NCBI RefSeq assembly: GCF_000422285.1
Contig: NZ_AULM01000033.1
Coordinates: 1 to 42,513 of the forward strand
Reading direction: 5' to 3'
Origin: Desulfatiglans anilini DSM 4660
GTDB lineage: Bacteria; Desulfobacterota; DSM-4660; Desulfatiglandales; Desulfatiglandaceae
Length of the DNA: 42,513 nucleotides
Below, one piece after another: positions 1-42,513 of this stretch (position 1 is its first letter; each line of letters starts with the position of its first letter). Both the position numbers and the translations under genes were made by a program. The notes below the pieces were generated by a model that worked only from the letters and a program-made list of their open reading frames with translations, searched no databases and was not told the origin of the DNA.

Positions 1-118
1 AACGCTTGATTTCCTTGATATTGGCCAAACCGGGACCCGCCGCGAAGCGGTGGGACTGAGCACCCGCAGGGTGTGAAGAAAAATCCTCATTTCCGGATTG
101 GAAACTCCTTAGTAAATC
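1..118 (+). repeat. Dispersed MITE-like repeat, copy A (left end outside window)
   Basis: This copy shares a long, nearly colinear stretch with the copies at 7418-7519 (inverted) and 22544-22760. It has two hairpins in the same order: stem 36-43/47-54 with loop GAA, and stem 61-65/69-73 with loop GCA. The TTTCCGGATTGGAAA block follows at 90-104. The second stem is CACCC/GGGTG here but CACGC/GCGTG in the other two copies, a compensatory change. The right terminal inverted repeat is degenerate (CATTTCC around 130). The left end is cut by the window edge. Confidence 0.8.
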
Positions 119-582
119 TTTGTCCTGCCCATTTCCACCCTTGGCCCGTTCGCGATCCCGGGACTCGCAAACGGGCGAATTTATGAAGAATATTTAAGTC
201 GCAAATCCTTTTTGTCAAGGGGCGATAACTCCGATTTCGCGCTCAGAGGCTGCGAAACGCTTCACGCCACCACCACAAGGCTGTCCGGGGACCGGGAGGA
301 ACCAACCGTGCGGTCCGTGGCGCCCACGTCGCCGTTCCCGCCAAACCTGGGGGGCGGTCCATAGGTCGTCTGCCGCAGACTGCTCCCGCGACTTCAGAGA
401 ACAGGGGATCGAGCCTTTTCAGCCCCGATGAAAGATCGGCTGCGAAGATGCGAGGTCATCTGCAACGCCATCTACACCCTTGGTTGGATGGACTGCACCG
501 CCGCCTGTGAGAGCGAGGGGCTTCCGGATGGGTAGCAGCCGGCTGCTGCAGGGGCATGATGGAAGCGGATACCGGCTGAACA
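119..582. other. Intergenic region, no gene recognised
   Basis: No coding region with a believable start or family match is visible. The only structure is an imperfect hairpin at 144-176, with GCCCGTTCGCG pairing with CGCAAACGGGC apart from one mismatch. No T-run follows it, so I do not call it a terminator. Confidence 0.5.
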
Positions 583-612
583 CGAAAAAAGGGGCCGAAG
601 CCCCTTTTTTCG
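583..612 (-). terminator. Rho-independent terminator of fhs
   Basis: A 13-bp perfect stem (583-595 with 600-612) closes on a CGAA tetraloop. The stem contains a GGGGC core flanked by A6 on one side and T6 on the other. It lies 19 nt beyond the fhs stop codon. The A/T flanks make it potentially bidirectional. Confidence 0.85.
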
Positions 613-631
613 TACGCTTGAAACCCGCTTT

Positions 632-2395
632 TTAGAACAGGCCGGAGACCTTCCCGGTCTTCGTGTCGACGTCGATGCGGCGGAAGGCCGGGTTCGAACC
701 CGTGCCAGGCATCAGGCTGATGGTGCCGGCGCAGGGGCAGAGGAACTTGGCGCCCGAGTAGATGAGGACGTCGCGGATCGGGAGGGACCAGCCCTTCGGC
801 ACACCCTTGACCGTCGGATCGTGGCTCAGGCTCAAGTGGGTCTTGACCATCATGGTGGCGAAATCCGCATACTTCGGATCGCTCTCGAGCATCTTGGCCT
901 TGGCCTCGGCCTCGGGGGCCCAGGAAACACCGTCGGCGCCGTAGACTTCCCTGGCGATCAGGTTGACGCGGTCGCGCAGCTTCATCTCGGTCGGATACAG
1001 GAACTTGAACTCGTTCTCTTCGTTGCAGGCGTCGATGACGGCATCGGCAAACTCCAGCGCGCCTTCGCCGCCCTTTTCCCAGTGCTTGGACTCGGCGCAG
1101 CGGGCGCCGGCCGCCTCTGCGGCCTTCCGGACCAGGGCGCACTCAGCGTCCGTATCCGTATAGAACCGGTTGATGCAGACGACCGGGTTGATGCCGGACT
1201 TCCGGATCACGCCGATCATGTGGATCATATTCTCGCAGCCCTTCTCGACCAGTTCGAGGTTCTCCTTGGTGTACTCTTCGGGCAGGGCGATGCCGGGGAC
1301 GACCCTGGGGCCGCCGCCGTGCATCTTGAGGGCGCGGATGGTGGTGGTCAGAACCGAAACGTGCGGCTTCAGGCCGCTGAAACGGCACTTGACGTTCCAG
1401 AATTTCTCGAATCCGATATCGGCCGCGAACCCGCTCTCGGTCACATGGTAATCGAAGAGTTTGAGGCCGACGCGGTCGGCGATGATGGAGGACTGCCCGA
1501 CGGCGATGTTGGCGAAGGGGCCGGCATGCACCATGCAGGGGTTGTACTCGGCGGTGCACATCAGGGTCGGATTGATGGTGTTGCGCATGAAGGCCGTCAT
1601 GGCATTGCCGACTTCGAGGTCGCCGGTGGTCACCGGCTTGCCGCTCTTGTCGAAGGCCACGGTGATGTTGTTCAAACGCTCTTTCAGATCGGCCAGATCG
1701 CGGATGACGGCCAGGATCGCCATACACTCGGAGCCGACGGCGATGCCGAACTTCGACTGCATGGTATAACCGTCCTGACGCCCGCCAAGGCCGATCACGA
1801 TGTTCCTGAGCGACTGGGCGCAGAAGTCCATGATCCAGCCCATTTCGACGCGGGTGGGGTCGATGTCCAGGCGGCGCATCCCGGTCAGCCGCTTCAACTG
1901 CTCGTCGTTGTAGTTCCGCTCGTGCTGCATACGGGCGGTCATGGCCACCATCGCCAGGTTGTGGGCGTTCATGATGTCGTTGATGTCACCCGTCAAACCC
2001 AGCGAAAACTCGGTCATGGGGATCAGGAGGGAATTGCCGCCGCCTGCCGCCGTGCCTTTGACGTTCATGGTGGGGCCGCCGGAGGGCTGTCTGAGGGCGC
2101 CACCGACATTCACACCCCTCTTGCCGAGGCCTTCCATCAACCCGCACGAGGTGGTGCTCTTGCCTTCACCCAGCGGCGTCGGGGTGATGGCCGTCACTTC
2201 GATGTACTTTCCATCGGGCTTGTCCTTCAGCCTGTCGATGACTTTCAGGAAGTCCAGCTTGGCGAGCCTTCCCATGGGAAGCATCTCATCCTTCTGCAAG
2301 CCCAGTTTTTCCTGCCACTCCTCGGGAGTCGGCATGTTCTTTTCCGCGGCTTCGGAAATCTGCCAGTCAGCCATGTTTACCGCATCATAAGCCAT
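632..2395 (-). CDS. fhs: Formate--tetrahydrofolate ligase (formyl-THF synthetase)
   Basis: This 587-aa cytosolic enzyme makes 10-formyl-THF from formate, THF and ATP, the entry of formate into the methyl branch of the Wood-Ljungdahl pathway and C1 metabolism. The nucleotide-binding loop TPLGEGKST is at residues 73-81. It is followed by the family blocks [29 protein letters not shown] and, near the C-terminus, [15 protein letters not shown]. The length is somewhat above the usual ~555 aa because of the N-terminal extension seen in many Desulfobacterota homologues. I place the start at the ATG at 2395, 10 nt from an AAGGAGG. An in-frame TTG at 2404 sits only one base from that Shine-Dalgarno and is unlikely. 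The gene stands alone, closed by a strong terminator at 583-612. In a sulfate reducer it may work oxidatively or reductively; the sequence does not decide. Confidence 0.98.
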
Positions 2396-2816
2396 CTTTT
2401 GCAATCCTCCTTCTCACGTTAATGTTCCTAGTCCTTCAAAAAACCAACCCTTGTCCATTCACACGAATCCGCCGGTCGGACCTTCGCGGCCCCGCCCCGG
2501 TAATCCCCCTCGGAGCCGCCAAATCGGCGCCGCTCAAAGACTCCGGACCTCCAGGACATCTTGTCCGCGCCGTCGTCCTGCACACAACCCCTCGGTTTAA
2601 AGCGAAAAACCAGTCTTTGAAGCCCGCCTCTGCGTCGATCCGTGAGGCGACTGATACAACCGGCGGGTCGTTTCCGCACCATGTCTCGTTTCCAGGATCT
2701 CAGCCGAAGCGGAACCCGGCCCAAAGGGATGAAGGCGAGCGCGCGAAACCGGGAAGCGGCACCCTGCTGCCGGATTGCAAACTTCCCAGAACCTGATAGG
2801 CATCTCCGGCAGGATT

Positions 2817-2844
2817 CTGCTTAAAGGTCTTGGTATTTAAGCAG
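2817..2844. repeat. Perfect 9-bp inverted repeat, possible operator
   Basis: CTGCTTAAA (2817-2825) is the exact reverse complement of TTTAAGCAG (2836-2844), with 10 bases between. It sits in an AT-richer patch of an otherwise GC-rich intergenic region. A symmetric site of this spacing could bind a dimeric regulator. No T-run follows, so a terminator is unlikely. Confidence 0.4.
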
Positions 2845-3001
2845 GACTTTGCCTATCACAAAAAGAAAACAGGGTCAAGCGTAATCATGTTCATTATTTC
2901 ACGAGCAGCGCAACGATTTTCGGTTTGCCCATCCGCTCCGCAAAGTGGTATGTCTGAAACGGTCTGTCGACCGGGGAAACCCGGCCGCCGACGGCCTCGG
3001 G

Positions 3002-3109
3002 CCCGCTGCCGGGCTTGGCCGGCGGAGCCGGCAGAATCCTTACAGGGATCCTTGATCCCTGTCCGTCCAGCCTAGGCAGGTTTCGCCATGAGCCGTGGAA
3101 CCGGCTCAT
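3002..3109 (+). promoter_or_regulatory. Hairpin-rich leader upstream of proC
   Basis: Four short hairpins follow one another: CCCG/CGGG near 3002-3013; GCCGGC-GGA-GCCGGC at 3018-3032; a 9-bp perfect stem 3042-3050/3054-3062 with loop CTT; and an 8-bp perfect stem 3088-3095/3102-3109 with a 6-nt loop. The last ends five bases before the proC Shine-Dalgarno. They may form a leader RNA. No known riboswitch class is recognised and no U-run marks a terminator. Confidence 0.35.
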
Positions 3110-3127
3110 TCCAGGGAGGAACAACGA

Positions 3128-3943
3128 ATGCTTCAAGATCTGACGCTCGGTTTCATCGGCACCGGAAACATGGCCCGTGCACTGATCAAGGGCCTGACCG
3201 GGGCCCGCATCCTTCCGCCGGAAAGGATCTGCGTCTTCGACAAGGCGGCCGGCTGCCTCGACGCGGCGGCTGAAGCCTTTGCGGTCCAGCGGTGCGCCGG
3301 CAACCGGGAGGTCGTCCAGAGAAGCGACCTTTTCGTGCTCGCCGTCAAGCCTCAGAACATCCGTGACGTGCTCACCGAGATCCAGCCGGTGGTCAGGGAG
3401 GGGCAACTGGTCGTCTCCATCGCAGCCGGCATTCCGCTGCGCCTCATCCAGACCCTGCTCGCCAGAGACCTTCCAATCGTCCGCGTCATGCCCAACACGC
3501 CCGCCCTGGTCCAGGCCGGCATCAGCGCCATCGCAGGCAATCCCCGGGCCGGGCAAAACCATCTGGACCTGGTGGAGCGGATCTTCCAGGCCGTTGGACA
3601 AACCGTCATCGTGACCGAGGACCTGATGGACGCCGTCACGGCCCTTTCAGGCAGCGGGCCCGGCTACGTGTTCCGTTTGATGGAGGCCATGGTGGCGGGC
3701 GGACGCGCCGCCGGCCTGAGCGAGGAGACCGCCCTTGCCCTCGTGGTGCAGACCTTCGCCGGTGCGGCCCAGTTGGCGGCTTCGTCCCGGGAACCCCTCG
3801 CCCGGCTGCGCGAGATGGTCACCTCGCCGGGCGGAACCACAGCGGCCGGGTTGAACGTCCTGAACGAACACGGGGTGGAAGCCATCATCGTCGAGGCCAT
3901 CCAGGCCGCGTGCAGCCGTTCGCGCGAACTGGGAAAGGCCTGA
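3128..3943 (+). CDS. proC: Pyrroline-5-carboxylate reductase
   Basis: ProC (271 aa, normal length) reduces 1-pyrroline-5-carboxylate to proline with NAD(P)H, the last step of proline synthesis, in the cytosol. The N-terminal Rossmann fold shows GFIGTGNMARALIKGL at about residues 9-24. PNTPALV and the C-terminal dimerisation block ALSGSGPGYVF...SPGGTT are intact. The start is the ATG at 3128, eight bases after GGGAGG. Upstream GTG/ATG codons lack such a site. It is the first gene of a plus-strand pair with the NlpC/P60 lipoprotein, which starts 46 nt after its stop. Other proline genes are not in the window. Confidence 0.97.
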   Translation: MLQDLTLGFIGTGNMARALIKGLTGARILPPERICVFDKAAGCLDAAAEAFAVQRCAGNREVVQRSDLFVLAVKPQNIRDVLTEIQPVVREGQLVVSIAAGIPLRLIQTLLARDLPIVRVMPNTPALVQAGISAIAGNPRAGQNHLDLVERIFQAVGQTVIVTEDLMDAVTALSGSGPGYVFRLMEAMVAGGRAAGLSEETALALVVQTFAGAAQLAASSREPLARLREMVTSPGGTTAAGLNVLNEHGVEAIIVEAIQAACSRSRELGKA

Positions 3944-3989
3944 CCGTCAGCCCAATCTCCACCGCAGCTCGCACATCGGCCGGCATTGC

Positions 3990-5531
3990 ATGAGGCAACG
4001 ACTTCCCCATAGAAAAGCTCTCTTCCGAAGCATCCTAAGGCGGGTTTCCGGAGGCGGATACGCAGCCCCCTCCGCCGGATGGAGGCGCATTGGCGCTCCG
4101 GCGGGACCCGGACCGCGCCTCTTTACCATCCTCGGGCTCCTCGCGGGGATCTGCATGGCGGGTTTCTTCGCCGCCTGCGCGAAGCCGGAAGGGCTGCACC
4201 CGGCGGCAGACTACCCCCTGCCCGGCGTCGAGCGCACCATGAAGACAGCGGGGTTCTGGATTGCACGGCATCCCTCTCCGGATGCCGTTATCCTGACGCC
4301 CCCCGAGATCGAGGCCTTCAACCGGCGCATACGCAGCGAGTTGAAGGGGGCGGAAGACCTGACATCGTTTCCCGATCCCTACCCCGGATCGCGTCTTCGA
4401 AAGACTCTCCAAACCGCGCTTCGCAAACACCAGATCAGGATCTTTTACCTCCCGGACGGGTCCGCAGCGCCGCCCGGGTTTTTCGAGTCGATCGAGAAGG
4501 CCATGAACCTGGAGGAACTCCCCGAGCGGGTGACGCCCCGCTATGGTGTAACGGCAAAATTGGTTGATCAGAGGGTTCTGCCCACGCACACGGGCCTTTT
4601 TCGCTCGCCGGGGGGGCGGATGTTCGACCGGCTGCAAAACAGCGCCCTCGACCTCGGAACCCCGCTGATCGTGCTGCACGAAAGCCGTTGCGGCGGCTGG
4701 CTCTATGCGGTCTCCGAGCTTTGCGCGGGCTGGGTGGAAGCCTCTGGAATCGCCTTGTGCACCCCCCTGGAATGGGAGTCCTTCCTACGCCCGGAAGCCG
4801 TGGTGATCGCATGCCGCGCGAAGGTCGATGTTTTTCTCGACCGGTCAGGAACGGCCTTCTACGAACACCTGCGGATGGGAGCAAGGCTGCCGGCGACCGG
4901 GGCGGACCCGGACATGGCCTCGGTCCTTCTGCCGATCCGGCGCCCGTCAGGCCGCCTGCAGGCCCTGGCGGGGTTCGTGCCCTCGAGTGCGGTGCATCCG
5001 GGCCCCCTTCCTTTCACCGCTCGCCGTGTCATCCAGCAGGCCTTCGAGATGCTGTACGAACCTTACGGCTGGGGCGGGCTCGACGGAGAGCAGGATTGTT
5101 CACGGTTCATCCAACAGATTTTCGCCACGGTAGGGGTCCATCTGCCGCGCAACTCAGCCGATCAAGCCCGGGTGGGCGAACCTCTGGAGGGGTTCGACGC
5201 GCCGCTCCCGGCCTCCGAAAAGGAGCAGTTGATCGCCGCAGGCGCCGTCGGCGGCGCCGCCCTCCTCTACATGCGCGGCCACATCATGCTCTACCTCGGG
5301 AGCGTCGACGGGCGCGCGTATGCAATCCACAACGTTTGGGCCTACCGCGAGCCCGACGCGACCCGCGACCCGATCCGCATCATTGGACGGGTGGCGGTCA
5401 CAGACCTTCGCCTCGGCGAAGGGCCGGGCGCCGGATCCTGGCTCGATCGCCTGCGGGCGGTCCGGATTGTAGCCCCGGTTGCCGGGGCAGCGATAGAAGA
5501 TCGGCCGTTCAACCGTCCTCGAGTTTTTTGA
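3990..5531 (+). CDS. NlpC/P60 family cell-wall hydrolase, lipoprotein, with SH3-type domains
   Basis: This 513-aa protein is predicted to be a peptidoglycan endopeptidase cutting D-gamma-glutamyl-diaminopimelate bonds. A hydrophobic segment at residues 44-60 precedes FAAC, a lipobox-like site with Cys63 as the likely lipid anchor. The middle part (about 170-340) looks like the paired bacterial SH3 modules of the SH3/C40 peptidase family. The catalytic domain shows DCS with Cys370, GHIMLYLG with His431 and AIHNVW with His447, the expected Cys-His-His set. The start is uncertain. No other start codon lies between 3990 and the signal peptide, no good ribosome-binding site is seen, and the 43 residues before the hydrophobic stretch are unusually long for a lipoprotein signal. 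The 3' end overlaps the convergent flavoprotein gene by 23 nt. Confidence 0.88.
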   Translation: MRQRLPHRKALFRSILRRVSGGGYAAPSAGWRRIGAPAGPGPRLFTILGLLAGICMAGFFAACAKPEGLHPAADYPLPGVERTMKTAGFWIARHPSPDAVILTPPEIEAFNRRIRSELKGAEDLTSFPDPYPGSRLRKTLQTALRKHQIRIFYLPDGSAAPPGFFESIEKAMNLEELPERVTPRYGVTAKLVDQRVLPTHTGLFRSPGGRMFDRLQNSALDLGTPLIVLHESRCGGWLYAVSELCAGWVEASGIALCTPLEWESFLRPEAVVIACRAKVDVFLDRSGTAFYEHLRMGARLPATGADPDMASVLLPIRRPSGRLQALAGFVPSSAVHPGPLPFTARRVIQQAFEMLYEPYGWGGLDGEQDCSRFIQQIFATVGVHLPRNSADQARVGEPLEGFDAPLPASEKEQLIAAGAVGGAALLYMRGHIMLYLGSVDGRAYAIHNVWAYREPDATRDPIRIIGRVAVTDLRLGEGPGAGSWLDRLRAVRIVAPVAGAAIEDRPFNRPRVF

Positions 5532-6858
5532 GGAGCTGATTGGCCGACACGAGCGTCGGGTCCCAGGTCGGACCGAACGGGGGCGCATAGGCCAGGTCGC
5601 ACTGGCTGTAGGCCGCCACGGTCATTTGCTGATGCAGCGCGACCGCCGGCCCGTTGATGCGATGCGCGGCCCCTTCACGCCCTACGATCTGAGCGCCGAG
5701 CAGCCGCCCGGACGCGCGGTCCCCCACCATTTGAACCAACAGCGCGGACGCACCGGGATGGCTGTGCGCCCGCGAAGAGGCCTCGATCGCCACCTCGACC
5801 GGATCGAAACCCGCCTTGGAAGCCTCCCTGGCCGTAAGACCCGTCCGCGCCACCTGCATATCGAACACCTTGAAGACGGAGGTGCCGGCAACCCCGTCGA
5901 GGGAGACCCTCTGCCCGCTGATATGGTCGGCGACAGCCCATCCCGCCCGGTTGGCCCGGAGCGCCAGGGGGATCCAGGTCTTTTCCCCGGTGACCACATG
6001 GTAGGCGTCCGCGCAGTCTCCGGCGGCATAGATGTCCGGGGCGGACGTCCGCATGCTGCGGTCGACGGCGATGGCCTCCCCCGGGCCGAGTTCCAGCCCG
6101 GCCTCGGCTGCAAGCTCGCTGCAGGGCTTCACGCCGATGGCCACCAGCACGAGATCGACGTCGACGACCTCCTCTGTGCAGTGGGCCCGCAGCGCCCCGC
6201 CTTCTGCCTCGATGCGGAGGACCTCCTGCCCCAGAATGAGGCGCACTCCGTTTTCTTCCACCTCCCTCTGAACCCGCTCCGCCAGTTTGCGATGCGCCCA
6301 GGGCAGGAAGGCCGGCCGCGGCTTCACCATGGCGGTGTCGATCCCCAGGGTCCGCAGGGTCTCGCATATCTCGAGGGCGATGTATCCCATGCCGACGATC
6401 AACGCCCTTTCAACATGCTGTCCCCCCAAGAAGCGCTTGAGCTTGCGCCCGTCATCCAGAGTCTTGAGCACCATGACGCCGGGCAGATCGAACCCCGGCA
6501 GGTCGGGGACGATCGGTGATGCGCCGGTCGCCAGCAGGAGCTTGTCGTAGTCGACTTCAAACCGGCCGCCGTCCGATCGTACGCCTGCCACCCGCCTCTT
6601 TGCCGGGTCGATACGTTCCACCCGATGCCCGGTCCGCAGATCGATCCCTTGCTTCTCCCGGAAGACGTGGGCCTCCCGCACCACCAACTCTTCTATCCCG
6701 CGCTCTGGCTCCGCCAGATTGTAGGGGATGCCTCAGGCCGAAAAGGACACGTCCGACGTCTGCTCGAGCACGATCACCTCTAGATCGGGGACCTGCCGCT
6801 TGGCCCGGCTTGCGGCGCTCATGCCGGCCGCATCCCCGCCAATGACCACGAATCTCAT
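5509..6858 (-). CDS. CoA-disulfide reductase / NADH oxidase-like flavoprotein, putative selenoprotein (Sec42)
   Basis: Read through one in-frame UGA, this gives 449 residues, the usual family length of about 440-450. The N-terminal FAD fold is VVIGGDAAGMSAASRAK. The second nucleotide fold is ALIVGMGYIALEICETL, FAD is also contacted by IYAAGDCAD, and the C-terminal dimerisation domain has YAPPFGPTWDP. In CoA-disulfide reductases the active-site Cys (about residue 43) lies in a motif like S-x-x-CGIPY; here it reads SFSA-UGA-GIPY. The frame is open for 41 codons before and 407 after the UGA. The start is the ATG at 6858, seven bases from AGGGAGGG. A SECIS-like hairpin follows the UGA. The enzyme would use NAD(P)H to reduce CoA disulfide, CoA persulfide or polysulfide. 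The alternative is a nonsense mutation: then only an inactive fragment is made, or a 392-aa product from an internal GTG without the redox centre. Confidence 0.85.
6695..6729 (-). promoter_or_regulatory. Candidate bacterial SECIS element
   Basis: In the mRNA sense the UGA is followed after three bases by AUCCC, which pairs with GGGAU (6725-6729 with 6695-6699). An internal loop separates this from an upper stem CUGGC/GCCAG (6713-6717 with 6705-6709) closed by a GGA loop. The apical loop begins 20 nt after the UGA, and its first two bases are G. Both properties fit the published description of bacterial SECIS elements. Folding was done by eye. Confidence 0.65.
6733..6735 (-). other. In-frame UGA, predicted selenocysteine codon (Sec42)
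   Basis: The TGA replaces the Cys codon of the redox-active site of the CoA-disulfide-reductase family. Coding potential and homology continue in the same frame on both sides, so a frameshift is not needed to explain the gene. Confidence 0.75.
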
Positions 6859-7417
6859 CAAAAATCCCTCCCTCTGCTTCTCTGGGCCATGCACCGCACA
6901 AGCGGGGAGGCCGAAACCCCCTCTTGCACCCCCGCAACAGCGGTCTGCCCTGTTTCACCCTCCTGCGGTTCCGCTGAACACCGCGCAGGCTGTCATGGGC
7001 GCCGTCGCCGTTCGAACAGCGGCCTCAAAACTCCATCATGTCGCATGAACAGATGCACCGGCGGATATATGGGACAGACGTCCCCCCGGCAGACGGCCGC
7101 ACCGGCTCATCAGGCCCCTTGAGCGATCGGCCTCCCGATTCTCCGCTGCATTTGCCGGCATTGCAAGATTTTTGAGCAGAATTGAACGGAGAGCCCCCTC
7201 GATGCTGCAAACGCACACCTTCGATCACAGGCCTAAGACGGCCTTTCCAAAAACCACCATTTGCTGCCTCCAGTTCATCCCCTGCCAGCCCCGCCCATCC
7301 GAGCAGCCTTCACATCGCAGGGCCCATTCTAGCCAAGGCCCCGTAAAGCGGCGTCGATTTAATAAGAGCCCTTTTCAGAACTTTTCATTTGACAGGAGCC
7401 CGTTTCATAACAGTTCC
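6859..7417. other. Intergenic region upstream of the putative selenoprotein
   Basis: No gene is supported. I looked for a selenocysteine tRNA here and found none. The only structure is a short direct repeat: GAGCCC-K-TTTCA-K-AAC (16 nt) at 7366-7381 and 7396-7411, with a 30-nt period, just outside the inverted repeat copy B. Confidence 0.5.
7366..7411. repeat. Two-copy 16-nt direct repeat, 30-nt period
   Basis: The motif GAGCCC(T/G)TTTCA(G/T)AAC occurs at 7366-7381 and 7396-7411, differing at two positions. It adjoins repeat copy B and may be part of a longer form of that element. Two copies are too few for a CRISPR array. Confidence 0.5.
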
Positions 7418-7519
7418 CATCCGGAAATAATTTCCCGGTAGAACCCGGTTTCCAATCCGGAAATGAGGATTTTTCTTCACACGCTGCGCGTGCTCAGTCC
7501 CACCGCTAACCGGCGGGAC
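7418..7519 (-). repeat. Dispersed MITE-like repeat, copy B, overlapping the end of the cyclase gene
   Basis: This is an inverted, truncated copy matching the right half of the complete copy C. It has the terminal block CATCCGGAAAT from 7418, TTTCCAATCCGGAAAT near 7450-7465, a hairpin CACGC-TGC-GCGTG at 7480-7492, and a hairpin 7497-7505/7511-7519. The last hairpin holds the TAG stop of the upstream gene in its loop. In transcripts of this strand the stem keeps a G-U pair that is also present in copies A and C. Confidence 0.8.
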
Positions 7520-10500
7520 ACTTTTCGGCCATGGCCTCCCGAATCCGCTCTTCGAGCAAGACCGCGCCCATTTTCGACGCCAGTTCCAGGGCCTCTCGAA
7601 GCGATTTCGCAGCGGCCTTACGGCGCGATCCGCAAAGCAGCGTCCCCCTCACCAGAAGCGCCCGGGCCTGGTGGCGCCGCGCCCCGGTTTTTTTGGCCAT
7701 CCGGAGCGCCTGAGCGACATGCCCGGCAGCCTCCTTCTGTTCACCAAGCCTTCCGTAAAGCTCGCCGAGCCCGATCAGGAGCCGCGTCTTGTAGCGCCAG
7801 CGCGTATAAGAGATACCCGGCTTGCGCAGTTCGCTCCAGACCTCGTCGAGGATCTCCCGGGCAGCGCCGAGATCGCCCATCTGCAGCAGGTTCTCCCCCA
7901 TGTTGATCCGGGCGTTGTAAATCGTCTCGGGATCGCCTGTCACCAGAGCATCCTTCCAGGCCTCGGTGTTCAGATCCAAGGCCTCTTTCAGCTCACCCCC
8001 CTCTGCATGGACCCAGCCGAGGGTGTTCATGAATCGCGGCCTCCAGAAGCGGCCGTCGCCCTCCTCCAGGCTTTTCAACCCCGAAAGCAGAGAACTCCTG
8101 CTCTTGTCCAGATTCCCCAGGGCCCCGTGGATCAATCCGCTCCGGAAAAGAGACAGGATTCTGAAATAGGGGCTCTTGATCTTTTCGTTGAAGGCTGCCA
8201 GGGATTCGTTCAGTTCAAGCGCCGCCTGATAGTCGCCGGTCCAGTTGTAATACTGCACGAGGTGGGCCGCCGCCCACGCCCGCGCCTCTAAATCCTGTTC
8301 CCGATCACTGTCTTCGCGCGCCTTCAGCAACAGCGGACGCGCCTTTTCGAGTCTGCCCAGCACCGCATAGACAAACCCCAGGAAACTTCGAGCCTTCAGA
8401 ACCAGGAGGGGCCATCCGCCCTTCCGGCCCGCCTCGATGGTCGCGAGCAGAAACTTCTCGGCCGAACGTGGACGGTGGAGATAAAAGGAAATCCAGCCCA
8501 GCCGGAAAAGGGCTGTCGTCTCCAGGAAGCGGTCGCCGGTCCGCTGAGCTTCATTACGCATCCTCTCGAAGGCGCCGTGAGCCTCTTCCATCTGCCCTAC
8601 GCAATAATGCATCCGGCCTTTCCAATGGAAGATCTCGGCGGTCTTGACCGGCGGGGTTTCGAAGCGGGCCCGCCTCAGGATGTCGAGGGAGCGTTCGAGC
8701 GAGGCGAGCGCTTCATGGCAGGCGTAAGCATAGCGCGCCTGCCTTCCGGCCTTGAGCGTGTAAGTGAGCGCTTTGTCCCAGACACCGGCGTAATAGAAGT
8801 GGTAGGCCATCTTCCCTATCCGGCCGGCAGGGTCCTGTGCAGGCACGTTCTCCAGGGCTTCCCCCGCCAGCCGGTGCAGATGGACGCGCTCCCGACGCAG
8901 AAGGGTGTGGTAGGCCACCTCCCACATCATCGGATGAATGAAGCGGAAGGCGGCATCTTCGGAATCTCCCAGCCTGTTCAACCTTTCGACGATGCCCTCT
9001 TTTTCGAGCGCCGCGAGGCGATCGTCGAGGTCGGCTCCTTCCTGCCCAACCGCCTTGAGCATGCCGCGCGAAAAATCATGCCCGATCACGGAGGCCGCCT
9101 GGACCGTCCACTTCAGCCCACCCGAGAGGGCATCCAGTCGAGCTGCCAGGACGCCGTGGATGTTGTCCGGAATATCGATCGCATCGACCGGCAGCTTCAG
9201 GACACAGCGGTCGGGCCCGCAGACCATCAGGTGCCGCCGCAGCAGAGTACGGCCCATTTCGACCACGAACAAAGGGTTTCCACCTGCCTTGGAAACCAGG
9301 TCCCTGGTAAGCCGCTCCTCCAGAAGACGGGTCTTGAGGACCGAAACCAGCAGATCCTTCGCATCGCGGTCGGAAAGCGGCGCGAGATGGATCGAGTGTC
9401 TGACCAGCATCGTCATCCAGGGAACGGGGGCGGAACGCCCGGCACAGATCACCAGGATCGGCGAGTGTTCCCTGGACTGTGCAAGAAAGGTCAGAAACTC
9501 GCGCGTGGTGCCGTCGACCCACTGCATGTTGTCGATGAAAAGGATCAGCGGTCTGCGGGCTGCAGCGGCCACGAGCACAGCCTGTATCTCCCTGAAAAGG
9601 ATCCGTTTCCTTCCAGCCAGAGCGGTCTCCGACTCCCCCTCCACCCGTTGAATCGTCCAGAAGCGCGCCACAACATCGCGCAGCCGCCGCCTCACGGCTT
9701 CATCGCTCACCCGTTCATCCAGCAGTCTCTCCAGTTCCCCCTCGGACTCCTGCCCGGAAAGCCTGAAATAGCCTCTGAAAGCCGCCATCAAAGAGTGAAA
9801 GGCAGCCGTCTCCCCATACGGCCGGCACCCGCCCCTTAAAACCAATACGCCTTCCGTCTCCTTAGCACGGCAATAAACATTCAGAAGACGCGACTTGCCG
9901 ACGCCGGCTTCGCCGGTCACGAGCATCAAACGCGGCCCGCCCTTGCACGCCTCGACAAAAGACGCATCCAGAAGTTCCATCTCTTTCTTGCGATCGAGAA
10001 AAGGGGTCTCCTCCATATCCGATGAAACGCCCTCCGGCTCCTCCGATTCGCCCAGGAGTTGGAAGGCACGCACGCTTTCGGACTTGCCTTTGACGTCCAG
10101 GAACCCCCTGTCCAGGAATCGGAAATAAGGCTGAACACTCTCCCAAACCCGCTCCGAAACGAGGATCCCCCCGGGCGGCGCGAGCGACTGCAGCCTTGCG
10201 GCCAGGTTCGTCGTGTCTCCCAGAGCGGTGTAGTCCAGCCTGAGATAGTCCCCGATGGCCGCCACCACCACCAGTCCGGTGTGAATGCCGATGCGCATTC
10301 TGAAGACGATCCCGTGGCGATCTTCGAGCCGCCGCCCGTAGGGCTCCAGGGCGCGCTGGACCGCCAGCGCCGCGCGGCAAGCCTGCCGGCTGTGATCCTC
10401 ATAGGCGACCGGCGCGCCGAACAGGGCCATGACGCCGTCGCCCGTATACTGATTGATGGTGCCCCCCGCCCCATGGATGGCCTTTCCCAGGATCTCGAAG

Positions 10501-10853
10501 CACCCATCCATAATCTGGTGGACATCCTCAGGATCGAGCTGTTCCGAAATCCCGGTAAAATTCGCTATGTCAGCGAAAAGGACGGAGACGCGCTTTCTCT
10601 CCCCCTCCTTCAGATAGTGTCCCCTGAGGATCTTTTCCATAAGAAAGGGAGGGGTATAGCCGGACGTCTGCCGGTCTGCATTGCGGCTGTTCGATGCAGG
10701 CGAGCCCAGCGGCGCCCCGCACCTTCCGCAGTAGGCGAATTCCCCCGGCACTTCGGCCCCGCATCGCTCGCAGCGGCGCGGAAGCGCCTTTCCACAGCGG
10801 GTGCAGAGCCGCGCGTCGTCGGCATTTTCAAATTGACACTCCGGGCACTTCAT
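7506..10853 (-). CDS. Zinc-ribbon / class III nucleotidyl cyclase / AAA-type ATPase / TPR signalling protein
   Basis: This 1115-aa cytosolic protein has four regions. Two zinc ribbons come first (Cys 3, 6, 17, 20 and 28, 31, 42, 45). A class III cyclase domain spans about residues 85-265; its metal aspartates are Asp94 in FADIANFT and Asp138 in QYTGDGV, with ALGDTTNLAARL near 209-220. An ATPase domain has the P-loop GEAGVGKS at 313-320 and the Walker B-like LILFIDNMQWVD. The C-terminal half is rich in helical repeats of TPR type. This architecture belongs to the predicted-ATPase adenylate/guanylate cyclases; the cyclic nucleotide and the signal cannot be told. I start at the ATG opening MKCPEC (10853) rather than 19 codons upstream. 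The last codons (CPAG) and the stop lie in repeat copy B, so the original C-terminus may have been replaced. Confidence 0.92.
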   Translation of the reverse strand: MKCPECQFENADDARLCTRCGKALPRRCERCGAEVPGEFAYCGRCGAPLGSPASNSRNADRQTSGYTPPFLMEKILRGHYLKEGERKRVSVLFADIANFTGISEQLDPEDVHQIMDGCFEILGKAIHGAGGTINQYTGDGVMALFGAPVAYEDHSRQACRAALAVQRALEPYGRRLEDRHGIVFRMRIGIHTGLVVVAAIGDYLRLDYTALGDTTNLAARLQSLAPPGGILVSERVWESVQPYFRFLDRGFLDVKGKSESVRAFQLLGESEEPEGVSSDMEETPFLDRKKEMELLDASFVEACKGGPRLMLVTGEAGVGKSRLLNVYCRAKETEGVLVLRGGCRPYGETAAFHSLMAAFRGYFRLSGQESEGELERLLDERVSDEAVRRRLRDVVARFWTIQRVEGESETALAGRKRILFREIQAVLVAAAARRPLILFIDNMQWVDGTTREFLTFLAQSREHSPILVICAGRSAPVPWMTMLVRHSIHLAPLSDRDAKDLLVSVLKTRLLEERLTRDLVSKAGGNPLFVVEMGRTLLRRHLMVCGPDRCVLKLPVDAIDIPDNIHGVLAARLDALSGGLKWTVQAASVIGHDFSRGMLKAVGQEGADLDDRLAALEKEGIVERLNRLGDSEDAAFRFIHPMMWEVAYHTLLRRERVHLHRLAGEALENVPAQDPAGRIGKMAYHFYYAGVWDKALTYTLKAGRQARYAYACHEALASLERSLDILRRARFETPPVKTAEIFHWKGRMHYCVGQMEEAHGAFERMRNEAQRTGDRFLETTALFRLGWISFYLHRPRSAEKFLLATIEAGRKGGWPLLVLKARSFLGFVYAVLGRLEKARPLLLKAREDSDREQDLEARAWAAAHLVQYYNWTGDYQAALELNESLAAFNEKIKSPYFRILSLFRSGLIHGALGNLDKSRSSLLSGLKSLEEGDGRFWRPRFMNTLGWVHAEGGELKEALDLNTEAWKDALVTGDPETIYNARINMGENLLQMGDLGAAREILDEVWSELRKPGISYTRWRYKTRLLIGLGELYGRLGEQKEAAGHVAQALRMAKKTGARRHQARALLVRGTLLCGSRRKAAAKSLREALELASKMGAVLLEERIREAMAEKCPAG

Positions 10854-10921
10854 GAACGCTTCGTTCCTCAACCGTCGGCCGCGCCGCCGGCATTCTTCTC
10901 TGGATCCCAAAAAGCCCGCAC

Positions 10922-10961
10922 AAAAAAACTGAATCCAGGCTGGGTGAGGGCCCGGATCCAG
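10922..10961 (-). terminator. Rho-independent terminator of the porin/respiratory gene series
   Basis: In the minus-strand sense a 12-bp stem with two mismatches (10950-10961 with 10929-10940) is followed directly by seven T. It lies 56 nt beyond the stop of the secreted-protein gene. It separates that transcript from the cyclase gene. Confidence 0.75.
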
Positions 10962-11016
10962 TCCTCAGGAGGTCAGAGCGATGCCAAGGCATCCCCTGGT
11001 AGAAGCTCGAAAATCC

Positions 11017-12789
11017 TCAGTTCACCGCCTCCAGCGCGCACCCGTCCGCATCCTGGTAGAGGATCAGGATTCGGCCAGGATCCTTCAGAAAGGTAAAATC
11101 GATCAGGTCTTTTTCGTACTGATCGGATTCCCACGTCTGCCGGATCCGGTCGCCAAGCCACTTGACCGCCACCAACTGATCGTAATCGCGCCGTCCGGCT
11201 ACGAGCTTTTCGGCAAAACCGGCAAGCATCCCTCTCCGCCCTTTGCTGATCGTGAACACCTGCCCGTCGAAGTCCTTCCGCATCTCGAACCTTCGGGCCG
11301 TATAGACGTCGTCGTGGGCCCTGCGGTCGAATCCTCCTATAAAGATGTCCTCCTCCAACTTGAGCGGATAGGTGGTGACCTCGTAATTCCCCAACCCGAC
11401 CTCTCCGAATGCAGCCAGGCGTTCTTCAGGTGTTACATATCCGTGCAGGCTGCCGTCCTTTTCGAGGATGATCACCCGGTTTTCCGCCCCCGGAGCCGGA
11501 TTGAATTGATAGAGGGAATAAACCCCTGCGGCCGGCGCATAGGGCTCGGTGATGTCTGGCGCGCCGGATGCTTCGTTCCACTTCAGACGGTAGATCGGCC
11601 CATCGTATTGACGGTAGTCTCCTTCCTTCTGTGCCAGCGCCGCTTGCCCCCCCGCCGCATCCTGAATCACCCGCAGGTAATAAGGGAGCTCCTCCGCGAC
11701 GGATGTCAACACCCCGTCGCGAAAGGTCACGATCGACGACATCAGCCGGTTGTCCTGCTTGTCGAGGGTCATGACCGGCAGAGTCATGGTGAGTAGCAGT
11801 TCGTCTCCACCGTCGGCATCAAGATCGCAGGCGTGGAGATGCAGCGGAATGATCCCCGGATGTGGATACCGTAATCGGCCGACCGCTTTCAAAACGCCGT
11901 CCTCCGCCTGATAAACGATCAGGTCACGCTCCCCCAGACAGGCGAACAGGATCGCTCCCTCCGCCTCGAGCCGGCAGGCGGCGACCCGGCTTGCAGGCTC
12001 CTGCAGCCGGAAGTGCTCCAGGCTTCGGGCAGGTTTGGAATGCTGAAACGATGGCGCCGACGACTCGGCAGGGGCATCACCGGAGGAGGAGCGACTCATT
12101 GCTTCAGGCTGCGCGGCCCCCTGGGCCCCGCCAGGGTAGATCGACCCGCCGCTCGAGAACTCCTGCGCCGTCCTGTAGAAGATGACCCGGCCTTCCTCGA
12201 CCGTGCTGAGCCTACAGATGAGGACCCCCTCCCCGCGCATCAGTTCCAGTTTCAGATCGTGGCGTTGCGCGGGGGGACCCTCGCGGCCGTCCGCATGCAT
12301 ATCCAGATAGTAACCCTTGGAAAGGAGTTCCTGCACCAGCCCATCGAAAAAGGGAGCACCGCCGGGCCGCAGGACATCGCCGCGGACTTGGATTCGGGGT
12401 GGAGGCGGTGTAACCACACGGTCTCCGGGCGAAAGCGGCGCACCCGGGGCATCCACGACGCGTACCAGAGCTGTTTCAGGCGACACCGTCTCGAGGACGA
12501 CCCACGCCGCCGGGGCCTTCAGAGCCGGGGAGCGATCCGGATCCTCTTTCGAGATGCACAGCCATTCTCCCACCTTCAAGGGCACAGCCCCTTTCTCGAT
12601 GAGAAGACGATCGTCTCCCGCCTCTTTCACACGGCCGACAGTACGGAAGGGGATTCCGACATATTCATCCAGGAAGCTGACCAAAGAAGGAAAAGGGTTC
12701 TGCTTCGTCTCCCCGCGGGCAGGCATCACCGCCAGAGAAACCAAACCTAAGACCGTCAGCGGTATCCAACACCCCTTGCAAGATCTCAT
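11017..12789 (-). CDS. Secreted protein of unknown function with a VCBS/FG-GAP-like calcium motif
   Basis: A 590-aa protein with a clear signal peptide (about 26 residues, cleavage after ARG). The N-terminal third resembles small beta-barrel modules with repeated VGRV/G-x-x-V patterns. A Ser/Pro/Ala-rich linker covers about 225-255. The remainder looks like a beta-propeller with one DLDADGGDELLL motif near residue 325, typical of calcium-binding VCBS/FG-GAP repeats. The start codon follows GGAGG by 10 nt. It is the last gene before the terminator, 130 nt after the porin gene, which suggests a periplasmic or surface role linked to the outer-membrane channels. I do not recognise a named family and propose no reaction. 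Confidence 0.8.
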   Translation of the reverse strand: MRSCKGCWIPLTVLGLVSLAVMPARGETKQNPFPSLVSFLDEYVGIPFRTVGRVKEAGDDRLLIEKGAVPLKVGEWLCISKEDPDRSPALKAPAAWVVLETVSPETALVRVVDAPGAPLSPGDRVVTPPPPRIQVRGDVLRPGGAPFFDGLVQELLSKGYYLDMHADGREGPPAQRHDLKLELMRGEGVLICRLSTVEEGRVIFYRTAQEFSSGGSIYPGGAQGAAQPEAMSRSSSGDAPAESSAPSFQHSKPARSLEHFRLQEPASRVAACRLEAEGAILFACLGERDLIVYQAEDGVLKAVGRLRYPHPGIIPLHLHACDLDADGGDELLLTMTLPVMTLDKQDNRLMSSIVTFRDGVLTSVAEELPYYLRVIQDAAGGQAALAQKEGDYRQYDGPIYRLKWNEASGAPDITEPYAPAAGVYSLYQFNPAPGAENRVIILEKDGSLHGYVTPEERLAAFGEVGLGNYEVTTYPLKLEEDIFIGGFDRRAHDDVYTARRFEMRKDFDGQVFTISKGRRGMLAGFAEKLVAGRRDYDQLVAVKWLGDRIRQTWESDQYEKDLIDFTFLKDPGRILILYQDADGCALEAVN

Positions 12790-12919
12790 CGATGGAAAGC
12801 CTCCTGCGTTGCGGGTGAAGTTCAGGATGCAGACCGATCAGCAGCGGAAAAACCGCCCCTCGCGCCGTTTATCGAATGCCGGGGGGCGGTGAAGCTTCAC
12901 GGGTTCAGCCGGCCGATCC

Positions 12920-14401
12920 TTACCACACCCAGATGAACTCGATCGTGTTTATGATGGCCGTTTCGTCGTTGCCGTTCCCCGTGATCGGGTCCCAGATATC
13001 CTGAACGGCCTGCCCTGGCCTGAAGACTGTGAAACAGTTGCCGATGCTGAAATGCTTGTTGAAATTATAGGTGAGAAGGAAGTCGAACTCAAGCCCAACC
13101 TCGTCGTCTATGGGACGACCGAGCAGTGTTTGCAGCCCGTCGGAGGTATCGAACATGAGATACATGGCCTGGGCCTTATAGGAAAGCGCCCCGAAGGCCC
13201 CCTTGGCACCGGCACCCAGCATCAGGAGACCCGGCGCATCACCTGAGGAACTGTTGCTGATGCCGCCGTATCCTGGCGTTTGGGCCACTCCCAGCACTTT
13301 GGGCAGCCAGTTGAAGTTGCCGCTGTAGAGGTGCGTACCCAGGGTCGGCACAAGCCGGTAGAGAAACGCGTTCTCCATCCCGAAGGTAGGTGTATACCGC
13401 GCGATGTCACCGATCGAGTTGAAGGCGTCGATGTCCTGGTCCGTCGGATCGTCGTCCCCCTGCTCCCATTTGAAGCCGGCGTAGGGAATAAACCTCGGAT
13501 CCACCTCGAAATCCACTGACCCGTAAGCGGCGAACGCATTGATGTCATAAGCGCGGCCATGTTCGTCCGCATGGGTGTCTCCTGTCGCCCAAACCACTTC
13601 GAATCGCGGGGTGAACCGGCCCACCTTCCCGTACATCTCCGCCCCAAGGTAATGCACCTGCGCATACTGGGTGTCCTTGTTGTTGTCACTGAAGGCGTAG
13701 AAGGGGGAAATCGCCAAGGGTCCCATCTGGTAAACGCTCTTGAGTCCGTAGACACGCCAGTCGAGGCTATCCGCATCGAGGGGACCGATTGCCTTCCCCT
13801 TATCCATGTTTTCGATCTTGTCGAAGATGCTCAGAAACAGGGCTTGCCATCTGAAGTCCGGGCCGATCTTGCCCGTCAAGCTGATGTAGGGGTGATCATC
13901 CCCGTAGACCAAACCGCCGGTGTTGATGTCCAGTTGCTGGGTGTTCCAGCCCGTATGAACGGCCACTGGGCCGAAGTCATAACTCACGTTGAGTTTTTCG
14001 ACCCCGAAATCCTCGCCGGTCATTCCGCTGTCCACCGGAGTGGAGGAGTCCGCCCCGCGGTCGGCGTTCTCCTTGTTCAGCGTAAAATCGCCTTCCAGAA
14101 TGATCATGAAATCCCAATTCTTGCCCTTCCCGAGCCATCCGAGCCGTATTTCGTTGCGGATCCCGAAATCGGCCATCGGACCGTTTTCATCCAGGATGTA
14201 GTCTCGCGTCGTGTCGATCTTGTTGAAATCGAGGTTGTCCATGAAGGTGGGATACATCTTCAGGCTCCCGAAAAAATCGATTTCGATATCCTTGCTCTTG
14301 GGCGACATCTCTCCGATCTCCGCCGAGGCCGTCGCCGCGAAGCAGCAAAGAATCCACCCGAAACAGGCCACCCGCCATAACATTCGATTTCTCCTCTTCA
14401 T
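12920..14401 (-). CDS. Outer-membrane beta-barrel porin
   Basis: A 493-aa protein with a signal peptide ending at TASA. Its sequence is aromatic- and glycine-rich with alternating hydrophobic residues, and it ends in an aromatic residue (FIWVW), a typical outer-membrane barrel insertion signal. Its size fits a 16- to 18-strand barrel of the alginate-export/phosphoselective porin type, but the substrate is unknown. I use the ATG at 14401, nine bases from GGGGAGG. An ATG 15 codons upstream has no ribosome-binding site and would spoil the signal peptide. The gene lies 83 nt downstream of the DsrE-like gene and 130 nt upstream of the secreted protein, and is probably cotranscribed with both. Confidence 0.85.
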   Translation of the reverse strand: MKRRNRMLWRVACFGWILCCFAATASAEIGEMSPKSKDIEIDFFGSLKMYPTFMDNLDFNKIDTTRDYILDENGPMADFGIRNEIRLGWLGKGKNWDFMIILEGDFTLNKENADRGADSSTPVDSGMTGEDFGVEKLNVSYDFGPVAVHTGWNTQQLDINTGGLVYGDDHPYISLTGKIGPDFRWQALFLSIFDKIENMDKGKAIGPLDADSLDWRVYGLKSVYQMGPLAISPFYAFSDNNKDTQYAQVHYLGAEMYGKVGRFTPRFEVVWATGDTHADEHGRAYDINAFAAYGSVDFEVDPRFIPYAGFKWEQGDDDPTDQDIDAFNSIGDIARYTPTFGMENAFLYRLVPTLGTHLYSGNFNWLPKVLGVAQTPGYGGISNSSSGDAPGLLMLGAGAKGAFGALSYKAQAMYLMFDTSDGLQTLLGRPIDDEVGLEFDFLLTYNFNKHFSIGNCFTVFRPGQAVQDIWDPITGNGNDETAIINTIEFIWVW

Positions 14402-14484
14402 CCCTCTCGTCCTCCCCTTCAACCTTCTGATAGAATGGGTTTTCATTCAATTTCGGATGCCTTTCAACGGAGGCACCCGATCGA

Positions 14485-14871
14485 TCAGAGCGAAATGACC
14501 GTCGCTCCCTCGGCCAATTCGAAAAGGCGCGTGGCCGGAGCCATGCTGATCCCTTCGAGCAGATCTTCCTCTTTGATCTGCCTGGATTGGGCGCAGGGCG
14601 CGCAGGCATAGATGGGCACATCGAAGTCCTGCAGATACGCCACGATATCGTCGGCTATATCCCCTGTCGGCGCCCGCAGATTGTCCATAATGCCTTTTCG
14701 CGCGATATAAACGGCCTCGTCCATGAGAAACACCGCGACCTGCCTTCCCATTTTGTGGGCGACCTGCGCGAGGTGGAGCGCCCGCACCGAGCGATTGGGG
14801 TTGTTGGTACCGCACGCCAACGTGATCAGCACCCGATCCTTCCTGCCTTCGCCAACTCCCTTTTCCATCAT
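14485..14871 (-). CDS. DsrE/DsrF-like sulfur-relay family protein
   Basis: A 128-aa cytosolic protein of the DsrE/TusD fold. It has the N-terminal strand RVLITLACGTNNP with Cys20, and YACAPCAQSRQ with Cys90 and Cys93 at the place where the family carries its persulfide-accepting Cys. Members bind and pass sulfane sulfur, or act as small redox partners. The start follows GGAGGG by 5-6 nt; a second ATG one codon later is equally possible. It lies between two outer-membrane channel genes in a module with an octaheme tetrathionate-reductase-family cytochrome, so a link to sulfur chemistry is reasonable but inferred. Confidence 0.85.
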   Translation of the reverse strand: MMEKGVGEGRKDRVLITLACGTNNPNRSVRALHLAQVAHKMGRQVAVFLMDEAVYIARKGIMDNLRAPTGDIADDIVAYLQDFDVPIYACAPCAQSRQIKEEDLLEGISMAPATRLFELAEGATVISL

Positions 14872-15547
14872 AGAATCCCTCCATCTGTCCTTCTTTGGTT
14901 TAGAGCAGCCTCGGCCGGAATCCGGCGAAATCTTGGAGATCCGCTACCGCCCTGAGCACAAGCCGGACCCGCCGCCGTGGATTTCGTTCACGAAGCTTTC
15001 GCCTTAATCAAATAGCAAGAGGGATGCCGCCGGGTTCAGTCCCGAAAGGGAAGGCATTATTACAGGAGGGAATGCGATATAATGTGTTGTTATAAAAAAT
15101 AATTAACCCAAAAAGCCACGGCCTGGCAGCCGCCGCTCAATCTAGAGATGTCAAAAAAATATATTTACACCTGTTTATTTTTGAACATTCGTTGATCCCT
15201 CCAATACACCGCCGTTTGCTGGATACTCCGCTTCCGCGAAAGCCACCGTTGCGGTGACGGTCCCGGCGCGACCGGTCACGGCATCGGCCGCCGCCGCTCA
15301 CTGCGCGGCGGGGTGCAATGCACTGACTTCAGGAATGGAGGCCGGGCGTTATCGAGTGATGATTTCCGGGGCACTACAGGGTCAGATCGAGGCTGGGCGC
15401 TCGGGAGATCTTAAAAATGCGGCCCCGCCCCGGGGCAGATCGATGGGCGGGGAGGATGTCCTTTCCCGATCAGGGGATTGACGAAACCTGGGAAATGGCT
15501 CCCGGACAGGAAATCGCCGTTATTCGGCAACCCCTGCGGTTTGACCG
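14872..15547. other. Intergenic region with an AT-rich block
   Basis: A 676-nt gap between the SphA-like and DsrE-like genes. The segment 15078-15190 is strikingly AT-rich against the GC-rich background, with TATAAT-like sequences on the plus strand and a TTGACA on the minus strand (15155-15150) lacking a good -10. A promoter for the DsrE-porin group probably lies here. No gene is supported; a possible 75-codon frame at 15254-15481 has no ribosome-binding site and low-complexity composition. Confidence 0.5.
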
Positions 15548-16495
15548 CTAAAAAGGAATGATCACACGGAAGACGATTTTTTCGCCTTCCGGCCGGTTTT
15601 CGACTTCGCTTTCAAAGTAAGTCTTCAGGCTGAAAATCATGCCTTTGTGAATATAGTGCAGCGCGGGGCCGATGGCAAAGACCTTCTCCTCGGAGTCCTG
15701 CAGTTCGATTCCATCGACTTTGTCTTCGTCGAACTGCTGACCGTAATACCCGGCCACCCCGAAACGCAGATTGGGGCTGATGAAATCCACCGTTTTCATC
15801 AGCGCATAGTTGAAGTGCCAGAGGTCTCCCGCTTCAAGGTCGTGATCGTTTAAATCACCGGTTATACCTGGATTTACATACTCGTCGTTTTTGGTGTTGA
15901 ATGTCAGATGCTGCCGGGTGCTGAATGTGAAGCCGTATGGCATCTGAAGCGTCATCGTAACCCACGGTTCAAAAGTCCAGTAGTTTGCACTGGGGTTGAC
16001 CGCCTTGTTCTTGTCGTATGCACCGATCGGAAAATAAACGTCAAACTCGAAAAACCAATGGAAAACGAAGTCAGTCCCCAGCGGAATCGCACTCCCGATA
16101 AACGGGCCGACGCATGGGTCCCCGAGAATGCCGCCGCCCGAATCGATGCCCAGATCCGAATGGACATCGAACCCGAACATAGGCCACAGCGCCTGCGCCC
16201 CCCATCTGAGGCCAGGCGGCAGTTCCTTTTTCGAGACCCAGATGAACTGCGGGGCATATACGACCAGATCCAACTCGTTGTTCATCGGAAAACTGTCGCC
16301 CTTGCCGTCCTTGAACTCGTCAGCAGTGTACACGATCATGTAGTTGCTCATGTAAACCCCGGGCGGCGGGAGCATTGCGTCGATGATGTTGGTGTTGCCG
16401 TAGTTCAAGTTCGGATTCTGGTTATAAGCCATGGCCGCCGAAGAAAGCACGAAAAGGACACAAACCACCAGCAAAACAGCCATTTTTCTCGTCAT
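15548..16495 (-). CDS. SphA-like outer-membrane channel (phenol MetA degradation family)
   Basis: A 315-aa protein with signal peptide MTRKMAVLLV...SSAAMA. It shows the family pattern LPPPGVYMSNYMIVYTADEF, then a barrel with repeated aromatic strands and a C-terminal IPF aromatic end. Family members are outer-membrane channels often found beside genes for hydrophobic or aromatic compound use; the true substrate is not known. I start at the ATG at 16495, nine bases from AGGAG. The 42 codons upstream in frame have no ribosome-binding site. It follows the solute-binding protein gene by about 205 nt. Confidence 0.85.
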   Translation of the reverse strand: MTRKMAVLLVVCVLFVLSSAAMAYNQNPNLNYGNTNIIDAMLPPPGVYMSNYMIVYTADEFKDGKGDSFPMNNELDLVVYAPQFIWVSKKELPPGLRWGAQALWPMFGFDVHSDLGIDSGGGILGDPCVGPFIGSAIPLGTDFVFHWFFEFDVYFPIGAYDKNKAVNPSANYWTFEPWVTMTLQMPYGFTFSTRQHLTFNTKNDEYVNPGITGDLNDHDLEAGDLWHFNYALMKTVDFISPNLRFGVAGYYGQQFDEDKVDGIELQDSEEKVFAIGPALHYIHKGMIFSLKTYFESEVENRPEGEKIVFRVIIPF

Positions 16496-16700
16496 ACCCC
16501 TTTTCTCCTGTTGTGAACGATATGGATACGAATGGTCCAACCCGGTCGGCAACCAAATCCCCTCTCCTGATTGGAGGCTTTTGCAGCCATCACGAGCGAT
16601 GCTGAATCGAAACAGATTCACCCCGCAGCGATCCAGGCGGCCGCCTCACCACCTGAAATCATCGCCTTCCATTTATCCTCTTCATCTCATGCACCGACTC

Positions 16701-18383
16701 TCACTCCTTGGCAGGTCTCAGCATCAGAAAAGACCAGAGGTTTCCGACACCGCCCGGCTGAGGCACCCATCCCATCAGCCGGTCAATCCTCACTGCATCG
16801 ATCTTCTTCTTCGAATAAAGCGGGATATACGGCAATTCCTGTGCGATCAGCCGCTGCATCCCAACGACGTGTTCTTTCCTATTCAACGGATCGACTTGCC
16901 TCTGCGCCGATTCCGCCAGGCGATCGAATTCGGCGTTCTTGAACCCCGGGTAATTCTTACCCCCCAGCCGGGCCTCGCGGCTGTGGAAGAAGGTATTCAG
17001 ATAAGCCGGCTCGTCGGAGAGATTGGTCCACCCCATCAGGTAGACATCGAATTCACCGGCGGAAAGGGCCTTCAAGAGATCCTGGAGCGCCAGCATCCGG
17101 ATTGTGACCGGAATTCCCAGCCGGGCCAGCCATTTTTTCAGCAGCAGCGCCGCCGCGAACCGGTCGGGGCGGCAGCCTGCCGGAGTCGTCAGCAGCTCCA
17201 TCGGAGGCATCTTGTCTCCCGTCGGCAGCACCAGCGAATTTTTCTCCCAGGTATACCCCGCCTTCCGGAGCGATTCCCTGGCATCATCGAGCCGCGCGTC
17301 ATCATCGGCAAGGCCGTCACCCGGCAGTTGCAGCTGCGCATCGCACCAGAAGGCATTGTGCGGCGGTATGACGCTCCTTGCAGGCGCGACATCCCCCGCG
17401 AACGCCTTGTCGATCATAGCCTCCCGGTCAATCAGCGCAGCCACAGCCTGCCGAAAAGCACGGTCATTGTATGGAGGGCGCCGTAGATTGAAACCCAGAT
17501 AATCATATCCCCTGCGGTCGGTACGGAAGAACTGAAGCCCCGGTTCGTTCTTCAACTCCTTTACAGATTCTTCGCAGACATCCCCGGCATAAAAGTCGAT
17601 TTCACCATTCTTCAAGGCCGCGAGCGCCTCCCCTACGTTCCGGTAAACGTGGAAAACCACCCAATCGACATAGGGGCCGACCTGCATCCCGGCAATACAT
17701 TCCCCTTGTGCAAAGAAGTGTGGATTGCGCTTCATCAACACGAAATCGTGCGAGGGATCGTTCACGATGCTGAAAGGGCCGCTGCTAGGCACCCTGTCCG
17801 GCTTCAAACCGGTCAAACGCCGGACGGCATTCTCCGTTCCTTCCAACGGCTGGATCAGCGGCGCCCACGCCTTCTTCTGAAGGAACGGCGTCAAAAGGGT
17901 CTCGTTGAAAAAGGCGGCGCTGGGCTCCTTGAGGATAAACCGGATCGTACGCGGATCGAGCGCCTCCACGCGCTCCACCATCTGCCAGTGCTCCACGTGA
18001 CCGGGGACATTGAATCGTCGGATCACCTCCCAGGTATAGAGCAGGTCATCGCTCGAGACCGGGGTGCCGTCATCCCAGTGCGCCTCCTTGAGCCTGACCG
18101 TTACGATGGTGCCTTTTGGATCGGATTCCGGCTTCCGTTCCGCAATCCAGGGAAGAACCGACCCGTCGCGGGGGTCTCTGATGTAAAGCGGCATGTGGAT
18201 CAGCCGCAGGACTTTCCTGGACCAGACGTCGGTCGCCCCAAGGAAATTCATGGACCTCGGGCCGCTCAGAACGCCGACGTGCAGGGATTCCCCCTTGGGC
18301 GATTCCCCGGCTTCCGCCGGTTCGAGCAGGCCGGCCCACAACGCGACGACGGCCGCAAGAATCATGCATTTGAGCATTTTCAT
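16701..18383 (-). CDS. ABC transporter solute-binding protein, family 5 (peptide/nickel type)
   Basis: A 560-aa periplasmic protein with a signal peptide ending at EPAEA. It carries the family-5 sequence RLKEAHWDDGTPVSSDDLLYTWE-type block near residue 105, NPHF, and DYLGFNLRRPPYNDRAFRQAVAALIDR in the second lobe. The start follows GGAGG by six bases. The usual permease and ATPase genes are absent, and the neighbours are an octaheme cytochrome (45 nt upstream) and outer-membrane channels. It may therefore deliver a ligand to a periplasmic enzyme, share a distant transporter, or act as a sensor. The ligand cannot be told from sequence. Confidence 0.9.
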   Translation of the reverse strand: MKMLKCMILAAVVALWAGLLEPAEAGESPKGESLHVGVLSGPRSMNFLGATDVWSRKVLRLIHMPLYIRDPRDGSVLPWIAERKPESDPKGTIVTVRLKEAHWDDGTPVSSDDLLYTWEVIRRFNVPGHVEHWQMVERVEALDPRTIRFILKEPSAAFFNETLLTPFLQKKAWAPLIQPLEGTENAVRRLTGLKPDRVPSSGPFSIVNDPSHDFVLMKRNPHFFAQGECIAGMQVGPYVDWVVFHVYRNVGEALAALKNGEIDFYAGDVCEESVKELKNEPGLQFFRTDRRGYDYLGFNLRRPPYNDRAFRQAVAALIDREAMIDKAFAGDVAPARSVIPPHNAFWCDAQLQLPGDGLADDDARLDDARESLRKAGYTWEKNSLVLPTGDKMPPMELLTTPAGCRPDRFAAALLLKKWLARLGIPVTIRMLALQDLLKALSAGEFDVYLMGWTNLSDEPAYLNTFFHSREARLGGKNYPGFKNAEFDRLAESAQRQVDPLNRKEHVVGMQRLIAQELPYIPLYSKKKIDAVRIDRLMGWVPQPGGVGNLWSFLMLRPAKE

Positions 18384-18428
18384 TCCGCTCCTCCCTTCTT
18401 CCGCCGGACGATGGACCCTGTCCGCGGG

Positions 18429-19850
18429 TCATGGACGTTTCCGCTCCTTTGGACCCTCAGGGCCGGAGACCAATCGTCCGCCTGCAACAGCGGGATCCCC
18501 CGGGTATCCAAGAGCCTCGAAGTCCATCAACGCCTTTGCACCGTGGCAGTCCATGCATCCCAATGCCTGCTCCTTGGGGGCCACCCCGTGGTTCAAGCGC
18601 CAATGCATGACGGTCGTCACGAACGTAGACTTCCCGCTGTAAGGCAATTCCGCCTCTTTCATCCCGGACCGGATGGCCCTTTCCCAATCGAAATGCTCCC
18701 AGTATCCGCCCCACAGCTCCGGAACGAGCAGGTACTGGAATGTCGCGTCGGCTGGCTGAACGCCCGTGTGGATCTTGAAAGGGGTGATCTTCGCCTCGGG
18801 ATCCTGGATGCCCCCTGCAGGAGGGTTGAGGTATGTCGTTCCGGTCACATCGACCCGCTCCCCCATGCGGTAGCGCTCGTGTCGGCCGTTGTACCATGCA
18901 TAGGCCGGCGCAACGTTCGCCTTCTTGATGAAGAGGCCCTTTTTGCGGTGCTGGGTGGTGATGCAATAGGGCGAGTTCTCCAGTTCCTTGGTATCCCTTC
19001 CTGCGAGGGCCCAGTTCCAGAAAAGCAGCGTCGGCTTGGCCTTCGCAAACGTCGGGATGTGGCAGGTCTCACAGGCGATGGCATCACAGTGATCGTTCAG
19101 CGTTTTCTGGACTGCGTGCCGGTCGGTGGCATGAGGCCTTTCGTCATGGCAATCCGTGCAGGACACCCGCCCCTCGCTCACACAGGTGGTCATACTGGCT
19201 CCCGCAATACGATGCCCGTTCGTGGTGTGGCAGTCCTGGCAGGCGAAATCCAACCCGCCCATGTGGACATCCAACTCCCGGGGAGGATCGATGAGGGCCT
19301 CGCTCAGATTGCCGTGCTTGATGGCGTCCCCACCGCCGCCGCAAAAATGACAAGACCCGCAGTTGGCCCGTGTCGGACGCCCGACACCACGGGCGATCTT
19401 CACCAGGTCGAGCCCTTTCTTTTCATCCCCGCAGCCCGCCGGTGCCTTTTCGTAAGACCCTGTACGGTCGTGGCACACCAGGCAATCGACCCTCGATGGA
19501 TCCTTGAAATCAAACGTGTTTTCCTTCCAACCGTAACCCGCATGGCAGCTGGTGCAACTGCACCAGTTCGCAATCGGGGAAATTCAGAAGTTGTTGATAA
19601 GATTTGCCTTTCCCAAGGGCTCTTTCGCCTCGCCCTCGAGGTATGGGTTGGGGCCCTTCCATTGCCAGTGGGCTGTCTGCATGACCTCCGACGCAGCCTC
19701 CTCGTGGCAGCCGAGGCACGTCCGGGTCACAGAGGGACCGTCCGGGAACGGACCTTCTATTTCCTGATGCGACGAGGCCTGTGCGCAGACCGCCAAAAGA
19801 ACACCCGCAACGCCTCCAAAAACCGCGGCCTTGAAAGATAAGCTGAACAT
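18429..19850 (-). CDS. Octaheme c-type cytochrome, tetrathionate reductase (OTR) family, putative selenoprotein (Sec89)
   Basis: Read through one UGA, this is a 473-aa exported protein with signal peptide MFSLSF...AQAS and eight CxxCH heme sites: CLGCH, CTSCH, CLVCH, CGSCH, CQDCH, CTDCH, CETCH and CMDCH. Family members reduce tetrathionate, nitrite or hydroxylamine at a Lys-ligated heme. As I recall, the Shewanella enzyme's active site includes Asn61, Cys64, Asp150 and Lys153. With a constant offset of 25 these fall on Asn86, UGA89, Asp175 and Lys178 here, so the UGA stands at the active-site Cys. The frame is open on both sides and a SECIS-like hairpin follows. Without readthrough only a one-heme fragment is made. 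The start is placed by the signal peptide; its ribosome-binding site is poor. The divergent sigma-54 activator is the likely regulator. Confidence 0.88.
19549..19566 (-). promoter_or_regulatory. Candidate bacterial SECIS element
   Basis: A perfect 7-bp stem, CUGGUGC/GCACCAG in the mRNA, closes on the loop AGUU. The loop begins 24 nt after the UGA and has G as its second base, matching the bacterial SECIS rules (loop 16-37 nt away, G in the first two loop positions). The hairpin overlaps codons for Trp96 to Ser101, just before the second heme site. Confidence 0.72.
19584..19586 (-). other. In-frame UGA, predicted selenocysteine codon (Sec89)
   Basis: The codon context is INNF-UGA-IS, where homologues, as I remember them, read INNFC. 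The eight-heme reading frame continues on both sides without a shift. Confidence 0.78.
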
Positions 19851-20656
19851 ACCGATTTTCCGATCCTTTCTGCATAACCCACCATCGGCGGGCCGTTTTG
19901 CAACCCAGCCACAACCCATGATGGACAGCCAAACGGAGCCGCCGGCCTGCGGCCCCTTTATCCTGTCATAGATCCCTGGGGGTTTCAGGCCGTGGGCATC
20001 GAACATCGCCAACGCGATCCTGCCGCATCATCCTGCCTGGCAGACGCCTGAGATTCAATGGTCTCTGTGGCAAAATCAATGCCAACCCCCTGCCCGCCAC
20101 GCTCCCGCCTCATCCCCGAAGGATTCCGAAGGCCAGCGGGCAGCCTGGCAAAAAAGCCCGGATCCCTTTGGTAAGACGTACAAAATCGATTGCTTGCAAA
20201 CTGATCTGCACCTTTATTCATCAAACGCGAATGCGCGCTCAGGCCTTGACAGACCGGGAATAATACCTTGGGAGGGCAGTGAAGGTTCAACCGGAATGGA
20301 CAGGCCGATTTTAAATGTCTTTCCATGGCAACGCCTGGGTCTTTTAGCCTAAAACGTATCCAAAGCAAACAGTTTCGGTTGCAGAAAGCGACTTGAAGGA
20401 GTAAACTTTTCAAGTTAACAGTTGTTCATTTTTAAACACTCATTACACCATTGGTTGCATCCGGCGCACAAGCCACCGCACCCTTCAGGCGGGTTGGACC
20501 GGTTTTCCGAAATGAACCCCTCCACCCCTTGGCGCGGGGACCCTTGACCTTTGCCGCTCACCCGAGTTTGCCGACCCCGGCAAAGCCGACCCCCGTGGAC
20601 GCTTTATCTTTCATGACCGGCGGAAAACGCCGCCAACTGACAGCGGAAAGGACTCC
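19851..20656. other. Divergent regulatory region between cytochrome and sigma-54 activator
   Basis: An 806-nt region without a convincing gene; a 142-codon minus-strand frame at 19985-20413 has no ribosome-binding site or recognisable domain. It contains a candidate -24/-12 site (20068-20083) and an AT-rich stretch at 20403-20450. Activator binding sites for the sigma-54 regulator are expected here, but I could not define a repeated motif. Confidence 0.5.
20068..20083 (+). promoter_or_regulatory. Possible sigma-54 (-24/-12) promoter
   Basis: TGGCAAAATCAATGCC keeps the essential GG and GC with exactly 10 bases between, plus TGGCA at -24. The -12 part (ATGCC) is imperfect. It points toward the activator gene, 574 nt away, so its role is uncertain. 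Confidence 0.25.
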
Positions 20657-22042
20657 ATGAACGGGTTGGATCTGAACAGCCATTGGAAAACAGTCGTCAG
20701 CACCATCCAGGACGGCCTGATGATCGTCGACCAGACAGGAACCATCCGGTTCGTCAACCCTGCCCTGGCCAAGATGACAGACTATGCACCGGACGAACTG
20801 ACCGGCATGCCCTGCTCCTCGCTGAATTGCGATGTCTGCGAGATTGCGCGGGCCCCGGGGCGCGGTTCCTGGTGCGTCCTGTTCCAGGAGGGTGCGATCC
20901 CGCCCCACCGCTGCACCCTGCGGCGAAAAGACGGAACGATGGTGCCGGTCCTGAAAAATGCAGCGCTTCTAAGGGATGCAGAAGGGACCGTCATCGGGGC
21001 GGTCGAGACGCTCACGGACCTGACCGAGCTCAATCGGCGCGATCTGCAGATTCAGTCCTTCACGCGGGAATTGGCGGATCAGAAAGGTTTTCAGGGGATC
21101 CTGGGGGTCTCGGTGCGAATGCAGAAGGTCTTCGATCTCCTGGCAAACGCCGCGAGCTCCGATGCGCCGGTCCTGATCCTCGGTGAAAGCGGCACGGGGA
21201 AGGAACTCGCAGCGAGGGCCATCCACCGCCTGGGGCCCCGACGTGACAAACCATTCATCAAGGTCAATTGCGCCGCGCTGAACGAGGCCCTTCTCGAAAG
21301 CGAGCTGTTCGGGCACGTACGAGGCGCCTTCACGGGGGCCTACCGCGACCGGGAAGGCCGCTTCGAAGCCGCCCACGGAGGCGACATCTTCCTGGACGAG
21401 GTCGGCGATCTGCCTTTTTCGACCCAGGTTAAACTCCTGCGTGTCCTCGAGGAGAAAACCATCGAAAAGGTGGGGGATCAACGCCTGATCCGAGTCGATG
21501 TCCGGATCGTTTCGGCCACGAACCGTGAGGTCGCGCAATTGGCTGCGGAAGGCAAAATCCGCCAGGATTTTTTCTACCGGATCAACGTGATCCCGATCCG
21601 CCTGCCTCCCCTTCGCAAACGCATCGAAGACATCCCGATCCTTGCGGAACATTTCCTCGAAAGGCTGCGGAAAAAAAGCCGAAAACCGGTTCAGGGGATC
21701 AGCAGCGCCGCCCTGGGATGCCTGATGGACTATTCCTGGCCCGGCAACGTGCGCGAGTTGAAAAGCGCCTTCGAGTACGCCTTCATTTCCTGCCACCAAA
21801 CGCTCATACAGCCCGAACATCTTCCATCGGAAATCTCCGGCGGGAAAAGGAAGGCCTCTCCATCCACCACTCCGAAGGGAAGCACACTGAACGATCAGAA
21901 ACGGCAACGGCTTCTTGAAGCCCTTCAAACCGCAGGCGGGAACCAGTCCGAGGCCGCGCGCATCCTGGGCATTTCTCGTGTGACGGTCTGGAACCGGATC
22001 AAGAAATATGGGATCGATCTCGAGAAGAAGGTCTCCGGTTAG
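20657..22042 (+). CDS. PAS-domain sigma-54-dependent transcriptional activator
   Basis: A 461-aa enhancer-binding protein in three parts. The N-terminal PAS domain (about 10-125) contains a Cys cluster (Cys53, 58, 61, 73, 86). The AAA+ domain has Walker A GESGTGKE at 176-183 and the sigma-54-contacting GAFTGA at 223-228. A Fis-type helix-turn-helix occupies about 430-455 ([21 protein letters not shown]). The start follows AAGGA by about 5 nt. The Cys cluster in the PAS domain suggests a metal, heme or redox signal, but the ligand is not known. It is divergent from the octaheme cytochrome gene and is the obvious candidate to switch on the cytochrome-transport module. Confidence 0.95.
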
Positions 22043-22083
22043 ACGATGCAATGAAAAGGCGCCTGCATGGAACCAGCCCGCCT

Positions 22084-22509
22084 CTAGCCTTCCTGATCGG
22101 CGACGCGGGTGCGCATCCGCTTCTTGACGGCGCGGTGGCGTTTGTCCTCCAGTCTGCGGCGGCGAGCGGCCGCCGAGGGTTTTGTCTTCAGACGATTCTT
22201 CGGGCGCCTCGCCGCCTCGCGCACCAGGGCCTTGAGGCGGTCCAAAGCATCCTGGCGGTTCATCTCCTGACTGCGGAAGCGGCGGGCATCGATGAGGATG
22301 ACGTCCTCGCTGGACAATCGTTGCCCGGCCAGCCGCCTGAGGCGCTCCCGCAGATCCGCCGGGAGGTAATCGGCCGCCCCGAGATCGAAGCGGAGCTGAA
22401 CCGCCGTCGCGACCTTATTGACGTTCTGCCCGCCCGGGCCCGAAGACCGGACAAACTCCAGCCGGATGTCCTTTTCATCCAGCGCGATATCGGCGGCAAC
22501 AGAGATCAT
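22084..22509 (-). CDS. arfB: Alternative ribosome-rescue factor, peptidyl-tRNA hydrolase
   Basis: This 141-aa protein (E. coli ArfB/YaeJ is 140) frees ribosomes stalled on mRNAs without a stop codon. The catalytic SSGPGGQNVNK is at about residues 22-32. The basic C-terminal tail, which enters the empty mRNA channel, is present (KNRLKTKPS then Arg-rich). The start is the ATG at 22509; the 39 codons further upstream in frame run into repeat copy C and are not part of the family. It ends 41 nt from the convergent activator gene. Confidence 0.93.
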   Translation of the reverse strand: MISVAADIALDEKDIRLEFVRSSGPGGQNVNKVATAVQLRFDLGAADYLPADLRERLRRLAGQRLSSEDVILIDARRFRSQEMNRQDALDRLKALVREAARRPKNRLKTKPSAAARRRRLEDKRHRAVKKRMRTRVADQEG

Positions 22510-22543
22510 GCCCACCTGCGTGCCCCCCTTTTCATCTTTTTTC

Positions 22544-22760
22544 CATCCGGAAATGGTCTTTTTGCCAATCTCGGCGTCAATCGGCACCTTTGCTTGTGCG
22601 GCGTCCTGAAGGTCGCATCCGCACAAACGCCTGCTTTTCTTCCTATTGGCCAGACCGGAACCCGCCCCGCAGGGGTGGGACTGAGCACGCGCAGCGTGTG
22701 GGGAAAAGTCCTCCTTTCCGGATTGGAAGCTGGGTTCTGCAGAAAAATCATTTCCGGATG
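22544..22760 (+). mobile_element. Complete MITE-like repeat, copy C (217 bp)
   Basis: The element is bounded by perfect 12-bp inverted repeats, CATCCGGAAATG at 22544-22555 and CATTTCCGGATG at 22749-22760. The similarity extends imperfectly inward to about 19 bp. Inside are a hairpin 22661-22668/22672-22679 (loop GCA) and a hairpin 22686-22690/22694-22698 (loop GCA), shared with copies A and B. The left 36 bp match copy D at the window end almost perfectly. No transposase and no clear target-site duplication are seen, so it would be a non-autonomous element. It sits between arfB and rpsT. Confidence 0.75.
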
Positions 22761-22870
22761 AGGCCTATTTTGCATCGCGGATCCGGTCCCATTTGTCCCG
22801 CAACGCCATCCGACATCGAAGAGGCGCATCCGCGGCATTCCTGGAAAGGCGCTGTTCTCTCACAAATGAG

Positions 22871-22900
22871 TTGACATTTTGTGAAGGATGAACGTATATG
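22871..22900 (+). promoter_or_regulatory. Sigma-70-type promoter of rpsT
   Basis: TTGACA at 22871-22876, then an 18-nt spacer and TATATG at 22895-22900 (or GTATAT with a 17-nt spacer). It lies about 37 nt before the rpsT start codon and 110 nt beyond the end of repeat copy C. Confidence 0.7.
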
Positions 22901-22936
22901 TACGGTTTAAAACTCAAACGAACGGAGGTTCCGGTA

Positions 22937-23224
22937 TTGGCCAACCATGCATCAGCCCTCAAAAGGGCCAGGCAGAGCGAAGTCCGCAGAATTCGCAACA
23001 AAACCTATAAAACAAGGGTCAAAGGCGCTGTCAAAGATGTCCGCGGCGCTTTGGACAGTGGAGCGACATCGAACCTGGAGGAAACCTTCCGCAGCGCCGT
23101 CTCCATCATCCAGAAAACGGCCGGCAAGGGGATCATCCACCGGAAAAAAGCCGCACGGAAGGTCTCCCGCCTCGCACGGCGCATCCACAAGGCAACCGTT
23201 GGGCAGGATGCCTCAGCCGCATAG
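22937..23224 (+). CDS. rpsT: Small ribosomal subunit protein bS20
   Basis: A 95-aa, very basic protein that binds 16S rRNA early in 30S assembly. The sequence ANHASALKRARQSEVRRIRNK is the family N-terminus. It begins right after a TTG at 22937, which lies eight bases from GGAGG; an ATG 13 codons upstream has no such site. E. coli rpsT also starts with UUG, and its autoregulation depends on that weak start, so the same control is plausible here. The 3' end overlaps the convergent holA by 12 nt. Confidence 0.97.
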   Translation: MANHASALKRARQSEVRRIRNKTYKTRVKGAVKDVRGALDSGATSNLEETFRSAVSIIQKTAGKGIIHRKKAARKVSRLARRIHKATVGQDASAA

Positions 23225-24226
23225 ATTGATCAACAGGTTTTCGAACACTCTGCGTACGTCCGAGGACCCCGTCTTGGTCAAACCGTCGGTTTGATAGAGG
23301 AGTTCCAGCCCCTGCTCGAGGCTCTCCGGGGTCCACAGCCGTGATTGATCGAGCAGCTTTTTGGCCAGAAAGGGAGGGAGGTGAAGAGCGCTTGCCGCTT
23401 GACCGGTGGTGCCTCCTTCCCTGGCGATCGCGCTGGCCTGCCAAAGCAGGCGCAGCTGCCTGTGAAGCATCCCCGTTATCCGCAGCCCCGCCTCGCGGTC
23501 CTCATCGAAAAACCGGTCCAGAATGACGAGCGCCTCGCTGCATCGGCGCGAGGAAACGCTGTCCATCAACTCGAAGATGGTGTGCGCCCGGCTGTGAACG
23601 ACCAGGCGTTTTACCTCCTCCACACCGATGGGCTGTTGTTTGCTATGCGAAACGGACAGCTTTTCGAGTTCATTATGCAGTTCCCGCAATCCATTCCCGA
23701 CAACCTGTTGCAGATAAGCGCAGGCCTCGCCGCTCAGCCTCAACCCGAGATCCCTTGCAAGCGAGCGCATCCAGGGAATCACCTCCCTGTCCTGGAGATT
23801 TTTGAACTCGACCGCACAGCCCATGCTGCGAAGCGATTTGTAGAAGACCATGTTGAAGTTGGTCTTGCCGGATACAAACACAAGACAGGTGGATGGGAGT
23901 GGCTTTTCGAGGTAGGGCAGGAACCCCTCCAGCTCTTTCACCGACAGGGACTCCGTACGCTTGACGATCACCAGCCGTCTGTCAGCCATGAAGGGATAGG
24001 ATCGGGCGGTGTCCAGGATCCGTCCGACCGTTTCCTGATCGTCGTCATCCCCGTAAAAGGTATGCAGGTTGAAATCGGCGGTCCCCTCCGCCACCGCCTT
24101 TTCCTGAAGCCGCCGAACGGCGTGCTCGATCCTGAAATCATCCTGTCCATAGAAGAGATAGACGGGGCGTACATGCCCCTTTTCCAACTCGCCCAGGACC
24201 GTTTCGGGTTTGAGCGCCTCCGCCAT
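23213..24226 (-). CDS. holA: DNA polymerase III, delta subunit
   Basis: A 337-aa clamp-loader subunit that opens the beta clamp. The N-terminal GHVRPVYLFYGQDDFRIE with following RLVIVKRTE is typical of HolA, as is the C-terminal helical domain ending LEQGLELLYQTD. The P-loop is absent, as normal for delta. Its ATG overlaps the lptE stop by one base (TGATG), indicating translational coupling. It is the last gene of the long minus-strand cluster and ends tail-to-tail with rpsT. Confidence 0.95.
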   Translation of the reverse strand: MAEALKPETVLGELEKGHVRPVYLFYGQDDFRIEHAVRRLQEKAVAEGTADFNLHTFYGDDDDQETVGRILDTARSYPFMADRRLVIVKRTESLSVKELEGFLPYLEKPLPSTCLVFVSGKTNFNMVFYKSLRSMGCAVEFKNLQDREVIPWMRSLARDLGLRLSGEACAYLQQVVGNGLRELHNELEKLSVSHSKQQPIGVEEVKRLVVHSRAHTIFELMDSVSSRRCSEALVILDRFFDEDREAGLRITGMLHRQLRLLWQASAIAREGGTTGQAASALHLPPFLAKKLLDQSRLWTPESLEQGLELLYQTDGLTKTGSSDVRRVFENLLINLCG

Positions 24227-24798
24227 CAGAACCTTTCCATGGTTGCCTGAAACATCCGCTCCGCGAGTCTGCGGGCGATCTCCTCGATCGCGGAACGCTC
24301 GTAGGCGCGGTTGGCCAGCGGATCCGTGCCGACCGGGTAGGTCGCCTTGTCCTCCATGCCATTCACCTCCCAGAGTGTTTTTCCCGTCGCGGACTCGACG
24401 AGCTTCGCATCCATCGTGACGTAGAGCCAGCGGCTTCGCGTGACCGGGTAGTTGCGCGAAGCCCCCTGCACCTCCGTTTTGTTCAAGGCATAGCTGTAAG
24501 GCTCGGTTCTGATCTCATGAATCCGGCCGATCAGCACGGCCGCCGCGCGCTCGCGCGGCACCAGCGGCACCTGCGAATACCGGATGAACTCATCCCGGAC
24601 GATCGTGGTAAACTCCGCTTCGAAACCGATGGTGGACGAACTGCTTTCCATGAGCGGTATCGCCAGACTCGTCAACTCGGCCCCAATCGGCTGACTGCTC
24701 TCCCGCAGATGATAACCGCAAGCTGCAAGCGAAAGGCACACGGCCGCGGCAGCCGCCAGCGCCGCGATGCCCCTCGCCACCGTTCGGTTCGAAGGCAT
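24226..24798 (-). CDS. lptE: LPS-assembly lipoprotein LptE
   Basis: A 190-aa outer-membrane lipoprotein that plugs the LptD barrel for lipopolysaccharide insertion. The signal peptide ends in LSLAACGYHLR with Cys27 in the lipobox. The LptE pattern of an early GYHLR then I-PL-x-S and FRD/VRDEF-like strands follows. I start at the ATG at 24798; 38 further upstream codons overlap leuS and would spoil the signal. The leuS-lptE-holA order is common in Desulfobacterota and supports the call, since LptE sequences are weakly conserved. Confidence 0.9.
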   Translation of the reverse strand: MPSNRTVARGIAALAAAAAVCLSLAACGYHLRESSQPIGAELTSLAIPLMESSSSTIGFEAEFTTIVRDEFIRYSQVPLVPRERAAAVLIGRIHEIRTEPYSYALNKTEVQGASRNYPVTRSRWLYVTMDAKLVESATGKTLWEVNGMEDKATYPVGTDPLANRAYERSAIEEIARRLAERMFQATMERF

Positions 24799-24820
24799 AT
24801 CAAAGCCCTTTCCCTGGGAA

Positions 24821-27397
24821 TCAGACCACGACATTGACGAGCTTCCCCTGGACGACGACCACCTTCTTGACAGGCTTCCCGGCCACGAACTGCTGAACAC
24901 GCTCGTCGGCAAGCGCCATCTCCTTCAGATCCCCGTCGGTCAAGGAGGCAGGAACCTCCCTCCGATTGCGGACCTTTCCATTGACCTGAAAGACCACCAG
25001 CCGGCTTTCCACCGTCAGGGCATCGGGATCATAAGCCGGCCAGGGCGTTTCGAGCAGCGGCGTCTCGTGCCCGAGCCTGTGCCAAAGCTCCTCGGTGATA
25101 TGGGGCACCACGGGGGAAAGCAGAACGATCACGGCGTCGACGCCCTCCCGCAGCACCGGCCAGGCCGGATCCCCCGGGGGCGGCGGGTCGTTCAGGAACG
25201 ACCCCAGATCGTTCACCAGTTCCATGACCGCCGCGATGGCGGTGTTGAAATGGAAACGATCCTCCACATCGGAGCTGACCTTGCGGATCGTCCAATGCGT
25301 CTTGCGGCGCAGGTCCTTGAGACCCCCCTCGAGCGGCGCCTTGCCGTCATAGGCCGACACCCCGCGAAGGGCGTCCAGATTGTCCACCACCAGACGCCAC
25401 ACACGGTTCAAAAAGCGATAGGACCCCTCGACGCCCTGATCGTTCCACTCGAGATCGCGCTCAGGCGGCGAGGCGAACAGGCAGAACATCCTGACCGTGT
25501 CGGCGCCGTATTGATCGATCAAAACCTGCGGATCCACCACGTTCTTCTTCGACTTGCTCATCTTGAGCGTGTTGCCGGTGACGATCTCCGACCCGCAGCG
25601 CCTGCATCGGCCATCCTCCACCTCGTAGGGGTAAAGGTACCCGTGCTGCGGACAGGATTGGATCTCCTTGCAGACCATCCCCTGGGTCAGGAGGTTCGTG
25701 AAGGGTTCGTCGACTGAGAGATAGCCCAGGTCCCTGAGGACCCGCGTGTAGAAGCGGGAGTAGAGCAGGTGCAGGATGGCGTGCTCGATCCCCCCGATGT
25801 ACTGATCGACCGGCATCCAATAGGCGACCCTCCCGGTGTCGAGGACCCCCTGGTCGTAGTCGGGGCAGGCGTAGCGGTCGAAATACCAGGACGATTCCAC
25901 GAAGGTGTCCATGGTGTCGGTCTCGCGCCGGGCCTTCCCCTTGCACTTTGGGCAGGTCGCTTCACAAAAGGACGGTTCGAAAGGCAGCGGCGAGCCGCCG
26001 TTCGGACGCATGTTCACATCCAGCGGCAGCACGACCGGCAAATCCTCTTCCGGCACGGGAACCATGCCGCAGGCCTCGCAGTAGATGACGGGGATCGGCG
26101 CGCCCCAGTAGCGCTGGCGGGAGATGTTCCAGTCGCGGAGCCTGAAATTGACCGTCTTGTGACCCTTTCCTCGCTCTTCGAGATATTCGGCGATTCGCTC
26201 GAGGGCCTCGAGATTCCCCTGGCCGTCGAACGGGCCGGAATGAACGAGGATCCCTTCATCCACATACGCCTCGGTCATGGTCTCCGCGCTGATCTCACGG
26301 TCGGGCGGCCGGATGACCACCTTGAGCGGGAGCCCGTACTTCTTGGCGAATTCGAAGTCCCGCTGGTCATGGGTGGGGACGGCCATAATGGCGCCGGTCC
26401 CGTAGTCGAACAGCACGAAATTGGCCACGTAGATCGGGATCCGGTCGCCGGTGACCGGGTTCAGGCAGTAGCGCCCCGTAAAGACCCCCTCCTTCGCGGT
26501 GAAATCCGCCGTCCGCATGTACTTTTCCATCTTGAGGGTCTTTTCCACGAAGGCCAGCACCTCCGGCTCCTCCGGCAGACCCTTGACCATCTCCCGCACC
26601 ATGGGGTGCTCGGGAGCGAAGCAGAGGAACGTCGCCCCGAAGACCGTGTCCTGACGCGTGGTGAACACCTCGATGACCTCGTCCGAATCCGCCATGGGGA
26701 AGCGGATGATGGCCCCGTAGCTCTTGCCGATCCAGTTACGCTGCATCGTCAGGACCCGCTCCGGCCACCCCGTCAGACGATCGCAGGCATCCAGGATCTC
26801 GTCGGCATAGGCGGTGATCCGGAGAAACCAGCTGTCCATCTCCTTCAGGACGACCTCCTGGTCGGTGTGCCGCCAGCAGCAGCCGTTTTCCACCTGTTCG
26901 TTCGCCAGCACGCTCTGGCATTTGGGGCACCAGTTGACTAGCGTCCGCTTCTTGTAGGCCAGGCCCTTTTCGAGCATCTTCAGGAAGACCAACTGCTCCC
27001 AGCGGTAGTAGGACGGGTCGCAGGTCGCGATCTCCCGGTTCCAGTCGTAGCTGAACCCCATCCGCTTCAGCTGCGTCTTCATGGCCTCGATATTGCTGTA
27101 GGTCCAGCGGGCCGGATGCGTGTCGTTTTCGATGGCGGCGTTCTCGGCCGGCAGCCCGAAGGCGTCCCACCCCATCGGATGGAGCACGTTCTTCCCGCTC
27201 ATCCGCTTGTAGCGCGCCACGACATCGCCGATCGTGTAGTTGCGGACGTGCCCCATGTGGATCTTGCCCGAGGGATACGGAAACATCTCGAGCAGATAAT
27301 ATTTTTCACGAGAGGGGTCTTCTGCGACCTTGAACAGCCCTTCTCGTTCCCAGCGTTCCTGCCATTTGACTTCGAGGTCTTGGGGATTGTACTTCAT
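24821..27397 (-). CDS. leuS: Leucyl-tRNA synthetase
   Basis: An 858-aa class I synthetase charging tRNA-Leu. It shows the HIGH-type motif HMGH at residues 47-50, the editing domain with [14 protein letters not shown], and KMSKS near residue 612 ([14 protein letters not shown]). The C-terminal anticodon domain is intact. The start is the ATG at 27397, about nine bases from AAGGAA; an ATG 24 codons upstream is not conserved with the family. The length is normal for bacterial LeuS. It lies 105 nt after nusB and 22 nt before lptE. Confidence 0.99.
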
Positions 27398-27502
27398 GGG
27401 ATGAAATTCCTTCCAAACGACTTCCGTTCCTGTCTCCATCGGGGATCGTGGTCTGTCTGAACCAGCCATCCCGGAGGGATACGATTCTGTGTTCTGTCAC
27501 AT

Positions 27503-27949
27503 TTATGAAGAAACATCCGAGTCGGCGTTCTTCAACCGGCCGTCCTTCGGCAGGTCGCTGTAAATCTGATCGAGAACGCCGTTGATGAAGGCGCCCGATT
27601 CCTTGGCGCCGAATCGTTTGGCCAACTCCAACGCCTCGTCGATGGCCACTTTGGGCGGCACATCCTCCAGATGCAGCATTTCGTAGACCGCCAGCCGCAG
27701 GATGGACCGGTCCACCATGGCCATCCGTTCGAGGCGCCAGTGTTTCGATGCCCTCCGGATCAGAAGATCGAGATCGGACTTGGTGCGCTGAACGCCCAGC
27801 ACCAACTTCCGGGCGAAATCGACCCGAGCGTCGGCCCAGTGCATGCTCTCCCTCAGGCTTTCGAAGGCCTCCATGGGATCCCGGGGGTCGCACTCGAGCT
27901 GGAAAAGCGTCTGAAGGGCCATTTCTCTGGATTTTCTTCGTTTACCCAT
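27503..27949 (-). CDS. nusB: Transcription antitermination factor NusB
   Basis: A 148-aa all-helical RNA-binding protein that, with NusE/S10, forms antitermination complexes on rRNA operons. The N-terminal MGKRRKSREMALQTLFQ (Arg-rich BoxA-binding helix) and C-terminal VAIDEALELAKRFG...FINGVLD blocks are clear. The start at 27949 gives the family length; no strong Shine-Dalgarno is visible. In many relatives ribH lies directly upstream, whereas here 1.76 kb with two plus-strand genes intervenes. Confidence 0.97.
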   Translation of the reverse strand: MGKRRKSREMALQTLFQLECDPRDPMEAFESLRESMHWADARVDFARKLVLGVQRTKSDLDLLIRRASKHWRLERMAMVDRSILRLAVYEMLHLEDVPPKVAIDEALELAKRFGAKESGAFINGVLDQIYSDLPKDGRLKNADSDVSS

Positions 27950-28437
27950 ATCAAAGATACCGGCCAGGCGCCCCGCGCCTGCCGACAGCCGCAAAACAGG
28001 GGCAGGCCCCCTGGTTCGATGCCGATTCCTCCACTATTTTCAACGGACCCATAGATCGATAGATTCTAATAGATTCCAAAGGATAATAAGCGCTGCCGGC
28101 CCTTCCATGACCGGCGCCGCCGAAGCTGGAATCGACCCGAAAAACGCCGCTCCAGCAGTACTGATCTATTACTCAAACCCGCCGTCTGAAGTCAAGGGAA
28201 GAAAAACCCCCGCCTGGCGCCTCCGGCGCATTCTTACCCGCTTGACTTGCCGCCCTCATCAGTTGATGATTAGCTTGTGGCTCGAGCAGCCGCAACCAGA
28301 CGAGACCGGAGGCGATTCCTGACGTCCTTCGAAGGACACCGGGAATTCGGTCCCGGGGGCGCCCTCTCCGATCCGCCCGAGGGACCCCAAGTCGGTCTTT
28401 CGGGGCGGAGAATTTTCGTTCAGAAGCGAGGCGGCCA
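27950..28437. other. Intergenic region between nusB and the lipoprotein gene
   Basis: 488 nt without a supported gene. It holds a short tandem repeat, ATAGATTCTA at 28059-28068 and ATAGATTCCA at 28069-28078. Promoters for nusB (minus) and the lipoprotein (plus) are expected but not clear. Confidence 0.4.
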
Positions 28438-28836
28438 ATGAAAAACGTATTACGGATCGTCTGTGTCATTGGATTCCTGTCCGCCGCCGGCTGCGGCCAC
28501 ATTGCGGTGGCAGGCCCGGAAAGTCCTCCTTATTACGAAGACAGGGCGGAGCCCTATGGGCAGCTGGGTATACCGGCGGGTCATTTACCCCCGCCCGGCG
28601 AGTGCAGAATCTGGTATCCGGGCGAGCCTGCCGGCCATCAGCCGCCTCCCGGTCCCTGCTCTGACCTTTCCGCATCTGTGCCGCCCGGGGCCTGGCTGAT
28701 TTATGGTCCGGATGCCAGAAATCAGGAAACGCTGAGGGTTCATGTCTATGACCGCAACACGCCCAGGCTGATCATTTCCGTACGGTATTATGACTACGGA
28801 ACGGGGCGCCTCCTCCGGGAAGAGAGGCGCCGCTGA
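28438..28836 (+). CDS. Small lipoprotein, function unknown
   Basis: A 132-aa protein with signal peptide and lipobox SAAGC (Cys19). The middle holds two similar halves, PAGHLPPPGECRIWYPG and PAGHQPPPGPC, a Pro-rich pattern found in many uncharacterised proteobacterial lipoproteins. The C-terminus is a short beta-rich part. GAGG stands about ten bases before the ATG. It is followed after 17 nt by the nuclease gene. It probably sits on the outer membrane; no activity can be assigned. Confidence 0.8.
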   Translation: MKNVLRIVCVIGFLSAAGCGHIAVAGPESPPYYEDRAEPYGQLGIPAGHLPPPGECRIWYPGEPAGHQPPPGPCSDLSASVPPGAWLIYGPDARNQETLRVHVYDRNTPRLIISVRYYDYGTGRLLREERRR

Positions 28837-28853
28837 GGGGGTATCATCAAAGA

Positions 28854-29411
28854 ATGGCAAGGCCGCCCTTCCAGGTTTTTTCGGGTCGTCCCTTCAGCTT
28901 CGAAAAACGGCGCGGCCTGCTCCTGTTGTTCCTCCTTCTGCTTGTTTCCTGCTCGGCTGCGGATGCCCTGAACGGCCCGCATCGCGTTGTCGCCGTACTT
29001 GACGGAGACACGATCCGGGTAATGAGGGACGGCATGATCGTCCCCATCCGCCTGATCGGCATCGATGCCCCGGAAAGCTCGAAAGGGGACGGTGAGCCGG
29101 GCCAGCCTTACAGCAGAGCGGCGAAAAAGCACCTCGCCCATCTCGTCCTGCAAAAACCGGTCGAGTGGGTTTCGTACGGCACGGATGACTACCGGCGGGT
29201 TCTAGGCGTAGTGCATCTGGACGGAGTGAATGTGAACCTCGAGATGGTACGCGCGGGACTCGCAGAGGCCTACCGCGGCCGGCCGCAGCCCGGCTTCGAT
29301 GATTCCCCTTACAGGCAGGCGGAGAGAGCAGCGCGGCAAGCCCGGCGGGGGATGTGGGCGCAGGGCCCTAGATATGTCAGTCCCTATGAGTGGAGAAAAA
29401 CCCATCCGTGA
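28854..29411 (+). CDS. Thermonuclease (SNase)-family nuclease, exported
   Basis: A 185-aa protein with a hydrophobic N-terminal segment (21-31) ending in LLVSCSAADA, either a lipobox-like site (Cys33) or a signal peptide. The nuclease fold shows LDGDTIRV (Asp50, Asp52) and RLIGIDAPE (Arg66, Asp71, Glu74), with a later Arg in DDYRRVLG, the catalytic set of staphylococcal nuclease. It would cut DNA or RNA outside the cytoplasm with calcium. It forms a plus-strand pair with the lipoprotein and interrupts the minus-strand ribH-nusB order. Confidence 0.92.
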   Translation: MARPPFQVFSGRPFSFEKRRGLLLLFLLLLVSCSAADALNGPHRVVAVLDGDTIRVMRDGMIVPIRLIGIDAPESSKGDGEPGQPYSRAAKKHLAHLVLQKPVEWVSYGTDDYRRVLGVVHLDGVNVNLEMVRAGLAEAYRGRPQPGFDDSPYRQAERAARQARRGMWAQGPRYVSPYEWRKTHP

Positions 29412-29713
29412 ATCTTGCGCCTGGGTTTCTGCGGCCGCTCCGGGATCCCCGCACCTCCACGAGCGGGACCAGGGCCTTTGACCACCCAAGCGCCAGCGCC
29501 TCTGCGGGGAAAACGGGACCGCAGAAAGCCGGTTCGCCTCCATACGGATTGGATTCCGCCGGGACGAAAGAGCCTTGAATCCGAAAACGATGACGGTTCG
29601 CCGATGTCGATGAACCAGGCGTTTGGCCGCAGAACGTTGCGCAGGCGGCGCGGCGCATGGAAACGTGCCAATCGACGCCAAGACCGCCTTAAGAGACCTT
29701 GGCCGGATGGCAC
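29412..29713. other. Intergenic region, nothing recognised
   Basis: A 302-nt gap between convergent genes (nuclease and ribH). No gene, repeat or clear terminator is visible. Confidence 0.5.
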
Positions 29714-30181
29714 CTAGCCGGCCGCCCGGATGACATCGACCATTTCGATCGCCGCCATCGCCGCCTCGAACCCCTTGTTGCCCGCTTTGGAGCCCGCCCG
29801 CTCGATGGCTTGCTCGATGCTGTCGGTCGTCAACACCCCGAAGGCGATAGGCACCCCGGTCTCGAGGCTCACATGGGCGATCCCTTTGGAGACTTCCGCC
29901 GCGACGTAGTCGAAGTGCGGGGTGGCGCCCCGGATGACAGCCCCTACGCAGACCACCGTATCGTATTTGCCGCTCTGCGCCAGCCGCTTCGCCATCAGGG
30001 GGATCTCGAAGGCCCCCGGCACCTTTACAACACTCAGGTCCTCCTCCGACGCCCCGTGGCGCCGCAATGCATCGAGCGCACCGTCGACGAGCCTGGCACA
30101 GATAAAGTCATTGAACCTGCTGACAACAATCGCGACCCTCAGCCCTTCGGCGGACAGCCGCCCTTCGATGATCTTCGCCAT
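29714..30181 (-). CDS. ribH: 6,7-dimethyl-8-ribityllumazine synthase
   Basis: A 155-aa enzyme that joins 5-amino-6-ribitylaminouracil and dihydroxybutanone phosphate in riboflavin synthesis, usually as a 60-mer or pentamer. The sequence shows [33 protein letters not shown] (with the catalytic His) and FGVLTTDS. The start follows GGGGGAACC. It is the last rib gene, 31 nt after ribBA. Confidence 0.98.
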
Positions 30182-30212
30182 GGTTCCCCCATCAAAAGCG
30201 TCGGTTCAGTCC

Positions 30213-31445
30213 CTAGCATTGCTCGGTTTCATGGATCTTTTCGCCCAAAGCCCGCATCATGTGCCCCAGCTTCTCGCACTTCGTGCTCAGATAGCGGAGG
30301 TTCTCGGGCCGCGGTTCGATCTCGATCGGAACCCTGTCAACGATTTGAAGACCGTAGCCCTCCAGCCCGATGATCTTCTTCGGGTTGTTCGTGATGATGC
30401 GCATCTTCTTCACCCCGAGGGCCGCAAGGATCTGTGCGCCGACACCGTAATCCCTCAAATCGGGCGAAAAGCCGAGCTGTTCGTTGGCCTCGACCGTGTC
30501 GAACCCCTGGTCCTGAAGGGCATAGGCCTTGATCTTGTTCGCCAGCCCGATGCCGCGGCCTTCCTGCTGCAGATAGAGAATCACCCCCAGGCCCTCTTCC
30601 TGCACCATCTGCATGGCCTTCTGCAGCTGCTCTCCGCAGTCGCAGCGATAGGATCTGAACACGTCCCCCGTCAGGCACTCGGAATGGACCCGGACCAGAA
30701 CCGGCTTCTCCGGATCGATCTCGCCCTTCACAAGAGCGATATGCTCGTAATCATCGATATCGTTGATAAAAACAACCGCCTTAAACTCGCCGTGGGGCGT
30801 GGGCAGGACGGTGGTTGCCGCCTGGTGCACGAAGGACTCGTTCCGCATCCGGTAGGCGATGATATCCGCGACGGTCGCGATCTTCAGCCCATGCTCCTCG
30901 GCGAAGACCTCGAGGTCCGGCAGACGAGCCATGGTCCCGTCATCCTTCATGACTTCGCAGATCACCCCCGCAGGCTTGAGTCCCGCCAGCCGCGCCAGGT
31001 CCACCGAGCCCTCCGTCTGCCCGGTCCGGAAAAGCACCCCGCCCCTCCGGGCCCGCAAGGGGAAAACATGCCCGGGCTGGATGAGGTCTTCGGGCCTGGC
31101 GTCGTCTGCGACGGCCGTCAGGATGGTATGCGCCCGGTCGGCGGCCGAGATCCCGGTCGTCACCCCGGTCCGCGCCTCGATCGAGACGGTGAAGGCCGTC
31201 CTGTAAGGGGACCGGTTGTCATAGACCATCGGGTTCAGTTTCAGCCGGTCGATGATATCCGGGTGAAGCGCCAGGCAAATCAGTCCCCGGCCGTGTTTCG
31301 CCATGAAGTTGATCGCCTCTGGCGTGACCTTTTCGGCCGCGATGGTCAAATCCCCTTCATTTTCGCGATCCTCGTCGTCGACGAGAATGATCATCTTTCC
31401 TTGTCGGAGGTCCTCCAGAACCTCCTCGATCTTCGAAATAGGCAT
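30213..31445 (-). CDS. ribBA: Bifunctional DHBP synthase / GTP cyclohydrolase II
   Basis: A 410-aa two-domain enzyme supplying both precursors of riboflavin. The N-terminal RibB half has [10 protein letters not shown] at about residues 23-32 and the [18 protein letters not shown] block. The RibA half has the zinc motif [18 protein letters not shown] and [13 protein letters not shown]. The start is the ATG at 31445, one base after the ribE stop (TGAgATG), so the two are coupled. Both halves look catalytically complete. Confidence 0.98.
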
Positions 31446-31446
31446 C

Positions 31447-32121
31447 TCAATCACCAAATCCGTTCTGATAGAGCATTTCCAATGTAATGCCCGGCCTCTT
31501 CTCATCCCTCGGCTCCCGCCCCGGGGCGGTCTTTCCTCTGAGGAAAAATTTCTCGACATATTTGCCGATGAGGTCGGTTTCAATATTCACCAGATCTCCG
31601 ATGCGACGCTCAAGCAGCACCGTTTCCCTTCCCGTTTGAGGGATGATGTTGCACTCGAAAAAATCAGGGCCGGTGCGGTTGATGGTCAAGCTGACCCCGT
31701 CGACCGCCACGGACCCCTTGTCGATCATGTAGGCCGTCAGGAGCGCATCCACCGCCACGCGCAACAGCCAGGACCGCTCCCGCCGGTCCCTGGCGCGGAT
31801 CGTTCCGATGCCGTCCACATGCCCGGCCACCAGATGGCCCCCCAGCCGGTCTCCCAGCCGCAGGGCCCGCTCGAGATTGACCGTATCCCCCGTCTTGAGG
31901 CGGCCCAGGGTCGTGCAGCGGAGCGTTTCGGCGGAAACATCCATCCCGAGGACGCGCGCGGCGATGTCGGTCACGGTCAGGCAGGCGCCGTTCACGCTGA
32001 CGCTGTCACCGATCCGGCAGTCGTCCATGGGAAAACCGGGGCGCACCGTAAGACGCACATCGCCTCCCATGCGGCTGATCCCGACGATCGTTCCGATCCC
32101 TTCCACCAATCCGGTAAACAT
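31447..32121 (-). CDS. ribE: Riboflavin synthase, alpha subunit
   Basis: A 224-aa enzyme with two lumazine-binding repeats, the first starting [10 protein letters not shown] with VNGACLTV and the second AGHVDGIG with [11 protein letters not shown]. It dismutates two 6,7-dimethyl-8-ribityllumazine molecules to riboflavin. The start at 32121 is the conserved family N-terminus; 19 codons upstream in frame are not conserved. It lies 69 nt after ribD. Confidence 0.98.
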
Positions 32122-32190
32122 AAGGCCGTCTTCCTGGAACGGCTGCACAGGCATATTCCTGCACAGTCTGCCATCCACGTGCGGCCGGCG

Positions 32191-33339
32191 CTACCGGTAG
32201 TCCGGATAGCCTGCCACCATGATGTCATCTCCGAAGCGCTGCACATCGATGTCCCGCAGCACGAGGCAAGCCGCCATATCCTGAAACCCCGGCCCGGCTA
32301 CCATCGGGATGCCGTCGTCCCCGGCCAACAGCTTCGGTGCCTTGAACAGATAAAATTTATTCACCAGCCTCTGCCGGATCAGGCTGCCGGCGACACGGCT
32401 GCCGCCCTCCACCAGAATGCTGGTGACCATCTTCGAACCCAGCCAGTCAAGCAGCGCAGGCAAATCGATCAGGCCGTCGGCCGAGGGAAAGTGGTGGATG
32501 ACCACCCCCCTTTTCTCGAGCGCAGCGGGGACCTGCCCCCTCAACGCCTCCGAAGCCGCGAGCCACGTCTCGGCATCGGAGTCCTGATTCAGGATCCTGG
32601 CCTCCGGCGGCGTCTTCAGGTGGGCATCCAGAACGATCCGCAGGGGATCCTTCCCTTTGCTCCGTTCGAGCCGGGTCGTCAACTCGGGGTCGTCGGCAAG
32701 GACCGTTCCCACCCCGACCATCACGGCATCTACACGATCGCGCAGACGATGGACAAACGCACGCGACGCCTCTCCGGTCACCCACCTGGAGCTCCCGGTC
32801 GCCGTGGCGGTCCAGCCGTCCAGGGTCATGGCGCTCTTGAGGATCACGAAGGGGCGCCCGGTGGTGACAAAGGCGTTGAAATCCTCGTTCAACCGCCGGC
32901 AGTCCTCGTCGAGAACGCCGGTGGTGACATCCAGGCCGTTGGCGACCAGATAGTCGCACCCGCCCCCGACTACATTCGGGTTCGGGTCCATCGCACCCAC
33001 AACCACGCGCCGGATGCCGCTCCGAAGAATGGCGGCGGTGCAGGGCGGCGTCCGCCCCTGGTGGTTGCAGGGCTCCATGGTGACATACAGGGTGTCGCCG
33101 GGAGCCCGGCCGCCAACCTTGCTCAAGGCCTCGATCTCGGCATGCGGCAAACCGGCCTTGCGATGGTAGCCCGTTGCGACGATCTTGCCGTCCCTGACGA
33201 TCACAGCGCCCACCGCCGGGTTGGGCGAGGTGCGCCCCAGCCCCTTCCGGGCCTCGCGCAGCGCGATCCGCATGAACCTCACATCGAGCGGTCCAGTTCC
33301 GCTTACGCCGCTGAAACGGTTTTTTCGAGAAGATTGCAT
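32191..33339 (-). CDS. ribD: Riboflavin biosynthesis deaminase/reductase
   Basis: A 382-aa bifunctional enzyme. The N-terminal deaminase domain has the zinc-site HAEIEAL and [12 protein letters not shown]; the C-terminal reductase domain has [13 protein letters not shown] and [13 protein letters not shown]. The start is uncertain: the ATG at 33339 has no good ribosome-binding site. The family homology begins at [11 protein letters not shown], 22 codons later, where GAGG stands only three bases away. No FMN riboswitch is possible to place, since nrdR ends only 84 nt upstream. Confidence 0.96.
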
Positions 33340-33423
33340 GATCGGCTATCGCCTTTTTCCCGGCCCCTGTTTCAGCCGGGGTGTTGATTCAACGGCCTCA
33401 TCCTCGGCAGACATCCATTCCGC

Positions 33424-33897
33424 TCACTCCGCCGGCGTCTCCTGCCGGGATTTCAGCATCCGCTCCAGTTCGCTCATGAACTCGTTGATATCGCGGAACT
33501 GCCGGTAGACTGAGGCGAACCGGACATAGGCCACTTCATCCCAATCCCTCAGCTCGTTGATCACCCGCTCCCCGATATCCGTGCTGGACAACTCCTTCTT
33601 GCCCGACTCCTGGAACTGCAGCTCCAGGGCGTCCACAAATTCTTCGATCCGGGTCATGCTGATGGGCCGCTTCTGGCACGCCTTCCGGATGCCCGAGATG
33701 ATTTTTTCGCGGCTGAAGTTTTCTCTCCGGCCGTCTTTCTTCACCACCATGGGCAGAAGCTCTTCCAGCTTCTCATAGGTGGTGAACCGCCGGCCACACG
33801 CCAGGCACTCCCTGCGGCGGCGGATCATCCTCCCATCCTTGCTCAAACGGGAGTCGATGACTTTGTTGTTGATCTTTCCACAGTAGGGGCATTTCAT
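33424..33897 (-). CDS. nrdR: Transcriptional repressor NrdR
   Basis: A 157-aa regulator of ribonucleotide reductase genes, with an N-terminal zinc ribbon (Cys3, 6, 31, 34) and an ATP-cone ([18 protein letters not shown] onward). It senses dATP/ATP and binds NrdR boxes. Its ATG overlaps the comEB stop by four bases (ATGA), so translation is coupled. The glyA-comEB-nrdR-rib order is a common bacterial arrangement. Confidence 0.98.
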
Positions 33898-34340
33898 CGC
33901 TCGACCCTGGTCATCCTCACCCCGGCCTCGGCCAGCATCCGGTCCGCCAGTTCGTCGTCATACCCCTCTCGGTAATAGACCTCGCGGATCCCTGCGTTGA
34001 TGATCATCTTGGAGCAGATGACACAGGGCTTGTTGGTGCAATAGAGGGCGGAGCCGGCAATGGCGATCCCGTGGCAGGCCGCCTGCACGATGGCATTCTG
34101 CTCCGCATGCAGCCCGCGGCACAACTCATGCCGCTGACCCGAGGGGATGGAGGTGTCATTCCTCAGGCACCCGACCTCTGCGCAATGCGCGAGCCCCGCA
34201 GGAGCTCCGTTGTAGCCCGTCGCCAGAATGCGCTTGTCCTTCACCAGGACGGCCCCGACATGGCGCCGCAGGCAGGTCGACCGCGTCGCCACCGTCTCCG
34301 CGATGGTCATGAAATACTCCGGCCAGGAAGGCCGCGTCAC
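33894..34340 (-). CDS. comEB: dCMP deaminase (ComEB-like)
   Basis: A 148-aa zinc enzyme converting dCMP to dUMP for thymidylate synthesis. The zinc/catalytic sites are HAEQNAI (His78, Glu80) and CTNKPCVIC (Cys106, Cys109). A Cys pair near 53-58 fits the second zinc site of dCMP deaminases. The start is a GTG at 34340, after GAGGGGGG, overlapping the glyA stop by four bases (GTGA). An upstream in-frame ATG lies deep inside glyA and is rejected. Confidence 0.95.
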
Positions 34341-35599
34341 ACCACACCCCCCTCGAGGTGGGCGTAAACGGGGAACCGGCGGCACAACTCCCGCACCTCC
34401 CTGCCGACGGCCGCAAGCGTCTCCTCCGATTCCGGGCGCTCGAGCACGTTGCGGATCCAACCGGCGATCAGGCGCATTTCTTCGGCTCCCATCCCCCGCG
34501 TGGTCAGCGCCGGCGTCCCGAGCCGCAGGCCGCTCGTGATCTTCGGACCGCGCCGGTCATAGGGTATGGCGTTCTTGTTGGCGACGATGCCTGCCCTGAC
34601 AAGGGCGGCCTCCGCATCCTTGCCCGTCAGGCTCCGGTTGCTCAGGTTGAGCAAAAGCAGGTGGTTGTCGGTCCCTCCGGAGACCAGTTCGAAGCCGAAG
34701 CCTATCAGTGCCTCACCCAGCACCTTCGCGTTCTGGACCACCTGCTTCTGGTAAGCGGTGAACTCCGTGCCGAGCGCCTCCCCCAGGGCCACCGCCTTGG
34801 CGGCGATCACATGCATCAGGGGGCCTCCCTGAATCCCCGGGAAGATCCCCTTGTCGAGTTTTTCCCCGTATCTCGCATCCGACAGGATGAGCCCGCCGCG
34901 AGGTCCGCGCAACGTTTTGTGGGTCGTGGTGGTCACGAAATCCGCCCGTCCGATCGGCGTCGGGTGCAACCCGGCCGCCACGAGGCCGGCGATATGCGCC
35001 ATGTCGGCCATCAGGTAGGCGTCGTTCTCATGGGCGATTTCAGCGAAAAGATCGAAGTCGATGTAACGGGGGTAGGCGCTCGCACCGGCGATGATCAGAC
35101 GCGGTTTGTGCCGCCGGGTCAGATCGCGCACCTGGTCGTAATCGATCCGGTGCGATTCGGGGTGCACGCCGTAGGACACCGCATTGTAGAGCTTCCCCGA
35201 AAAACTGACCGCGCTCCCGTGCGTCAGATGCCCCCCCTGGGCCAGCCCCATCCCCAGGATGGTGTCCCCCGGCTCCAGAAAAGAGATATAGATGCCCATG
35301 TTGGCCTGCGAACCGGAATGCGGCTGGACATTGGCGTATTCCGCCCCGAACAGCGTTCGGGCACGCTCGATGGCGAGATGCTCCACCGTGTCGACGTATT
35401 CGCATCCGCCGTAATAGCGCGCTCCGGGGTAACCCTCAGCATACTTGTTGGTCATCACGGAGCCCTGCGCCTCCATGACGGCGCGGCTGGCATAGTTCTC
35501 GGACGCAATCATGACGAGCCCGTCCTGCTCGCGCGCAACCTCCCGCCCTATGGCCTCGAAAACCTCACTGTCCGCTTCCTTCAAAGATCTGTCCCGCAA
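34337..35599 (-). CDS. glyA: Serine hydroxymethyltransferase
   Basis: A 420-aa PLP enzyme interconverting serine and glycine with THF, the main source of methylene-THF. PLP attaches to the Lys of [31 protein letters not shown] and [14 protein letters not shown] are diagnostic. I choose the TTG at 35599, six bases from GAGGGG, which gives the usual N-terminus ([14 protein letters not shown]). An ATG at 35638 would add 13 atypical residues and overlap rpiB by 29 nt. It is coupled to comEB by a four-base overlap. Confidence 0.97.
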
Positions 35600-35609
35600 C
35601 GTCCGCCCC

Positions 35610-36038
35610 TCAATCGAACTGCGACACCCGCAGCGCATGCCGACCCCCTTCGAAGGGGGTCTCGAGAAAAAGGTCCACCATCTCGAGGGCGATCCCCTCG
35701 CCGATCACCCGCCCGCCCATGGCGAGGACATTCGCGTCATTGTGCATACGCGCCATCCTGACCGTGTACAGTTCGTGGCACAGCGCCGCCCGCACCTTCC
35801 GATAGCGGTTGGCCACCATGCTCATCCCGATGCCGGTGCCGCAGATCAGGATGCCCCGCTCGTATTCGCCGTTCGCCACCGCCTGCGCCACCTGGTGTGC
35901 GACCCGCGGGTAATCTATGGAAGCACAGTCGAAGGTTCCCGCATCCACGACACGGTGGTTCGACGTTTCGCTCAAATGGCGCCTGCAGGCCTCTTTGAGC
36001 CCGAAGCCGGCATGGTCTGAACCGATGATAATATTCAT
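35610..36038 (-). CDS. rpiB: Ribose-5-phosphate isomerase B
   Basis: A 142-aa enzyme interconverting ribulose- and ribose-5-phosphate. It carries [10 protein letters not shown] at the N-terminus and [16 protein letters not shown] with catalytic Cys66. Normal family length. The ribosome-binding site is weak. rpiB next to glyA is a common arrangement. Confidence 0.97.
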
Positions 36039-36103
36039 GATATCCGTCTTTTTTCTGCAGCGGGAAAGCGCGGCGCCGTCCCCTGCCTAAAATGATCGCC
36101 CCC

Positions 36104-37354
36104 TTATCGAGCCTCGGGCTCGTAGCGTTTGAAAAGCAGCGAAGCGTTGGTCCCTCCAAAGCCGAAAGAATTGGACATGACAGTCCGCACCGCGGCCTGA
36201 CGGGCGACGTTCGGGACATAATCGAGGTCGCATTCCGGGTCAGGGGTCTCATAATTGATCGTCGGGGGAATGATGCCCTCCTTCAGGGTCAAGACCGAAA
36301 AGATGGCTTCCACGCCGCCCGCCCCGCCCAGCAAATGACCGGTCATCGATTTGGTCGAACTTACGGCGATCTTCGCGGCATGCTCCCCGAAGACGGCCTT
36401 GATCGCGCGGTTTTCCGCGGCATCGTTCAATTTCGTGGAGGTGCCGTGGGCGTTGATGCAATCGATTTCTTCGGGCTTCATGCCGGCGAAGTCAAGTGCC
36501 ATCCGCATGCAGAGGATCGCTCCCGCCCCGTCCGGATGCGGCGCGGAGACATGGTGGGCATCCCCGCTGAGCCCGTAGCCGACGATCTCGGCATAGATCG
36601 GCGCGCCCCTGGATCTGGCGTGTTCGAGTTCTTCGAGGATCAGGATCCCCGCGCCCTCTCCCATGATAAACCCGTCCCGGTCTAGATCGAAAGGACGGGA
36701 GGCCTTCTCGGGTTCGTCGTTGCGCGTGGACAGGGCCTTCATCGAACAGAATCCACCGAGCGCGAGCGGAGTGACCACCGCCTCGGCCCCGCCGGTGATC
36801 ATGGCATCGCACACCCCCTCACGGATCATTCGAAAGGACTCCCCGACGGCGTGCGCGCTCGCCGCACACGCCGTCTCGATCGAAAGGTTCGGCCCCATGG
36901 CTCCGAATTCGATGGCGATCTGGCCCGGAGCCATATTGGCGATGATCCCTGGAATGAAGAAGGGGCTGATTCTCCGAGGCCCCTTTTCCAGCAGAACCTC
37001 GTGATAATGCTCCAGCATGGCCAAGCCGCCCAGGCCGGAGCCCGTAACGCAGCCCACGCGCCCGGCATTGGATGCATCGATCTTGAGGCCCGAGTCCGCC
37101 ATCGCCATCTTCGCCGAGGCCACGGCATAATGGATGAACACGTCGAACCGCCTGATTTCCTGCTTATCCATGAAATCGGACGGATCGAAATCCTTGACCT
37201 CTCCAGCGATCTGGCTCGCGAAGGGCGACGGATCGAACTTCGTGATCCGGCCGATGCCCGATTTCCCGGCGATGACCGCCTCCCAATTTTTCTGTACGCC
37301 GGTTCCGAGAGGGCTCACCATGCCCATGCCCGTTATGACAACCCGCTTGGCCAT
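36104..37354 (-). CDS. fabF: Beta-ketoacyl-ACP synthase II
   Basis: A 416-aa condensing enzyme for chain elongation in fatty-acid synthesis. The Cys-His-His triad is visible: [14 protein letters not shown] near residue 160, [11 protein letters not shown] near 300 and [13 protein letters not shown] near 340. The start ATG at 37354 follows GGAGG. It lies about 96 nt after acpP. Confidence 0.98.
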
Positions 37355-37450
37355 CCTCTGCCTCCATCTGACTCTTGGTTCGGCCCCACGGAGGCTCCGC
37401 GCTCGTGGAGGACCTCACCCGCAGGGCCTGGACGGTAGAATCCGGAGGAA

Positions 37451-37687
37451 TCAACCGATCGTTTTCTTGATGTAGTTGATGGCGTCCTGGACCGTGGCGA
37501 TTTTTTCCGCGTCTTCATCCGGGATCGAAATATCGAACTCTTCTTCCATCGCCATGATCAGTTCGACCTGATCCAGCGAATCAGCCCCAAGATCGTCCAC
37601 GAAAGAGGCCTCGGGAACCACGTCTTCCTCGGGCACATCCAGCTGTTCACAGATAATCTTCTTAACCTTTTCTTCCACCTGACCCAT
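37451..37687 (-). CDS. acpP: Acyl carrier protein
   Basis: A 78-aa acidic helical protein carrying growing acyl chains. The phosphopantetheine attachment motif DSLDQVE has Ser37. The start at 37687 is set by AAGGAGGT nine bases upstream; the longer in-frame extension is Arg-rich and foreign to the family. The plsX-fabG-acpP-fabF order is classical. Confidence 0.99.
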
Positions 37688-37815
37688 TATTGCGTTACCT
37701 CCTTGAAATCGTAAAGGAACCCGTAATCTCACCCTGGCGCGGGCCAGCCGGCACGGCCGACCGGGCCCGCACAATGTACCCGAAGCCCCGCCCAAAAGCA
37801 ATGGCTCTCGGAATT

Positions 37816-38565
37816 TTACATGTACAGCCCGCCGTTGACGTGGATGACCTGCCCCGTCAGATAGGCGGCCTTGTTCGAACAGAGCCAGTAAACCGCGTTG
37901 GCCACATCCTCGGACTGCCCCATCCTGCCCAGAGGAATCTGCTCGATAAAGCTTGCCTTCACCTTCTCGGGCAGGACCGCCGTCATATCCGTCTCGATGA
38001 AACCCGGGGCCACCGCATTGACTCGGATCGCACGGGAGGCCACCTCACGCGCCACGCTCCGGGTAAACCCCAGGATCCCCGCCTTCGAAGCTGCGTAGTT
38101 GCCCTGTCCGAAATTGCCGCGTTCGGCCACGACCGACGAGATGCTGACGATGCAGCCCGCCCGCTGCTTCATCATCGGCTTCAATACGGCCTGAGTGCAG
38201 TTGAAGACGCTTTTCAGGTTCACCCGGATGACGGCGTCCCATTCCTCTTCGCTCATCCGCACGAGGATCTTGTCGCGGGTGATGCCGGCATTGTTCACCA
38301 GGACATCGACGCGGCCGAACCGCTCGACGATGTCATCTATCAGCGCCGCCGCCGCAGCGTAGGAAGAGATGTCGACACGGTGGCTCTCCGCCTCGACCCC
38401 CCGCGACTTTAACACGGCAAGGGTCTCGTCGGCGGCTGTCTCGTCCGGATCATAGTGGGCCAGGACCAGGCGGGCGCCTTCTTCCGCAAAGGCATAGGCC
38501 GTGGCCCGGCCGATTCCCCTGGATCCTCCTGTGATCAATACGATTCGGGAAGCTATTTCTCCCAT
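37816..38565 (-). CDS. fabG: 3-oxoacyl-ACP reductase
   Basis: A 249-aa short-chain dehydrogenase reducing 3-oxoacyl-ACP with NADPH. It has [11 protein letters not shown] for cofactor binding, NNAGITRD, and the Ser-Tyr-Lys set in [33 protein letters not shown] precedes the ATG. It sits directly between plsX and acpP; fabH and fabD, often found here, are missing from the cluster. Confidence 0.97.
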
Positions 38566-38627
38566 TCTCTCACCTCGATGACTCCGCTCCGACCGCTGGC
38601 CGCCCCGGGCCCCGGCAAAAGAGCGCG

Positions 38628-39653
38628 TCAGGAAACCAGCTGTTTCTCATCGCCGTTGTTCAGGGAACTGACCGACATCAACTGCTCGGCCATCTTATCC
38701 AGCACCCGGTTTTCGACATAACGGGCCGACAGGATGACGGCATTCTTGATGGCCCTGGGCGGCGACCCGCCGTGGCACACCATGCCGACGCCCTGAATCC
38801 CCAGAAGCGGCGCCCCGCCGTACTCGGCATAATCGAGCACCCTGCGCGCCCGCGCCAGGGCGCGCCCCCCGGCCAACAGCAACAGGCGGCCCGCCGCCGA
38901 CCGGCGCAGTTCGGCCCGCATCAACGCCTCCATCTGATCACTCAAGCCTTCGATCAGCTTAAGGACTACGTTGCCCACAAAGCCATCGCAGACGATGACA
39001 TCGGCCGCGCCCGAAAGGATGTCCCGCCCTTCGACATTCCCGATGAAATGGAGGGGGCTTCGCCGGAAGAGATCCCAGGCCGCGCGCACCTGCTCGTTTC
39101 CCTTGCTGACCTCTTCACCGATGTTCAGGAGGGCGGTTCTCGGCCGACGGACTCCGAAACAGGCCGCGGAGAACGCATGCGCCATCAAACCGAACTGCAG
39201 GAGATGCGACGGCCGGCAGTCCACGTTCGCACCAGCGTCGATGAGGACTACGGGGCCTGATGGCGAAGGAAGCAGGGTTGCGATGCCCGGCCGATCGACG
39301 CCATCGAGCTTGCCGAGCGTCAGAAGCCCCGCAGCCAGCGTAGCGCCCGAGTTGCCGGCGCTGACCACCGCCTGCGCCTTGCCCGCCTTGACAAGTTCGA
39401 ACGCTACACGGATGGAGGCGCTCTTCTTGCCGCGGACCGCCTTCAGCGGCGATTCGCCCATCTCCACGACATCTTCGCAGTGATGGACGGAAACGCGCGA
39501 CTCGCCGCGCTGAGAACGGAGGGACCGGCGGATCTCCGGCTCACGGCCCACCAGGAGCACCTCGATGCCGCGTTCTTTGGCTGCCGCAACGGCCCCCTCG
39601 ACGACGGCGTCCGGTGCAAAATCCCCACCCATGGCATCAACCGCTACGATCAT
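38628..39653 (-). CDS. plsX: Phosphate acyltransferase PlsX
   Basis: A 341-aa membrane-associated enzyme making acyl-phosphate from acyl-ACP for phospholipid synthesis. The N-terminus VAVDAMGGDFAP, ALVSAGNSGA-like block (QAVVSAGNSGATLA) and IVCDGFVGNVVLK are diagnostic. The start at 39653 has only a weak ribosome-binding site. It follows rpmF by 98 nt. Confidence 0.98.
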   Translation of the reverse strand: MIVAVDAMGGDFAPDAVVEGAVAAAKERGIEVLLVGREPEIRRSLRSQRGESRVSVHHCEDVVEMGESPLKAVRGKKSASIRVAFELVKAGKAQAVVSAGNSGATLAAGLLTLGKLDGVDRPGIATLLPSPSGPVVLIDAGANVDCRPSHLLQFGLMAHAFSAACFGVRRPRTALLNIGEEVSKGNEQVRAAWDLFRRSPLHFIGNVEGRDILSGAADVIVCDGFVGNVVLKLIEGLSDQMEALMRAELRRSAAGRLLLLAGGRALARARRVLDYAEYGGAPLLGIQGVGMVCHGGSPPRAIKNAVILSARYVENRVLDKMAEQLMSVSSLNNGDEKQLVS

Positions 39654-39751
39654 GCCAGCCCGTATCCATGCTTACAAACGCGTTTCCCTGCAGGGGTCCT
39701 TCGCCTCAAGGCGCGCCGAGGTTCGCAAAAAAGACCCTTTCCGGATGCAAA

Positions 39752-39934
39752 TCAACTCTCTTCTTTGGCGATCACCACTCTGCCTTTGTAGGTGCCGCAC
39801 TCAGGGCATACCCGATGGGGAAGCACCGGCTCATGGCACTGCGGGCACGTGGACAGGTTGGGAAGTGTTACATGGTCATGCGCCCTGCGCGTATCACGCT
39901 TCGCTCTGGATTTACGTTTCTTGGGAACAGCCAT
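39752..39934 (-). CDS. rpmF: Large ribosomal subunit protein bL32
   Basis: A 60-aa basic protein beginning [14 protein letters not shown], with a complete zinc-binding set (Cys30, 33, 43, 46). I use the ATG at 39934; an in-frame TTG at 39946 lies only one base from AGGAG. It is eight nt after the yceD stop, the usual yceD-rpmF pairing. Confidence 0.98.
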
Positions 39935-39942
39935 ATCGTTTA

Positions 39943-40476
39943 TCAATCTCCTTGGATCTTTAAGGTTTTCAATTTAGCAAAGGCCGGATTCGTCCGGTCT
40001 TCCTCGCAGCGGCAGGCCGCTTCGTTCAGGTTCACCCCGCAGCGGGGGCAGATCCCCCGGCAGTCTTCCCGGCAAATCAGTTTCATCGGCAGCGACAGAT
40101 AGATCTGCTCCCGGACCAGCTCGGCCAGATCGATTTCGTTGGTGGTGATATAATCGGTGGCGAGGTCCTCCTCGGTCAGCTCGATCTCGTCTGCGCCCTC
40201 CCCGGCCGGAGGCAGCACCAGGAACAAACGGAACGAGGCATCGACCGGGAGGATATAGGTCTCGAGGCAGCGGTCACAGGGAACCTTCAGCCTCCCGCTC
40301 ACACGCCCTTCCAGGACGAACTTGGTGCCCAACCGGGACAGCGTCGCCGAGACGGAAACGGGTCCATCCAGCCCCAGAATGGGATCGTCGGGGCCTTCGG
40401 ACCGCCACCAGCCCGGCGTCAGCTCAAAGCTGAACTCCCGGTGGGGCGCAGTGATGGTTCGCAGATCGATGATCAA
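39943..40476 (-). CDS. yceD: YceD/DUF177 family protein
   Basis: A 177-aa protein of the YceD family, nearly always next to rpmF and linked to 23S rRNA accumulation in plants and bacteria. It shows CDRCLE with an acidic middle region, and a C-terminal Cys set ([17 protein letters not shown]) that probably binds zinc. I propose the TTG at 40476 (LIIDLRTI), which follows AAGGA and matches the family N-terminus; an ATG 39 codons upstream is less likely. Confidence 0.9.
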
Positions 40477-40757
40477 CGGGCTGGATCCTTTCCGGCCGCC
40501 GCCCGGCCGCTGTTTCCGCTGGACGAGCCCCGCCCGTTCGACGGCCATATAAACCGCATCGACACCATTCGGACTCTTCAATCCGGTTTCCATCCGAAAC
40601 AGCCTGCGACGAGCAGGCTCCCATCAGAAAACCATCCCTTTTCGCGCCGCTTGAAGGACCTGCGGGCAGCGCTCCATGGGGCGCTTTTCCGGACCTGACC
40701 ATCCGGCTTCCCGGACATCCCCGCGGCCCGGCATCCCATCAAAAAAATAAAAGATTT

Positions 40758-40785
40758 AGTATATAAATAGACTTACCAATGTCAA
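40758..40785 (-). promoter_or_regulatory. Strong sigma-70-type promoter of the yceD-rpmF-plsX cluster
   Basis: In the minus-strand sense TTGACA (40785-40780), a 16-nt spacer and TATACT (40763-40758). It is the best promoter match found in the window and lies about 280 nt before the yceD start, leaving a long leader. Confidence 0.75.
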
Positions 40786-40861
40786 GAATTTAATTCCTGC
40801 AGCCCTATCAGAGGCCATTTTAACAAAATTAAACGTGTTTTTTTCATTTTTTATTTTTTTA

Positions 40862-40889
40862 TTGACGTTTGCCATACATTTGTGATATT
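40862..40889 (+). promoter_or_regulatory. Possible promoter of the unknown 361-aa gene
   Basis: TTGACG at 40862-40867, then 16 nt and GATATT at 40884-40889 (an 18-nt spacer gives TATTTA). It would start transcription about 65 nt before the chosen ATG. Confidence 0.45.
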
Positions 40890-40961
40890 TATCGAATTCA
40901 AGATTTTCATAGGTCGAAACGCGCAATCGTGCTCGCTTTAAACCCCGCCTTGACGTCATCT

Positions 40962-42047
40962 ATGTGGAAGCCGCGCCAAAATCTCAATTATTATGAAAAG
41001 CTCCGACGCTCTCTCTATGAAATCCTCCGAGACTCCCTCGAGCGGCAGCTCATGAAGACCGCCCTAGTCGATTCCTTCTACAATTATGAGAGAGAAGGCC
41101 TCGAATACCCGTTCGTCGACCGGAGCGAACTCAAACCCAAATCCAAGCGGATGGAAAAGGAATCCGCCCTCGACAACACCTTCATCGTCATCTTCTGCGA
41201 AGGGAAACTCCAGCCGCAGCACAAGACCTATATCCGGTTCTTCCCTGAAAACGCCGTCATCAAGAAAAACCTGTCCTATCTGGCCAATTTCGCTCTTTAC
41301 AAACGATTTCACCGGAACCTGCGCTATTTTGAAACGCCCGGCTTCTTCGACCTCGTGGAGGGGCTGCTCAACATCGACTACGCCCTGCTGATCCAGCAGG
41401 ATCCCACCGTTGTGAAGCGCAACCGGTACGCCCTCACGCATTTCCATGTCAAGATCGACTGGCCGATCGCCGAGGCCGCCCAAGATCTCGCGAAGGGGCT
41501 TCGCTACATCCAGAACCACCTGTACGAAAACGGCGACAAGCAGGGGCGCATCCTGCAGAACAAACTCTTCGAATACTACGGGTGCCATCACAGCGTCGGG
41601 GGGAGGCGAACAGCCGGACTCATCGCCGCGCAGCTTCTCCGGTCCCTCGATTGCATATCGACCGCGTTCGTCTCGAGTTCGGAATCCCGCAGCATGTACA
41701 AATACTCAGAGTCCGGGGTCTCCAAGTTCTTTCTCGTCCAACTGAACGACCGTCAGATCGAAGAGCTCAGCGGAAAGGTGGGAGGGGGCCCGGACGCCTT
41801 CAAGACCGGCTACCTCTATCCAGCCGAGGGTTTTTCCATCGGCATCGCCGAGGCCCGTTACAGCCACACGGCTTATGGCCGCCCCCCGGAAGACGGCAAG
41901 CTCCGCAAGCTCAAGCCGGCCTACAACTGGCTGCGGCTGGAAGACGAGTTCCTCCATCCGCGGATCACAGCCCTCAACGCCCAGCCGATCAGCTACAACT
42001 GGGTGTACAGCAGCAGCCCCGAATCGTCCCCCCGGCCGCCTTCCTGA
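40962..42047 (+). CDS. Conserved-looking protein of unknown function
   Basis: A 361-aa cytosolic protein, no signal peptide or membrane segment. I do not recognise the family. It is rich in aromatic and charged residues, with ALDNTFIVIFCEGKLQP and HKTYIRFFPENAVIKK forming a likely beta-rich core. A helical middle region follows (IAEAAQDLAKGLRYIQNH), then a conserved-looking GGRRTAGLIAAQLLRSL. Near the end comes AGY/SIGIAEARYSHTAYG. The start is uncertain: the ATG at 40962 has no clear ribosome-binding site, and in-frame GTG (40930) and TTG (40869) codons exist, the latter inside the promoter candidate. The stop lies 22 nt from the convergent small gene. Codon use matches the neighbours. Confidence 0.8.
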   Translation: MWKPRQNLNYYEKLRRSLYEILRDSLERQLMKTALVDSFYNYEREGLEYPFVDRSELKPKSKRMEKESALDNTFIVIFCEGKLQPQHKTYIRFFPENAVIKKNLSYLANFALYKRFHRNLRYFETPGFFDLVEGLLNIDYALLIQQDPTVVKRNRYALTHFHVKIDWPIAEAAQDLAKGLRYIQNHLYENGDKQGRILQNKLFEYYGCHHSVGGRRTAGLIAAQLLRSLDCISTAFVSSSESRSMYKYSESGVSKFFLVQLNDRQIEELSGKVGGGPDAFKTGYLYPAEGFSIGIAEARYSHTAYGRPPEDGKLRKLKPAYNWLRLEDEFLHPRITALNAQPISYNWVYSSSPESSPRPPS

Positions 42048-42068
42048 GCGGTGCGCCGCACAGGAGCC

Positions 42069-42299
42069 TCATCTTTCGAGCGCCAGAAACCACACCCCTG
42101 GTCCCCGCCGGCATCGCAGGATATGCACATCGCGCTCCTCGGTGCAAACCTTGAAATAATCATCCTGCTCCCCATACCAGCGGTCCAGGATCTCCACGAT
42201 CCGGTGCTCCCTCCCCTTGTACTCGAAGGCGGTGGGCCGCTCGTCGGCCTTGTACCCCGAGTAGGCCTTCACCCGCACCGACAGCCACAACGATGTCAT
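42069..42299 (-). CDS. Small conserved protein of unknown function (DUF6504-like)
   Basis: A 76-aa protein. The pattern VKAYSGYKADERPTAFEY, then IVEILDRWYGEQDDYFKV and HILR, occurs in short uncharacterised bacterial proteins where the second block binds an unknown partner. The family name is from memory. The ATG follows GGAAAGGAC at close spacing. It converges on the unknown 361-aa gene. Confidence 0.75.
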   Translation of the reverse strand: MTSLWLSVRVKAYSGYKADERPTAFEYKGREHRIVEILDRWYGEQDDYFKVCTEERDVHILRCRRGPGVWFLALER

Positions 42300-42477
42300 G
42301 TCCTTTCCCCCGGCAGGGGTCGCCCAAGCATGCCCCGCGCAAGATCAGCCGCTCATTGCCGTGCTCCGCATCAAGATCCGCTTGTTTCTTCCGAATTATT
42401 TATACTATATTGAATGCTTGTTTCGATCCAGAAACAAGTGGGTCAGGACAACCTATGCGGCCGACTCATCTGGTTTC
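42300..42477. promoter_or_regulatory. Upstream region with three CTTGTTTC sites
   Basis: CTTGTTTC occurs at 42381-42388 and 42417-42424 and, inverted, at 42431-42438. The last two form an 8-bp perfect inverted repeat with a 6-nt gap. Between lies an AT-rich TATA-rich block (42397-42412). This looks like an operator around a promoter, perhaps for the small gene at 42069-42299. Confidence 0.4.
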
Positions 42478-42513
42478 CATCCGGAAATGGTCTTTTTGGC
42501 CAATCTCGGCGTC
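42478..42513 (+). repeat. Dispersed MITE-like repeat, copy D (cut by window end)
   Basis: The left end CATCCGGAAATGG and the following 24 bases match copy C from 22544 with a single one-base length difference. The rest lies beyond the window. Confidence 0.8.

Follow-up and report, generated by a model that had tools for sequence, protein, structure and literature searches.

The octaheme locus and its interrupted frame

We analysed a 42,513-nt stretch of DNA from Desulfatiglans anilini DSM 4660 (hereafter the window), in which the gene under study lies on the reverse strand. The gene, the elements within it and its closest neighbors are:

18429..19850, - strand: gene for a putative selenocysteine (Sec)-containing octaheme c-type cytochrome of the octaheme tetrathionate reductase (OTR) family, 473 aa, Sec at residue 89 (TIGR04315, phmmer, structural model)
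19584..19586, - strand: TGA codon, probably read as Sec, residue 89, equivalent to Cys64 of Shewanella OTR (conserved TGA column)
19593..19595, - strand: codon of Asn86, equivalent to Asn61 of OTR (1SP3 alignment)
19317..19319, - strand: codon of Lys178, matching the lysine that ligates the catalytic heme of OTR (aligned to Lys153 of 1SP3)
19542..19556, - strand: heme-2 motif CTSCH, residues 99-103, whose first codons form the 3' arm of the SECIS
19549..19566, - strand: predicted bacterial SECIS hairpin CTGGTGC-AGTT-GCACCAG (7-bp perfect stem, -11.1 kcal/mol)
19560..19562, - strand: TGC codon of Cys97, within the SECIS 5' arm, an extra cysteine found in Sec forms only
16701..18383, - strand: family 5 solute-binding protein, 45 nt downstream (PF00496, E 3.9e-61)
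20657..22042, + strand: divergent PAS and sigma-54 activator, a candidate regulator (Pfam Sigma54_activat, PAS_9)
20070..20084, - strand: sigma-54-like promoter TGGCATTGATTTTGC, ~220 bp upstream of the start codon

The 473-residue frame (19850-18429) is open except for the internal TGA, in the context INNF-UGA-ISP, and its terminal stop at 18429-18431, likewise a TGA. It contains eight CxxCH motifs (residues 45, 99, 123, 164, 204, 231, 260 and 432), in agreement with the original prediction of a single octaheme frame broken by the UGA alone, and its N-terminal segment looks like a signal peptide. Read through, the frame scores 524 bits against TIGR04315, the tetrathionate-reductase-family octaheme cytochrome profile (curated cut-off 375 bits), and covers positions 4-440 of 440. 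A phmmer comparison with the Shewanella oneidensis OTR (SO4144, PDB 1SP3) gave an E-value of 1.7e-133, with an alignment across residues 27-454, nearly end to end. The first ATG, GTG or TTG start past the TGA is a GTG at 19478, from which a mechanical gene caller would obtain a 349-residue protein with five intact heme motifs but with neither signal peptide nor heme 2. The expectation that automatic annotation would leave a one-heme fragment and a remainder lacking a signal peptide thus holds, while the seven hemes assigned to that remainder should be five.

The TGA stands in place of an active-site cysteine

In the alignment with 1SP3, Asn86, the UGA at 89, Asp175 and Lys178 lie opposite Asn61, Cys64, Asp150 and Lys153, at an offset of 25. 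These residues and the single offset were part of the original prediction, and both counting in the 1SP3 chain and the alignment bear them out. Asn86 and Lys178 are identical in all 58 aligned sequences, conservation of the Cys/Sec column is 90% or higher, and Asp175 varies among homologues. Position 89 is ten residues ahead of the heme-2 motif. In OTR, heme 2 is the catalytic heme and is ligated by a conserved lysine (PMC11024163); Lys178 is the predicted heme-2 ligand in the window protein.

An AlphaFold model, computed from 58 sequences comprising the window gene and fetched loci, had a mean pLDDT of 91.5 and a pTM of 0.89. Foldseek returned 1SP3 as the sole significant solved match (E 1.6e-48, TM 0.88/0.90), and the predicted model appears to have the OTR fold. 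The two proteins share this fold, the eight heme motifs, the active-site asparagine and the heme-2 lysine, and differ in that the window gene has a predicted Sec for Cys64, an mRNA hairpin, and the additional cysteines Cys97 and Cys170. Cys170 (HFC before GGGGD) was considered as a general partner of Sec and ruled out, since the window gene shares it with only two other loci (L018 and L019).

The in-frame TGA is conserved among homologues

Of 61 genomes searched, the window's own and 60 near relatives, seven encode a full-length OTR interrupted by a single TGA. One of the seven is another member of the genus; its assembly is a single 4.8-Mb contig, and it encodes a 95%-identical OTR with the same TGA. 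In a survey of 395 genomes of the phylum, OTR genes above the cut-off were found in 68, and of the 77 such genes 30 contained one TGA. After fetching DNA, the motif around residue 89 could be read in 84 loci, including the window gene: 34 have TGA, 48 have Cys, one has Leu (L024) and one has Thr (L025). The in-frame TGA of the Sec loci is invariably at this column. The original prediction had proposed checking whether homologues hold Cys in this column and whether other genomes have TGA as well; Cys or Sec is found in 82 of the 84 loci. Homologues with neither residue had been named as evidence that would count against the prediction; they amount to the Leu and Thr forms, which leave the general pattern standing. 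Because those two forms exist, the Cys/Sec residue is, as far as sequence can tell, dispensable in some members of the family.

A divergent OTR-like subfamily (L098 and L099), at 188 bits under the TIGR04315 cut-off, has a TGA at the matching place (YUAPPNTVAGHNW), and a hairpin like that of the main family is not obvious in either locus. The L098 frame lies at around 2078-3271 on the + strand. Since 34 of 84 loci share the TGA at this position, as do these two divergent members, the TGA at 19584-19586 is, by this comparison, not an error.

A SECIS-like hairpin accompanies the TGA

The predicted hairpin has its 5' arm CTGGTGC at 19560-19566, its loop AGTT at 19556-19559 and its 3' arm GCACCAG at 19549-19555. 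Counted from the TGA, the stem begins at 17 nt and the loop at 24 nt. The original description, a 7-bp perfect stem with an AGUU loop about 24 nt downstream, proved exact, and the stem length, loop, spacing and folding energy are all within published limits for bacterial SECIS elements (PMC13188914). Rfam at gathering thresholds matched nothing in the window. By itself the window stem is modestly unusual, as about 7% of synonymous shuffles attain 7 bp. The strength of this evidence comes instead from the hairpin recurring in Sec loci and being missing in Cys forms. In 31 of 34 Sec loci the longest perfect stem measures 7 or 9 bp, whereas in the 48 Cys loci it never exceeds 5 bp and averages 3.6, the same as the mean of synonymous shuffles. 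The three Sec loci without a perfect 7-bp stem are L085, in which one stem pair has turned to G-U, and L022 and L023, where the only hairpin is bulged and weaker (-7.4 and -6.0 kcal/mol).

The common hairpin of Sec loci is CTGGTGC-AGGT-GCACCAG. One locus (L097) carries a paired double change in the outer stem pair, from C-G to T-A, and three others (L060, L061 and L087) have an unrelated hairpin, GCAACGA-GGC-TCGTTGC, four nucleotides closer to the TGA. Compared with the fetched SECIS sequence of Escherichia coli fdhF, the main hairpin shares GCAGGT and GCACC; E. coli fdhF has GGTTGCAGGTCTGCACC where most Sec-OTR genes have GGTGCAGGTGCACC. The Sec-OTR hairpin differs in lacking the extra U in the 5' arm, in its shorter loop, and in a spacing from TGA to loop that is about 7 nt longer.

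Selenocysteine machinery is encoded in the genome

The selA, selB, selC and selD genes, which the prediction called for, are all represented in the window genome: SelA (627.3 bits), SelB (387.5 bits), SelD (367.4 bits, itself with one TGA) and tRNA-Sec (71.7 bits, with anticodon TCA assigned by ARAGORN). The genome also encodes a formate dehydrogenase, FdhA (1364 bits), with one TGA. All 35 Sec-OTR genomes surveyed have selB, tRNA-Sec or both, and those missing one are fragmented assemblies. Nearly all genomes of the phylum with Cys-form OTR have the machinery too, so it indicates compatibility with Sec insertion and not an association with the Sec form, and we rejected the presence of selB and tRNA-Sec as a discriminating test.

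An additional cysteine is encoded by the hairpin stem

Of the 34 Sec forms, 29 have Cys97, and the 50 other forms all lack it. The protein sequence here is N-W-C-[R/S]-C-T-x-C-H in Sec forms that use the main hairpin. Where the loop encodes Arg, 28 of 31 Sec forms have the codon AGG, compared with 1 of 34 Cys forms, in which CGN is nearly always used. The three Sec forms with the alternative hairpin have Ala at position 97, and two other Sec forms have Ser. The simplest reading is that Cys97 is a by-product of the SECIS, with the hairpin dictating these residues, because the stem includes the TGC codon and forms with the alternative hairpin have Ala.

As a variant within the Sec interpretation, Cys97 might instead be a functional partner forming a selenenylsulfide with Sec89. 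Its near confinement to Sec forms was striking at first and made it a candidate resolving cysteine. Yet Sec occurs with Ala or Ser at position 97, the codon itself makes up part of the 5' arm, and on the tree the trait requires only two changes; a functional partnership is thus unlikely, and the stem explains the distribution better.

Evolution, paralogue and genomic context

On an OTR tree built with the Sec region masked, five changes between Sec and non-Sec forms are forced by well-supported branches, with gains and losses indistinguishable by count. The identical hairpin in two distant clades may reflect common descent followed by losses, or convergence on a sequence preferred by SelB. The window genome also contains an intact Cys-form paralogue (L044 of genome G000, C6:46091-47434). 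This paralogue has a sigma-54 regulator of its own close by, and a sigma-54-like site lies upstream of it.

In two Sec-OTR fusion proteins (genomes G029 and G041), the OTR part follows an NrfD membrane domain and a region of class III cytochrome type. The fusions (L134:7793-11056 and L135:2203-5496, both on the - strand) are single proteins of ~1,100 aa with 12 CxxCH motifs in all and an NrfD domain of the polysulfide-reductase type. Cys-type OTR genes with frames of similar length are present in other genomes. NrfD-type proteins exchange electrons with quinones. Because the fusion occurs in two Sec relatives, it suggests a link to the quinone pool in those organisms, with the pool as electron source at least in the NrfD-fused Sec forms.

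Around the window gene, the family 5 solute-binding protein has homologues adjoining Sec-OTR in four further genomes, and relatives of the divergent PAS/sigma-54 activator are found at 11 related OTR loci of both Sec and Cys types. The sigma-54-like site at 20070..20084 is the sole match in the window, with 0.34 expected by chance, and similar sites lie upstream in only 9 of 84 loci; it is a weak candidate for the promoter of the octaheme gene. A dsrA gene (579 bits) makes the organism a probable sulfite or sulfate reducer. Elsewhere in the window, 7506-10910 (- strand) encodes a large adenylate/guanylate cyclase with AAA and TPR regions that resembles TOMM kinase/cyclase proteins, under that family's cut-off. 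The frames at 11017-12789 and 12920-14446 (- strand; 590 and 508 aa) had no confident family, and their homologues lie on Sec-OTR contigs of two other genomes (G001 and G022).

Discussion

The DNA itself shows the reading frame, a conserved TGA, the hairpin and genes for the Sec machinery, and we infer that Sec is inserted in vivo. The TGA could reflect faulty sequencing or a mutation that recently inactivated the gene; the gene would then be a pseudogene or would truly read TGC or TGT, and the window genome is a 107-contig assembly. However, the identical TGA in the single-contig genome of the second genus member, its presence in the same column of 32 further loci and the intact remainder of the frame leave this account with a negligible probability. 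A TGC, a TGT or an indel at 19584-19586, named in the original prediction as fatal to it, is countered by the same recurrence in independent genomes.

Readthrough happens at leaky UGA codons generally, and the codon could be read as another amino acid, by near-cognate readthrough or by reassignment to Trp, rather than as Sec. This seems very improbable in a genome with a complete Sec machinery, in a family whose homologues carry Cys and not Trp at the column, and with a hairpin that accompanies TGA and is absent with Cys. Wholesale reassignment in particular is unlikely because TGA still stops this same gene at 18429-18431. That two truncated proteins are made on purpose, an 88-residue one-heme peptide and a downstream multiheme protein, we consider extremely unlikely. 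A mechanical gene caller would output both; yet c-type hemes are attached outside the cytoplasm, the product from the GTG at 19478 would have no signal peptide, no heme 2 and five heme motifs, and both flanks of the TGA are conserved as one protein.

With a probability of about 95%, the gene encodes a periplasmic OTR-family octaheme cytochrome in which SelB and tRNA-Sec, guided by the hairpin at 19549-19566, would decode UGA89 as Sec. Very probably, the product acts as a periplasmic octaheme reductase and has Sec next to its Lys-ligated catalytic heme, where Sec would replace Cys64 of OTR alongside the invariant Asn86 and the predicted heme ligand Lys178. The selenolate of Sec89 could serve as a nucleophile or as a proton/electron partner at heme 2, with the remaining hemes delivering electrons for the reduction of a sulfur, nitrogen or similar oxyanion. 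A selenolate at this heme may alter its chemistry with such oxyanions, as the original prediction proposed. Compared with Cys, Sec is a stronger nucleophile and is easier to oxidise, and might permit faster attack on a sulfur or other oxyanion substrate. More tentatively, and at slightly less than even odds, Sec89 may take a direct part at Lys-ligated heme 2, either as the catalytic nucleophile or by binding the iron transiently; the enzyme would then be a heme-selenolate respiratory reductase whose substrate range differs from that of the Cys enzyme in the same genome.

Shewanella OTR reduces tetrathionate, nitrite and hydroxylamine; its cellular role is unclear and has been called cryptic (PMC11024163). 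The Sec form of TIGR04315 is already catalogued, and the window gene is not a new kind, since a review table (Zhang et al., May 2026; PMC13188914) lists a GenBank-annotated tetrathionate reductase family octaheme c-type cytochrome of TIGR04315 with one Sec (WP_331457571.1). That entry shares the family and the single Sec with the window protein, and the table gives no motif or position. Another heme selenoprotein, ExtKL, was found in a 2007 stop-codon survey (PMC1914089). The Geobacter protein (GSU2937-2936) is likewise a deltaproteobacterial c-type multiheme cytochrome with an in-frame TGA and one Sec, but has five hemes and belongs to another family. A word search of a 2022 review (PMC9312934) gave no tetrathionate entry, and a search of the open literature found nothing on Cys64 of OTR. 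No paper on the Sec site, SECIS or function of Sec TIGR04315 was found in a search that was thin on subscription papers. In the literature searched we did not find the Sec position, the SECIS sequences, the distribution of the Sec form or the NrfD fusions. The present analysis adds the exact position of Sec, two SECIS sequences unrelated to each other, the two NrfD fusions, and Cys97 as a probable SECIS by-product.

Few selenoproteins carry heme, and here Sec would lie at the presumed substrate site. The OTR family also offers a case of an RNA signal shaping a protein, with Cys97 accompanying one SECIS sequence and absent with the other. The presence of Sec and Cys OTR side by side in one genome makes a direct comparison of the two possible. 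Because 30 of 77 OTR genes above the cut-off in the phylum survey carry a TGA and would be broken in two by gene calling that is blind to Sec, such genes may be overlooked when sulfur and nitrogen respiration is surveyed.
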